NCBI GenBank assembly: GCA_947455645.1 | Contig: CANGPA010000009.1 | Location: 1 to 51,124 of the forward strand | Reading direction: 5' to 3' | DNA from: Hyphomicrobiales bacterium | GTDB taxonomy: Bacteria; Pseudomonadota; Alphaproteobacteria; Rhizobiales; Beijerinckiaceae | Length of the DNA: 51,124 nucleotides | In this document: piece after piece, positions 1 through 51,124 of the stretch | Numbering within the stretch: position 1 is the first letter of the stretch | How the letters are laid out: each line of letters opens with the position of its first letter | Position numbers and translations under genes: made by a program | Notes under the pieces: model-generated | Told to the model about the DNA's origin: nothing | The model's database searches: none | Seen by the model: only the letters and a program-made list of their open reading frames with translations

Positions 1-52
1 AGGAAGCAGCCCTAACGAGCCCGGGCGGGTCATCGTCCAGCCTTCCACCCTC
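1..52 (+). ncRNA. ffs: Signal recognition particle RNA (4.5S type), 3' part only
   Basis: The window opens on AGGAAGCAGCC, the conserved asymmetric-loop sequence of bacterial SRP RNA that binds the Ffh M domain. The following bases can form the 3' arm of the long hairpin, and a run of five T at 54-58 fits termination. In Hyphomicrobiales the small SRP RNA gene commonly sits just upstream of dnaX, as here. The 5' half, including the tetraloop, lies outside the window. The exact 3' end is estimated. Confidence 0.85.
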
Positions 53-132
53 CTTTTTCTTGCGATTTTTGGGGCGATGCCCCGCACCAAACCGGTTACA
101 GGCCACACCATGCGCGGGGGACGACGCCACAA

Positions 133-1956
133 ATGAGCGACACGCCCGCCCCCGAAACCGGTTCCACATCCCTGTTCGGCGATATGCCGACGACCGCACA
201 AAGCGGCGCCTATCGCGTGCTTGCGCGCAAATATCGTCCGCAAAGTTTTGAGGATCTCATCGGCCAGGAGGCGATGGTCCGCACGCTGTCAAACGCGTTC
301 GACTCCGGCCGCATTCCGCAAGCCTGGATTTTAACAGGTGTGCGCGGTGTGGGTAAAACCACAACGGCGCGTATTTTGGCGCGCGGCCTCAATTATCTTC
401 TGCCGGATGGTAGCGGCGCCCCCACCATTCATATGCCGCAAGAAGGTGTGCATTGCCGCGCCATTATGGAATCGCGTCACGTCGATGTGCTCGAAATGGA
501 TGCCGCCTCGCATACCGGCATCGATGATGTGAAGCAGCTCACAGATGGTGTGCGCTATTCGCCCGCCTCCGCGCGTTACAAAGTCTATATCATCGACGAA
601 GTGCATATGCTCTCGGATAAAGCCTTCAACGCGTTTTTGAAAACGCTTGAAGAGCCGCCCCCACATGCGAAATTCATTTTCGCCACGACTGAAATTCGCA
701 AAGTACCGGTGACGATTTTGTCCCGCTGCCAGCGCTTTGATTTGCGCCGCGTGGAAGCCGATGTGCTTGTCGCACATTTGAAAAAAATCTGCGCTGCCGA
801 ACTCGTGAAGGCCGAAGATGATGCGCTCGCTCTGATTGCGCGTGCGGCCGAAGGCTCGGTGCGCGACTCGCTCTCACTGCTTGATCAAGCGATTGCGCAT
901 GGCGCGGGTACCGTTGAAACCGAAACCGTGCGGGTCATGCTCGGCCTTGCCGATCGCGCGCGCATCATTGATTTGTTCGATCATGTCATGGCGGGCCGTA
1001 TGCCGGAGGCGATGGCCGAATTCAAAGGCCAGTATGATCTTGGTGCCGACCCGCGCCAGATCCTCGCTGATCTTGCCGACTTCACGCATTTTGTCACGCG
1101 GTTGAAAGTCGTGCCCGATGCCGCCATCAGCCAAGATGTGACAGAGGCGGAACGCACGCGCGGACGCCTCTTCACAACATTGCCCATGTCCGTATTGTCA
1201 CGCGCGTGGCAGATTTTGCTCAAAGGCATTGCGGAAGTGGCGGATGCACCGCGGCCCGTTTCCGCTGCAGAGATGGTGTTGATCCGGCTTGCTTACGCGG
1301 CTGATCTTCCCACACCGGATGAAGCTCTGCGCCGCTTGAAACAAGACCCCTCCGCATCGTCAGCACCAACACCATCCAGCGCGACGCCTTCGGGCTCAGG
1401 CACACGGATGGTGTCGAATGGCGGCTTGTCGGTGGCGGCGCGTGGTGAACCGCTGGCGAGCCCCGCACCACACAACGCGGCACCGCATGCGGCGCAAGCG
1501 ATGAAAATCGATACATTCGAAGCGCTCATCGCGCTTGCGGGTGAAAAACGCGATATCGGTATGAAAACCGCGCTTGAGCGCGATGTGCGCCTTGTGCGTT
1601 TTGAAGATGGGCGGCTTGAATTTTCACCGGCTGAAGGTGCGCCGTCCGATCTTGCCTCAACGCTGTCAAAACGTCTGTCCGACTGGACAGGTCGTCGCTG
1701 GATCGTCGCCGTCTCGTCGAGCGCAGGCAAACCGACGATGCGTGAGACCGCCGCCGCACAGAAAGCTGAAAAGCTCGATGATGTGCGCACGCATCCTTTG
1801 GTGAAAGCCGCGCTTCAGGCTTTCCCCGGCGCAGAAATTGTTGAGGTCCGCGATGTGCTCGCCGCGCCGCTCGAAACGCTCACAGGTAATGAGAGCGAAC
1901 AGGACCTCTCTGACGAGTCATTCGATTTTACCAGTCTCGATCACGATGATGCGTGA
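133..1956 (+). CDS. dnaX: DNA polymerase III subunit gamma/tau (clamp loader ATPase)
   Basis: This is the motor subunit of the replicative clamp loader, which opens the beta ring and bridges polymerase cores. At 607 aa it has a AAA+ domain with Walker A GVRGVGKT (about residues 69-76), Walker B IDEVHML near 155 and a sensor-type SRC motif (LSRCQRF). A Pro/Ala/Ser-rich linker near residues 410-460 is followed by a tau-type C-terminal domain. The zinc module that normally carries four Cys is reduced to one Cys in the segment before HCRAIMESRHVDVLEMDAAS. The start follows a GGGGGA stretch about 11 bases upstream. It lies directly after the SRP RNA and before the YbaB and recR genes, a standard replication/repair neighbourhood. 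No programmed frameshift site was identified. Confidence 0.97.
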   Translation: MSDTPAPETGSTSLFGDMPTTAQSGAYRVLARKYRPQSFEDLIGQEAMVRTLSNAFDSGRIPQAWILTGVRGVGKTTTARILARGLNYLLPDGSGAPTIHMPQEGVHCRAIMESRHVDVLEMDAASHTGIDDVKQLTDGVRYSPASARYKVYIIDEVHMLSDKAFNAFLKTLEEPPPHAKFIFATTEIRKVPVTILSRCQRFDLRRVEADVLVAHLKKICAAELVKAEDDALALIARAAEGSVRDSLSLLDQAIAHGAGTVETETVRVMLGLADRARIIDLFDHVMAGRMPEAMAEFKGQYDLGADPRQILADLADFTHFVTRLKVVPDAAISQDVTEAERTRGRLFTTLPMSVLSRAWQILLKGIAEVADAPRPVSAAEMVLIRLAYAADLPTPDEALRRLKQDPSASSAPTPSSATPSGSGTRMVSNGGLSVAARGEPLASPAPHNAAPHAAQAMKIDTFEALIALAGEKRDIGMKTALERDVRLVRFEDGRLEFSPAEGAPSDLASTLSKRLSDWTGRRWIVAVSSSAGKPTMRETAAAQKAEKLDDVRTHPLVKAALQAFPGAEIVEVRDVLAAPLETLTGNESEQDLSDESFDFTSLDHDDA

Positions 1957-1990
1957 CAAGACTCATCGACCTTAAAACGGAGCAGACCTC

Positions 1991-2311
1991 GTGAAAGACA
2001 TGTTCGGCATGATGAAGAAGGTGCAGGAGATGCAATCCAAACTCGGCCAGGTTCAGGCTGAACTTGAGGCGATGGAAGTCTCCGGTCAATCGGGCGGCGG
2101 TCTTGTGTCGGTTGTTCAAACCGTCAAGGGCCAGACAAAATCAATCGCCATCGACACATCACTTTTGAAAGCGGATGAAAAAGAAATCGTTGAAGATCTT
2201 CTGGTTGCAGCCCTCAACGATGCGCGCGCCAAAGCCGATCAACTCACCGCCGATAAAATGGGCGCGCTGACCGCCGGCCTTCCCATCCCTCCGGGGATGA
2301 AGTTGTTTTGA
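1991..2311 (+). CDS. ybaB: YbaB/EbfC family nucleoid-associated DNA-binding protein
   Basis: This small (106 aa) dimeric nucleoid-associated protein belongs to the YbaB/EbfC family, which binds DNA in a tweezer-like fold and is usually encoded between dnaX and recR, as here. The N-terminus ([18 protein letters not shown]) is the typical amphipathic, Met-rich helix. The conserved central beta segment and the C-terminal [11 protein letters not shown] tail, close to the family consensus GLP.PPG, are both present. The start is a GTG at 1991 behind AAACGGAG. An in-frame ATG nine bases downstream is a possible alternative. It lies 34 bases after dnaX and 13 before recR, so the three are probably cotranscribed. 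The specific regulatory role in this organism is unknown. Confidence 0.95.
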
Positions 2312-2324
2312 TGAAATTCGCATA

Positions 2325-2927
2325 ATGGCATCGATCGCCGGTCCCGAAATTGAACGTCTCATTCAGCTCCTGAGCAAATTGCCCGGGCTTGGACCGCGTT
2401 CGGCGCGGCGCGCGGCGTTGCACCTTGTCAAAAAACGCGAGCAATTATTGGGGCCGCTTGCGGATGCGATGCAAATCGCGCGCGAACGCATCATCACTTG
2501 CGATACATGCGGCAATATCGACACAATATCTCCCTGCACATTGTGTTCGGATACACGCCGTGATGACGCGCTTCTCGTCGTGGTCGAAGACGTTGCCGAT
2601 CTTTGGGCGCTGGAACGCGCCACCGCCACCAATGGCCGCTATCATGTGTTAGGCGGCGTGCTCTCCCCGCTTGATGGCATCGGCCCGAAAGATTTGGCGC
2701 TTGATCCGCTTGTCGCGCGCGTGGCAGCGGGGCGCGTGAAAGAAGTTATTCTCGCGCTCAATGCCACGGTCGATGGCCAAACGACAGCCCATTACATCAC
2801 CGATCTTCTTGCGCCGCATGGCGTGTCTGTGACGCGGCTTGCCCATGGCGTTCCGGTGGGTGGCGAACTTGATTATCTGGATGAAGGGACGCTGACAGCC
2901 GCCATTCGCCAAAGGACAGCAGTTTAA
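2325..2927 (+). CDS. recR: Recombination mediator protein RecR
   Basis: RecR acts with RecO and RecF to load RecA on SSB-coated gaps in the RecFOR repair pathway. The 200 aa length is normal. An N-terminal helix-hairpin-helix region ([19 protein letters not shown], about residues 16-34) precedes a four-Cys zinc finger ([16 protein letters not shown], about 59-74). A Toprim domain with the acidic [13 protein letters not shown] stretch follows, then a C-terminal Walker-B-like tail with [15 protein letters not shown]. It is the last gene of the dnaX-ybaB-recR set, only 13 bases behind ybaB. A recognisable Shine-Dalgarno sequence is weak at the ATG. Confidence 0.97.
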
Positions 2928-3022
2928 CGCAATCGCGGATACGGCAAACCGAAACCAAATGATCGTTCAACCAAATGATCCCGCGGGCAAAAGCTACAGT
3001 TTGTGTACCTATGGACGAAATC

Positions 3023-4924
3023 ATGAAGGTCGTTAAAAATTCAAAGCGTAAATTGACGGGAGTGAAGCTCGTGCGTTCATTTGGTCTTGTATGTGCCGTG
3101 GCGTTTTCGTGGTCTATGACATTATTGCAGCCGGCATCGGCCGACGAGATGCAATGGCGTCATGGTATTTCGCTCATGGGCGATCTGAAATATCAGCCGG
3201 GCTTCAAACATTTTGATTACGTCAATCCTAACGCGCCCAAAGGCGGCCTCGTGCGCCTCGCCGCCAATGGCACGTTTGATAATTTCAATCTCGCGGTTGC
3301 GGGCGTAAAGGGACAACTGGGTGCCGGCATCGGGCTTCTTTATAATTCGCTTTTATCATCATCCCTCGATGAAGTCTCGACAGCCTATGGCGAATTGGCG
3401 GAAGGTCTGAGTTTTCCGGATGATGTCTCTTCGGTGACCTATCGTTTGCGTGCCGATGCGAAATGGCATGACAATACACCGATCACACCGGACGATGTGA
3501 TTTTCTCTTTCGAAGCACTCAAAGCCAATAGTCCGCAATATGCGGCTTATTATGCGCATGTGACGAAAGCGGAGAAGACAAGCGAGCGCGACATCACATT
3601 CACCTTTGATCAACCAGGCAATCGCGAATTGCCGCAAATCGTCGGCCAGTTTCCTGTACTTCCCAAACATTGGTGGACCGGAAAAGATGCCAATGGAAAA
3701 GCGCGCTCCGTTACTGAGACCACATTGGAGCCACCGCTCGGCTCGGGCCCCTATCGCATCAAAAATTTCGCCAATGGCCGTTCAATCAGTTTTGAACGTG
3801 TGAAGGATTATTGGGGTCAAGATTTACCAACCGCGATCGGCACCAATAATTTTGACGAGATGCGCTACGAGTATTTTCGTGATTCAACCGTGCAACTCGA
3901 AGGGCTAAAAGGCGATCAATATGATTTCCGTCTTGAAAACAGTTCAAAAAATTGGGCCACCGCCTATGACTTTCCGGCCGTAAAAGACGGCCGCATTGTG
4001 CGTGAAGAATTTGCCGAACGGGCATCGGGCCGGATGCAAGGCTTTGCGATGAATCTGCGCCGGGAAAAATTCAAGGACCAACGCGTGCGCCGCGCGCTCA
4101 ATCTCGCATTTGACTTTGAAGAGATGAACAAGACCGTTTTCTTTGGCGCTTATAAACGCATCGGATCTTATTTTGAAGGCACGGAGCTGGCCTCAACCGG
4201 TATGCCCGATGGGTTGGAAAAAGAGATATTGGAAAGCGTGAAAGACAAGATCCCCGCTTCTGTTTTTTCGACACCTTATGCCAACCCCGTCAATGGCACG
4301 CCTCAAGCCGTGCGTGATAATTTGAAAGAAGCAGATCGTTTACTGCGCGACGCGGGTTATTCTGTAAAAGACGGCAAACGAGTAAATTCAAAAGGCGAGC
4401 CCTTTGTGATTGAACTTCTTGCCGATGATCCGACTTTTGAACGCATATTGTTATTCTGGAAACCGTCTTTAGAAAAACTGGGCCTGACCGTTACCGTTCG
4501 TGTCGTCGATCCCGCTCAATATGAAAACCGGATGCGCGATTTCGATTTCGACATCACGACCGATTTGTGGGGCCAGTCGCTCTCGCCGGGCAATGAGCAA
4601 CGTGAATTTTGGGGTACAGATGCGGCAACTCAAAAAGGATCACGCAACACAATCGGCATTGCCGATGCAGGCATTGACGCGCTGATTGATCGCATCGCCT
4701 TTGCAAAAACGCGCGCCGAACTCGTCGCCGCAACCCATGCGCTTGATCGGGTGCTGTTGGCGCATGACTTCATTGTGCCCCAATGGACCTATGGTTTCTC
4801 GCGCACCGCGCGTTGGAACCGCTTTTCACATCCCGATAAAATGCCCGACTATGGCGCCTCAGCCTTCCCGACAATTTGGTGGTATGATGAGGCGAAAGCC
4901 AAAGAAACCGCGGCAAAGAATTAG
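3023..4924 (+). CDS. yejA: Extracellular solute-binding protein, YejA type (peptide ABC transporter)
   Basis: This is the periplasmic receptor of a peptide importer of the YejABEF class, family 5 of solute-binding proteins (SBP_bac_5). E. coli YejABEF imports microcin C and small peptides. A basic N-region, a hydrophobic core and a cleavage site near ASADEM form a clear signal peptide. The mature part shows family features such as FKHFDYVNPNAPKGG near the N-terminus and RVRRALNLAFDFEEMNK in the middle. I placed the start at the ATG at 3023 because the upstream in-frame ATGs (2975, 3011) add a stretch that is not signal-like. A GTG at 3062 is another option. The three transporter genes that follow are tightly spaced on the same strand, so this heads an operon. 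The ligand is not known. Confidence 0.92.
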   Translation: MKVVKNSKRKLTGVKLVRSFGLVCAVAFSWSMTLLQPASADEMQWRHGISLMGDLKYQPGFKHFDYVNPNAPKGGLVRLAANGTFDNFNLAVAGVKGQLGAGIGLLYNSLLSSSLDEVSTAYGELAEGLSFPDDVSSVTYRLRADAKWHDNTPITPDDVIFSFEALKANSPQYAAYYAHVTKAEKTSERDITFTFDQPGNRELPQIVGQFPVLPKHWWTGKDANGKARSVTETTLEPPLGSGPYRIKNFANGRSISFERVKDYWGQDLPTAIGTNNFDEMRYEYFRDSTVQLEGLKGDQYDFRLENSSKNWATAYDFPAVKDGRIVREEFAERASGRMQGFAMNLRREKFKDQRVRRALNLAFDFEEMNKTVFFGAYKRIGSYFEGTELASTGMPDGLEKEILESVKDKIPASVFSTPYANPVNGTPQAVRDNLKEADRLLRDAGYSVKDGKRVNSKGEPFVIELLADDPTFERILLFWKPSLEKLGLTVTVRVVDPAQYENRMRDFDFDITTDLWGQSLSPGNEQREFWGTDAATQKGSRNTIGIADAGIDALIDRIAFAKTRAELVAATHALDRVLLAHDFIVPQWTYGFSRTARWNRFSHPDKMPDYGASAFPTIWWYDEAKAKETAAKN

Positions 4925-4941
4925 GATCAAAGACGCCTCAC

Positions 4942-6069
4942 ATGCTTGCTTATATCCTCCGCCGCGTGCTTTTGATGATCCCGACTTTGTTCGGGATCAT
5001 GCTCGTCTCTTTTGTCGTGGTGCAATTCGCCCCCGGAGGCCCCATCGAGCGCATCGTCGCGCAATTGCAGCAAGGCACCGACGCTTCAGCGACGGCGCGT
5101 ATCTCGGGCGGATCGGGCGGCGATTTCAGCGGCCAATCGCAACAGATGCAAGCGGGCGCCGCAACGGCGGACGGTACGGTTTCAAAATATCGCGGCGCAC
5201 AGGGGCTTGATCCGAAATTCATCAAGCAATTGGAAACGCAATTCGGTTTTGACAAACCGGCCCCTGAACGCTTTTTCACAATGCTGTGGAATTATCTGCG
5301 TTTCGATTTCGGCAAAAGCTATTTCCGTGACGTGTCGATCCTTCAATTGATCAAAGAAAAACTACCCGTGTCGATTTCACTTGGCCTCTGGATGACCTTG
5401 CTGTCCTATGCGATTTCAATTCCGCTTGGCGTTGCCAAAGCCGTGCGCGAAGGCTCACGCTTTGATACTTGGACATCGGCGATTGTCATCATCGGCTATG
5501 CCATTCCGGGCTTTCTGTTTGCGATCCTCTTGATCATTCTGTTTGGTGAAGGGTCATCTTTTGCGCCCTTCTTTCCCTTGCGCGGCCTTGTCTCAGACGG
5601 ATTTTCAACGCTACCATGGTACGCGAAAATTCTTGATTATGCGCGCCATCTGGCTCTCCCCATTCTCTCCATGGCGCTTGGTGCTTTTGCTACATCGGCA
5701 CTGCTCACCAAAAATTCCTTCCTTGAAGAAATTCGCAAACATTATGTGTTGACCGCGCGCATGAAGGGCTTGAGCGAAAATCAGGTTTTATACGGCCATA
5801 TTTTTCGCAATGCGATGCTCATCGTGATTGCGGGATTTCCGGGCGCCTTCATCTCGGCCTTTTTTGCGGGCTCGCTCTTGATTGAAACGGTCTTCTCGCT
5901 CGATGGTTTGGGTCTTCTCTCTTTTGAGTCGATTGTTAATCGCGATTACGCCGTCGTCTTCGCCACGCTTTATATTTTTTCGCTGCTCGGCCTCATCGTC
6001 AATCTGCTCTCGGATTTGATTTACACATGGGTTGATCCGCGCATTGATTTTGAAACACGGGAGGTGTGA
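4942..6069 (+). CDS. yejB: ABC transporter permease, YejB type
   Basis: This inner-membrane permease (375 aa) is one of the two channel subunits of the peptide importer. It begins with the family-typical segment MLAYILRRVLLMIPTLFGIMLVSFVVVQFAPGGP. A long, Gln/Gly/Ser-rich periplasmic loop occupies roughly residues 45-95, as in other YejB proteins. The binding-protein-dependent permease domain covers the C-terminal half, with an EAA-type coupling helix around ARMKGLSENQVLYGHIFRNA. About six membrane helices are apparent. It starts 17 bases after yejA and ends just before yejE, which supports cotranscription. Confidence 0.94.
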   Translation: MLAYILRRVLLMIPTLFGIMLVSFVVVQFAPGGPIERIVAQLQQGTDASATARISGGSGGDFSGQSQQMQAGAATADGTVSKYRGAQGLDPKFIKQLETQFGFDKPAPERFFTMLWNYLRFDFGKSYFRDVSILQLIKEKLPVSISLGLWMTLLSYAISIPLGVAKAVREGSRFDTWTSAIVIIGYAIPGFLFAILLIILFGEGSSFAPFFPLRGLVSDGFSTLPWYAKILDYARHLALPILSMALGAFATSALLTKNSFLEEIRKHYVLTARMKGLSENQVLYGHIFRNAMLIVIAGFPGAFISAFFAGSLLIETVFSLDGLGLLSFESIVNRDYAVVFATLYIFSLLGLIVNLLSDLIYTWVDPRIDFETREV

Positions 6070-6073
6070 GACG

Positions 6074-7174
6074 ATGGCGCTCATAAATCTCTCCCCGATC
6101 AACCACCGCCGTTGGCAAAATTTCAAAGCCAATAAACGCGGTCACTGGTCACTTTGGATTTTTTCGATCCTTTTCATTCTGTGCTTATTTGCTGAACTCA
6201 TCGCCAATGACCGACCAATCCTCGTCTCCTATAAGGGCGAACTCTTGCTGCCGGTTTTGATCGAATATCCGGAAGAAAAATTTGGTGGCTTTCTGGCTGA
6301 AACCGATTATCGCGATCCGGTCATCAAGGATGAGATTGCGGCCCATGGTTGGGCGCTGTGGCCACCGGTGCGTTTTGCGTCAAACACGATCAATCGTGAT
6401 TTGCCGAGCCCTGCGCCCGCTCCCCCCACATGGTTAGAAAAACCTGAGAATTGCGCGCGTGTCGCTGAGAAGATGGGCGGCAAGACCTGTCATGACATTG
6501 AGTGGAATTGGCTCGGCACCGATGATGGCGGGCGCGATGTACTCGCGCGCATCATTTATGGGTTTCGTATCTCTGTTTTGTTCGGCCTCATTTTGGCGGT
6601 CATCTCGTCGCTGGTAGGCATATTGGCCGGCGCCATTCAGGGCTATTTCGGTGGTAGGATTGATTTACTCTTTCAACGCTTCATCGAAGTATGGTCGGCA
6701 ATACCCGCGCTTTATCTTTTGATGATTTTATCCAATTTCTTCCAACCGAGTTTCTTCACTCTGCTATTCATCTTGTTGCTTTTTTCTTGGGTGGCGCTCG
6801 TGCATGTCGTGCGTGCAGAATTTTTGCGTGCCCGCAATTTCGATTATGTACGCGCCGCGCGTGCGCTTGGCGTGTCGGATGCGCGCATCATGGTGCGCCA
6901 TGTCCTGCCCAATGCGATGGTGGCAACGCTTACCTTTCTGCCTTTCATTTTGAATGGCTCGATCACGACACTCACCTCGCTTGATTTCTTGGGCTTTGGC
7001 CTGCCGCCGGGCTCGCCTTCGCTCGGCGAACTTTTGCTGCAAGGCAAAGCCAATATCGCCGCGCCCTGGTTGGGGTTAACCGGCTTTCTCGTCATCGCGG
7101 TCATGCTCTCGCTGTTGATTTTCATCGGCGAAGCGGTGCGCGACGCCTTTGATCCGCGGAAGACATTCGCATGA
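6074..7174 (+). CDS. yejE: ABC transporter permease, YejE type
   Basis: This is the second membrane subunit of the YejABEF-type importer, 366 aa from the chosen start. The ATG at 6074 sits behind GGGAGGTGTGAG; an upstream in-frame start at 6032 would run far into yejB, so I rejected it. A first membrane helix (WIFSILFILCLFAELIAN) is followed by a large periplasmic segment. Then comes the transport domain (LGTDDGGRDVLARIIYGFRIS), with the coupling motif around ARALGVSDARIMVRHVLPNAM. Its stop codon overlaps the yejF start by four bases (ATGA), indicating translational coupling to the ATPase gene. Confidence 0.95.
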   Translation: MALINLSPINHRRWQNFKANKRGHWSLWIFSILFILCLFAELIANDRPILVSYKGELLLPVLIEYPEEKFGGFLAETDYRDPVIKDEIAAHGWALWPPVRFASNTINRDLPSPAPAPPTWLEKPENCARVAEKMGGKTCHDIEWNWLGTDDGGRDVLARIIYGFRISVLFGLILAVISSLVGILAGAIQGYFGGRIDLLFQRFIEVWSAIPALYLLMILSNFFQPSFFTLLFILLLFSWVALVHVVRAEFLRARNFDYVRAARALGVSDARIMVRHVLPNAMVATLTFLPFILNGSITTLTSLDFLGFGLPPGSPSLGELLLQGKANIAAPWLGLTGFLVIAVMLSLLIFIGEAVRDAFDPRKTFA

Positions 7175-8781
7175 TCAGTCCCTCGCCCCTCCTCTCCGTC
7201 TCTGATCTCTCCGTCGCCTTTCGCAATGGTGATCAGGAAACGCTCGCCGTTGATCGCGTATCTTTTACCATCAACAAGGGCGAAACGCTCGCGCTTGTGG
7301 GTGAATCAGGATCCGGCAAATCGGTTACGGCTTTGGCGATTTTGAAACTCCTGAGCTATCCGCCCGCTTCGCATCCTTCTGGTTCGGTTTTCTTCAAAGG
7401 CGAGGATTTACTCAAAGCCGATGAAGACGCGTTGCGGCGCGTGCGCGGCAATGAAATCACCATGGTGTTTCAAGAGCCGATGACCTCGCTCAACCCCTTG
7501 CACACAATCGAAAAGCAGATCGGCGAAATCCTGTCTCTGCATCGGGGGCTAACGGGCACCAAAGCCCGCGCGCGTATTGTCGAGTTACTGGAAGAAGTCG
7601 GCATTCGTGATGCGGCTGCGCGGCTTGATGCCTATCCGCATCAACTCTCGGGCGGGCAGCGTCAACGCGTGATGATTGCAATGGCACTCGCTAATGAACC
7701 GGATCTTCTCATTGCCGATGAACCCACCACCGCGCTGGATGTCACAGTGCAAGCGCAGATTCTGGCGCTGCTCAAAGAGATTCAAACACGGCGCGGCATG
7801 GCCATGCTGTTCATCACGCATGATTTAGGCATTGTTCGCCGCATTGCCGATCGCGTCTGTGTTATGACCAAAGGACAGATTGTCGAACAAGGCACCGTTG
7901 AAACGGTCTTTACCCACCCAACTCATCCCTACACGCAAAAACTTCTCGCAGCCGAACCCAAAGGCACGCCGCATCTTATTCCACCCGAGGCCCCGCTTTT
8001 GCTATCGGCCGATCAAATCAAAGTCTGGTTTCCGATCAAGCGTGGTTTTCTCAAAAAGACCGTCGGCCATATCAAAGCGGTTGATGGTGTCTCGCTCACC
8101 ATACGCGAAGGTGAAACCATCGGCATTGTTGGCGAATCAGGCTCCGGCAAAACCACATTGGGCCTTGCGCTGTTGCGATTGATTTCGTCGGAAGGGCCCA
8201 TCATTTGGCTGGGCTCTCATCTTGAGGGGCTTAATTCAAAAGCCATGCGCCCATTGCGGCGGCATCTGCAAATCGTGTTTCAAGATCCGTTCGGTTCCCT
8301 CTCGCCGCGCCTCTCCATCGCCGACATCATCGCCGAAGGGCTCGCGGTGCATGAGCCGACTTTGTCACCCGAAGACCGGGCCCAACGCGTTTCCGCAGCG
8401 CTCACAGATGTCGGGCTCGACCCCAGCACAATGCATCGTTACCCGCATGAATTTTCCGGTGGCCAACGCCAACGCATCGCCGTTGCCCGCGCGATTGTGC
8501 TCAATCCGCGCTTCATCGTGCTTGATGAACCAACGTCCGCGCTTGATATGTCGGTGCAAGCGCAGATCGTTGATCTCCTGCGCGATTTGCAAAACCGCCG
8601 AAAACTCGCCTATCTCTTCATCAGCCATGATCTTAAAGTCGTCAAAGCGCTGGCCCATCATGTTATTGTCATGCGCGAGGGTAAAATGGTTGAAGAAGGT
8701 GATGCGGCAAACCTCTTTGACGCCCCTCAACATGACTATACCAAAGCGCTGTTTGAGGCCGCCTTTCATACCGCATCATAA
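7171..8781 (+). CDS. yejF: ABC transporter ATP-binding protein with two ATPase domains, YejF type
   Basis: This cytoplasmic energy subunit of the peptide importer is 536 aa and holds two complete nucleotide-binding domains in one chain. Domain 1 has Walker A GESGSGKS, signature LSGGQRQR and Walker [13 protein letters not shown]. Domain 2 has [16 protein letters not shown] and [12 protein letters not shown]. Each is followed by the H-loop (FITHDLG, FISHDLK). Each domain also carries an oligopeptide-transporter C-terminal extension ([30 protein letters not shown]). The fused arrangement fits YejF rather than the separate OppD/OppF pair. The start codon overlaps the end of yejE by four bases. 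Confidence 0.96.
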
Positions 8782-8795
8782 ATCAGGATTACGCC

Positions 8796-9629
8796 ATGAG
8801 TTTTTCAACCGAAGACACACTCACTCTCGCGCATATATTGCGAGACGTCGCGAAAGCGGAAATCATGCCGCGCTGGCGTTCCCTTTCCGAAGGGCAAATC
8901 CGCCAGAAAAGCTCAGCCTTTGATCTCGTCACCGATGCCGATGAAGCCGCCGAACGCGCGATTGCCGCAAAGCTCGCCGAAATCTTTCCGGGCTCAGCCA
9001 CAATCGGTGAAGAATCATGCGAAAAAAATCCGGCCCTTCTCGACACGATTGGCGATCATGATCTCGCTTTCATCGTTGATCCGGTTGATGGCACTGCCAA
9101 TTTTGCCGCGGGCCTTCCTTTATTTGGAGTCATCTGCGCGGTGGTGCGCAAAGGCGTCGTTGAAGCCGGTGTGATCTTTGATCCGCTCGGCGATGATTGG
9201 GCCATCGCGGTCAAGGGCCAAGGCGCGTGGTATGAGTCCGTTGAGGGCAAGCGTCGGCCTTTAAGCGTTGCCACGCCCGCTCCCGTCAAAGGGATGCTCG
9301 GCTCACTGTCGCAATCCTATGCGGGTGACGTGATGCGCGCGCGGCTTGGTCGCAATCAATCGCGCGTTGCTGCCACTGTGGGCTATCGCTGCGCCGCGCA
9401 TGAATATCGTTTGCTGGCATCCGGCAATATGCATTTCTCGCTCGCCCATAAACTCATGCCATGGGATCACGCGGCCGGTTGGTTGCTCCATCGTGAAGCC
9501 GGCGGCTATTCCGCGCGGCTTGATGGATCAGACTATTCACCCCTGCATCGCGATGGCGGACTTCTCTGCGCGCCGGATCGCACGAGTTGGCAAGCGCTTT
9601 ATGATGCGTTGATCAAAGAAGACCAGTAA
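8796..9629 (+). CDS. Inositol monophosphatase family protein
   Basis: This Mg-dependent phosphatase of the IMPase/FBPase/CysQ superfamily is 277 aa. The metal-binding signatures are visible: GEESCEK near residue 70, IVDPVDGTANF near 95-105 and a C-terminal PWDHAAGWLLHREAGG. The PWDHAAG form, where animal IMPases read WDxAAG, is seen in bacterial members annotated as inositol monophosphatase or histidinol-phosphatase-like. The physiological substrate cannot be read from sequence. Candidates are inositol phosphate, histidinol phosphate or a bisphosphate nucleotide. It starts 14 bases after yejF, behind an AGGA stretch, and runs into deoB with a six-base gap, so it may be transcribed with either neighbour. 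Confidence 0.9.
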   Translation: MSFSTEDTLTLAHILRDVAKAEIMPRWRSLSEGQIRQKSSAFDLVTDADEAAERAIAAKLAEIFPGSATIGEESCEKNPALLDTIGDHDLAFIVDPVDGTANFAAGLPLFGVICAVVRKGVVEAGVIFDPLGDDWAIAVKGQGAWYESVEGKRRPLSVATPAPVKGMLGSLSQSYAGDVMRARLGRNQSRVAATVGYRCAAHEYRLLASGNMHFSLAHKLMPWDHAAGWLLHREAGGYSARLDGSDYSPLHRDGGLLCAPDRTSWQALYDALIKEDQ

Positions 9630-9635
9630 TACGCC

Positions 9636-10856
9636 ATGGCCCGCGCCTTTCTCATTGTGATGGATTCAGTCGGGTGCGGCGGCGCACCCGACGCGCGTCT
9701 TTATGGTGATGAAGGCGCCAATACGCTCGGTCATATCGCAGCGCATTGTGCGGCAGGACAGGCTGATCGCGCGGGGCTGCGCAGCGGCCCGCTCACACTG
9801 CCCCATCTCGCACGGCTTGGCCTTGCCGAAGCGTGTGCCTTAGCCACCGGCTTGCGTCCCGTCATTGCGGGAGATCCAAACGCAACGCAGGGGCTTTATG
9901 GCGCCGCATCCGAAATATCAAAAGGCAAAGATACGGTATCGGGCCATTGGGAAATGGCCGGCGCACCGGCGGATTTCACTTTCGGATATTTCCCTAACAC
10001 AGTGCCGTCTTTCCCCGCCTCTATAACCGAAGCCATCATACGCGAAGGCGGCCTTCCGGGCATTCTGGGCGATTGCCATGCTTCAGGCACATCGATCATC
10101 GAGTCCTTGGGCGAAGCGCATCTGCAAACCGGAAAACCGATCATCTACACATCGGCCGACAGCGTGATTCAAATCGCCGCGCATGAAGAGCGTTTCGGTC
10201 TCGAAGCGCTTTATGATTTGTGTCGCATCACACGGCGTCTGGTTGATCCGCTTAAAATTGGCCGCGTCATCGCGCGGCCCTTTATCGGCAAAACAGCGCA
10301 AGATTTCACCCGCACCGGCAATCGGAAAGATTTCGCCATTCCGCCGCCGCATAATACAATTCTTGATCGCGCGGCAGATGCCAAACGCGCCATCACAAGC
10401 ATCGGCAAAATCGGTGACATCTTCACGCATCGCAATACGGGGCGCGAAGTCAAAGCCAATGGCAATCAGGCGCTCTTCGATGCGATGCTTCCGGAAATCG
10501 ACGCATTGCCAGAGGGCGGATTGCTCTTTGCAAATTTCGTCGATTTTGATTCCGAATTTGGTCATCGCCGCGATGTGGCAGGCTATGCCGCTTGTCTCGA
10601 AGCCTTCGATCGGCGCGTGCCGGAACTCCTCGCCAAACTCAAGGCGGATGATCTTGTGCTCTTCACGGCCGATCACGGCAATGATCCCACATGGACCGGC
10701 ACCGATCACACGCGCGAGCGCGTGCCGCTGATGGGCTATTCGCCGCGTCTTCCCGCGCGATCGCTCGGCATAAGGTCCACTTACGCCGATATCGGCGAAA
10801 GCCTTGCCGATTGGTTGGGCCTGCCCGCGGGTGCCAATGGTAAAAGCTGGTTTTAG
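9636..10856 (+). CDS. deoB: Phosphopentomutase
   Basis: This enzyme interconverts ribose-1-phosphate (or deoxyribose-1-phosphate) with the 5-phosphate in nucleoside salvage. The 406 aa length and motifs are typical of prokaryotic DeoB, an alkaline-phosphatase-superfamily metalloenzyme. [20 protein letters not shown] carries the first metal-binding Asp. [11 protein letters not shown] holds the phosphorylated Thr, and the C-terminal [23 protein letters not shown] holds metal-binding Asp and His. The neighbouring upp supports a pyrimidine/nucleoside salvage role. The gene follows the inositol-monophosphatase-family gene by six bases. Confidence 0.97.
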
Positions 10857-10986
10857 CGCCCTCTGCCCCAAAAACAGAGGTGGAAAACACGGCGTAGCAA
10901 TCGCGCTAACAGGGATTGCGGATCGTCAGCGCGCCGACGCTCCCTTACAGTTGGGCCCCTATATTATTTGAACAGCCGAGGCCATC

Positions 10987-11616
10987 ATGAAGGGCGTTAC
11001 CGTCGTCGATCACCCGCTTGTGCAGCACAAACTCACTTTGATGCGCGACAAGAGCCGCTCGACCACCAATTTCCGGCAGCTCTTGAATGAAATCGGCATG
11101 CTACTCGCCTATGAGGTAACGCGCGATTTGCCGCTTGAGATGGTCGAAGTGGAAACGCCGCTCGAAAAAACCATGAAGCCAATGATTGCCGGCAAAAAAC
11201 TCGTCTTGGCGCCGATTTTGCGCGCGGGCGTCGGCTTTCTCGATGGCATGCTCTCGCTGGTGCCGTCTGCGCGCGTCGCGCATATCGGTCTTTATCGCGA
11301 TCCCGAAACGCTCACCGCAATCGAGTATTATTTCAAAGCGCCGAGCGATGTTGCGGAGCGTCTTGTGCTTGTGCTCGATCCGATGCTCGCCACGGCAAAT
11401 TCCGCGATTGCGGCGGTGGATAAACTCAAAGGGCGTGGCGTCACCGATTTACGCTTTGTGTGTTTGCTCGCCGCCCCCGAAGGCATTGAAAAATTCACGA
11501 AAGCCCATCCCGATGTTCACATCTGGACCGCCGCCATCGACAGCCATTTGAATGATCACGGCTACATCGTGCCAGGCTTAGGCGATGCGGGTGATCGTAT
11601 GTATGGGACGAAGTGA
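10987..11616 (+). CDS. upp: Uracil phosphoribosyltransferase
   Basis: Upp converts uracil and PRPP to UMP in pyrimidine salvage. The 209 aa protein matches the family along its whole length. It has [16 protein letters not shown] at the N-terminus and [15 protein letters not shown] in the middle. The PRPP-binding loop is [18 protein letters not shown] (about residues 121-138), and the C-terminal uracil-binding region ends [18 protein letters not shown] stretch precedes the ATG. The 130-base gap after deoB holds a six-base-stem hairpin (10860-10880) and an AT-rich TATATT (10960-10965) that could be part of a separate promoter, without a clear -35. Confidence 0.97.
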
Positions 11617-11634
11617 GCGGGGCCATTTAACTGA

Positions 11635-11675
11635 GGTCCTTCGAGACGCTGCTACGCGGCTCCTCAGGATGAGGG
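11635..11675 (-). repeat. Dispersed intergenic repeat unit A
   Basis: This stretch reads GGTCCTTCGAGACGC, a variable middle, then GGCTCCTCAGGATGAGG. Its reverse complement matches the units at 36983-37027 and 37079-37123. Similar CCTCATCCTGAGG...GCGTCTCGAAGGACG elements are familiar as abundant intergenic repeats in Bradyrhizobium-like Hyphomicrobiales genomes. It lies in the convergent gap between upp and pheA. Confidence 0.75.
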
Positions 11676-11684
11676 TGGTTATTG

Positions 11685-11733
11685 ATCCTCATAGCGAAGA
11701 GCATTGCGTTAGCAATGCATCTCGAACCACGAG
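11685..11733 (+). repeat. Dispersed intergenic repeat unit B (diverged, opposite orientation)
   Basis: This is a diverged copy of the same repeat in the other orientation. ATCCTCAT, GAAGAGCATTGCG, TTAGCAATGCATCTCGAA and CACGAG correspond to the plus-oriented units near 37 kb. With unit A it makes an inverted pair that could fold into a large stem-loop at the 3' ends of both upp and pheA. No T-rich terminator is otherwise visible between these convergent genes. Confidence 0.65.
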
Positions 11734-11742
11734 ATTTATAAC

Positions 11743-12594
11743 TCACACAATGTTCTTCACTCTAAACGGATGCGCGGGATAGACGCCCAAAATCTTCACT
11801 TCGCGTGAGAAGAACTCAAGCTCTTCCAACGCGAATTTCAAACCCGCATCATCGGGATGCCCATCAACATCGGCCAAGAATTGCGTCGCCGAGAAAGAGC
11901 CATCCACCATATAGGATTCAAGCTTCGTCATATTGACGCCATTGGTCGCAAAGCCACCCAATGCTTTGTAGAGCGCTGCCGGCACGTTGCGCACGCGGAA
12001 CAAAAAGGTTGTGACGGTCGGGCCATTATTCGGCTTCGCCCAACGCGGTTCTTTCGACAAAATCACAAAGCGCGTGGTGTTGTTCTCGGAATCTTCGACA
12101 TTTTCCGCAAGCGTGTTCAAACCATAGATTTCACCAGCGAGTTTCGTCGCAAGCGAAGCCTTGGTCTTGTCGCCCCACTCCGACACTTCACGGGCTGAGC
12201 CTGCCGTATCACCGGCAATCACGGGCTTCAAACCATGCTGACGGATAATCTTGCGGCATTGGCCCAACGCATGCACATGGCTATGCACCGATTTGATATC
12301 ACTCATCGTTGCGCCCGGCACGGCGAGCAATTGAAAGTGTATCGGCAAAAAATATTCGCCAATAATATGCAAACCCGATTGCGGCAGGAAATGATGGATA
12401 TCGGCCACACGGCCGGCGAGCGAATTTTCAATCGGGATCATACCGAGCTCAGCGGTGCCATCTTGAATCGCACCCAACGCATCCTCGAATGAGGCGCAAG
12501 GAAGCGGCGTCCAATCCGGAAACACATCGCGGCACGCAATGTCAGAATTGGCACCCGGCTCACCCTGATAGGCGATCAATTTCTTCGCACTCAT
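11743..12594 (-). CDS. pheA: Prephenate dehydratase
   Basis: This enzyme converts prephenate to phenylpyruvate in phenylalanine synthesis. It is a monofunctional type without a chorismate mutase domain (283 aa). The N-terminal PDT domain starts IAYQGEPGANSD and includes GMIPIENSLAGRVADIHHFL. Ser/Thr-rich TRFVILSKEP closes the catalytic part. A C-terminal ACT domain (TTFLFRVRNVPAALYKALGGFATNGVNMTKLES) should give feedback control by phenylalanine. I chose the ATG at 12594, preceded by AGGA. An upstream in-frame ATG at 12624 would overlap the end of kdsB. The gene follows kdsB on the same strand, an arrangement common in Hyphomicrobiales. Confidence 0.96.
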   Translation of the reverse strand: MSAKKLIAYQGEPGANSDIACRDVFPDWTPLPCASFEDALGAIQDGTAELGMIPIENSLAGRVADIHHFLPQSGLHIIGEYFLPIHFQLLAVPGATMSDIKSVHSHVHALGQCRKIIRQHGLKPVIAGDTAGSAREVSEWGDKTKASLATKLAGEIYGLNTLAENVEDSENNTTRFVILSKEPRWAKPNNGPTVTTFLFRVRNVPAALYKALGGFATNGVNMTKLESYMVDGSFSATQFLADVDGHPDDAGLKFALEELEFFSREVKILGVYPAHPFRVKNIV

Positions 12595-12620
12595 AAAGTC
12601 CTCGATTCCGTCTTGTCGAT

Positions 12621-13367
12621 TCAATGGGGTTTGACCCGCGCGGCAAGAATAGCCCGCGCGCGTTCAAGATCATGGGGCGCATCCACACCCAACGGCACAT
12701 CATCGACCAGCGCAATGTCGATGCGCATGCCTGCTTCAAGCGCGCGCAATTGTTCAAGCCGTTCGCGGATCTCGAGCGGTGAAGGCGCAAGCGCGACAAA
12801 GCGCTTCAGCGCCGTGCGCCGCCAGGCATAAAGCCCGATGTGATGATAAAGCGGCCCCGGCCCTGTGGGGGCGGTCGCGCGGGTGAAGTAGAGCGCGCGG
12901 AAATGGCCGGGCGCGATTTCGCTGGCAATCGCTTTGACCACATTCGGATCGGTCTTTTCTTCCTCGCGGTGAATCTCGGCCGCAAGCGTCACAATATCAA
13001 CCGCGGGGTTCGACAAAGGCGGCACCGATGCCGCAATCGCCTGCGGATCAATCGTCGGCAAATCGCCCTGCACATTGACGACGACATCATGTCGTCCTTC
13101 GGGGTCGAAGGCTTCAACCGCCTCGAAAATTCGGTCAGAACCGGAAGGGTGGTCCGCCCGCGTCAGCACCGCAATGCCCCCCACCGCCTCGATGGCGGCA
13201 ATGATTTCGGGCGTATCGGTTGCCACCACCACGGGCCCAAGCCCGGTTTCCATCGCCCGACGCCAGACATGGACAATCATCGGCGCGCCGCAAAGCTCGG
13301 CGAGCGGCTTGCCGGGAAGGCGGGTTGAGGCCATGCGGGCGGGAATCAGAATGACGGGATCAGACAT
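12621..13367 (-). CDS. kdsB: 3-deoxy-manno-octulosonate cytidylyltransferase (CMP-Kdo synthetase)
   Basis: KdsB activates Kdo with CTP to CMP-Kdo, the donor used by WaaA (encoded here near 40 kb) to build inner-core LPS. From the chosen ATG the protein is 248 aa and opens with [21 protein letters not shown], the nucleotide-binding signature. [13 protein letters not shown] is the metal/substrate region. [20 protein letters not shown] is a conserved C-terminal segment. Longer in-frame translation upstream (to 13454) is not family-like. No strong Shine-Dalgarno is visible at 13367. It is divergent from the cytochrome c gene across 186 bases. Confidence 0.96.
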
Positions 13368-13553
13368 GGGCAGGAACAAAAGACCGTTTTCGAGGTGTTT
13401 TAAGAGGGGAATGACAAAAAGTATCAGCCCAACCCCGCTTATACGAGTTGCCAAGACCGACGCAAAGCGGGTAATCGAAGGCGGCTGGATTTTTGAGGCT
13501 GCGCAAGGGCGCGCCCGAGCCAGGTATCAGATGGGACGATCGGAGATTTCGGA

Positions 13554-14099
13554 ATGGACTCGTTCGAATTAAATAAAATTGCCGGCGCGATTTTGGGCGT
13601 TCTGCTCCTCGTCATGGGCACCGGTATCGTTGCGGAGTTCATTTTCGCTGGCCCCAAAGTCAAAGTTGAGGGCTATGCCTTGCCGGGCGGCGAGGCCATG
13701 GAAGCACCCAAGGCCGAAGCCAAAGCCGAAGCGGCGGAGCCGATCGCGGTTCGCCTCAAAACCGCCGATGTGGCGCGCGGTCAAGCGGGCGTGAAGGCAT
13801 GCCAGGCCTGCCATAATTTCGAGAAGGGCGCCGCGAATAAAGTCGGCCCCGTCCTTTGGAACATCGTCGAACGCGTGAAGGGTTCGGCAGAAGGTTTCAG
13901 CTATTCGGCGGCTCTTAAAGAACGTGCGGAAAAAGGCGAGAAATGGACCTATGACAATCTCGACGCTTTCATCACCAATCCTAAGGGTTATTTGAAGGGC
14001 ACTGCGATGGGCTATGCGGGTCTCGCCGATCCGGCCAAGCGCGCCGATATCATCGCCTATCTTCATTCACTGTCGGATTCTCCGGTACCGCTGCCATAA
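13554..14099 (+). CDS. cycM: Membrane-anchored cytochrome c, CycM type
   Basis: This is a class I cytochrome c held in the inner membrane by an uncleaved N-terminal helix (IAGAILGVLLLVMGTGIVAEFIF, about residues 9-31). An Ala/Glu/Lys/Pro linker (about 48-62) follows. The heme site is CQACH (C83, C86, H87), and the likely axial Met is M152 in GTAMGYAG. CycM-type proteins carry electrons from the bc1 complex to aa3 oxidase in rhizobia. The aa3 oxidase genes at 20.5-25.9 kb are the obvious partner, by inference. A terminator follows directly. The kdsB/cytochrome c/pheA neighbourhood is conserved in related bacteria. Confidence 0.93.
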   Translation: MDSFELNKIAGAILGVLLLVMGTGIVAEFIFAGPKVKVEGYALPGGEAMEAPKAEAKAEAAEPIAVRLKTADVARGQAGVKACQACHNFEKGAANKVGPVLWNIVERVKGSAEGFSYSAALKERAEKGEKWTYDNLDAFITNPKGYLKGTAMGYAGLADPAKRADIIAYLHSLSDSPVPLP

Positions 14100-14121
14100 G
14101 CGGACCATACGCGATCCAAAC

Positions 14122-14153
14122 AAAAACGCCCCGGTTTTCCGGGGCGTTTTTTA
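14122..14153. terminator. Bidirectional intrinsic terminator
   Basis: The stem ACGCCCCGG/CCGGGGCGT with a short T-rich loop is flanked by A-run and T-run tails, so it can end transcription on both strands. It lies between the convergent cytochrome c and gcvPB genes and serves both. Confidence 0.9.
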
Positions 14154-14180
14154 TTGGAACAAAATCGGGTCGGCTTGCGC

Positions 14181-15758
14181 TTATTCCGCCGCTTCCAAAA
14201 TCGGCTGCGGCGGTGTCCATTTGAGAACCGGTGAACGCGCCGCACGCGTTTCATCGAGACGACGCAACGGCGCGTGATAGGGCGCACCGGTAAAGCGTGC
14301 CGTATCTCCGCGCTTGGCCGCCATGGCAAGATCACGCAACGTCGCAATAAAGAGATCAAGCGACGCACGGCTCTCGCTTTCCGTCGGTTCGATCAACATC
14401 GCCCCATGCACGACGAGCGGGAAATAAACCGTCATCGGATGATAGCCCTCATCGATCATCGCCTTGGCAAAATCGAGCGTGGAAATGCCCGTCTCTTTCA
14501 GCCACGCATCATCAAACAACACTTCATGCATGCAAGGCTTGTTGCCGAACGGCAAAGACATCAGATCCGCAAGGCCCACACGAATATAATTCGCATTGAG
14601 CACCGCATCTTCGGAGGCTTGCTTCAACCCGTCTGCGCCATGCGAGAGCATGTAAGACAAAGCGCGCACATACATGCCCATCTGCCCATGAAACGCGGTC
14701 ATGCGGCCAAAAGGATGCGCGCCATGTTTTGTGGCTTCCGCGTCATCTTCGACAAGCTGAAGGCCCTCTTCTGTTTTACGGATGAAGGGCACCGGAGCAA
14801 AAGGCGCCAACCGTTCCGACAACACAACCGGACCCGAACCGGGACCACCGCCACCATGCGGTGTCGAAAACGTCTTGTGCAGATTGATATGCATCGCATC
14901 GACACCAAGATCTCCCGGCCGCGCTTTACCGACAATCGCATTGAAATTCGCGCCATCGGCATAGAAATAGCCACCGGCTTTGTGCACCGCCTCGGCAATC
15001 GCCACGACGTCTTTTTCGAACAACCCGCAGGTGTTGGGATTGGTCAGCATGATCGCTGCCGTATCCGGTCCGGCAAGCGCGGCAACGACTTTCGGATCAA
15101 CCGTTCCGTCTTCGCGCACCGGCACCGAACGCACGTCGAAATGAATGAGCGCCGCAGTTGCCGGATTGGTGCCATGTGCCGAGTCAGGCACGAGCACGAC
15201 TTTGCGCGTATCCGCTTCTCCGCGTGCGGCAATCGCCGCCTTGATTGCCATCAAGCCGCACAATTCACCATGCGCGCCCGCTTTTGGTGACATCGCCACC
15301 GCATCCATGCCTGTGAGAGTCACAAGCCAATGCGCAAGCGTATCCATAAGTTCGAGCGCGCCCTGCACGGTCGATTGCGGCTGCAACGGATGCACATCCG
15401 CAAAGCCCGGCAGACGGGCCATTTTTTCATTAAGCCGCGGATTATGTTTCATCGTGCAGGAACCCAAAGGAAAGAGTCCTGAATCAATGCCATAATTTTT
15501 TTGCGACAGACGCACATAATGGCGCATCGTTTCGGGTTCTGACAGGCCCGGCAGTCCCATCGCCGCTTTGCGTTCAAACGTACCGAGTCTTTTGCGATAG
15601 GCCGCTGGGGGATCAATATCGACACCGGTTTGATCGGTGCTGCCGATTTCAAAAATCAGCGGTTCGATTTGTTGCAGCGCCTTGTTGCCCGTGAAGGTTT
15701 CATGCGTATCACTCGCACCGCTTTGGGGTGTGGTTGGACGTCCTTGACGATTTAGCAT
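14181..15758 (-). CDS. gcvPB: Glycine dehydrogenase (decarboxylating) subunit 2
   Basis: This is the PLP-binding half of the split glycine decarboxylase (P-protein), which decarboxylates glycine and passes the aminomethyl group to lipoyl-GcvH. The 525 aa protein carries the PLP lysine in NLHKTFSTPHGGGGPGSGP (K295) and GSCTMKHNPRLNEKMARLPGF near residue 100. The ATG at 15758 lies seven bases after a very good AAGGAGG. A GTG three bases upstream is also possible. It overlaps the end of gcvPA, so the two subunits are translationally coupled. It is the last gene of the operon and is followed by the terminator at 14122-14153. Confidence 0.96.
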   Translation of the reverse strand: MLNRQGRPTTPQSGASDTHETFTGNKALQQIEPLIFEIGSTDQTGVDIDPPAAYRKRLGTFERKAAMGLPGLSEPETMRHYVRLSQKNYGIDSGLFPLGSCTMKHNPRLNEKMARLPGFADVHPLQPQSTVQGALELMDTLAHWLVTLTGMDAVAMSPKAGAHGELCGLMAIKAAIAARGEADTRKVVLVPDSAHGTNPATAALIHFDVRSVPVREDGTVDPKVVAALAGPDTAAIMLTNPNTCGLFEKDVVAIAEAVHKAGGYFYADGANFNAIVGKARPGDLGVDAMHINLHKTFSTPHGGGGPGSGPVVLSERLAPFAPVPFIRKTEEGLQLVEDDAEATKHGAHPFGRMTAFHGQMGMYVRALSYMLSHGADGLKQASEDAVLNANYIRVGLADLMSLPFGNKPCMHEVLFDDAWLKETGISTLDFAKAMIDEGYHPMTVYFPLVVHGAMLIEPTESESRASLDLFIATLRDLAMAAKRGDTARFTGAPYHAPLRRLDETRAARSPVLKWTPPQPILEAAE

Positions 15759-17098
15759 CACATCACCTCCTTCAACGCGGCCACAAGGGCAGCGCGATCA
15801 TCCGCCGTATTGATTTCCGTATTCGCTATGATCAGTACATCATCGAGCCCTTGATGGGGGAAGAGACGCGCCGCGGGTACACCCGCCATAATGCCGTGAT
15901 GAGCCAAGCGGTCGACAAGTTTTGTTGCATCTCCTTTAATGCGGATCGCAATCTCGTTGAAGAACTGCTCATTGATCACTTCGACATGCGGCAGCGCGGC
16001 GAGCTGATCGGCAAGAGCAACAGCATTGGCATGATTGACATCCGCCAAAGCGCGTAAGCCCTTCTCGCCAAGCAAGGTCATATGGATTGTAAACGCGAGC
16101 GTGCACAGTCCCGAATTGGTGCAGATATTCGACGTCGCTTTTTCACGGCGAATATGTTGTTCGCGCGTTGAGAGTGTCAGCACAAAGCCGCGTTTGCCCT
16201 CCGCATCCACCGTCTCGCCGCACAAACGGCCCGGCATATTGCGAATATACTGCGTCTTGGTGGCAAAGAGCCCGACATAAGGTCCACCAAACATCAACCC
16301 ATTGCCGATTGATTGCCCCTCGCCCACCACAATATCCGCGCCCTGTTCACCCGGAGACGCGACAAGACCAAGCGATACCACTTCGGTAAACACCGCAATC
16401 AACAACGCGCCCTTCGCATGACACGCATCCGCAATCGGCTTCAGATCGCGCAACGTGCCAAACACATCGGGCGATTGCACCACCACGCAGGACACCGTGT
16501 CATCAATCGCGGCAATCAGATTCTCTTTAGCATGCAAATCAGGCGTCATCGTCACCACATCGGCTTTCGCCATGTGAGACAGCGTGCGCACGACATCGCC
16601 ATAATGCGGATGAAGTCCACCCGAGAGCACCGCTTTGTTGCGCTTGGTGATGCGATGCGCCATCAGCACCGCTTCACCTGTTGCGGTTGATCCGTCATAC
16701 ATCGAGGCATTGGCAACATCCATGCCCGTCAATGCGGCCACTTGCGTCTGGAACTCGAACAGATAATGCAGCGTGCCTTGTGCGATTTCCGGCTGATAGG
16801 GCGTATAGCTTGTTAAAAATTCTGACCGCTGGATCAGATGATCAACGGTTGCGGGCACATGATGCTTGTAAGCGCCAGCCCCGACAAAAAACGGCACGGA
16901 CGACGCCGGCACATTGCGTGCAGCCATTTTTGCAAGCAACCGCTCCACCTCAAGCTCGCCCTTCGCCAAAGGCAAAGGCAAAACATGATCGAGCAATTTG
17001 TCGTGCGGTATATCGGCAAAGAGCCGGTCTATATGATCAACGCCGACGCGCGCCATCATCGCGGAACGGTCGTCAGTGGATAACGGAAGATAACGCAT
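15758..17098 (-). CDS. gcvPA: Glycine dehydrogenase (decarboxylating) subunit 1
   Basis: This is the N-terminal-half subunit (446 aa) of the two-subunit P-protein; it pairs with GcvPB to form the active decarboxylase. Family features include [20 protein letters not shown] at the start and SFLGAG-like [18 protein letters not shown]. The segments [44 protein letters not shown] and [41 protein letters not shown] follow in the expected order. GAGGAG precedes the ATG with good spacing. It sits between gcvH and gcvPB and shares their promoter and upstream riboswitch by position. Confidence 0.96.
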
Positions 17099-17132
17099 GG
17101 ATGAAACTCCTCAATACCTCAATCACGATCCA

Positions 17133-17507
17133 TCAGAGCGTTGAGAGATAGGCTTTGTAATCAGCCTCGCTCATCAAAGCATCGAGTTCGCTTGTGTTTG
17201 TGAGGCGGATTTTTCCAAACCAGCCTTGGCCTTCCGGATCTTCATTCACGGTGGCGGGTGAGGCTTCGAGCGCGCTGTTTGATTCAACCACTTCGCCTGA
17301 AACGGGCGCATAGACTTCGCTTGCCGCTTTCACACTTTCGACCACGGCGGCCTCTGCGCCTTGCTTCAACGAGGCGCCGACTTTCGGCACTTCGACAAAC
17401 ACCACATCGCCCAATTGGCCTTGCGCATAATCCGTAATGCCGAATGTGGCGACATCGCCTTCAACACGCACATATTCATGGTCTTTCGTAAATTTCATCG
17501 CTCCCAT
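17133..17507 (-). CDS. gcvH: Glycine cleavage system H protein
   Basis: GcvH is the lipoylated carrier that shuttles the aminomethyl intermediate between the P, T and L proteins. It is 124 aa, a normal size. The lipoylated Lys lies in [21 protein letters not shown]. The N-terminus [30 protein letters not shown] is canonical. The ATG at 17507 has AAGGA at good spacing. A second ATG nine bases downstream has GGGAG too close to serve it. The gene lies between gcvT and gcvPA with short gaps. The L protein (dihydrolipoamide dehydrogenase) gene is not in the window. Confidence 0.97.
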
Positions 17508-17571
17508 CGGCTGTTCCTTTCACTCTGTTGTCGTTTATTCGCTTCTGGTTTTGCTTGGTCTTGATCTGCAT

Positions 17572-18711
17572 TTAGCCGCGATAGAATCGATGCGGCACAA
17601 AAGGTAATTTCACGATGCGCGCGGGCATGGCGGTACCGCGCACCATCAAAGAGATCGCGGTGCCGTCTTGCGCCTGCGCGGCATCGACATAGCCCATCGC
17701 GCAGGGGCCATTGAGCGTCGGGCCAAATCCGCCCGATGTCACAACGCCAATTTTTTCGCCTGCTTGATTGTAAATTTCTGTGCCGTCACGCGCCGGTGCG
17801 CGACCGTCGGGTTGAATGCCCACACGTTTGCGCTTCGGCCCTTCAGCCAATTCGCGCTTCACCCGCTCAAAGCCTGGAAAACCGCCTTCTTCACGACGCC
17901 GATTTTGAATGGACCATTGGATCTGCGCTTCCACCGGTGATGTGCTGACATCAAGCTCATGCCCGTAAAGGCAAAGCCCCGCTTCAAGCCGCAAGGAATC
18001 ACGCGCTCCCAAGCCAATCGGCTTCACTTCGCTTTCCTTGAGCAAACGCTCGGCAAGCAAGCGCACTCGGTCTTCATGAATTGAAATTTCATACCCGTCT
18101 TCGCCGGAATAGCCGGAGCGGGAGACATGCACCGGCACACCCTCGATCACCGTTGAAATCGCGGTCATGAACGCCATCGTCGCGACATCCGGTGCGAGGC
18201 GTGCGAGCACGAGCGCGGCTTTGGGCCCCTGCAACGCAAGCAACGCGCGATGCGGCGCGAGGATGAGTTTGATATGCGCCGGAAGATGCGCTTTGAGATG
18301 CGCGAAGTCCTGATCCTTGCATCCGGCATTCACCACCACCATCAGCGTGCCGTCTTCTTCCGGCTCAGCGGAGCGCGTGACCATAATGTCATCAAGCACG
18401 CCGCCTTCTTCATTGAGGAATTGCGAATAGCGTTGTTGTCCGGGTTTCAACGAAAGGATGTCGGCCGGGATCAGCGCTTCAAGCGCGCGCGCCACGGTTT
18501 CATGGTCGCGGCCGATCAGAAAACATTGTCCCATATGGGACACGTCAAAGAGGCCCGCCTCCGCGCGCGTCCATTGATGTTCGGTGAGAATGCCCGTCGG
18601 ATATTGGACCGGCATATCATAGCCCGCAAAGGGCACCATGCGCGCGCCAAGTGCGACATGCAGATCATAAAGGGGTGTGCGTTTGGGGGCGGCTGAATCA
18701 GGGTCGGTCAT
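17572..18711 (-). CDS. gcvT: Aminomethyltransferase (glycine cleavage T protein)
   Basis: GcvT transfers the C1 unit from aminomethyl-lipoyl-GcvH to tetrahydrofolate, giving 5,10-methylene-THF and ammonia. The 379 aa protein starts TPLYDLHVALGARMVPFAGYDMPVQYP and shows DVSHMGQ, the catalytic-site region SGYSGEDGYEISI, and LRLEAGLCLYGHE. The C-terminal barrel has GVVTSGGFGPTLNGPCAMGYVD. The ATG at 18711 lies six bases after GGAGA; a longer in-frame reading up to 18738 lacks support. It is the first gene behind the glycine riboswitch, so its expression should rise with glycine. Confidence 0.96.
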   Translation of the reverse strand: MTDPDSAAPKRTPLYDLHVALGARMVPFAGYDMPVQYPTGILTEHQWTRAEAGLFDVSHMGQCFLIGRDHETVARALEALIPADILSLKPGQQRYSQFLNEEGGVLDDIMVTRSAEPEEDGTLMVVVNAGCKDQDFAHLKAHLPAHIKLILAPHRALLALQGPKAALVLARLAPDVATMAFMTAISTVIEGVPVHVSRSGYSGEDGYEISIHEDRVRLLAERLLKESEVKPIGLGARDSLRLEAGLCLYGHELDVSTSPVEAQIQWSIQNRRREEGGFPGFERVKRELAEGPKRKRVGIQPDGRAPARDGTEIYNQAGEKIGVVTSGGFGPTLNGPCAMGYVDAAQAQDGTAISLMVRGTAMPARIVKLPFVPHRFYRG

Positions 18712-18741
18712 CGAAGGTCTCCGGACAAGAACGCACATGAT

Positions 18742-18760
18742 CCGGATCAGGATGATCCGG
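18742..18760 (-). promoter_or_regulatory. Hairpin between glycine riboswitch and gcvT
   Basis: A perfect seven-base stem, CCGGATC/GATCCGG with a five-base loop, lies between the second aptamer and the gcvT start. It has no T-run, so it is not a classic terminator. Its position makes it a candidate part of the expression platform, inferred only from location. Confidence 0.5.
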
Positions 18761-18766
18761 AGTGTG

Positions 18767-18990
18767 CCCCCTCTGTCCGATGACCTGAGAGATTTCCCGC
18801 CTCGTTCGACCCATTCTGTGAGCCGAGGCCGAAACGGTTACGCCCGTCGGTGGGATCGTCCTTGCGGTCGATCCGCTTTCCAGAGTGCCAACTCTCCGCG
18901 GTCCTTTGGCCTGAGCGTTTCCGGGGCGGTTGCGCCTTCGGCACCGAAGCCGATCAGATGATCAACTCCGAATTCTTCCGCGAGAGATAT
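18767..18990 (-). promoter_or_regulatory. Tandem glycine riboswitch (two aptamers) controlling gcv operon
   Basis: Read on the minus strand, two glycine-aptamer cores are visible. The first has GCCGAAGGCGCAACCG and then AAACGCTCAGGCCAAAGGAC (complement of 18901 onward). The second has GGAGAGTTGGCACTCTGG, CCGACGGGCGTAACCG and AAATCTCTCAGGTCATCGGA with ACAGAGGG (complement of 18771-18793). These match the consensus CCGAAGGGGCAA ... CTCAGGCAAAAGGACAGAG. The element sits upstream of gcvT on the same strand. Glycine binding normally turns on the cleavage operon. The 5' boundary is approximate. Confidence 0.93.
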
Positions 18991-19052
18991 TTAAGCCCCT
19001 AAAGCATGACGCGCGTCCGCCGCGCTGTCAACCTCACCTGACAAGACCGATT

Positions 19053-19616
19053 TTAGCCTTTAAATCCAACGGTTATATCCGCTTCTTCGGCTCCGGCCGG
19101 CAGGATAAAATTCGGCTCGATCAGACGGAATTGCGCCTGATTCTCGTCCGCAGGAACCGTTGTTTTCAGCGTCACGGTCTTCGAGGCAACCACCTTGTCG
19201 CCCTTGGTTGCGGTGATGGTGATGGGGGCGGAGACCGCTCCCGGCTTGCCCGCGGTCCCGATCGCGGCAATGCCTTCAACCCCGATTTTCATGACAGTCG
19301 TGCCGTTTTTGCCGGCCGAGCATTCCCGCGCCACGTCGCGAATCGAAAATTGCACACGCACATCGGCCCCCTTGCCCTCGCGCAGCGTCGATCCGCCCTC
19401 GCGTACCTCGACCTTCGGGCACGGGACGTCCGGTTCCTCAACCGCCGCGGCTTGGGGTGCAGGTGCCGGTTTGGGGGCAGAAAACCACCCCGAAAATACC
19501 GAACTGCTGGTGGAAGAGCCAGCCGCGCCCTGTTGCGATCCCCCGCCCATGCAGGCGGCGAGCCCCCATCCCAGAACGACGACGATACCCAACTGACCCA
19601 CGGACCGTTTCATCAT
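19053..19616 (-). CDS. Conserved lipoprotein of unknown function
   Basis: A lipoprotein signal with lipobox LAAC places the mature N-terminal Cys at about residue 22. A low-complexity Gly/Ser/Ala/Pro linker (MGGGSQQGAAGSSTSSS onward) leads to a roughly 115-residue beta-rich domain with two Cys (VPCPKVEVREGGSTLR and RECSAGKNG). I cannot assign a function. The domain pattern is like conserved hypothetical lipoproteins of Hyphomicrobiales. A strong GGAGGAA precedes the ATG. Upstream on the same strand is the IalB-family gene, about 44 bases away, so the two exported proteins may be cotranscribed. Confidence 0.85.
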   Translation of the reverse strand: MMKRSVGQLGIVVVLGWGLAACMGGGSQQGAAGSSTSSSVFSGWFSAPKPAPAPQAAAVEEPDVPCPKVEVREGGSTLREGKGADVRVQFSIRDVARECSAGKNGTTVMKIGVEGIAAIGTAGKPGAVSAPITITATKGDKVVASKTVTLKTTVPADENQAQFRLIEPNFILPAGAEEADITVGFKG

Positions 19617-19660
19617 GGTGTTTCCTCCAAAAGCGCTGAACCTGATCTCAAATCGGTAGA

Positions 19661-20236
19661 TCAGGGCAATCTTGCAAGCCCGCTGGCAAAACCTGCGAGC
19701 GGAATCGGTATGCCCACACCTTCATCCGGCTTGGGGTATATGACAAATAATGCGGTTGAACCGGTGCTGAACCGGCCGATCAGCCCGTCATCCATCGCCA
19801 CTTCGGCCATACAGCCATTGCCCAAACACCGCATAAAGCCGGTCCGTCCGATATCGGTGCCATCGATTTTGAGGCCCAATCCGGCGGGTAAAACCACGCC
19901 CAGCGGCGCCACCACACGCAACAAATGCCCGCCATCGGGCACTTTGAGCACGATCACGACCAGTTGAACGTCCGGTCTGCCATCGGCATAGACATTTTGC
20001 ACCAGCACGCATTGCTCGGTGAGCGCGCCAGCGGGAATTTCGCAGCGCAACGCCCACTCGCCATAAAGCCCCTTGATCGCAGGGTCGGATGTGGTCTGAG
20101 GCGGTGGCGGCGTTGAGGATTGCGGCGCGGTCGGAGCCGCGGGTGATGCCGCTTCAACGGACAGCGTCGCGCAGATGCCGAACAGGGCGCTCAACACGCC
20201 GCGGCACGCATCGCCCATGCTCCGCCTCATCACCAT
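19661..20236 (-). CDS. Invasion-associated locus B (IalB) family secreted protein
   Basis: This 191 aa exported protein has a signal peptide (basic start, hydrophobic core, cleavage near EAASPAAP), then a Pro/Thr/Ser-rich linker, then the IalB domain. LYGEWALRCE, a Cys in LTEQCVLVQNVY, LVVIVLKVPDGGHLLRVVAPLGVVLPAGL and FMRCLGNGCMAEVAMDD show the usual beta structure with paired Cys. IalB is a virulence factor of Bartonella, but the family is widespread in free-living Hyphomicrobiales, where its job is unclear. I chose the ATG at 20236 because GGAG lies upstream; a further ATG six bases in is possible, and the longer reading from 20281 is not signal-like. Confidence 0.88.
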   Translation of the reverse strand: MVMRRSMGDACRGVLSALFGICATLSVEAASPAAPTAPQSSTPPPPQTTSDPAIKGLYGEWALRCEIPAGALTEQCVLVQNVYADGRPDVQLVVIVLKVPDGGHLLRVVAPLGVVLPAGLGLKIDGTDIGRTGFMRCLGNGCMAEVAMDDGLIGRFSTGSTALFVIYPKPDEGVGIPIPLAGFASGLARLP

Positions 20237-20420
20237 TCTATGCTCCTGCCCATCAGGCATGACGTGTTTCATGCGCGCCACCTAAAGCCCGCCCGTCGGA
20301 CCTGTCAAACCTTCGTCAAATGCAGGCCAGCCGCGCACCGTGTGCGACGCCAAAACACCCGGAAAATACCGATTTATCCCCTTGGACACGTTGCACTTTG
20401 TGCACGATTGTGATTTTTGA

Positions 20421-20444
20421 GGGCCGGGCGGCGCAATCCGGCCC
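20421..20444. other. GC-rich inverted repeat upstream of coxB
   Basis: A perfect GGGCCGG/CCGGCCC stem with a ten-base loop lies in the 310-base divergent gap between the IalB-family gene and coxB. There is no T-run. It could be an operator or a leader hairpin. The rest of the gap shows no convincing -35/-10 pair, though a partly symmetrical GTTGCACTTTGTGCAC lies just before it. Confidence 0.45.
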
Positions 20445-20546
20445 TGAGCATGTGTTGTTACGGTGGGGCTCACCTCGCCCATGATTGCCGCGCTCGGGCT
20501 TTTGGGAATGAGACGTCTCCCGCGCCTTGATGGAGATCTGAGCATC

Positions 20547-21407
20547 ATGACACGTTCGATAATCGGTGCCGCGCTTTCGAAATTCGGTGCCGCGCTAGCC
20601 GTCCTTTTCACCGTCGGCTTTGCAAGCGCAGCCCTTGCCGGAACAGGCCAGCCGAGCCCTTGGCAGATGAACATGCAGGTTCCGGTAACGGAATCGGCTG
20701 AGTTCCTTGGTGCTATGCACAATGGCGTCAACATCGTCATCGCGCTGATCTCTGCTTTCGTGCTCTTGCTCCTCATCATCGTGGTGGTGCGGTTCAACGA
20801 GAAAGCCAATCCGGTCCCATCGAAAACGACTCATCACACGGGTCTTGAAATCGCGTGGACCTTGATCCCGGCTTTGATCCTTGTCGGCATTGCGATCCCG
20901 TCGTTCCGTCTGCTCACGATGCAGGTTCAATTGCCGAAGGCCGACATCACCGTGAAGGCCGTTGGTCATCAATGGTACTGGTCTTACGAATATCCGGAAG
21001 ATCAGGGCGGTGGGTTCACATTCGATTCCTATATGCTCTCGCGCGAAGACGCCGCGAAAGCCAATCAACCCGCTTTGCTCGCCGTTGATAACGAGCTTGT
21101 TCTGCCCGCTGGCAAAACCGTGGTCGTGCAAGTGGTTGGCGCAGACGTCATTCACAATTTCGCGGTTCCGTCTTTCGGCATTCGTATGGATGCTGTTCCG
21201 GGTCGCTTGAACCAGACATGGTTCAAGACTGATCGCGAAGGCATGTATTATGGCCAATGCTCGCGTCTTTGCGGCGCAAACCATGCTTATATGCCAATTG
21301 CGGTTCGCATCGTCAGCCCCGATGCTTATGCGTCATGGCTCACGGAAGCGAAAAAGAAATTCGCATCGCTTGATCAGCAAAATCTCGCAATCGCATCGAA
21401 CGAGTAA
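20547..21407 (+). CDS. coxB: Cytochrome c oxidase subunit II
   Basis: Subunit II of aa3-type oxidase takes electrons from cytochrome c through the dinuclear CuA centre. The 286 aa product has a signal peptide ending near ASAALAG, two membrane helices (the first around VNIVIALISAFVLLLLIIVVV) and a C-terminal cupredoxin domain. The CuA ligands are in QCSRLCGANHAYM: C238, C242, H246 and M249. The aromatic patch HQWYWSYEYPE is the electron entry site. The ATG at 20547 is preferred over an in-frame GTG at 20463 because it gives a normal signal peptide and has GGAG upstream. Confidence 0.97.
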   Translation: MTRSIIGAALSKFGAALAVLFTVGFASAALAGTGQPSPWQMNMQVPVTESAEFLGAMHNGVNIVIALISAFVLLLLIIVVVRFNEKANPVPSKTTHHTGLEIAWTLIPALILVGIAIPSFRLLTMQVQLPKADITVKAVGHQWYWSYEYPEDQGGGFTFDSYMLSREDAAKANQPALLAVDNELVLPAGKTVVVQVVGADVIHNFAVPSFGIRMDAVPGRLNQTWFKTDREGMYYGQCSRLCGANHAYMPIAVRIVSPDAYASWLTEAKKKFASLDQQNLAIASNE

Positions 21408-21512
21408 GTCAAAAGAAAGATTGCCGGGCGATAACCGTGTCGCCCGCAAGAAATCAGAATTTCAAACGCAATCAGAACTTCATAAGCAATCAGAATTCTT
21501 GGGAACAGAAGA

Positions 21513-23126
21513 ATGGCAAACGCAGCTTCAGCTCATGACGCCCATCACGACCACCCTACCGGTTGGAAGCGTTGGGTCATGTCGACCAACCACAAGGACA
21601 TCGGCACGATGTACCTGATCTTCGCGATCACGGCAGGTCTGGTCGGCGGCTTCCTCTCGATTGCAATGCGTCTCGAGCTTCAAGAGCCGGGATTGCAGTA
21701 TTTCACCAATCCGCAGACCTATAACGTATTCGTGACAGGTCACGGCTTGATCATGGTGTTCTTCGTGGTCATGCCTGCGGTCATCGGCGGCTATGGCAAC
21801 TGGTTTGTGCCCTTGATGATCGGCGCACCCGACATGGCCTTCCCGCGCATGAACAACATCTCGTTCTGGTTGCTTCCTGCCGCGCTGGGCCTTCTGCTCA
21901 TCTCGCTGTTTGTGGAAGGGGCACCGGGTTCAAACGGTTTTGGTGGCGGGTGGACGGTTTATCCGCCGCTCTCGACCATGGGTCATCCGGGTCCCGCGCT
22001 CGATTTCGGTATTCTCTCGCTCCATCTTGCGGGTGCGTCATCGATCTTGGGTGCGATCAATTTCATCACCACGATTTTGAACATGCGCGCGCCGGGCATG
22101 ACGATGCATAAAATGCCTTTGCTGGCTTGGGCATTGCTCGTCACCGCGTTCTTGCTCTTGCTCTCGCTTCCCGTTCTCGCGGGCGCGATCACGATGCTTC
22201 TTACCGATCGCAATTTCGGTACGGCGTTCTTTGATCCTGCCAATGGCGGCGATCCGATCCTCTATCAGCACCTCTTCTGGTTCTTTGGTCATCCGGAAGT
22301 GTACATCATGATTTTGCCGGGCTTCGGCATTGTCAGCCACATCATCTCGACCTTCTCGAAAAAGCCGATCTTCGGTTATCTCGGCATGGCTTACGCGATG
22401 GTGGCGATTGGTGCGGTGGGCTTCATCGTCTGGGCGCATCACATGTACACCGCAGGCCTTGCGCTCAACACGCAGCGTTACTTCGTGTTCGCAACTATGG
22501 TGATTGCGGTGCCAACGGGTGTGAAGATCTTCTCGTGGATTGCCACAATGTGGGGCGGTTCATTGCGCTTCACAGCGGCGATGCAATGGGCGATCGGCTT
22601 CATCTTCCTCTTCACGGTTGGTGGTGTGACAGGCGTCGTTCTCTCGAATGCCGGTCTCGATCGTAACTTGCACAACACCTATTATGTTGTGGCTCACTTC
22701 CATTACGTGTTGTCGCTCGGTGCGGTGTTCTCGATCTTTGCGGGCTTCTATTATTGGTTCCCGAAAATGTCGGGCCGCATCATTCCGGAATCGATCGGCA
22801 TCCTCCATTTCTGGATCTCGTTCATCGGCGCGAATGTGCTCTTCTTCCCGATGCACTTCACGGGCCTGTCGGGTATGCCACGTCACTATGTGGACTATCC
22901 CGATGCGTTCGCCGGATGGAACCGCATATCGTCTTACGGCTCCTATATTTTCGCTGCCGGTTTGCTCGTATTCTTCTACGGCATCCTGCGCGCCTATCTG
23001 AGCCCTGTGCGTGCCGCGGATAATCCATGGGGCGTTGGTGCTACGACGCTGGAGTGGACACTCACCTCTCCGCCTCCGCATCACCAGTTCGAGACCCTGC
23101 CGCGCATCGCCGGTGGCAGTCACTGA
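21513..23126 (+). CDS. coxA: Cytochrome c oxidase subunit I
   Basis: This is the catalytic subunit of aa3-type oxidase, carrying heme a, heme a3 and CuB and reducing oxygen while pumping protons. The 537 aa, 12-helix protein shows the expected ligands. [13 protein letters not shown] holds a heme a ligand. [14 protein letters not shown] holds the CuB His and the cross-linked Tyr. HHMYTAG supplies the CuB His pair, and [17 protein letters not shown] the heme a3/a His pair. The D-channel region [24 protein letters not shown] is intact, so a proton-pumping A-type oxidase is likely. The 105-base spacer after coxB contains three short direct repeats. Confidence 0.98.
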
Positions 23127-23177
23127 TCCCAAGCGTTCGAGTCCGGTCACCGAACCGATCAGTCTCAGATAAAGTCC

Positions 23178-23200
23178 GGAGCGGGATAAAATCCCGCTCC
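23178..23200. other. Perfect hairpin between coxA and ctaB
   Basis: A ten-base perfect stem, GGAGCGGGAT/ATCCCGCTCC, encloses an AAA loop. No T-run follows; instead the next bases hold a GTTCCGGAAC palindrome (23205-23214). It lies about 50 bases after the coxA stop and 33 before ctaB. It may stabilise the coxBA message or partly attenuate downstream genes; this is inferred from position only. Confidence 0.7.
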
Positions 23201-23232
23201 GTCCCGTTCCGGAACCCTGTTTTCGACCAGAA

Positions 23233-24204
23233 ATGACCCCGATGACGCTCGCAGCCGAACCCGTCGCCCCCTCTTCTTCCGCGCTCGACGCGGAGCGGCC
23301 GACCATCGCCTTCGGCACCGCGCGCGATTACTACGAGCTTCTCAAACCGCGCGTAATGCAGCTCGTGATTTTCACGGCTTTGGTCGGGATGCTCACCGCG
23401 CCGGGTCCGATCAATCCGATTATCGGCTTTGCCAGCCTGCTGGCGATTGCGGTGGGTGCAGGCGCCTCGGGCTGCCTCAATATGTGGTATGATGCGGGCA
23501 TTGATGCGCTGATGACGCGCACCTCAAAACGCCCCATTCCCGCAGGGTCGATCCAGCCGGGCGAAGCGCTCGCTTTCGGCATGACCTTGTCCATCGGCTC
23601 GGTCCTATTTTTAGGCCTGATTGCGAATTGGTACGCGGCGGCGTTTCTCGCCTTCACGATTTTCTTCTATGTCGTCATCTACACAATGTGGCTCAAACAT
23701 TGGACGGCGCAGAACATCGTGATTGGTGGCGCGGCCGGCGCCTTCCCGCCCATGATCGGCTATATGGCAATCACGGGCTCGTTCAATCTTGAGAGCTTTC
23801 TCTATTTCCTTCTGATCTTTGTTTGGACGCCGCCCCATTTTTGGGCGCTCGCTCTGGTCAAGAGCCATGAATATGCGCGCGCCGGCGTACCGATGTTGCC
23901 GGTCGTTGCCGGACCGGATGCCACCCGCGCACAAATCCTCTGGTATGCGCTCGCGCTCATTCCGGTCGGCATGGCCCCGGCCTTGCTGTCTGGCGCGGGA
24001 TATTTCTATCTTGTTGTCGCCACCGTGTTCGGCCTTGTTCTCGCCGCTTTGGCCTATGATCTTTATCGCAAGCGTGAGGGCGATGCGGCACGCAAAGCCG
24101 CGTTCCGCCTGTTTGGAACATCCATTCTCTATCTCTTCGGCCTGTTTGGCGCGCGTCTTGTCGAACAGCTTCTGCCCCTGTTGCCATGGAGTCTGCTGAA
24201 ATGA
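23233..24204 (+). CDS. ctaB: Protoheme IX farnesyltransferase (heme O synthase)
   Basis: CtaB attaches a farnesyl group to heme B to make heme O, the precursor of heme A used by CoxA. The 323 aa membrane protein belongs to the UbiA superfamily, with YYELLKPRVMQLVIFTALVGM near the N-terminus. The first Asp-rich motif is MWYDAGIDALMTRTSKRPIPAG (about residues 86-107), and the second region is FVWTPPHFWALALVKSHEYARAGVPMLP. About nine membrane helices are present. It is placed between coxA and ctaG, and its stop overlaps the next small gene by four bases. Confidence 0.96.
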   Translation: MTPMTLAAEPVAPSSSALDAERPTIAFGTARDYYELLKPRVMQLVIFTALVGMLTAPGPINPIIGFASLLAIAVGAGASGCLNMWYDAGIDALMTRTSKRPIPAGSIQPGEALAFGMTLSIGSVLFLGLIANWYAAAFLAFTIFFYVVIYTMWLKHWTAQNIVIGGAAGAFPPMIGYMAITGSFNLESFLYFLLIFVWTPPHFWALALVKSHEYARAGVPMLPVVAGPDATRAQILWYALALIPVGMAPALLSGAGYFYLVVATVFGLVLAALAYDLYRKREGDAARKAAFRLFGTSILYLFGLFGARLVEQLLPLLPWSLLK

Positions 24205-24368
24205 GCGCCGAACATTATCCCGAAATTCCGCAACTTACGGCAGAAGAAATCAAGCGCCGCAATGCCCGTTCGCGTGCGCTCGGTTTGTTTCTGGGTGCGC
24301 TCGTCATTTTGTTCTTCGTGGTCACCATCGCCAAACTCGGCGGCAATGTTTTGAACCGCCCGCTCTGA
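24201..24368 (+). CDS. CoxF-like single-pass membrane microprotein
   Basis: This 55-residue protein has a charged N-terminus (EEIKRRNARSR) followed by one membrane helix (ALGLFLGALVILFFVVTIAKL) and a short tail. The ATG at 24201 overlaps the ctaB stop (ATGA), which makes it a real coupled gene; an in-frame ATG 15 bases upstream inside ctaB is less likely. Small proteins of this design between ctaB and ctaG in alphaproteobacteria are labelled CoxF or hypothetical. A role in oxidase assembly is inferred from position alone. Confidence 0.85.
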   Translation: MSAEHYPEIPQLTAEEIKRRNARSRALGLFLGALVILFFVVTIAKLGGNVLNRPL

Positions 24369-24372
24369 TCGC

Positions 24373-24969
24373 ATGACCGCACAACCCACCCCGTCCAGCA
24401 GCCTGCCGATCCGCGCCACGCTTGCGGCGTGTCTGGCGGTCGTCATGCTGATGGTAGGGGCGGCCTATGCGGCGGTGCCGCTCTATCGCCTCTTCTGCCA
24501 GCTTACCGGATTTGGCGGCACGACCCGCGTGGCCACCTCGGCACCGGATACCGCGCTCGGACGGCCCATCTCCGTGCGCCTCGATGCGAATGTCGCACCG
24601 GGTCTGATGTGGAGCTTCAAGCCGGAGACGCCGGTCGTGTCCTTGAAGATCGGCGAAACCACGACGGTTTTTTATAAAATTACCAATCGCGGCCCCCGCA
24701 CCACAACCGCGCAGGCCACCTACAATGTCCAGCCCGATATGGCGGGCAGCTATTTCAACAAGCTGCAATGTTTCTGCTTTTCGGACGTCACATTGAAGCC
24801 GGGCGAGACGCTGGATGTGCCGGTGGTTTTCTTCGTCGATCCGGCGCTGTCCGCCGACAAGGACATCGCCAATCTCGACACGATTACGCTTTCCTACACC
24901 TTCTTTCCCTCCAAGACCCCAAAATCACCGGTTGCGGAGTTGACAGAGCCACCCAAACCGCAATTGTAG
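24373..24969 (+). CDS. ctaG: Cytochrome c oxidase assembly protein CtaG/Cox11
   Basis: This copper chaperone delivers Cu to the CuB site of CoxA. The 198 aa protein has one N-terminal membrane anchor (ATLAACLAVVMLMVGAAYAAVPLY) and a periplasmic Cox11 domain. The copper-binding motif KLQCFCFS carries C133 and C135. FFVDPALSADKDIANLDTITLSYTFF is the conserved C-terminal signature. A further Cys in PLYRLFCQLTGFGG near the membrane is typical of the family. It begins four bases after the preceding microprotein. Confidence 0.97.
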   Translation: MTAQPTPSSSLPIRATLAACLAVVMLMVGAAYAAVPLYRLFCQLTGFGGTTRVATSAPDTALGRPISVRLDANVAPGLMWSFKPETPVVSLKIGETTTVFYKITNRGPRTTTAQATYNVQPDMAGSYFNKLQCFCFSDVTLKPGETLDVPVVFFVDPALSADKDIANLDTITLSYTFFPSKTPKSPVAELTEPPKPQL

Positions 24970-25026
24970 CCACCTGAATGAGCGGGATGTCGCGTGAGCG
25001 GCCCCGTATAAGACCGGAGACCCGAT

Positions 25027-25893
25027 ATGGCCGACGCGCACGCAAGAAACCACGACTATCACATCGTCGATCCAAGCCCCTGGCCGTTTGTCGGCTCGGT
25101 CAGCGCCTTCATCTTTGCGGTGGGCGCGATCATGACGATGAAGGGCTTACATATCGGCACCCTCAAGGCGGGCCCGATCGTGTTCGGCCTCGGCCTTCTC
25201 GGCGTTCTCTACACGATGATGTCGTGGTGGTCAGACGTGATCAACGAGGCGCAAAATCGCGGCAATCACACGCGCATCGTTCAAATGCATCATCGCTACG
25301 GCATGATCATGTTCATCGCGTCCGAAGTGATGTTCTTCGTGGCCTGGTTCTGGGCCTTCTTCGACTCGAGCATCTATGCCGGCGAAGAGAAGGCCTTTTT
25401 GCGCTATGAATTCACCGGCGGCCATTGGCCTCCGCATGGCATCGAAGTGCTTGATCCCTGGCACCTGCCTTTGCTCAACACGCTGCTTTTGCTCACCTCG
25501 TCAACTACTGTGACATGGGCGCACCACGCGCTCTTGCACAATGATCGTCAGGGATTGAAGCAGGGCCTCTGGCTCACAATCATCCTCGCCGTCTGCTTCA
25601 CAGGCGTGCAGGCTTATGAATATACGCATGCGGAATTCAGCTTCGCCGGCAACATCTATGGTGCAACCTTCTTCATGGCCACGGGCTTCCATGGTTTCCA
25701 TGTGATCGTGGGCACCATCTTCTTGGCGGTCTGCCTCATGCGCGCCACGCGCGGTGACTTCACGCCAAAGCAGCATCTCGGCTTCGAATTTGCTGCATGG
25801 TATTGGCACTTCGTGGACGTGGTATGGATGTTCCTCTTTGTCTCGATCTATCTGTGGGGCTCGCATTGGGGTTCGATTGTTCACAATCACTGA
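25027..25893 (+). CDS. coxC: Cytochrome c oxidase subunit III
   Basis: Subunit III of aa3 oxidase stabilises proton uptake by subunit I. The 288 aa protein has seven membrane helices and family motifs: HDYHIVDPSPWPFVGS at the N-terminus, MFIASEVMFFVAWFWAFF, EYTHAEFSFAGNIYGATFFMATGFHGFHVIVGTIFL, and the C-terminal FEFAAWYWHFVDVVWMFLFVSIYLWG. GGAGA precedes the ATG. It is the last oxidase subunit gene, and a strong terminator follows 20 bases after the stop. Confidence 0.98.
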   Translation: MADAHARNHDYHIVDPSPWPFVGSVSAFIFAVGAIMTMKGLHIGTLKAGPIVFGLGLLGVLYTMMSWWSDVINEAQNRGNHTRIVQMHHRYGMIMFIASEVMFFVAWFWAFFDSSIYAGEEKAFLRYEFTGGHWPPHGIEVLDPWHLPLLNTLLLLTSSTTVTWAHHALLHNDRQGLKQGLWLTIILAVCFTGVQAYEYTHAEFSFAGNIYGATFFMATGFHGFHVIVGTIFLAVCLMRATRGDFTPKQHLGFEFAAWYWHFVDVVWMFLFVSIYLWGSHWGSIVHNH

Positions 25894-25913
25894 TCGGCCT
25901 GCACGACCCATTC

Positions 25914-25940
25914 AAGGGGCGGCGTAAGCCGCCCCTTTTT
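25914..25940 (+). terminator. Intrinsic terminator after coxC
   Basis: A ten-base stem AAGGGGCGGC/GCCGCCCCTT with a four-base GTAA loop runs into five T and, two bases on, a second T-rich stretch. It should end most cox operon transcripts, leaving DUF983-surf1 and the genes beyond to weaker read-through or their own promoter. Confidence 0.93.
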
Positions 25941-25963
25941 CTTTTTGAGAAGAACCAACACCG

Positions 25964-26341
25964 ATGACACAACCTCTCCCGCCATCACGCGACGCCGGAC
26001 AGAGCGCAGGCTTCAAAGGACGGTGCCCGCGGTGTGGCGAAGGCAAACTGTTTTCCGGTTACATTGCATTGGCTCCGCGTTGCACCGTGTGCGGCCTTGA
26101 TTACAGCTTTGCTGATTCCGCCGATGGCCCCGCGGTTTTCGTGATGTTGATTGCGGGATTTATCGTGCTTGGCACAGCGCTTTATGTCGATGCGACCTAT
26201 GAACCGCCGCTTCTTCTTTTGGCCGCAATTTTCTTGCCCCTTATGGCCGTGGTCAGTCTGGGTCTCATCCGTCCTTTGAAAGGCTGGCTGATTGCCGCGC
26301 AATATCGCAACAAGGCCGAACAGGGACAGCTTGAGCGCTAA
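25964..26341 (+). CDS. DUF983 family zinc-ribbon membrane protein
   Basis: This 125 aa protein has an N-terminal zinc ribbon (CPRCGEGKLFSGYIALAPRCTVCGLD, two CxxC pairs) and two membrane helices (VFVMLIAGFIVLGTALYV and LLLLAAIFLPLMAVVSLGLI). It matches DUF983, a family found between coxC and surf1 in many alphaproteobacteria. No molecular function is established. Its position points to oxidase biogenesis, as inference. It starts behind the coxC terminator and ends 24 bases before surf1. Confidence 0.92.
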   Translation: MTQPLPPSRDAGQSAGFKGRCPRCGEGKLFSGYIALAPRCTVCGLDYSFADSADGPAVFVMLIAGFIVLGTALYVDATYEPPLLLLAAIFLPLMAVVSLGLIRPLKGWLIAAQYRNKAEQGQLER

Positions 26342-26365
26342 AATGATCATGGGGTCGAGCAAATC

Positions 26366-27103
26366 ATGAACACGACGCGACGCCTGATCATTCCGGGCTT
26401 GTTTACAGCGCTGGCCTTTGTCTGTCTGGTCGGTCTCGGCATCTGGCAACTCGAACGCTTGCACGAGAAAGAAGCGCTGCTGGCGCGCATCGCGGAACGG
26501 CTTGAGCAAGCCCCCGTTGCCCTGCCCGCTGAGTCTGAATGGGCCGCGCTTGCGCCATCCGATTATGATTATCGCAAAGTCACGCTCACCGGTCGTTTTC
26601 TGCAACAGCGTGAAACACATCTCTTCAGCTTTATCGCAAAAGGCGAGCGCGGCGATACGATTCCGGGCTATATGGTCTTCACACCATTGGTGCTTGAGAA
26701 CGGTGCCACCGTCATCATCAATCGCGGCTTTGTTCCGGAAGCCTTGAAAGATCAGAGCCTGCGCACTGCAGGGCAGCTCGAAGGGCCCGTCAGCATCACC
26801 GGCCTTATGCGCGCACCCGAAAAACGCGGCCTTTTCACACCGGCTGATAGCATCGAAAAAAACATCTATTTCACGCGCGATGCCAAAATCCTCGCTGAGG
26901 CGTTGAACCTGCCCCGCGTGGCCGCTTTCACCATTGATGCGGACGAGACACCGGTTCCGGGCGGCGCACCGCTCGGCGGGCAGACGATCGTGTCCGTGCC
27001 CAATAATCACCTGCAATATGCGCTGACATGGTTTGCGCTTGCGCTCGCCCTTCTCGGCGTCTTTGTCGCCTTTGTCCGCAAAGCGGGAACACGGGCGGCG
27101 TGA
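26366..27103 (+). CDS. surf1: SURF1 family cytochrome oxidase assembly protein
   Basis: Surf1 helps insert heme a into subunit I of aa3 oxidases. The 245 aa protein has one membrane helix at each end (IIPGLFTALAFVCLVGLGIWQLERL and NHLQYALTWFALALALLGVFVAFVRK) around a periplasmic domain. Family motifs are LGIWQLERLHEK, VIINRGFVPE, and PNNHLQYALTWF, which includes the conserved His and Tyr. It follows the DUF983 gene closely and precedes thrC by 65 bases. Confidence 0.95.
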   Translation: MNTTRRLIIPGLFTALAFVCLVGLGIWQLERLHEKEALLARIAERLEQAPVALPAESEWAALAPSDYDYRKVTLTGRFLQQRETHLFSFIAKGERGDTIPGYMVFTPLVLENGATVIINRGFVPEALKDQSLRTAGQLEGPVSITGLMRAPEKRGLFTPADSIEKNIYFTRDAKILAEALNLPRVAAFTIDADETPVPGGAPLGGQTIVSVPNNHLQYALTWFALALALLGVFVAFVRKAGTRAA

Positions 27104-27168
27104 GTCGGCTTGCCAGCCGAGCGTCCAGTTCGTAAGGAACGTCAAACTCGTTAAGGACGCTTTGCACC

Positions 27169-28608
27169 GTGACACGCCCGGCATCAGTCGCCCCTCAAAT
27201 CCATGTTTCCACACGCGGCGAAGCGCCGGCTTTGGGCTTTTCCGATGCCCTGCTTGCAGGCCTTGCGCGTGATGGCGGTCTTTACTGGCCGCAAGCCTTC
27301 CCCACGATGAGCCACGCCGAGATCGAAAGCCTTGCAGGCTTGCCCTATGCCGACATCGCCAAGCGGATCATCGCCCCCTTTGCCGATGACATCGCGCCCG
27401 AAGCGCTCGGTGCCATGATCGACGAGGCCTATGCCACATTCCGTCATCCATCCGTTTGCCCGCTGGTTGAAATCGATACGAATCTCTTTGTGCTCGAACT
27501 CTTTCGCGGCCCCACACTCGCCTTCAAAGATGTGGCGATGCAATTGCTCGGCCGCTTGATGGATCATGTGCTCGCCTTGCGTGGGGAGCGCGCCACGATT
27601 GTGGGCGCAACCTCGGGGGATACGGGCGGCGCCGCAATCGATGCGTTCAAAGGCTTGAGCCGTGTCGATATGGTGATCCTGTTTCCGAACGGCCGCGTCA
27701 GCGATGTGCAACGCCGTCAAATGACAACGGTTGAGGCCGACAATATCCATGCGGTGGCGGTGGATGGAACTTTTGATGATTGTCAGGCGCTTGTAAAAGC
27801 CATGTTTAATCATCATGCCTTTCGTGATCGCCTCAAACTCTCCGGCGTCAATTCGATCAATTGGGCACGCATCGTTGCGCAGATTGTTTATTATTTTTCG
27901 TCCGCCGTCTCGCTCGGCGCCCCCAATCGTAAAATCTCTTACGCGGTACCCACCGGAAATTTCGGTGATGTGCTTGCGGGCTTTGTTGCCAAACGCATGG
28001 GCCTTCCCGTTGGCCACTTGTCAGTGGCCACCAATGAGAATGACATTCTCGCCCGAGCACTCAAAACCGGACGCTATGAAATGTCGGGTGTGGTGGCGAC
28101 AACATCACCGTCGATGGACATTCAAATCTCGTCGAATTTCGAGCGCCTTCTCTATGAAACTGCAGGCCGCGACTCAGGCGTGATCCGCGGGCTGATGGCT
28201 AATCTCGCACAGTCAAAAAATTTCACGATTCCGCCGCAAGCGCTCGCCTCCATAAGGCAAGATTTCACCGCACTGCGTGCCGACGCAAAAGACGTCGATG
28301 ATGAAATGAAATCGACATGGCAACGCGCGTCCTATTTGCTTGATCCGCATACCGCGATTGGGGTTAAGGCCGCGCGCGCTTTGTTGAAACAAGATCGTGC
28401 AACGCCGGTCGTGGCGCTGGGCACCGCGCATCCGGCAAAATTCCCCGATGCTGTGAAAGCAGCAACGGGTGTGCATCCGGAGCTTCCGGCACATCTGTCG
28501 GATTTGATGAGCCGGAAAGAACGCATGACGCATTTGGCCAATGATCAAACGGTGATTGAACGCTTTATCGCGGATCATACCCGCGCCGGTCGGGAGACCC
28601 GCGCGTGA
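27169..28608 (+). CDS. thrC: Threonine synthase
   Basis: ThrC makes threonine from O-phosphohomoserine with PLP. The 479 aa protein is of the long bacterial/fungal type. It has ISTRG-like HVSTRGEAPALGFSDALLAGLARDGGLYWP at the start and the PLP Lys in GPTLAFKDVAMQLLG. The phosphate-binding segment is ATSGDTGGAAIDAFKG, and VPTGNFGDVLAGFVAKRMG follows. The start is a GTG at 27169. The last four bases overlap the next gene (GTGA). The partner homoserine kinase gene is at 50.0 kb, not here. The surf1-thrC-M16 protease order is common in Hyphomicrobiales. Confidence 0.97.
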   Translation: MTRPASVAPQIHVSTRGEAPALGFSDALLAGLARDGGLYWPQAFPTMSHAEIESLAGLPYADIAKRIIAPFADDIAPEALGAMIDEAYATFRHPSVCPLVEIDTNLFVLELFRGPTLAFKDVAMQLLGRLMDHVLALRGERATIVGATSGDTGGAAIDAFKGLSRVDMVILFPNGRVSDVQRRQMTTVEADNIHAVAVDGTFDDCQALVKAMFNHHAFRDRLKLSGVNSINWARIVAQIVYYFSSAVSLGAPNRKISYAVPTGNFGDVLAGFVAKRMGLPVGHLSVATNENDILARALKTGRYEMSGVVATTSPSMDIQISSNFERLLYETAGRDSGVIRGLMANLAQSKNFTIPPQALASIRQDFTALRADAKDVDDEMKSTWQRASYLLDPHTAIGVKAARALLKQDRATPVVALGTAHPAKFPDAVKAATGVHPELPAHLSDLMSRKERMTHLANDQTVIERFIADHTRAGRETRA

Positions 28609-29903
28609 GCGCCGACGACCGCATCGAAGCGGTCAAAGTCACGACTCTGCCCAATGGTCTGCGCGTCGTCAGCGAAAATATGCCCGGCCTTGCCACGATG
28701 GCGATTGGTGTCTGGAGTGGCGCAGGCTCACGTCACGAGCGGGCCGAAGAACAAGGCCTCGCGCATCTTCTCGAACATATGGCCTTCAAAGGCACCTCGC
28801 GCCGCAACGCACTTCAAATTGCTGAGGAGATTGAAGCGGTCGGCGGCGAAGTGAATGCCGAAACCAATACCGAATACACCGCTTATTATGCGCGCACACT
28901 CAGAGGCGACATGCCGCTCGCGGTTGATATTCTCTCCGACATTCTCTCCGACCCTCTTTATGACAGCGCGGAACTCAAGCGCGAAAAAGAAGTGATCTTG
29001 CAAGAGATCGGCGCCTATGAAGACACGCCCGATGAAGTTGTCTTCGATATGGTGATGGAAACCGCTTTTGCCGGTGCGCCGATTGGGCGACGGATTTTGG
29101 GCACGCCCAAAACCGTGCGTGCGCAAAACCCCGCATCCATGCGCGCCTTTATGGATCGCACCTATCGCACGCCCTCCATGGTCGTTTCTGCCGCCGGTGC
29201 GATTGATCATGACAATCTCATCAACGAAGTGGGCAATCGCTTCGCACGCTTTGGCCAGAGCGAAGCGGCAGCGCCCGAAGCTGCAAATTATACGGGCGGT
29301 GACGAACGCCGCACACGCAAACTTGAACAAGCGCATGTTGTGTTCGGATTCAACGCGATGTCATGGCGTGATCCGGATCATTACGCGATGCATGTGTTTT
29401 CTAATCTTCTTGGTGGAGGCATGTCCTCGCGCCTCTTTCAAGAAGTGCGCGAGAAACGCGGGCTTTGCTACGAAATCTATTCCTTCTTCTCGCCCTTCTC
29501 TGACTCCGGTTTCTTTGCCGTTTATGGCGGCACGGGCGAAGCGCATTTGCAAGATTACGCCCCGCTTGTTTTGGATACGCTGACTGAGGCCACCAAAAGC
29601 GTCACAGAAGCGGAAGTCGCGCGCGCCAAAGCGCAAATGAAAATGTCGCTTCTGACAGCGCTTGAATCACCCGGTCGTCGCGCTGAACAAATGGCGCGTC
29701 ACATGCTCGCTTATGGTCGCGTTCTGCCCCGCCAAGAACTTGTGACGATGATCGATGCGATCACAGTGGCCGATGTGCGCCGCGCCGGTGCGAGTTTACT
29801 CAACGCACCGCCGACACTCGCCGCCATCGGCCCGATCAAACCCTTGATCGATGCACATGCCATGGCCGCCCTGATCGGCGCGCCACCGCCGCCCGCGCGT
29901 TAG
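28605..29903 (+). CDS. M16 family zinc peptidase (processing-peptidase-like)
   Basis: This 432 aa protein is an M16B metallopeptidase related to the mitochondrial processing peptidase beta subunit. The inverted zinc motif HLLEHMAFKG (HxxEH) lies near residue 52, with the distant zinc Glu in EEIEAVGGEVNAETNTEYTAYYA. The second domain includes LLGGGMSSRLFQEVREKRGLCYEIYSF, the Gly-rich and Arg/Tyr motif of active subunits. No signal peptide is evident, so it is probably cytoplasmic. The GTG start overlaps the thrC stop. Its natural substrate is unknown. Confidence 0.94.
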   Translation: MSADDRIEAVKVTTLPNGLRVVSENMPGLATMAIGVWSGAGSRHERAEEQGLAHLLEHMAFKGTSRRNALQIAEEIEAVGGEVNAETNTEYTAYYARTLRGDMPLAVDILSDILSDPLYDSAELKREKEVILQEIGAYEDTPDEVVFDMVMETAFAGAPIGRRILGTPKTVRAQNPASMRAFMDRTYRTPSMVVSAAGAIDHDNLINEVGNRFARFGQSEAAAPEAANYTGGDERRTRKLEQAHVVFGFNAMSWRDPDHYAMHVFSNLLGGGMSSRLFQEVREKRGLCYEIYSFFSPFSDSGFFAVYGGTGEAHLQDYAPLVLDTLTEATKSVTEAEVARAKAQMKMSLLTALESPGRRAEQMARHMLAYGRVLPRQELVTMIDAITVADVRRAGASLLNAPPTLAAIGPIKPLIDAHAMAALIGAPPPPAR

Positions 29904-29914
29904 GATCCGCACCC

Positions 29915-30493
29915 ATGGGGTTCTTTGGACGAACCGATCGGGCCCGCGCTGTCGCACCGCTTCGAGAAGGCGGCCTCCTCATCCGCCTGCCGGTGATGGA
30001 TGATTTCCCCGTTTGGTCGAAATTGCGCGCCGAGAGCCGCAGTTTTTTAACACCGTGGGAACCGCAGTGGCGGGAGGACGATCTAACGCGCACCGCGTTT
30101 CGGATGCGCTATTTCAATCCGGACGATGCCGATGTCCTCTACCCCTTCTTCATTTGTGATGCGGCCACGGGCGCGCTGTTAGGCGGGATCAGTTTCGGCC
30201 ATATCCGGCGCGGCGTCTCGCATTCGAGCATGATGGGCTATTGGATGGGTGCGCCCTATGCGGGTAAGGGCATCATGACGCGGGCCGTGCCGATTGCCCT
30301 CAAATTGGCCTTCGGTCCGGTGGGCTTACGCCGTATTGAGGCGGGTTGCGTGCCGCGCAATGAGGCCTCGATTCGCGTTTTGGAGGCCAACGGCTTCCAG
30401 CGCGAGGGCTATGCGCGGCAATATCTGTGCATCAATGGCGTTTGGGAAGATCACGTCATTTATGCCCGGCTCAAATCCGATCCCGCAGTCTAG
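29915..30493 (+). CDS. GNAT family N-acetyltransferase, RimJ/RimL type
   Basis: This 192 aa acetyltransferase resembles RimJ, which acetylates ribosomal protein N-termini. The acetyl-CoA-binding region is visible as MMGYWMGAPYAGKGIMTRAVPIALKLAFGPVGLRRIEAGCVPRNEASIRVLEANGFQREGY, broken here only by normal loops. FLTPWEPQW near residue 45 is typical of the RimJ group. AGGA lies before the ATG at 29915, 11 bases after the peptidase stop. The target protein cannot be deduced from sequence. Confidence 0.92.
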   Translation: MGFFGRTDRARAVAPLREGGLLIRLPVMDDFPVWSKLRAESRSFLTPWEPQWREDDLTRTAFRMRYFNPDDADVLYPFFICDAATGALLGGISFGHIRRGVSHSSMMGYWMGAPYAGKGIMTRAVPIALKLAFGPVGLRRIEAGCVPRNEASIRVLEANGFQREGYARQYLCINGVWEDHVIYARLKSDPAV

Positions 30494-30603
30494 GCTGCAC
30501 ATCCGGCTTGCCCCGCACCGTCTTGCCCCATCCCGTCCCTTTTGGTTTACCTGACACCCCCCCTTGCGATAGGGTGCCGCCTCACGTCGGGAGCCTTTGG
30601 ATT

Positions 30604-33483
30604 TTGACCCTCCGCACCCTTTTGCAAAGCCTGATCCTGAGTGGTGCGGCCCTTGTCTTCGCGGCGCTCGTTTGCGCTCGGCCGGCCTATGCGATCGACG
30701 TCGTCGTGATTCAGGCCGAATCCGCCGCGATCGACCTTCTGCCGAGCATTGATCCGCATCGCTCGAGCGGCGACGAGATTCAGATTACAACGGCCCCTAG
30801 CGCCGACGGAATCGTCCGCCGCATCGCGGTCAAAGCGAAAGCCGTGGGCGGCCAGCCCGACTGGATCGTGTTCGCATTGCGTAACGACTCGGGCGCAACG
30901 ATGACCCGCTGGCTCGTTGCCCCCCACCAGCATCTCGTCGGCTCCGGCGTGATCTGGCCCGATCTCGGTGCGACCCGCCTCGTCAATGTCACCGCGAGCC
31001 AAGGCGCCAATCCCGAGCGTCTGCCCAATCCCGAAGCCGATATTTTTCAGCTCCAGCTTGAACCCGGCACCGCGATCACCTTTGTTGCGGAATTGGCCAA
31101 TCCGAGCCTGCCGGAACTCACGCTCTGGTCGCCCGATGCCTATAAGGACAAGGCCAATGGCCTGACTTTTTATCGCGGCATCATCACCGGCATCATTGGC
31201 TTGCTCGCCCTGTTTTTAACAGTGCTCACTTTGATCCGCGGTACGATTATTTTTCCGGCGGCAGCGTTGCTTGCGTGGGCGGTTGCCGCTTATGCCGCGG
31301 TTGATTTCGGTCTGTTTGGCCTTCTGCTATCGACCACGGCCGAAGGCGAGCGCATTTATCGCGCGGGCGCGGAAGCGGTGCTTGCAACCACGCTTCTGGT
31401 GTTTCTGCTCGCTTATCTCGATCTCAACCGCTTGCGCGTTCATGTCAGCCAGATCGTCACACTCTGGCTTGTGTTTTTAGGCAGCATGATCGCCGTCACC
31501 ATTATTGATCCGGCGGTGGCATCGGGCCTTGCCCGTCTATCGATTGCCTTCGTGGCCGTCATTGGGTTGTTGCTCATTGTTTATCTCGCAACCCATGGGC
31601 AAGCACGCGCCATCTTGCTGATCCCGACATGGATCATCCTGTTTGCATGGGTGACGGCTGCCGGTTTCACACTCATGGGACGCGTCACCGGTGATCTTGC
31701 CCCACAATCGCTCATCGGCGGTCTGGTTCTGATCATTTTGTTGATCGGATTCACCGTCACGCAACACGCTTTTTCAGGATCCAATCTTGCGGGTGCCGAA
31801 TTGGCCGATGCGTCGCGCAAAGCCTTGGCACTCACCGGCGCAGGGGACATTATTTTCGATTGGGATTTGGCGCGTGATCACATCCGCGTGGGCGCAGAAG
31901 CCGAAGCGGTGCTGGGCTATTCCACCGGACGCCTTGCCGGCACGCCGGGTGATTTTCTCGATTATCTGCACCCGGCAGATCGCGATACATTTTCAACCTC
32001 CGTGGATCGCGTCTGTCATGAGCGCCGCGGCCGCTTGTCGACCGATCTGCGTTTGCGTGCGGATGACGGACATTATCACTGGTTCCGTCTGCGCGCGCGT
32101 CCTGTGGTGAGCGAAGATGGCATCGTGCTGCGGTTGATGGGCACGCTCTCCGACATCACCGATTCCCGTTTGACCGAAGAACGGCTTCTGCATGATGCAA
32201 TCCATGACAGTCTGACCGGCTTGCCCAATCGTCGCCTGTTGATTGACCGCATCGATTTGATGCTGGATTTGATGCGCGCGGGTGAACCCTTGCGTCCCAC
32301 CGTTGTCACAATCGACATTGATCGTTTCCGCGAAACCAATGAAGCGCTCGGTTTGAGCGGCGGCGATGCGCTCTTGCTCGCCGTCACGCGACGCCTCCTG
32401 CGCCTCGTGCAGCCGCAAGACGGGCTTGCGCGCATTGGGGGAGATCGCTTTGCGATTTTGCTGCTCTCCGAACGCGACCCCGCACCGATCACAGCCCTTG
32501 TCGATCACATTCGAAAAAATCTCGCGACTCCGATTACAGTGGGTGATCGCGAAGCCTCGTTCACCGTCTCCATCGGCATTGCCCTACCCGATCAACGCGC
32601 CGAAACCAGCGCCGATCTCTTGTTACGCAATGCCGAAATCGCCGTTGCCCACGCCAAGAAAATGGGTGGTGACCGCATTGACGTGTTCCGCCCTACAATG
32701 CGCGCGCAATCGAGCGAACGTCTCGCGCTTGAAATCGATTTGCGCACCGCGATTGCGCGTGAGCAGATCATCGTTTCATGGCGCCCTATTGTTCGGCTGA
32801 CCGATCGTTCGATCGCTGGTTTTGAAGCCGTGCCCGTCTGGATTCATCCAGATCACGGCATTATCGGCCAAGATGAATTCATGGAACTCGCCGAAACCGC
32901 CGAGCTTGTGAATGTTCTGTCTAATTTTATTTTGGAGCGCACACTCGTTGAACTGAGCACATGGCAAAAACTGCTCGAAACTGATCCGCCTTTCTACGCC
33001 ACACTGCCTGTCAGCGCGCCCACACTTGAGCGGCCTGAATTTGTGCGTGATGTGAAAGCCGCTTTGGGTCGTGCACCGGTGCCGCGCGCCACTTTGCGCG
33101 TGGAAGTGTCAGAGCGCTATCTGATGGATCATCCCGAACATGCCGTGCATGTGTTGAATGGTCTTGCCGATATTGGCGCAGGCATTGCGATTGGCGATTT
33201 CGGCCATGGCTATTCGTCATTGGGCTATCTCGAACGCTTCCCCTTCGAGGCCATCCGCCTCTCGCGCAGCGTCACGCGGCCTGATCCGTCCGGCGTGCGT
33301 CCCGCCATTCTGCGTTCCGTCGTCAGTTTGGCACAGGATCTCGATGTGGATTTGATCGCCGACGGTCTCGAAACCGAATCGGACGCCATCCAATTCGCGC
33401 AACTCGGCTTTGGATTGGGACAGGGCGCCACATTTGGCCCCGCGCTCACCGCACAAGACACCCGCAAATTGATCAAGGGATAA
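30604..33483 (+). CDS. 7TM sensor with PAS and degenerate GGDEF and EAL domains
   Basis: This is a large membrane signalling protein, 959 aa from the proposed TTG start. The TTG at 30604 is preceded by GGGAG ten bases upstream and opens a clean signal peptide (to about PAYA, residue 29). Reading upstream would overlap the GNAT gene with no family-like sequence. A periplasmic 7TMR-DISM-like sensor domain (about 30-190), seven membrane helices (about 191-389) and a PAS domain (about 399-523) lead to GGDEF (about 529-696) and EAL (about 713-953) domains. The GGDEF motif reads GGDRF (near 612-616) and EAL reads EAV (near 741). DDFG is GDFG (near 864) and the NLS region is altered. Catalysis is doubtful, so it may sense c-di-GMP or act as a scaffold. 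Confidence 0.9.
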   Translation: MTLRTLLQSLILSGAALVFAALVCARPAYAIDVVVIQAESAAIDLLPSIDPHRSSGDEIQITTAPSADGIVRRIAVKAKAVGGQPDWIVFALRNDSGATMTRWLVAPHQHLVGSGVIWPDLGATRLVNVTASQGANPERLPNPEADIFQLQLEPGTAITFVAELANPSLPELTLWSPDAYKDKANGLTFYRGIITGIIGLLALFLTVLTLIRGTIIFPAAALLAWAVAAYAAVDFGLFGLLLSTTAEGERIYRAGAEAVLATTLLVFLLAYLDLNRLRVHVSQIVTLWLVFLGSMIAVTIIDPAVASGLARLSIAFVAVIGLLLIVYLATHGQARAILLIPTWIILFAWVTAAGFTLMGRVTGDLAPQSLIGGLVLIILLIGFTVTQHAFSGSNLAGAELADASRKALALTGAGDIIFDWDLARDHIRVGAEAEAVLGYSTGRLAGTPGDFLDYLHPADRDTFSTSVDRVCHERRGRLSTDLRLRADDGHYHWFRLRARPVVSEDGIVLRLMGTLSDITDSRLTEERLLHDAIHDSLTGLPNRRLLIDRIDLMLDLMRAGEPLRPTVVTIDIDRFRETNEALGLSGGDALLLAVTRRLLRLVQPQDGLARIGGDRFAILLLSERDPAPITALVDHIRKNLATPITVGDREASFTVSIGIALPDQRAETSADLLLRNAEIAVAHAKKMGGDRIDVFRPTMRAQSSERLALEIDLRTAIAREQIIVSWRPIVRLTDRSIAGFEAVPVWIHPDHGIIGQDEFMELAETAELVNVLSNFILERTLVELSTWQKLLETDPPFYATLPVSAPTLERPEFVRDVKAALGRAPVPRATLRVEVSERYLMDHPEHAVHVLNGLADIGAGIAIGDFGHGYSSLGYLERFPFEAIRLSRSVTRPDPSGVRPAILRSVVSLAQDLDVDLIADGLETESDAIQFAQLGFGLGQGATFGPALTAQDTRKLIKG

Positions 33484-33540
33484 TCTGATCCGAATTAAAA
33501 TGGATCAGAGAATAAACGGCTCAGAGAAAACGCAACGATG

Positions 33541-34134
33541 TTACGCGTGGCCGGGTACCGCTGAAAGCATCGCCGGATCAACACCGATCAAAGACAAAGC
33601 GCGCGCGTATTTTGTCTCGTGATCGCGATCAAACAAAATATCGTGTCGGGCCGGACATAAAATCCAGCCATTATCCTGCATTTCCATTTCAAGCTGGCCG
33701 GGACTCCATCCCGCATAACCGAGCGCGAACATCGCTTCCTCAGGCCCTTCACCGCGCGCAATCGCCTGCAAAATTTCGATATTGGCAGAGAGCCGGATTT
33801 CACCATTCACCGCCACCGATCCGAAATCGCGCTTGGGGTCCGCCGCATGCAAAACAAAGCCGCGCGAAGTCTCCACCGGCCCGCCATGCAACACATCCAT
33901 ATTGCGGACATTTTGCGGCGCATGGATCGCACCACCCTCCGGCAGAAGTTTCAACTGCGCCAGCAAATCCGCGAAGACGAGATCATCGGCAGGCTTATTG
34001 ACGACGATCCCCATCGCGCCCTCATCCGAATGCGCGCAGACATACACAACCGACCGCGCGAAACGATCATCACCAATGCCCGGAGAGGCAACCAGCAATT
34101 GGCCATTGAGCAAAAAAGGCGCGTCGTCATCCAT
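33541..34134 (-). CDS. YqgE/AlgH family protein (DUF179)
   Basis: A 197 aa protein of the UPF0301/YqgE family. It has LLVASPGIGDDRFARSVVYVCAHSDEGAMGIVVNKP near the N-terminus, VLHGGPVETSRGFVLH in the middle and ALGYAGWSPGQLEMEMQDNGWI near the C-terminus, all family hallmarks. The family's molecular role is unresolved; Pseudomonas AlgH was linked to regulation of alginate. I chose the ATG at 34134, 8-10 bases after GGAGAG; a TTG two codons upstream is also readable. It converges with the GGDEF/EAL gene across 57 bases and diverges from the DsbD-like gene. Confidence 0.93.
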   Translation of the reverse strand: MDDDAPFLLNGQLLVASPGIGDDRFARSVVYVCAHSDEGAMGIVVNKPADDLVFADLLAQLKLLPEGGAIHAPQNVRNMDVLHGGPVETSRGFVLHAADPKRDFGSVAVNGEIRLSANIEILQAIARGEGPEEAMFALGYAGWSPGQLEMEMQDNGWILCPARHDILFDRDHETKYARALSLIGVDPAMLSAVPGHA

Positions 34135-34240
34135 CGGCAAAACTCTCCGTGAGACTCAAGTGTAACCCCGCATCGGCATTTGCGGAAGAGATCAGATCAC
34201 ACCACTGGCAAATGAATGATGAACGGCTTAAGGAGGGATC

Positions 34241-35089
34241 ATGGCTTTTATGCGTATGTCCCGTCGCGGCATTTCGATTTTCGGCTTGAGTAGACAAGCG
34301 CCGATGATACCGCTGATCTTGACGCTGCTTTTGATTCAGAATGCACCATTGCGCGCGGAACCCTCCGCCGCAGTGGCCTTGCTCGATGGCGGCGCAGAGG
34401 CACAAACCCATAGCGCGGGTGTCGAGATCACCCTGTCAGGCCAAACCAAAACCTATTGGCGCATGCCGGGCGATTCCGGTCTGCCCCCTGTGTTTGACTG
34501 GTCCGCATCCGAGAATGTCGCACGCGTCGCTGTGGAATGGCCCAGACCTGAGCGGATTGCCGATCCGTCAGGCACGATTTTGGGCTATCATACCCGCGTC
34601 ATTTTTCCGCTGCGTGTCACGACAAGCGATGCCGCAAAGCCGATGACGCTTCGTCTCAAACTTGATTTTGCAATCTGCGAAGACCTCTGCGTGCCGGTCT
34701 CGGCCAATGCGGCAGTCAAACTCGGCGCGGGTCCGGCGCGCGCAGCCATCGACGCCTTTCGTGCCCGTGTGCCGCAAGCGGGAACCCTCGGTCAGGGTCC
34801 CGATCCACGCCTCGTAGCCATCGGTCCCGACCCCGCCCGCGCTGATGCCCTCATCGTCACCACCGGCGCGCCGGTTGATGATCTCATTCTGGAGGGACCG
34901 AAGGGCTGGTATTTTGGCGATGCCAGCCGGATCGGCGGCACAGATGCCGCCCCCATTTTTCGGGTTCTGGCGCTGGAAAAGCCAACCAAGGGCCGTTTTG
35001 CCGGGCTTACGCTCACGCTGACCTTGCTCGGCCCCACCTCAGCCACCGAAACCACGCTGACGCTCGACGCCGACGGTGCGATCCGCTAA
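34241..35089 (+). CDS. Secreted DsbD-N-domain-like protein
   Basis: This 282 aa exported protein has a hydrophobic signal segment (PMIPLILTLLLIQNAPLRA) and an immunoglobulin-like domain similar to the N-terminal domain of the thiol-disulfide reductase DsbD. Features are TYWRMPGDSGLPPVFDWS, YHTRVIFPLRV, and the redox-like motif FAICEDLCVP (C146 and C150). The membrane and thioredoxin domains of full DsbD are absent. It may be a stand-alone periplasmic redox partner. Its real function is unknown. A strong AAGGAGG precedes the ATG. It lies upstream of a peroxiredoxin gene, which fits an antioxidant or thiol theme. Confidence 0.82.
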   Translation: MAFMRMSRRGISIFGLSRQAPMIPLILTLLLIQNAPLRAEPSAAVALLDGGAEAQTHSAGVEITLSGQTKTYWRMPGDSGLPPVFDWSASENVARVAVEWPRPERIADPSGTILGYHTRVIFPLRVTTSDAAKPMTLRLKLDFAICEDLCVPVSANAAVKLGAGPARAAIDAFRARVPQAGTLGQGPDPRLVAIGPDPARADALIVTTGAPVDDLILEGPKGWYFGDASRIGGTDAAPIFRVLALEKPTKGRFAGLTLTLTLLGPTSATETTLTLDADGAIR

Positions 35090-35159
35090 CCCGTCAGCAC
35101 GTATACGACTCACGGCACGTCGTCGCCTTCCGTTCAACAAAACCCCAAGGACCTCCCTT

Positions 35160-35645
35160 ATGACCATCACAACCGGCCAGAGCCTTCCCGAAGTCACCTT
35201 CCGCGTTCCCACAGCGGATGCGCCTTCCGCGCGCACGACAACGCAGACTTTCAAAGGTCGTCGCGTGGTGCTCTTTGCCGTTCCCGGCGCCTTCACGCCC
35301 ACCTGCCAGAACAATCATTTGCCCGGCTATCTGAAATTCCGTGATCAGTTTCTCGCCAAGGGCATTGATGAAATCGTCGTCGTGTCGGTCAATGATGTGC
35401 ATGTGATGAAAGCATGGGCAAAGGCCAATGACGCGATGGATAAGATCGCATTCTTGGCCGATGGCAGCGCAGAATTCACAAAAGCCGTTGGCCTTGTGCT
35501 CGATGCCACCGCAGGCGGCATGGGCGTTCGCTCTTTGCGCTACTCGATGTTGGTCGAAGACGGCGTTGTAAAAATTCTCAATGTCGAAGCCAACCCCGGC
35601 GAGGCTGATACTTCGGGCGCTGCGGCACTGCTCGCGCAACTTTAA
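35160..35645 (+). CDS. Peroxiredoxin (Prx5 / AhpE-like family)
   Basis: This thiol peroxidase (161 aa) is of the Prx5/hybrid-redoxin class. The peroxidatic Cys lies in [16 protein letters not shown] (about residue 48). [31 protein letters not shown] and [15 protein letters not shown] are family hallmarks. The ATG at 35160 has AAGGA upstream; an in-frame reading from 35076 would overlap the DsbD-like gene. No second Cys is obvious in the C-terminal half, so it is probably a 1-Cys type needing glutathione/glutaredoxin or another external thiol. The 70-base gap to the upstream gene suggests cotranscription. Confidence 0.93.
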
Positions 35646-35665
35646 GTCTAAAGCGATCACGCTTC

Positions 35666-36931
35666 ATGCGGGTGCTTCTCATCGGTTCAGGCGGGCGCGA
35701 ACACGCGCTCGCCCTTAAACTCTCACAAAGCCCGCTTCTGTCGGCGCTCTTGATTGCGCCCGGTAATCCCGGCACCGCGCAATGCGGCACCAATGTCGCA
35801 CTCGCGATCACCCATCACGCTGATGTCATCAGCTTCTGCCAAAGAGAACAAATTGATCTCGTTGTGATCGGGCCCGAAGCGCCTTTGGTTGCTGGCCTCG
35901 TCAATGATCTCGCGCAAGCGGGCATCAAAGCCTTTGGTCCTTCAAAAGCCGCAGCACAACTTGAAGGCTCGAAAGCCTTCACCAAAGAACTCTGTGTCGA
36001 AGCGCATATTCCAACAGCCGCTTTCGCGCGCTTCACGGAGATTGCGCCGGCAAAGGCTTATGTGCGCAGCAAAGGCGCGCCGATTGTAATCAAAGCCGAT
36101 GGGCTTGCGGCAGGCAAAGGTGTTGTTGTCGCGCAATCGATTGCTGAAGCCGAAGACGCGATTGATGCGATCCTTCAAGGCGCACTCGGCTCAGCCGGTG
36201 CAGAGATCGTCATCGAAGACTGTCTGATTGGCGAAGAAGCGTCGTTCTTTGCTTTGGTTGATGGCACACACGCTCTCGCACTCGCGTCCGCGCAAGATCA
36301 TAAGCGCGTCGGCGATGGCGATACCGGCCCCAACACCGGTGGCATGGGCGCTTATTCACCCGCACCCATCGTCAGCGCAGACATCGCAGAACGCGTGATG
36401 GCCGAAATTATTCGGCCCACCGTTGCGACAATGCAAAAGCGCGGTACGCCTTTTCATGGTGTGCTCTTCGCCGGATTGATGATCACAACCGATGGACCAA
36501 AACTGATTGAATACAACACGCGCTTTGGTGATCCCGAATGTGAAGTGCTGATGCCGCGTCTTGAAAGCGATCTTCTGCCTTTGCTGCTGGCAACCATCGA
36601 CGGCACGCTTCAAACGCACTCCCCGCAATGGTCGGCTGATGCCGCGCTCACTGTTGTGATGGCGGCGAAAGGCTATCCCGGCACGCCTGAAAGCGGCACA
36701 CGCATCGCGGGTCTTGAGCGCGCAGAGGCGCTTTCAAACGTCACCGTCTATCACGCAGGCACAGCGCTTGATGATCACAACGCGCTCATTGCCAAAGGCG
36801 GGCGTGTGTTGGCTGTCACCGCACGCGGCCCATCCATCAAAGACGCCCAAAGCCGCGCCTATGAGGGCGTCGCCGCAATCGATTGGCCGAGCGGCTTCTA
36901 CCGCAAAGACATCGGCTGGCGCGCCGTATAA
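35666..36931 (+). CDS. purD: Phosphoribosylamine-glycine ligase (GAR synthetase)
   Basis: PurD joins phosphoribosylamine and glycine with ATP in purine synthesis. The 421 aa protein has the N-terminal [23 protein letters not shown] and an ATP-grasp fold with [29 protein letters not shown] and [21 protein letters not shown] follow. The C-terminal active-site stretch is [20 protein letters not shown], with metal-binding Glu and Asn. It starts 20 bases after the peroxiredoxin stop, without a strong Shine-Dalgarno. The repeat-rich region follows its stop. Confidence 0.97.
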
Positions 36932-36982
36932 TCGCGCGGCTTCGCAATGGCGCGTAGCGAGTAGGCAATCGGCAAAAAAACA

Positions 36983-37027
36983 CCCTCATCCTGAGGAGCA
37001 TCGCATTAGCGATGCGTCTCGAAGGAC
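36983..37027 (+). repeat. Dispersed intergenic repeat unit C
   Basis: CCCTCATCCTGAGGAGC, ATCGCATTAGCGATGCG and TCTCGAAGGAC form one unit of the same family as the repeats at 11635-11733. The middle ATCGCATTAGCGAT is itself a small hairpin. It is preceded by TAGGCAATCGGCAAAAAA (36962-36979). Confidence 0.8.
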
Positions 37028-37078
37028 AGGAGAGCGAATAGTGAATAGTGATTAGGCAATCGGCAAAAAAAATAAAGT

Positions 37079-37123
37079 CCTCATCCTGAAGAGCATCGCG
37101 TTAGCGATGCGTCTCGAAGGACG
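37079..37123 (+). repeat. Dispersed intergenic repeat unit D
   Basis: CCTCATCCTGAAGAGC, ATCGCGTTAGCGATGCG and TCTCGAAGGACG closely match unit C in the same orientation. It is again preceded by TAGGCAATCGGCAAAAAA (37053-37070), so the flank was duplicated together with the unit. Confidence 0.8.
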
Positions 37124-37136
37124 TTGTTCTTTAATC

Positions 37137-37210
37137 GTCATGACCGGGCTTGTCCCGGTCATCCACGACTTACTGGAAAATAATTGAGTTACGTCTCAAG
37201 TCGTGGATGG
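37137..37210. repeat. Palindromic repeat with nested hairpins
   Basis: An inner hairpin TGACCGGGCTTGTCCCGGTCA is followed by CATCCACGACTT (37160-37171), whose reverse complement AAGTCGTGGATG appears at 37198-37209. A/T-rich bases lie between. CCGGGCTTGTCCCGG plus CATCCACG elements are also common intergenic repeats in related bacteria. It is distinct from units A-D. Confidence 0.75.
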
Positions 37211-37283
37211 CAGGCAAATACTCTCAAAGAAAAAAGATTGGCCTGTCGTGACGGCTGAAGGAATGAGTCCTCGTGACGACTTC

Positions 37284-37340
<57 letters not shown>

Positions 37341-37494
37341 CTATTCCCCACTGCCTTCATCACCCATCACAACACCCGTCCAGCATATCTCATCACCCCT
37401 TTTTCTTACCGCAACACCCTCATTCACGCCTTGATGGATTAATCCTCGACACGGGGCCTCCCCGCCGGGCGAATCCGGGGTTAGAGTTGCATTT

Positions 37495-38946
37495 ATGAGT
37501 GACACACCCGCCTCCAATCTCGCCGAATGGTCCGTTTCCGAGCTCTCCGGCGCCCTCAAACGCATGATCGAGGGCGAATTTGGCCATGTCCGCATCCGCG
37601 GCGAGGTCTCGGGCTATCGCGGGCCGCATGCCTCCGGCCATGTCTATTTCGCCATCAAGGATGAAACCGCCAAAATCGATGCGGTGATCTGGAAAGGCGT
37701 GTTCGGGCGGCTGCGCCACAAGCCCGAAGAGGGCTTGGAAGTCATTGTTACGGGCAAAATCACCTCTTATCCGCTCAAATCAAGCTACCAGATCGTCATT
37801 GACGGGCTTGAACCCGCCGGCGTCGGCGCTTTGCTGGCGCAACTCGATGAGCGGCGCAAAAGGCTCGAGGCCGAGGGCCTGTTTGATCCGGCAAGAAAGC
37901 AAATTCTCCCTTATTTACCGCGGGTTATCGGTGTCATTACCTCTCCTACGGGGGCTGTGATCCGCGACATTCTCCACCGCTTGGAGGATCGGTTCCCGCG
38001 CCCCGTGCTGGTCTGGCCGGTCAAGGTGCAGGGTGAGGGAAGCGCGGCCGAGATTGCCAATGCCATCAAAGGCTTCAATGACTTACCCGAAGACGGGCCA
38101 ATCCCCCGCCCCGATCTGCTGATCGTCGCCCGCGGTGGCGGTTCGCTCGAGGATTTGTGGAGTTTTAACGAGGAAATCGTCGTTCGGGCGGCGGCAGAGA
38201 GCTTTATCCCGCTGATTGCGGCGGTAGGCCACGAAACCGATACAACGCTCATCGATTTCGCCGCCGATTTACGCGCCCCCACCCCCACGGGCGCTGCCGA
38301 AATGGCAGTGCCTGTTCGCCTCGAACTCCTTGGAACGGCTCAGGATTTGGGCCGGCGCCTGCGCCAATCCATGGGCCGTCTCAGCGAGCGCCGTAAGGCC
38401 GATCTGCGCGCGGTTGTGCGCGCTTTGCCCGCGCTTGACAGTCTGGTGGCCATCCCCCGCCAAAGGCTTGATTTGGCCACCACGCGGCTCGGTCGCGGCC
38501 TCGAGCGCAACGCCGCCCGTCACGGCAATAGCCTCACAGAGGCCTCCAGAAGGCTCCTGAGGCTTTCCCCGCAAGCACGGCTGTCTGCGCTCGCCGCCCG
38601 CATCAAAGGGCTCTCTGACCGGCTTTCTGCGGCACAGGGCGCAAGCCTGCGGGCTGAGCGACAGGCCATCATCCGCAACCAAGAAATTCTCACCGCGCTT
38701 GCCGAGCGCGCCCGCATCGGGCTTGAGCGGGCACTGGAGCGGCGCAACACCCGTCTCCACAGTCTCAGCCAGCTCTTGAAAAGCCTGTCCTATCAAGGGG
38801 TTTTGGAACGTGGCTATGCGCTCGTGCTCGACCCGTCCGGCACCCCTCTGCGCTCGGTCAAAGCAGTGCAAAAAGGGGACGCCCTCACACTGCGCTTCGC
38901 CGATGGGGCGATCAGGGCGATTGCAGACGAAAAATCAAAAGGGTAA
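37495..38946 (+). CDS. xseA: Exodeoxyribonuclease VII large subunit
   Basis: XseA is the nuclease subunit of exonuclease VII, which degrades single-stranded DNA together with XseB. The 483 aa protein has an N-terminal OB-fold ([37 protein letters not shown]). The catalytic domain contains [45 protein letters not shown] and [29 protein letters not shown] long Arg-rich helical region (about 280-430) and a C-terminal segment with [19 protein letters not shown] follow. The xseB gene is not in the window. The repeat region lies just upstream. Confidence 0.97.
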
Positions 38947-38958
38947 GAAAAACGCATC

Positions 38959-39180
38959 ATGTTGACCCGCCTCGACCCTAAGATTTCCCGTGACGAAGCC
39001 CTGATCGAGTTCCTCGATGGGGATTTTCGCGTCATTAAACCGGGGAAATTTGTTCGCTGCGCGGTCACGGGCGAACCAATTCTGCTCGATGACCTCCGTT
39101 ATTGGAGCGTCGCGAAGCAGGAAGCCTATTCCAGCCGCGATGCGGTGCTGGTGTCTCTTGGCGCAAAAGAGAAGATTTAA
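38959..39180 (+). CDS. DUF2093 family protein
   Basis: This is a small 73 aa protein with the DUF2093 core DFRVIKPGKFVRCAVTGEPILLDDLRYWSVAKQEAYSSRDAVLVSL. It carries one Cys and no membrane helix. The family is nearly confined to alphaproteobacteria and has no known function. It starts 12 bases after xseA, so it is probably cotranscribed, and its stop lies 10 bases from the convergent lpxK stop. The same xseA-DUF2093-lpxK order is common among relatives. Confidence 0.92.
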   Translation: MLTRLDPKISRDEALIEFLDGDFRVIKPGKFVRCAVTGEPILLDDLRYWSVAKQEAYSSRDAVLVSLGAKEKI

Positions 39181-39190
39181 GACTTAAAAA

Positions 39191-40165
39191 TCAGGAAAAT
39201 AGGCTTTTGAGCCGCTTTTTAAGCTGATTTTCGTCAGAAATTGCAAGTCTTACCGGTAAGACCTCAATACGATCGGCCCTGTCTGGCGCGCAGGCAACCA
39301 TCCGCACAAAATCCTTCTCGGTGGTCACGGGTATGGCCTTCAGACGTGCGGCATCCGCCAAAACCTGATCAAATTCAGCCCTTGAAAAGGGATGATGATC
39401 CGGAAAAGCGCGTTTTCCGACAAGTTTTGCACCAAGCTCAACAAGGCTCGCTTCGAATTTTTGCGGTCGCCCGATGCCACTCACCGCGAAAACGCGTTCT
39501 CCTCGAAGCAGCTCCGCGATGGTGGGGTCAGGCACAAGACGCGCTTGGAAGAGGCGCTCCGCGAAGGTTTTCTTGATTGTTTCGGGCGCTAAGCCGCCAA
39601 TACTCACGCAAAAATCGACTTTTTCGGCCTGATCGGCAAAAGGCGCACGCAAAGGTCCAGCCGGAATGCATAATTCATTGCCAAGGCCTTGGCCCGAATC
39701 CACCACGGCCAGCGTCAAATCCTTGAACAAAGACGGATTTTGCATGCCGTCATCCATGATAATCACGTCACCATGCTTTGCCGCCAGCAGTGCTCCAGCC
39801 GCCCGATCCCGCGCAATCACAACTGGGGCGAAGCGGACAAGCAAAAGCGGCTCATCACCCACGTCATCGGGTCCGTGCCTGACAGAATCGACCAAAACCG
39901 GGCCTTTCAACGCCCCGCCATGGCCTCGGCTCAAAAAAACGGGGCGATGCCCCTCCGCCTTCAAAATTTCGGCGAGTTTCAACGCGAGCGGGGTCTTTCC
40001 CGCGCCGCCGGCGACAAAATTGCCGACGCAAATCACAGGGCACGGCGCCTTTAGGCCGGCTTTCACCATGCGGGAGGCGGCAACTCCACCATAAATCTTC
40101 GCGAGTGGCGCGAGACTACGGGCAAGGAATCCTGGCTTTTCCCACCAGAAATCCGGCGCGCGCAT
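39191..40165 (-). CDS. lpxK: Tetraacyldisaccharide 4'-kinase
   Basis: LpxK phosphorylates the 4' position of the lipid A disaccharide at the inner membrane. The 324 aa protein has an N-terminal amphipathic/membrane helix (RAPDFWWEKPGFLARSLAPLAKIYG). Its P-loop is CVGNFVAGGAGKTPLALKLAE, with GGAGKTP where GGTGKTP is commoner. VFLSRGHGG, DVGDEPLLLVRFAPVVIARDR and IIMDDGMQNPSLFKDLTLAVVD are family motifs. The ATG overlaps the waaA stop by one base (TGATG), indicating coupled translation in the lipid A operon. Confidence 0.96.
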   Translation of the reverse strand: MRAPDFWWEKPGFLARSLAPLAKIYGGVAASRMVKAGLKAPCPVICVGNFVAGGAGKTPLALKLAEILKAEGHRPVFLSRGHGGALKGPVLVDSVRHGPDDVGDEPLLLVRFAPVVIARDRAAGALLAAKHGDVIIMDDGMQNPSLFKDLTLAVVDSGQGLGNELCIPAGPLRAPFADQAEKVDFCVSIGGLAPETIKKTFAERLFQARLVPDPTIAELLRGERVFAVSGIGRPQKFEASLVELGAKLVGKRAFPDHHPFSRAEFDQVLADAARLKAIPVTTEKDFVRMVACAPDRADRIEVLPVRLAISDENQLKKRLKSLFS

Positions 40166-41457
40166 CAGGCCCGGCTCCCCAAATGCATTTTCAACAAATA
40201 GGGTGCAATTTCAGCCATGGTTCGATCAAGAGCCCCACCAATCGCAGCAAGCGCCGCTTCACCACGCTTGGCCAGTGCTTCGACCTCTTCGGGGTCCTGA
40301 AACAGCGCATCAAGACATCGGATCAGCGTGTCCGCATCGGACACAGGGAGCGCCCCTTCCGCTTGGTCAAGTAACGCATAAACCTCGGTAAAATTATGGA
40401 CATAAGGCCCATGAAGCAGTGCGGCGCCCAGTTTTGCTGGCTCAATCGGATTTTGCCCACCATGGGGGATCAAAGATCCACCCAAAAATACAATCGGCGC
40501 TGCCCGATAAAACAGCCCCATTTCGCCAATCGTATCAGCAACATAAACGTCCGTTGCGCCATCCGGTTGTAATCCGAGCGACCGTTGCGAGGCGCGCAAT
40601 CCGGCCCGTGCAACGAGTGCGGAAATCTCACGACCGCGTTCAGGGTGACGGGGCGCAATAATGGTCAAAAGATCAGGATAACGGCTCAATAAGGTCCGAT
40701 GCGCCTCAATAATCAGTGTTTCTTCACCCGGATGCGTCGAGGCGGCGAGCCAAACCGGCCGTGCGCCCATGAGATCCTGAATACCTGAAACCATCATGGG
40801 CGAAGCCGGCGGGGGAACAGAATCAAACTTCAAATTACCCGTGACAGTGACGCGCGGCGCCCCAAGACGCACCAACCGCTCGGCATCGGCCTGGGTTTGC
40901 GCCAGACAAAGATCAAATTGCGCAAAGAGATAGCGTGCGAAAGACCGCATTTTATTCCAGCGCCGGAAACTACGATCAGACATGCGCCCATTCACAAGAA
41001 CCAGCGGAATATCGCGTCGAAATGACTCGCAAATCATATTCGGCCAGATTTCGGATTCAGCAAAAATGGCGAGATCCGGCCGCCAATGGTCGAGAAACCG
41101 CGTCACATAATGCGGAACATCAAGCGGCATATATTGATGGGTCGAACCTTCGGGTAAACGCCGGGCAAGAACCTGCGCAGAAGTCACAGTGCCCGATGTG
41201 ACAATGACAGAATAGCCTTGTGCGGCAAGCACTTCAACAATTGGAAGCAGAGACAGACTTTCGCCAACACTGGCACCATGAACCCAAACGAGCGGTCCGG
41301 CAGGGCGACTGCGCGTTGCCTCGCCACGGCGTTCGCCCAGACGAGTCCGGTCTTCTTTGTGGCGCCGGGAGCGTTCAAAAAGCAGCGCATGTGCGAATGG
41401 CCTTATGCCATCCGTCAACCTCCGATAAAGGCGATAACTTAGCGGTTCCCGCATCAT
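40165..41457 (-). CDS. waaA: 3-deoxy-D-manno-octulosonic acid transferase (Kdo transferase)
   Basis: WaaA transfers Kdo from CMP-Kdo to lipid A precursors at the inner membrane. The 430 aa protein is a GT30-type enzyme with the N-terminal VWVHGASVGESLSLLPIVEVL (catalytic Glu in VGE). PLDVPHYVTRFLDHWRPDLAIFAESEIWPNMI follows. The C-terminal donor site holds LGGSLIPHGGQNPIEPAKLGAALLHGPYVHNF. KdsB, which makes its substrate, is encoded at 12.6 kb. Its ATG overlaps the stop of the DUF374 gene by four bases, so the whole minus-strand set behaves as one operon. Confidence 0.96.
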   Translation of the reverse strand: MMREPLSYRLYRRLTDGIRPFAHALLFERSRRHKEDRTRLGERRGEATRSRPAGPLVWVHGASVGESLSLLPIVEVLAAQGYSVIVTSGTVTSAQVLARRLPEGSTHQYMPLDVPHYVTRFLDHWRPDLAIFAESEIWPNMICESFRRDIPLVLVNGRMSDRSFRRWNKMRSFARYLFAQFDLCLAQTQADAERLVRLGAPRVTVTGNLKFDSVPPPASPMMVSGIQDLMGARPVWLAASTHPGEETLIIEAHRTLLSRYPDLLTIIAPRHPERGREISALVARAGLRASQRSLGLQPDGATDVYVADTIGEMGLFYRAAPIVFLGGSLIPHGGQNPIEPAKLGAALLHGPYVHNFTEVYALLDQAEGALPVSDADTLIRCLDALFQDPEEVEALAKRGEAALAAIGGALDRTMAEIAPYLLKMHLGSRA

Positions 41458-42173
41458 AATCGATTGGCTCGCAGGGAAGCCCCCGGATCAACGGTTCCCA
41501 GATGCCCATAGGCGGCATCATGCAGCGAATCGAGCGAACTCTCGAGTTGATGCCGAACCGCATCTTGGATCGCTTCATCTGCGTTACGATCGATCGCAAT
41601 GGCGTCCCCAATGGCAATGGCACCCCGCCCGAAGGGCAGGCAGATACTGGTACGGTCCCAGTTTTTAAGATCAATACGATGGGATGTTGCGACACAAATA
41701 GGACGGATCGGGCGCCCTGAAAGTCTGGCAAGGGCGATAATTCCTTGAACAGCAACCCGCGCGACTTTTGGCACATCCGGCGTCATCGCCACGATATGTC
41801 CGCTTTCAAGGGCGCCCAACATGGCACGAAGCCCCGCAGCGCCGCCTTTCTGCTCAATTTTTCTCTGCGTGCCGCCTGAAGCACGAATGGGAGTCATGCC
41901 CATTCTTTCGCACGCTTCCGCAACGACAGCGCCATCCCCATGACGCGTGATCAATACGGCCACATTGGCGCCATCCCACATCGCGAGCGGAATCATAAAA
42001 TTCTGGCCATGCCAGATTGCGCAAATAAAGGGACCTTCGTCTTTAAGAACGTCGACAATACCCGGTTGAAGCCACTCAAACCGTGTCGTGGCACGGACAA
42101 GCTTGAGATAGCCCGCCAAAATTGCGCCAATTGCAGCCTGAACGCGCGGATAGCGGGCAATGGTTTTCAACAT
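41454..42173 (-). CDS. Lysophospholipid acyltransferase family protein (DUF374)
   Basis: A 239 aa membrane-associated protein of the DUF374 group in the lysophospholipid acyltransferase superfamily. ICAIWHGQNFMIPLAMW holds a catalytic-type His, and FIC-like features precede it. VLITRHGDGAVVAEACERMGMTPIRASGGTQRKIEQKGGAAGLRAML and AMTPDVPKVARVAVQGIIALARLSGRPI are family signatures. In Hyphomicrobiales it sits next to waaA. A role in acylating lipid A or a related lipid is likely but not shown by sequence. Confidence 0.9.
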   Translation of the reverse strand: MLKTIARYPRVQAAIGAILAGYLKLVRATTRFEWLQPGIVDVLKDEGPFICAIWHGQNFMIPLAMWDGANVAVLITRHGDGAVVAEACERMGMTPIRASGGTQRKIEQKGGAAGLRAMLGALESGHIVAMTPDVPKVARVAVQGIIALARLSGRPIRPICVATSHRIDLKNWDRTSICLPFGRGAIAIGDAIAIDRNADEAIQDAVRHQLESSLDSLHDAAYGHLGTVDPGASLRANRL

Positions 42174-42200
42174 GAGGGATAATAAAACCGATGATCAGTG

Positions 42201-42455
42201 CTAATCGCGCTTAGCCGCAAGCGGATCAAGCAGGCGGTGAAGATGCACGACAAAATAGCGCATATGAGCATTGTCAACCGTTGCCTGTGCTTTCGCCTTC
42301 CATGCCGCGTGTGCCGTGGCATAATTTGGGAAAATTCCAACAATGTCGAGTTTTGCGAGATCGGTGAAGGTCACGTGATCAAGATCAACGAGTTCGCCCC
42401 CAAAAACGAGATGCAGCAATTGTTGGCCGGAAGAAGCGTTAGCGTCAGAGGACAT
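42201..42455 (-). CDS. DUF4170 family protein
   Basis: A small 84 aa protein with the DUF4170 pattern: LLHLVFGGELVDLDHVTFTDLAKLDIVGIFPNYATAHAAWKAKAQATVDNAHMRYFVVHLHRLLDP. No membrane segment or catalytic motif is visible. It is the first gene of the minus-strand run DUF4170-DUF374-waaA-lpxK, 27 bases before the DUF374 gene. Its conserved placement suggests a link to LPS assembly, as inference only. Confidence 0.92.
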   Translation of the reverse strand: MSSDANASSGQQLLHLVFGGELVDLDHVTFTDLAKLDIVGIFPNYATAHAAWKAKAQATVDNAHMRYFVVHLHRLLDPLAAKRD

Positions 42456-42514
42456 GGATCTCTATTCCATTTCAGGTCGTAATCTTCAAAACGTCATAGT
42501 TTGACGCCCCCGGG

Positions 42515-43471
42515 CTAACCCAGAAGCCCCGGCACGACATGCCGCACCGCAGCATCAAGCGCAAGTCCCGCAAAAAGAATGAGACCTGCGTTTCGGTTCG
42601 ATTGGAAAAGCTTTAACGCCAAAGCCCCATCATCGAGCCGGATTTTGACAATTTGATTGAAAAGATGGGCAGAAAACGCGGCAACAGCCCCGTAGGCCAC
42701 CCACCCCGAACCAGCCGTGATTATTGCGCCAAAAGCCAAAAAAACAGCAGTTCCGTATAAAACTCCCACAGCTAAAGGCGTTTTTGACCCAAAAAGTAAG
42801 GCGGTTGAACGAATACCCGCAATCGCATCATCCTCGATATCCTGCACGGCATAGATCGTATCATAGCCCATCGTCCAAGCGACGGCGGCGCCATACAACC
42901 AGACTGCAGGCGCGGCGACAGAGCCCTCGGCGGCGGCCCATCCCATCAACGCGCCCCAAGAAAAGGCAAGGCCGAGCACGGCCTGCGGCCATGATGTGAT
43001 GCGCTTCATGAAGGGATAAATGAGCACCGGGAGCATCGAAAGAAAGCCGAGTCCGATGGCAAAATGGTTAAATGTCAACAGCACCAGTAGCCCAATGAGA
43101 CATTGGAAAGCGCAAAAAAGCGCTGCTGACCCGCCACTCACTTGCCCCGAAGCAATCGGACGATCCCGTGTTCGAGCTACTCTTGCATCAAGATCGCGGT
43201 CCATAAGATCATTATAGGTCGAACCTGCCCCCCGCATCGCGACCGCCCCAATCCAAAACAGGGCGCAATCAATCAGGTTCGGGAATGGTTTGCCCGTAGC
43301 ACCCGCGACCAGCGCCGCTGACCACCAACAAGGCAAAAGCAGCAACCACCACCCAATAGGACGATCGATGCGCGCCAAACGGAGATAGGGGGCAGCCCAA
43401 CGCGGAGCGATGGAATCAACCCAGTTCCCGCGTTTTGCGTCAGGAACAGATCGACTAACGCGCACCACCAT
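42515..43471 (-). CDS. ubiA: 4-hydroxybenzoate octaprenyltransferase
   Basis: UbiA attaches the polyprenyl tail to 4-hydroxybenzoate in ubiquinone synthesis. The 318 aa protein has the first Asp-rich motif in GAGSTYNDLMDRDLDARVARTRDRPIASG. The second is GYDTIYAVQDIEDDAIAGIRSTALLFG. It has about eight to nine membrane helices, starting with LARIDRPIGWWLLLLPCWWSAAL. The ATG at 43471 lies only three bases after the stop of an unknown secreted-protein gene on the same strand, so the two are almost certainly cotranscribed. Confidence 0.96.
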   Translation of the reverse strand: MVVRVSRSVPDAKRGNWVDSIAPRWAAPYLRLARIDRPIGWWLLLLPCWWSAALVAGATGKPFPNLIDCALFWIGAVAMRGAGSTYNDLMDRDLDARVARTRDRPIASGQVSGGSAALFCAFQCLIGLLVLLTFNHFAIGLGFLSMLPVLIYPFMKRITSWPQAVLGLAFSWGALMGWAAAEGSVAAPAVWLYGAAVAWTMGYDTIYAVQDIEDDAIAGIRSTALLFGSKTPLAVGVLYGTAVFLAFGAIITAGSGWVAYGAVAAFSAHLFNQIVKIRLDDGALALKLFQSNRNAGLILFAGLALDAAVRHVVPGLLG

Positions 43472-43474
43472 TAC

Positions 43475-43924
43475 TTAGAGAGCGCCTTGCGGTAATTTTG
43501 TTTGGCCGCCCAAAATATCATCAGTGCCACCAAATGGCTTCGGGCTACCGCCGCCATTTTTCTGGGCCTTTTTCATGTCTTCGGCCGCCTTACAGGAAAT
43601 CTGTCTGGCTTTATTGATTTCGGTTTGTTGGGTTTTCAGACTGCCTGCAAGATCCTCAGGCGCGCGGCACCACGCGCCATCCCTTTCAATGGCAGAGACA
43701 GCCGAAACGTTGAATTTTGAAAGGCGGGTAAAAGCCGCACAAGCTTCATCTGCAGTGGGCTTTTTTTGTTTGTAGGCCTGCACTTGTTGAATGAGCTGCA
43801 TGCGATCATTCAGAATTTTACCTAGCACCTGGCAAGGGTCGTCAGCCGAATAGGCCGCAAATGGAAAGGCAATACCCATAAAAAGGCATGAAATGGTCGA
43901 AATTGTGCCGCTGGCCTTCTGCAT
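43475..43924 (-). CDS. Unknown exported four-cysteine protein upstream of ubiA
   Basis: I do not recognise this family. From the ATG at 43924 (GAGAG upstream; a TTG four codons earlier is possible) the product is 149 aa with a signal peptide ending near AAYSADDP. The mature part is mostly helical and charged, with four Cys (DPCQ, DEACA, AWCR, ISCK) that could form two disulfides. The C-terminal tail is Gly/Pro-rich. It ends three bases before the ubiA start. A periplasmic role is likely; a link to ubiquinone is only positional. Confidence 0.85.
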   Translation of the reverse strand: MQKASGTISTISCLFMGIAFPFAAYSADDPCQVLGKILNDRMQLIQQVQAYKQKKPTADEACAAFTRLSKFNVSAVSAIERDGAWCRAPEDLAGSLKTQQTEINKARQISCKAAEDMKKAQKNGGGSPKPFGGTDDILGGQTKLPQGAL

Positions 43925-44085
43925 TCTCACTCTCAAGCTAAAGGGCGGGATCTCAAAATCGATGAGAACCCGACTACCAGTTTCGTCTTCAATTGATCAA
44001 TCTATGGCTTATAAACCCTTTACAGGAACTTTATGGCGACGGTATGGCCCCTGGCTGACCCAATTTTTGATTTCGGGAGCGTTAT

Positions 44086-44826
44086 GTGCCGTCTTACGAC
44101 TTTAGGACCCCGCGCTTATACGTCGAAGAGGCGCTTGAATCCAATCGACAGCTGACCTTAAACAAGGATCAGGCCCATTACCTGATTAATGTCTTACGCC
44201 TTGATCCGGGCGATTCTGTGCTGATCTTTAACGGTCGGGACGGGGAATGGCTTGCAACGCGAGCTCAATCATCTCGAAAATCAGCCATTCTCGACCTTAT
44301 CGAGCAAACGCGTACCCAACCTCAACGGGGATCAATCCAGTTTCTTTTTGCCCCGCTAAAGCACGCACGCCTTGATTATTTGATCCAGAAAGCGGTCGAA
44401 ATGGGGGTAGATCGAATTCGCCCCGTAATCACAAAACACACACAGGTCACGAGGCTAAATCTCGACCGGATGCGCGCCAACATCATCGAAGCGTCCGAAC
44501 AATGTGGCATATTGACGGTTCCCGAACTTCTGCCCGAATTGCGTCTGGAAGAACTTCTCGCATCTTGGAAAGCGTCGGAGACTTTGATCTTCTGCGACGA
44601 AAGGGCTGCCAATCAAGATCCGGTCGCAAACTTGCAAAAAACGAAAAATGGCTCCGTAGCGGTGCTGATTGGGCCGGAAGGCGGCTTTTCAGATCAAGAA
44701 CGAGAAAAACTATCTGAAATTCAATCAGTTATTCGATTGTCTCTGGGTCCTCGGATCCTTCGGGCGGATACGGCTGCAGTCGCCGCACTTGCGCTTGTGC
44801 AAGCGACAATCGGTGACTGGTGCTAA
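44086..44826 (+). CDS. rsmE: 16S rRNA (uracil(1498)-N(3))-methyltransferase
   Basis: RsmE methylates U1498 of 16S rRNA in the 30S subunit. The 246 aa protein has an N-terminal PUA-like domain (PRLYVEEALESNRQLTLNKDQAHYLINVLRLDPGDSVLIFNGRDGEWLA). The SPOUT methyltransferase domain has KHARLDYLIQKAVEMGVDRIRPVITKHTQV. The knot holds VLIGPEGGFSDQERE and SLGPRILRADTAAVAAL. The GTG start has GGGAG upstream. It diverges from the ubiA pair across about 160 bases and precedes gshA by 82 bases. Confidence 0.96.
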   Translation: MPSYDFRTPRLYVEEALESNRQLTLNKDQAHYLINVLRLDPGDSVLIFNGRDGEWLATRAQSSRKSAILDLIEQTRTQPQRGSIQFLFAPLKHARLDYLIQKAVEMGVDRIRPVITKHTQVTRLNLDRMRANIIEASEQCGILTVPELLPELRLEELLASWKASETLIFCDERAANQDPVANLQKTKNGSVAVLIGPEGGFSDQEREKLSEIQSVIRLSLGPRILRADTAAVAALALVQATIGDWC

Positions 44827-44908
44827 AGACAATTGCCACGGCTCGACTTCCCCCCTATTGAGCCTTTCCCTGTCGCCGACCCGGCATAGGCAAGCAATAT
44901 AGGTTTCC

Positions 44909-46282
44909 ATGGCCCGCGATATTTCCGATGAGACCCCAATTGAGAGCCGCGACGAACTGATCGCCTATCTCGAAGCGGGGTCGAAGCCGAGAGACGCGTT
45001 TCGCATCGGCACGGAACACGAAAAATTTCCGTTCCGTCCAAAAACCCATGCGCCTGTACCCTATGAAGGCACCAAAGGAATCGAAGCGCTTTTGCTTTCC
45101 ATGCAGGATCGCACCGGCTGGGACCCGATCCACGACAAAGACAAAATCATCGGCTTGTTCGATCCGAAAGGCGGCGGCGCGATTTCGCTTGAGCCGGGCG
45201 GCCAATTTGAATTGTCAGGCGCGGCGGTCAAATCGTTGCATGAGACAGCCGGCGAACTCGACCAGCATTTGAAAGAAGCTCTCGCGGCAGGCGATGAGCT
45301 TGATATCGCTTTTCTGGGTCTAGGCATGAGTCCGCAATGGACACGCGCTGAGACGCCGACCATGCCGAAAAGCCGTTATGCGATTATGACGCGCTATATG
45401 CCGAAAGTCGGCAAGCTCGGCCTCGACATGATGTATCGCACCTCAACCGTGCAGGTGAATCTCGATTTTGCCTCTGAAGCGGATATGGTTTTGAAACTCA
45501 AAACCTCACTCGCTCTGCAACCAATCGCCACGGCGCTCTTTGCCAATTCGCCTTTCACTGAAGGGCAATTGAATGGTTTCAAATCCATGCGCTCCGCGAT
45601 CTGGCTTGATACGGATCGTGACCGCACGGGCACCATGCCTTTCGCTTTCGAGAGCGGCATGGGCTTTGAGCGTTATGTCGATTGGGCCCTTGATGTACCA
45701 ATGTATTTCTTGAAACGCGGCAACGACTATATCGATGTTGCCGGTACATCCTTCCGCGATTTGATGGCAGGAAAACATCCGGCCGTGCCTGGCGAACGGC
45801 CTATGTTATCCGACTGGGTCAATCATCTCTCGACGATCTTCCCCGAAGTCCGTTTAAAACGCTATCTCGAGATGCGCGGTGCTGACGCCGGCTCCAAGCC
45901 CATGCTCAATGCACTCTCGGCGTTTTGGGTTGGTTTGCTTTATGACCAAACAGCATTGGACGCTGCGTGGGATGTCGCAAAATTATGGACGCTCGAAGAG
46001 CGTGAAATGTTGCGTCGTGAAACACCAAAAGGCGCGCTTGAAACCAGCATTCGCCGGATGAGTGTTTCTGAAATCGCTAAAGAGCTTTTGAAGATTGCCG
46101 AATATGGACTCGAGCGGCGTGCGCTCACCAATACCAAAGGCGATAAAGAGACGCTGTATCTTGAGCCTTTGCGTGACATTCTTGCACGTGGCAAAACACA
46201 AGCCGATGAGCTGATCACTTTGTTCTTGAACGACTGGAAGCGCGACGTCACGCCGGTCTTCGACTATGCGCGCTATCGCTAA
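44909..46282 (+). CDS. gshA: Glutamate-cysteine ligase (plant/alphaproteobacterial type)
   Basis: GshA makes gamma-glutamylcysteine, the first step of glutathione synthesis. The 457 aa protein belongs to the GCS2 class shared by plants and alphaproteobacteria, unlike E. coli GshA. FRIGTEHEKFPF near residue 33 and GGGAISLEPGGQFELSGA near 93 are typical. MPKSRYAIMTRYMPKVGKLGLDMMYRTSTVQVNLDF and DLMAGKHPAVPGERPMLSDWVNHLSTIFPEVRLKRYLEMRGAD follow. The C-terminal half also fits. It follows rsmE on the same strand, a conserved neighbour pair. Confidence 0.97.
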   Translation: MARDISDETPIESRDELIAYLEAGSKPRDAFRIGTEHEKFPFRPKTHAPVPYEGTKGIEALLLSMQDRTGWDPIHDKDKIIGLFDPKGGGAISLEPGGQFELSGAAVKSLHETAGELDQHLKEALAAGDELDIAFLGLGMSPQWTRAETPTMPKSRYAIMTRYMPKVGKLGLDMMYRTSTVQVNLDFASEADMVLKLKTSLALQPIATALFANSPFTEGQLNGFKSMRSAIWLDTDRDRTGTMPFAFESGMGFERYVDWALDVPMYFLKRGNDYIDVAGTSFRDLMAGKHPAVPGERPMLSDWVNHLSTIFPEVRLKRYLEMRGADAGSKPMLNALSAFWVGLLYDQTALDAAWDVAKLWTLEEREMLRRETPKGALETSIRRMSVSEIAKELLKIAEYGLERRALTNTKGDKETLYLEPLRDILARGKTQADELITLFLNDWKRDVTPVFDYARYR

Positions 46283-46296
46283 GAAGGCGTGCTCAA

Positions 46297-46857
46297 TTAT
46301 TTTTTGAACATATCCTGCATGGCTTTAAGATAATCGGCCTGCGCATTCTGTCCCGCTTTCACAAAGCTCTCGAACATCTGCATACCGATCTTTGAGGGAT
46401 CTTGAGCAGAGTCCGCGTCTTTAGCTTTATCTGGCGCCAAGCCCATCATCGCCGCCATCATGCCACCAATGGCTTCGCCCATTGCGTGACCTGAAGCATC
46501 AGCCGCAGCGGCCGTACTCTCCTTGCTCGAGAATTGATTGGCCGCCGTTGCAAAGCCGCTCGCAAAGGCGGGCATAATGTCATTGAAAAAGGCTTCATTC
46601 ATACCTGACAACGCTGCCGCTTGTCGCGCGACGGCCCGCTTGATTTCTGGCGCGGAGAAAAAACTCTCAAACGGATTTCCTGCCGGCGGACGCCCTGCCC
46701 CAAACACAGTCTGCGCAAATCCATTCATCATGGTTGCCGGCATCAAGGCTTCAAGCGCGCGATGCATATCAGAATCGCCCAAGCCGAGGCGGCGTGCCAC
46801 ATCGCGCATCGCTTCTGTGCCTTCGACAATTTTCAGCCACTCCTGATAGGTCATCAT
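46297..46857 (-). CDS. DUF937-like Ala/Met-rich protein
   Basis: This 186 aa, helix-rich protein has no signal peptide or membrane helix. ARRLGLGDSDMHRALEALMPATMMNGF resembles the start of DUF937 (YidB-like) domains, and the rest is rich in Ala, Met, Phe and Gln. A Ser/Ala/Lys linker and a C-terminal helix (QMFESFVKAGQNAQADYLKAMQDMFKK) give it a phasin-like look as well. I cannot decide between these. A strong GGGGAGGG precedes the ATG. It converges with gshA across 14 bases and lies downstream of the MATE gene by 35 bases. Confidence 0.8.
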   Translation of the reverse strand: MMTYQEWLKIVEGTEAMRDVARRLGLGDSDMHRALEALMPATMMNGFAQTVFGAGRPPAGNPFESFFSAPEIKRAVARQAAALSGMNEAFFNDIMPAFASGFATAANQFSSKESTAAAADASGHAMGEAIGGMMAAMMGLAPDKAKDADSAQDPSKIGMQMFESFVKAGQNAQADYLKAMQDMFKK

Positions 46858-46892
46858 CGGCTAACCCTCCCCTTAGCGTTTTTCTTTTACGC

Positions 46893-48275
46893 TTACGATA
46901 ACGTTTCTTTGTCCCACCGCTTTGCGATGCGGTCGACCACTTTATACGCCGCCCAAACACCGGCGATGCCAAAAAACACTGCGCCCACAGCTTGACCCGC
47001 GAGCGCTCCTTTTGCGCCATACCATTGCGCACCAAGAAGCGCGAAAGGAACGGTGCCAATCGTCGATTTTCCCCAATTGAATAAGGTAGCCAAAGTCGGA
47101 GCGCCTAAATTGTTGAAAGACGCATTTGCAACAAATAATGCGCCGTGGAAAATCCAACTGCCCGCGATGAAAAAACAGAAATAGGTAATCAGATCAGCTG
47201 TATCCGCGCTGACATGAAAGATAAACGAGATTTCGTTATGCGCTAACGCCAACAAAGCCCATGCCGCAACAATGCTGAGCGTTGAAAGGAAAAGTGCGTC
47301 ATTCAAAGTCATACGCACGCGCGCAATATTTCTTGCGCCGAGATTTTGTCCTATAATGGGACCGATAGCGCCGGAGAGCGCAAAGACAGAACCGAAGGCA
47401 ACCGGAATCAACCGCGTCACGATCGCATTTGCCGCGACGGCTTCGTCGCCATACGGCGCCAGCACCGCCGTCATAAAGGCTCCCGCCGCAGGTCCCGCGA
47501 GATTTGTCAGAACTGCCGGTAAAGCAATGCCGAAGAGAGAAGGCGTATCTTCGACGATTTCAATGAAAGACGGAATACGCACGAGATCATGGACACGAAA
47601 CGCGCCATGATAACCAACGATACAGAACACGATACGGGAACAGATCGTCGCCATGGCTGCGCCATCCGTGCCTAGACCAAATCCGAAAATGAACAACGGA
47701 TCGAGAAAGGCGGAAGCGATTGCACCAGCAAGCGTCACATACATCGAACGCCGCGCATCACCGGCCGAACGTAACAATCCCGATAACGCCATACCGATGC
47801 CGAGAATGACATTCGAGGGCATCGCGATCATCAAGAAGCGATAGGCCACACGCCCAGTTTCACCCTCTGCGCCGAGCAATTTCAAAATTGGATCAAGCGC
47901 ACTCATAATGCCGATGGTAACAATCAAGGCGGCAAACGCCGCAATCGCTAGGCTCGTGCCCCCTTGGCGTCGCGCGCGGTCACGATCACGCGCGCCGAGC
48001 GAGCGCGACACGAGAGCGGTTACCCCAATCATCATTCCGACATTGGCGGAGGTGGAGAAAAACATCACAGCCGTTGCATAGCCGACACCGGCAGTGAAAT
48101 TCACATTGCCAAGCCACGACACATAAAGAAGCGACAAGAGATCAACGGCAAAAATCGAAATCAATCCGACGGCGCCGCTGGCGGCCATCACGAGCACATG
48201 ACGCTTGATGGAGCCATATGTGAATTTGCCCGCTGTGCCTGAGGCCGTGTCTGGGCGGGAGCTTGAGTCGTTCAT
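46893..48275 (-). CDS. MATE family efflux transporter
   Basis: A 460 aa multidrug and toxin extrusion-type transporter with twelve predicted membrane helices in two similar halves. YGSIKRHVLVMAASGAVGLISIFAVDLLSLLYVSWLG opens the protein. VSRSLGARDRDRARRQGGTSLAIAA and GPIIGQNLGARNIARVRMTLNDALFL are the paired family loops, one in each half. MATE proteins export organic cations or other compounds with Na+ or H+; the substrate here is unknown. It lies upstream of the DUF937-like gene and downstream of the HAD gene on the same strand. Confidence 0.95.
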   Translation of the reverse strand: MNDSSSRPDTASGTAGKFTYGSIKRHVLVMAASGAVGLISIFAVDLLSLLYVSWLGNVNFTAGVGYATAVMFFSTSANVGMMIGVTALVSRSLGARDRDRARRQGGTSLAIAAFAALIVTIGIMSALDPILKLLGAEGETGRVAYRFLMIAMPSNVILGIGMALSGLLRSAGDARRSMYVTLAGAIASAFLDPLFIFGFGLGTDGAAMATICSRIVFCIVGYHGAFRVHDLVRIPSFIEIVEDTPSLFGIALPAVLTNLAGPAAGAFMTAVLAPYGDEAVAANAIVTRLIPVAFGSVFALSGAIGPIIGQNLGARNIARVRMTLNDALFLSTLSIVAAWALLALAHNEISFIFHVSADTADLITYFCFFIAGSWIFHGALFVANASFNNLGAPTLATLFNWGKSTIGTVPFALLGAQWYGAKGALAGQAVGAVFFGIAGVWAAYKVVDRIAKRWDKETLS

Positions 48276-48323
48276 GGTTGCAAATCCGCATGAAGGACCG
48301 GCGCCGTCAAGGGCAAGCGATAC

Positions 48324-48956
48324 TCACTCATGAAAAGACCCATCCTTCATTGCTACGCCCCTTCGCGAAAGCACATCGCGAAAGCCGCGATACCCTGCAA
48401 AGACATGCCCCTCGAGTCCGGCCTCTTTTGCGCCGGCAACATTGACCGCCAGATCATCGATGAAAAAGGCGGCCTCTGTCCTCACCGCGAGCTTGTGGCA
48501 CACGGCACGGAAAATCTCCGGATCCGGCTTTGCGAGCCCCAATTCCGCCGAAACATAAAGATGATGTCCGAACAGCTCCCGCAATGCGGGGAACAGCGCA
48601 TCAATTGTCTCGCCCAAAAGTAGGTCATTATTGGTGAGAAGGGCTAGCCGATGGCCTTGACCGAGCTCTTTGACCACAGCGAGCATTTGCGGATCCGGGC
48701 TCATTGAAAGGCGCCGCGCCTCGACCCATTCCGCGCGGGTCAAGGGGTGACCAAGGCGGCGGCCAAATTCCTCAAGAAAGTCATCGGCGGAAAAATCGCC
48801 CCGGTCAGCCCGATCAAGAAAATCCGTTTCCCAAATCGCCGCACGGATTTCCGCTTCCGCCCGGCCGGACAGAAGCGACAGGGCCCCAATCCGCCGCCCG
48901 ACATCATAAGAGCACAGGACGTCGTCCATATCGAAAATAAAGGCCTCAATCGGCAA
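48324..48956 (-). CDS. HAD family hydrolase
   Basis: A 210 aa haloacid dehalogenase-type phosphatase. Motif I is [13 protein letters not shown] with the nucleophile Asp, motif II is LALLTNND, motif III Lys is in [10 protein letters not shown], and motif IV is [18 protein letters not shown] helical cap follows motif I. The in-frame reading extends to 49679 but overlaps ispH and is not family-like. The best start is a TTG at 48956, seven bases after AAGGA. The substrate is unknown. It is head-to-head with ispH across 96 bases and lies upstream of the MATE gene. Confidence 0.9.
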
Positions 48957-49052
48957 GGCAGGATCCTTCAAACAGGAAAACAGGCGGCATCGCTTGACCT
49001 CTTGTCGCGCGCCCCTCACAAACAGGCAAGTTTTCTCCGTCCGGACCCTGCC

Positions 49053-50015
49053 ATGGCCGTCAAACCGCCGCTCACGATCCTGCTCTGCGCCCCGCGAGGT
49101 TTCTGCGCCGGGGTCGTGCGCGCCATCGATGTCGTGGAGACCGCGCTCAAAACCTATGGCGCGCCGGTCTATGTGCGGCATGAAATCGTCCATAACCGTT
49201 TCGTCGTCGATGATCTCAAAAAGAAGGGCGCCATCTTCGTGCGCGAGCTCGATGAGATTCCCGAAACCGAAGCACCCGTTATCTTCTCGGCGCACGGCGT
49301 ACCGAAATCCGTGCCTGTTGAAGCCGAGCGCCGCAACTTCTTTGCCATTGATGCGACTTGCCCGCTTGTCACCAAAGTTCATCGCGAAGCTGAAATTCAT
49401 CACAAGCGCGGCCGCGCGATTTTGCTTGTCGGTCACAAAGACCATCCCGAAGTTGTCGGCACGATGGGGCAATTGCCTGAAGGCGCGGTGACGCTCATCG
49501 AAACACTTGAGGATGTCGCCGCACTTCCTCAAAGCGATGGCGCAGCGCTCGCCTTTGTGACGCAAACGACGCTCTCGGTTGATGACACGCGCGACATTGT
49601 CGAATCGCTTAAAGAAAAATTCCCGCTGATCGCAGGACCGCACAAGGAAGATATCTGCTACGCAACAACCAACCGGCAAGAAGCGGTGCGCTCGGTTGCG
49701 GGGCGCTCCGATGCGGTGTTCGTGGTGGGATCATGGAACTCATCCAACTCACAACGTTTGCGCGAAACAGCTGAACGCGCCGGTGCGCCGATTGCGCGAC
49801 TTGTGAATCAAGCCAGCGAGATTGCGTGGGACGAGCTTCCGCTTCTCAAAACGATTGCGATTACAGCAGGTGCATCCGCGCCCGATATTCTTGTTGAGGG
49901 AATCGTTGATGCCTTCGCCGAACGCTATGACGTGACGGTTGAAACCGTAACCACCGCGGATGAATCGATGTTCTTCCCGCTGCCGCGCGAATTGCGCGAA
50001 AAGGCTCAGGTGTAA
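49053..50015 (+). CDS. ispH: 4-hydroxy-3-methylbut-2-enyl diphosphate reductase
   Basis: IspH is the Fe-S enzyme of the last MEP-pathway step, making IPP and DMAPP. The 320 aa protein has the three cluster Cys in [31 protein letters not shown] and [30 protein letters not shown] is the substrate-binding SxN motif. The ATG at 49053 starts at the conserved N-terminus. In-frame sequence upstream to 48747 overlaps the HAD gene and is not conserved-looking. It precedes thrB by three bases, as in many Hyphomicrobiales. Confidence 0.96.
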
Positions 50016-50018
50016 ATC

Positions 50019-50984
50019 GTGGCCGTTTATACTGATGTTCCCGAAGACGCGCTCGAAAAATTCATCGCGCTCTATGATATCGGCGGCGTGCTGTCCTTCA
50101 AAGGAATTGCCGAAGGCGTCGAGAATTCGAATTTTCTCCTTCATACTGAAGGCGGCTATTTCATTCTGACGCTCTATGAAAAGCGGGTGAAAAAAGAAGA
50201 CCTACCTTTTTTCATCGGGTTGATGGATCATCTTGCAACGCGTGACATCAATTGCCCTCGTCCGGTGCGGATGAAAAACGGCGAGACGCTCGGCGAATTG
50301 CAGGGCCGTCCTGCGGCCATCGTCACCTTCCTCGAAGGGATGGGCATCGCGCGCCCCAATGCGCATCATTGTCGCGAAGTGGGCGAAGCGCTCGCGCACC
50401 TTCATCTCGCAGGACAGGATTATAAAGGCACACGCGTCAACGCACTCACCGTGCAGGGCTGGCGACCCCTATTCGACGCGGCAAAAGATCGCGCGGACAC
50501 CGTTACACCCGGTCTTTGTGCAGCGACAGAGAAATCACTCACAGCGCTGGAAGCGGAATGGCCGAAAGATTTGCCGAAAGGCGTGATCCATGCCGATCTC
50601 TTCACCGACAATGTGTTTTTTCTTAAAGACAAACTCTCGGGCGTGATCGATTTCTATTTCGCCTGTACCGATTTCCTCGCATATGATTTAGCGATCTGCC
50701 TCAATGCCTGGTGTTTTGAACTTGATGGCTCGTTCAATATCACCAAGGGCCAAGCGATGATTGCCGGCTATCAAGCGGTGCGGGCGCTTGAAGCGCGCGA
50801 AGTGGAAGCGTTACCTGTTTTATGTCGCGGCGCATCGCTTCGGTTTATGCTAACGCGTCTTGTTGATTGGCTGAATGTGCCGCCGGGCGCGCTCGTCAGA
50901 CCAAAAGATCCGCTTGAATATTATCGCAAGCTTCGTTTCTTCGAAGCCTGCCGCCAAGCTGCGGATTATGGTTACACCGCATGA
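50019..50984 (+). CDS. thrB: Homoserine kinase (aminoglycoside phosphotransferase-fold type)
   Basis: This enzyme phosphorylates homoserine to O-phosphohomoserine, the substrate of ThrC encoded at 27.2 kb. The 321 aa protein is the APH-fold type, not the GHMP-kinase type of E. coli. The catalytic loop is [14 protein letters not shown] and the metal-binding segment [28 protein letters not shown]. The N-terminus [38 protein letters not shown] is typical. The start is a GTG at 50019, three bases after ispH, and its stop overlaps rnhA by four bases. Confidence 0.96.
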
Positions 50985-51124
50985 GTGATGAGACTTCGGC
51001 AAAGCGTGTGATCTTGTTCACCGATGGCGCATGCTCAGGCAATCCAGGCCCCGGAGGTTGGGGCGTGCTGATGATTTATGGCGAAGCGCGCAAGACGCTC
51101 AAGGGCGGCGAAGCACAAACAACC
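50981..51124 (+). CDS. rnhA: Ribonuclease HI, N-terminal part (cut by window end)
   Basis: The first 48 codons of RNase HI are present; the rest lies beyond the window. [19 protein letters not shown] holds the first catalytic Asp and the Gly/Pro-rich turn that define the family, followed by [17 protein letters not shown]. RNase HI removes RNA from RNA-DNA hybrids. The ATG overlaps the thrB stop (ATGA), giving the ispH-thrB-rnhA run common in Hyphomicrobiales. Confidence 0.95.

Follow-up and report, generated by a model that had tools for sequence, protein, structure and literature searches.

The locus and its gene

The DNA analysed here (the window, 51,124 nucleotides) belongs to a Beijerinckiaceae-like lineage of the Hyphomicrobiales, and on its forward strand an open reading frame of 959 residues runs from a TTG codon at 30604 to 33483. 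The gene and its parts were placed as follows, in coordinates of the window:

30604..33483, + strand: very probable rgsP orthologue, 959 codons plus stop with a TTG start, from the ORF, its translation and the start context in siblings and orthologues
30589..30593, + strand: GGGAG, likely ribosome-binding site, 10 bases 5′ of the TTG
30604..30693, + strand: putative signal peptide (residues ~1–30), a hydrophobic N-terminus with an AYA end, assigned by eye
30694..31131, + strand: periplasmic beta-rich domain, 7TMR-DISMED2-like, from strands in the predicted model and PF07696 in family members
31132..31776, + strand: seven transmembrane helices, 7TMR-DISM_7TM (PF07695; seven long helices in the predicted model)
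31828..32157, + strand: PAS domain (PF08447, 53.2 bits; PF00989, 34.4 bits)
32197..32673, + strand: GGDEF domain reading GGDRF, with QPQD at the I-site RxxD; slowest-evolving domain within the window's genus
32737..33441, + strand: EAL domain, predicted fold kept, catalytic and substrate-binding residues gone (Q161→R, R179→V, N233→P, D295→G, K316→R, D318→S in RocR numbering, where K316 and D318 presumably denote the EAL Lys and Asp positions)

The first-pass annotation, made from the letters of the DNA, had preferred the TTG start behind GGGAG to the longest reading, and this choice held, as GGGAGCC precedes the TTG in three close siblings as well (L031, L032, and L038) and in-frame stops lie upstream of it in L032. 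The seven-helix PAS–GGDEF–EAL architecture proposed there was likewise borne out by the agreement of Pfam and the predicted model, with a DISM periplasmic part and a putative signal peptide ahead of it. The Pfam scores of the window protein were 164.7 bits for EAL, 108.6 for GGDEF, and 53.2 for PAS_3, while 7TMR-DISM_7TM reached 24.1 bits, under its 29-bit cut-off, and at E 0.01 the DISMED2 model PF07696 did not match the window protein. Among the aligned family members, PF07695 matched 37 of 37 and PF07696 27 of 37. In the predicted model, seven long helices (residues 177–391) follow a beta-rich periplasmic domain; its mean pLDDT was 79.7 and its pTM 0.39, and the arrangement of the domains in it is not trustworthy.

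Relationship to RgsP

Best match, architecture, and gene order together make the window protein very probably the orthologue of RgsP of Sinorhizobium meliloti (SMc00074). RgsP, the rhizobial growth and septation receptor, is a membrane protein that directs wall growth in rhizobia and related bacteria. A full-length match was obtained in 59 of 60 relatives (E ≤ 1e-60) and, within the family, in 147 of 149 genomes (E ≤ 1e-110), and pooling both searches placed an orthologue in 176 of 179 different genomes as the single full-length best match; in the search of the 60 relatives, the second-best matches within a genome were far weaker. The named matching records were from Hyphomicrobiales, Rhizobiales, Beijerinckiaceae, Methylocella, Methylocapsa, Phreatobacter, Nitratireductor, and others. 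Among the named records, the closest Rhizobiaceae-like one came from a Nitratireductor sp. (L085); it was 42% identical and had thrC, M16, yqgE, dsbD-like, and peroxiredoxin genes as neighbours, and the recurring gene order was thrC-M16-GNAT-rgsP-yqgE(-)-dsbD-like-peroxiredoxin. In a survey of 66 loci longer than 6 kb, with flanks of ~4 kb that were in some cases ended by contig ends, thrC was found at 42, M16 at 44, GNAT at 47, and yqgE at 41 loci, with M16 and GNAT upstream and yqgE downstream of rgsP in many of them; 17 loci had none of the rgsP neighbours.

The published description, in the portions available, gives RgsP the same DISMED2–7TM–PAS–GGDEF–EAL layout as that of the window protein (PMC6107284), and the likeness extends to the order-wide RgsP proteins, including A. 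tumefaciens Atu0784, R. etli RHE_CH00976, and Brucella BdpA (PMC6107284 and PMC10212136, in part). Membership in this polar-growth family (PMC6107284, in part) had been missed in the first-pass annotation. According to the same portions of PMC6107284, RgsP occupies the growing pole and the septum, and its binding partner is RgsM, a 646-residue M23 protein with LytM at its end. S. meliloti RgsP carries GGDQF and is inactive as a cyclase, and its EAL domain is active; AAL, GAAAF, and EAL-deletion variants complement a depletion strain, and the variants behave alike in a strain free of c-di-GMP. Removal of DISMED2, 7TM, or PAS abolished the function, loss of GGDEF impaired stability or function, and the PAS–GGDEF part did not bind c-di-GMP. 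That species has 12 further phosphodiesterases and many cyclases, for which reason the natural importance of the RgsP enzyme is left open in these portions of the paper (PMC6107284). The role of the polar phosphodiesterase activity is given as unknown for both RgsP and Brucella BdpA in the available part of PMC10212136, and Rgs proteins and MreB are described as mutually exclusive in Rhizobiales in that of PMC7327166. An RgsM-like M23 protein was not found in the window's genome, which is 95% complete, and the partner may be absent or its gene may sit on a missing piece; the two M23 matches there lie in frames of 384 and 452 residues, neither having the length or layout of RgsM.

Motifs and fold of the GGDEF–EAL tail

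In the translation, GGDRF stands in place of GGDEF at 32437–32451, HDSLTGLPNR is retained, the I-site Arg is Gln, and the EAL domain contains GFEAVPVW, LPVSAP, AIGDFGHGYSS, and AIRLSRS. The motif letters reported at first pass (GGDRF, GDFG for DDFG, RLS for KID, and the kept HDSLTGLPNR) could all be read there, and two of its points required correction. The change of EAL to EAV is real, but it affects Leu alone and leaves the catalytic Glu in place, and the Asn position, given as Pro or Ser, is Pro. Erosion of both signatures, as claimed, is visible in the letters, although loss of the GGDEF Glu proved to be a trait of the whole family.

The nearest solved EAL domain, both by sequence (7e-48) and by fold, was that of PdeA (CC3396; 3s83, 3u2e, 4hjf), which has VNLS, DDFG, and LKID where the window protein has LPVS, GDFG, and IRLS. 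The predicted EAL domain fitted 3u2e with a TM score of 0.92 at 1.7 Å and 39% identity; the EAL fold, as modelled, is kept despite the lost residues. The nearest Foldseek matches also included the GGDEF–EAL part of LapD (6pwk, 3pjw). The available part of PMC7911125 assigns roles in RocR to Q161, R179, E175, N233, E265, D295, D296, and E352, of which Q161 and R179 bind the substrate. The equivalents of E175, E265, D296, and E352 are retained in the window protein, and those of Q161 and R179 are R and V, two changes that were absent from the earlier list. From the alignment, the damaging EAL changes appear to be Asn→Pro, first Asp→Gly, Lys→Arg, and Asp→Ser, together with those at the Q161 and R179 equivalents; Asn→Pro and first Asp→Gly would remove two metal ligands. 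The earlier opinion that the protein is probably neither a cyclase nor a phosphodiesterase is supported by GGDRF and by the loss of metal- and substrate-binding EAL residues.

History of the motifs across orthologues

A literal GGDEF was present in 5 of 175 readable orthologues and its Glu in just 41. The EAL core, scored as the seven residues E, N, E, D, D, K, and E, was intact in 121 of 171 scorable orthologues and altered in 50, among which 39 had changes at two or more positions; on the tree of the N-terminal part, this history comprised at least 23 changes. Since most orthologues are EAL-intact and the GGDEF is worn in nearly all, the wear of the two domains has different histories: going by the motifs, the dead GGDEF is family-wide, while the EAL is mostly alive, with losses on many occasions.

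Of the 12 genomes in the window's genus, 11 have a readable EAL, and all 11 lack its Asn, first Asp, and Lys. The Q161 and R179 equivalents are R/H and V/I, respectively, in 10 of the 11, and the divergent member G001 has lost the Q161 equivalent but kept that of R179; the latter Arg is kept in 120 of 121 EAL-intact relatives. At the GGDEF Glu position, the core of nine genomes has R or H and G001 has R; the nucleotide site retains its TIDIDRF Asp, its Asn, and its GD pair in 11/11 readable members, and the GRN Arg position is G in the genus and likewise in the EAL-intact relatives shown. All full-length copies in the genus have an uninterrupted reading frame. The alignment of orthologs, named at first pass as the way to check the EAL substitutions, found them fixed in the genus; consequently, the gene is not a sporadic decayed copy, even though most orthologues elsewhere are EAL-intact.

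The c-di-GMP network in the genus and the family

The window's genome (G000; 2.30 Mb, 95% complete, 156 contigs) yielded no GGDEF besides that of the window protein, a missed gene being possible at this completeness, and no PilZ or HD-GYP match. One other EAL match was found (C91, 31.5 bits with the cut-off at 31.3, and 29.7 bits as protein), in which no EAL signature was readable by eye. PilZ was absent in 11 of the 12 genomes of the genus, and so was HD-GYP in 11 of 12. The genus has not wholly given up c-di-GMP: a second GGDEF protein, with an intact GGDEF motif, occurs in G005, G008, and G010 only, all three with an EAL-dead RgsP as well, and G010 carries an intact GGDEF–EAL gene and a PilZ gene on the same contig.

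Among the matches listed, the median number of GGDEF matches was 11 in the 121 EAL-intact and 4 in the 50 eroded genomes (Mann–Whitney p 2.9e-5), counted over up to 22 candidates per genome, so the top counts mean at least 22. Of the scorable genomes without any other GGDEF, 14/15 were EAL-eroded, the exception being the 78% complete G017, and 33/153 of the remaining genomes were eroded (G005, G008, and G010, all eroded, were left out). A Pagel test of EAL loss against GGDEF loss gave p values of 0.0055, 0.0009, and 0.0007 at cut-offs of 1, 2, and 5, respectively, which became 0.56, 0.33, and 0.051 when the window's genus (g1) and genus g54 were each reduced to one tip, and 0.88, 0.50, and 0.093 when both were removed. 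Independent pairs of EAL loss and network loss went the same way in 5.2 and the other way in 0.1 cases (median p 0.0625), and EAL loss was also seen in GGDEF-rich genomes. A general law linking EAL loss to loss of the c-di-GMP network is not established, as the statistical signal hangs on the two neighbouring lineages g1 and g54.

Selection on the domains

Among nine genus members, amino-acid differences amounted to 13% in the GGDEF, 20–23% in the N-terminal domains, and 27% in the EAL, and fourfold sites differed by 56–63% in each part (61% in the EAL part). Since the residues are 13–27% different against 56–63% at the fourfold sites, every domain of RgsP is under purifying selection in the genus. 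Constraint at the DNA level by the minus-strand ORFs 31993–32508 and 32076–32492 was considered and rejected, because fourfold sites of the GGDEF differ by 0.59 against 0.56–0.63 elsewhere.

Relative to the N-terminal distance, the GGDEF distance was 0.67 (95% 0.52–0.84) in g1 and 0.31 (0.15–0.53) in g54, and the EAL distance was 1.30 (95% 1.14–1.49) and 0.87, respectively. Of the 27 genera compared, only these two lack any other GGDEF in their median genome; the GGDEF ratio was ≥1 in 20 of the 27 (with 0.99 rounded up; in 19 it was strictly ≥1.09). Pairwise comparison at comparable distances gave 0.66 for GGDEF and 1.43 for EAL in 32 genus pairs; the corresponding values in 5935 EAL-intact pairs were 1.32 and 0.78. 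The dead GGDEF is thus the slowest-evolving domain in g1 and g54, a constraint that was unexpected. Genus g13 (3 genomes with 2–3 GGDEFs) was also low at 0.49, with a wide interval of 0.10–1.18. GGDEF tightening was not accepted as a general rule, the rank correlation of the GGDEF ratio with the GGDEF count being 0.35 over the 27 genera (p 0.07).

With a support of 99, the RgsP tree joins g54 to g5 and leaves g1 outside them; g1 and g54 are not sister genera, and two parallel events are favoured. Genus g5 has 3–4 GGDEF genes, an intact EAL, and a GGDEF ratio of 1.09 with no tightening. Alternatively, the c-di-GMP network may have been lost once and then regained in g5.

Likely function

Considering these results, the window protein is probably an RgsP orthologue that works as a catalytically inert membrane receptor or scaffold, in which the GGDEF–EAL tail would be a structural or protein-contact module, neither an enzyme nor a receptor of c-di-GMP. 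The idea of a signalling scaffold or receptor fed by a DISM sensor domain, already put forward from the letters, is supported. The substitutions, as far as sequence can tell, suggest that the gene is kept for a job without enzyme activity, which resembles S. meliloti, where the cyclase and phosphodiesterase chemistry of RgsP is dispensable (PMC6107284, in part). Unlike S. meliloti RgsP, described in those portions as an active c-di-GMP phosphodiesterase, the window protein has lost EAL residues that bind metal and substrate, and its genome yielded no second GGDEF. By analogy with the S. meliloti experiments, a role in growth and a location at the pole are expected. The DISM periplasmic domain, the seven helices, and the PAS domain would bring in the wall-growth machinery and control it where the cell grows, at the pole and the septum; RgsP may sense or bind something periplasmic, the PAS domain would place it, and it would act through protein contacts. 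The EAL would then be a relaxed yet folded appendage and the GGDEF the constrained cytoplasmic part, the tail possibly serving as an interface. The missing RgsM-like M23 protein and the lack of a DISMED2 match on the window protein speak against this reading.

RgsP with its inactive GGDEF and growth-dispensable phosphodiesterase is known (PMC6107284, in part), while the EAL-dead RgsP and its occurrence where no other GGDEF was found appear to be new, and the tightened dead GGDEF is surprising. Our literature searches returned no paper on an EAL-dead RgsP, some variants of which may be in Table S3 of PMC6107284, a list of motif variants among RgsP homologues, and none on RgsP in genomes without other GGDEFs. 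The lineage looks like a natural version of the S. meliloti enzyme-removal experiment, with RgsP kept, catalysis gone, and no cyclase partner found, and the role of the GGDEF–EAL tail without c-di-GMP becomes testable by gene swap, the GGDEF domain being the part to test. It is possible, though doubtful, that after c-di-GMP loss the GGDEF was re-purposed under tighter selection than the other domains, as a protein interface or a guanine-nucleotide sensor for polar wall growth, and the EAL was released, with g1 and g54 as parallel cases.

A non-cyclising GGDEF that binds GTP and tunes RgsP to the growth state is unlikely. The GGDEF-like domain of PdeA reportedly binds GTP and tunes its EAL, and PdeA has the nearest solved EAL; the slow evolution of the GGDEF in g1 and g54 and the kept TIDIDRF Asp, Asn, and GD pair are consistent with such a sensor. 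Against it, the GGDEF Glu is replaced by R or H in the genus core and by R in G001, and the GRN Arg, which we take to be a phosphate contact, reads G, but it does so in the EAL-intact relatives shown as well. Moreover, S. meliloti PAS–GGDEF did not bind c-di-GMP in the portions of PMC6107284 available.

We also give little credit to plain decay, by which the C-terminal half would be a useless remnant that drifts while the N-terminal half is essential. For the EAL, decay may hold in part, given that this domain outpaces the N-terminal ones within the genus, that its core has been lost recurrently in the family, and that RgsP without EAL supports growth in S. meliloti (PMC6107284, in part). Nevertheless, the unbroken frame in the full-length genus copies and the 27% residue against 61% fourfold differences of the EAL speak against a remnant, and decay does not fit the GGDEF, which is more constrained than any other domain.

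The earlier proposal of a c-di-GMP receptor lost ground. A dead EAL that still binds c-di-GMP in the manner of LapD or FimX and signals to the growth machinery is improbable, as two c-di-GMP-binding residues are gone, and the motifs make the enzyme-free growth receptor or scaffold likelier. LapD-type receptors do combine a dead GGDEF and a dead EAL in a single membrane protein with matching folds; the predicted EAL fold and the equivalents of E175, E265, D296, and E352 remain here, and G005, G008, and G010 have another, intact GGDEF protein. However, the window protein differs from LapD by lacking the equivalents of Q161 and R179, both changed in every readable genus member but G001, where Q161 only is affected, whereas the R179 Arg is almost invariant in EAL-intact relatives; its I-site Arg is Gln, and no other GGDEF, PilZ, or HD-GYP match was found in its 95% complete genome. 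The NCBIfam LapD model scored 80.7 bits on it against a cut-off of 1020, and LapD presumably has its own input module where the window protein has seven helices and PAS.

An active phosphodiesterase using an altered metal site is highly improbable: the four retained acidic equivalents and the intact predicted fold would allow it, but no other GGDEF was found in G000 as a source of substrate, Asn→Pro and first Asp→Gly affect two metal ligands, Lys is Arg, and both substrate-binding residues are changed.

Gene neighbourhood of rgsP

Two genes of the window lie at the following positions:
34241–35089, (+) strand: stand-alone DsbD N-terminal-like protein (PF11412)
35666–36931: purD

The gene of the DsbD N-terminal-like protein is flanked by yqgE and the peroxiredoxin gene, and this position was kept in 40 of the 66 rgsP loci compared for gene order. 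The strand of purD was flipped in five sibling loci (L033–L037) compared with the window and the siblings L031, L032, and L038, and this difference is a local inversion or rearrangement adjoining the peroxiredoxin gene.

M23 peptidases and c-di-GMP-type genes

Contigs C4 and C56 of the window genome (L259, L260): two M23 peptidase genes
Contig C91 of the window genome, L243:1322–2713, (−) strand: 464-residue EAL-like frame, EAL match of 29.7 bits
Contig C2 of G010, 102195–111950 (L249, L257): membrane GGDEF protein, GGDEF-EAL gene, and PilZ gene

An RgsM-like protein was not found among the M23 peptidase genes of the window genome, of which just the two listed were located; in the lineage of the window, RgsP may act without RgsM. 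Searches for RgsP, GGDEF, and PilZ in G038, a small genome (1.4 Mb) of the same order, gave no matches. The C91 frame has a hydrophobic stretch at its N-terminus and an EAL domain that is hardly recognizable at the above score, and its layout may resemble that of TipF. A weak second EAL match was also detected in 10 of the 11 other genus members, counting G007, where it was the sole match. One genus member, G010, carries three c-di-GMP-type genes within 10 kb of contig C2, including a GGDEF-EAL gene that looks intact, and this cluster is perhaps an acquired exopolysaccharide island.
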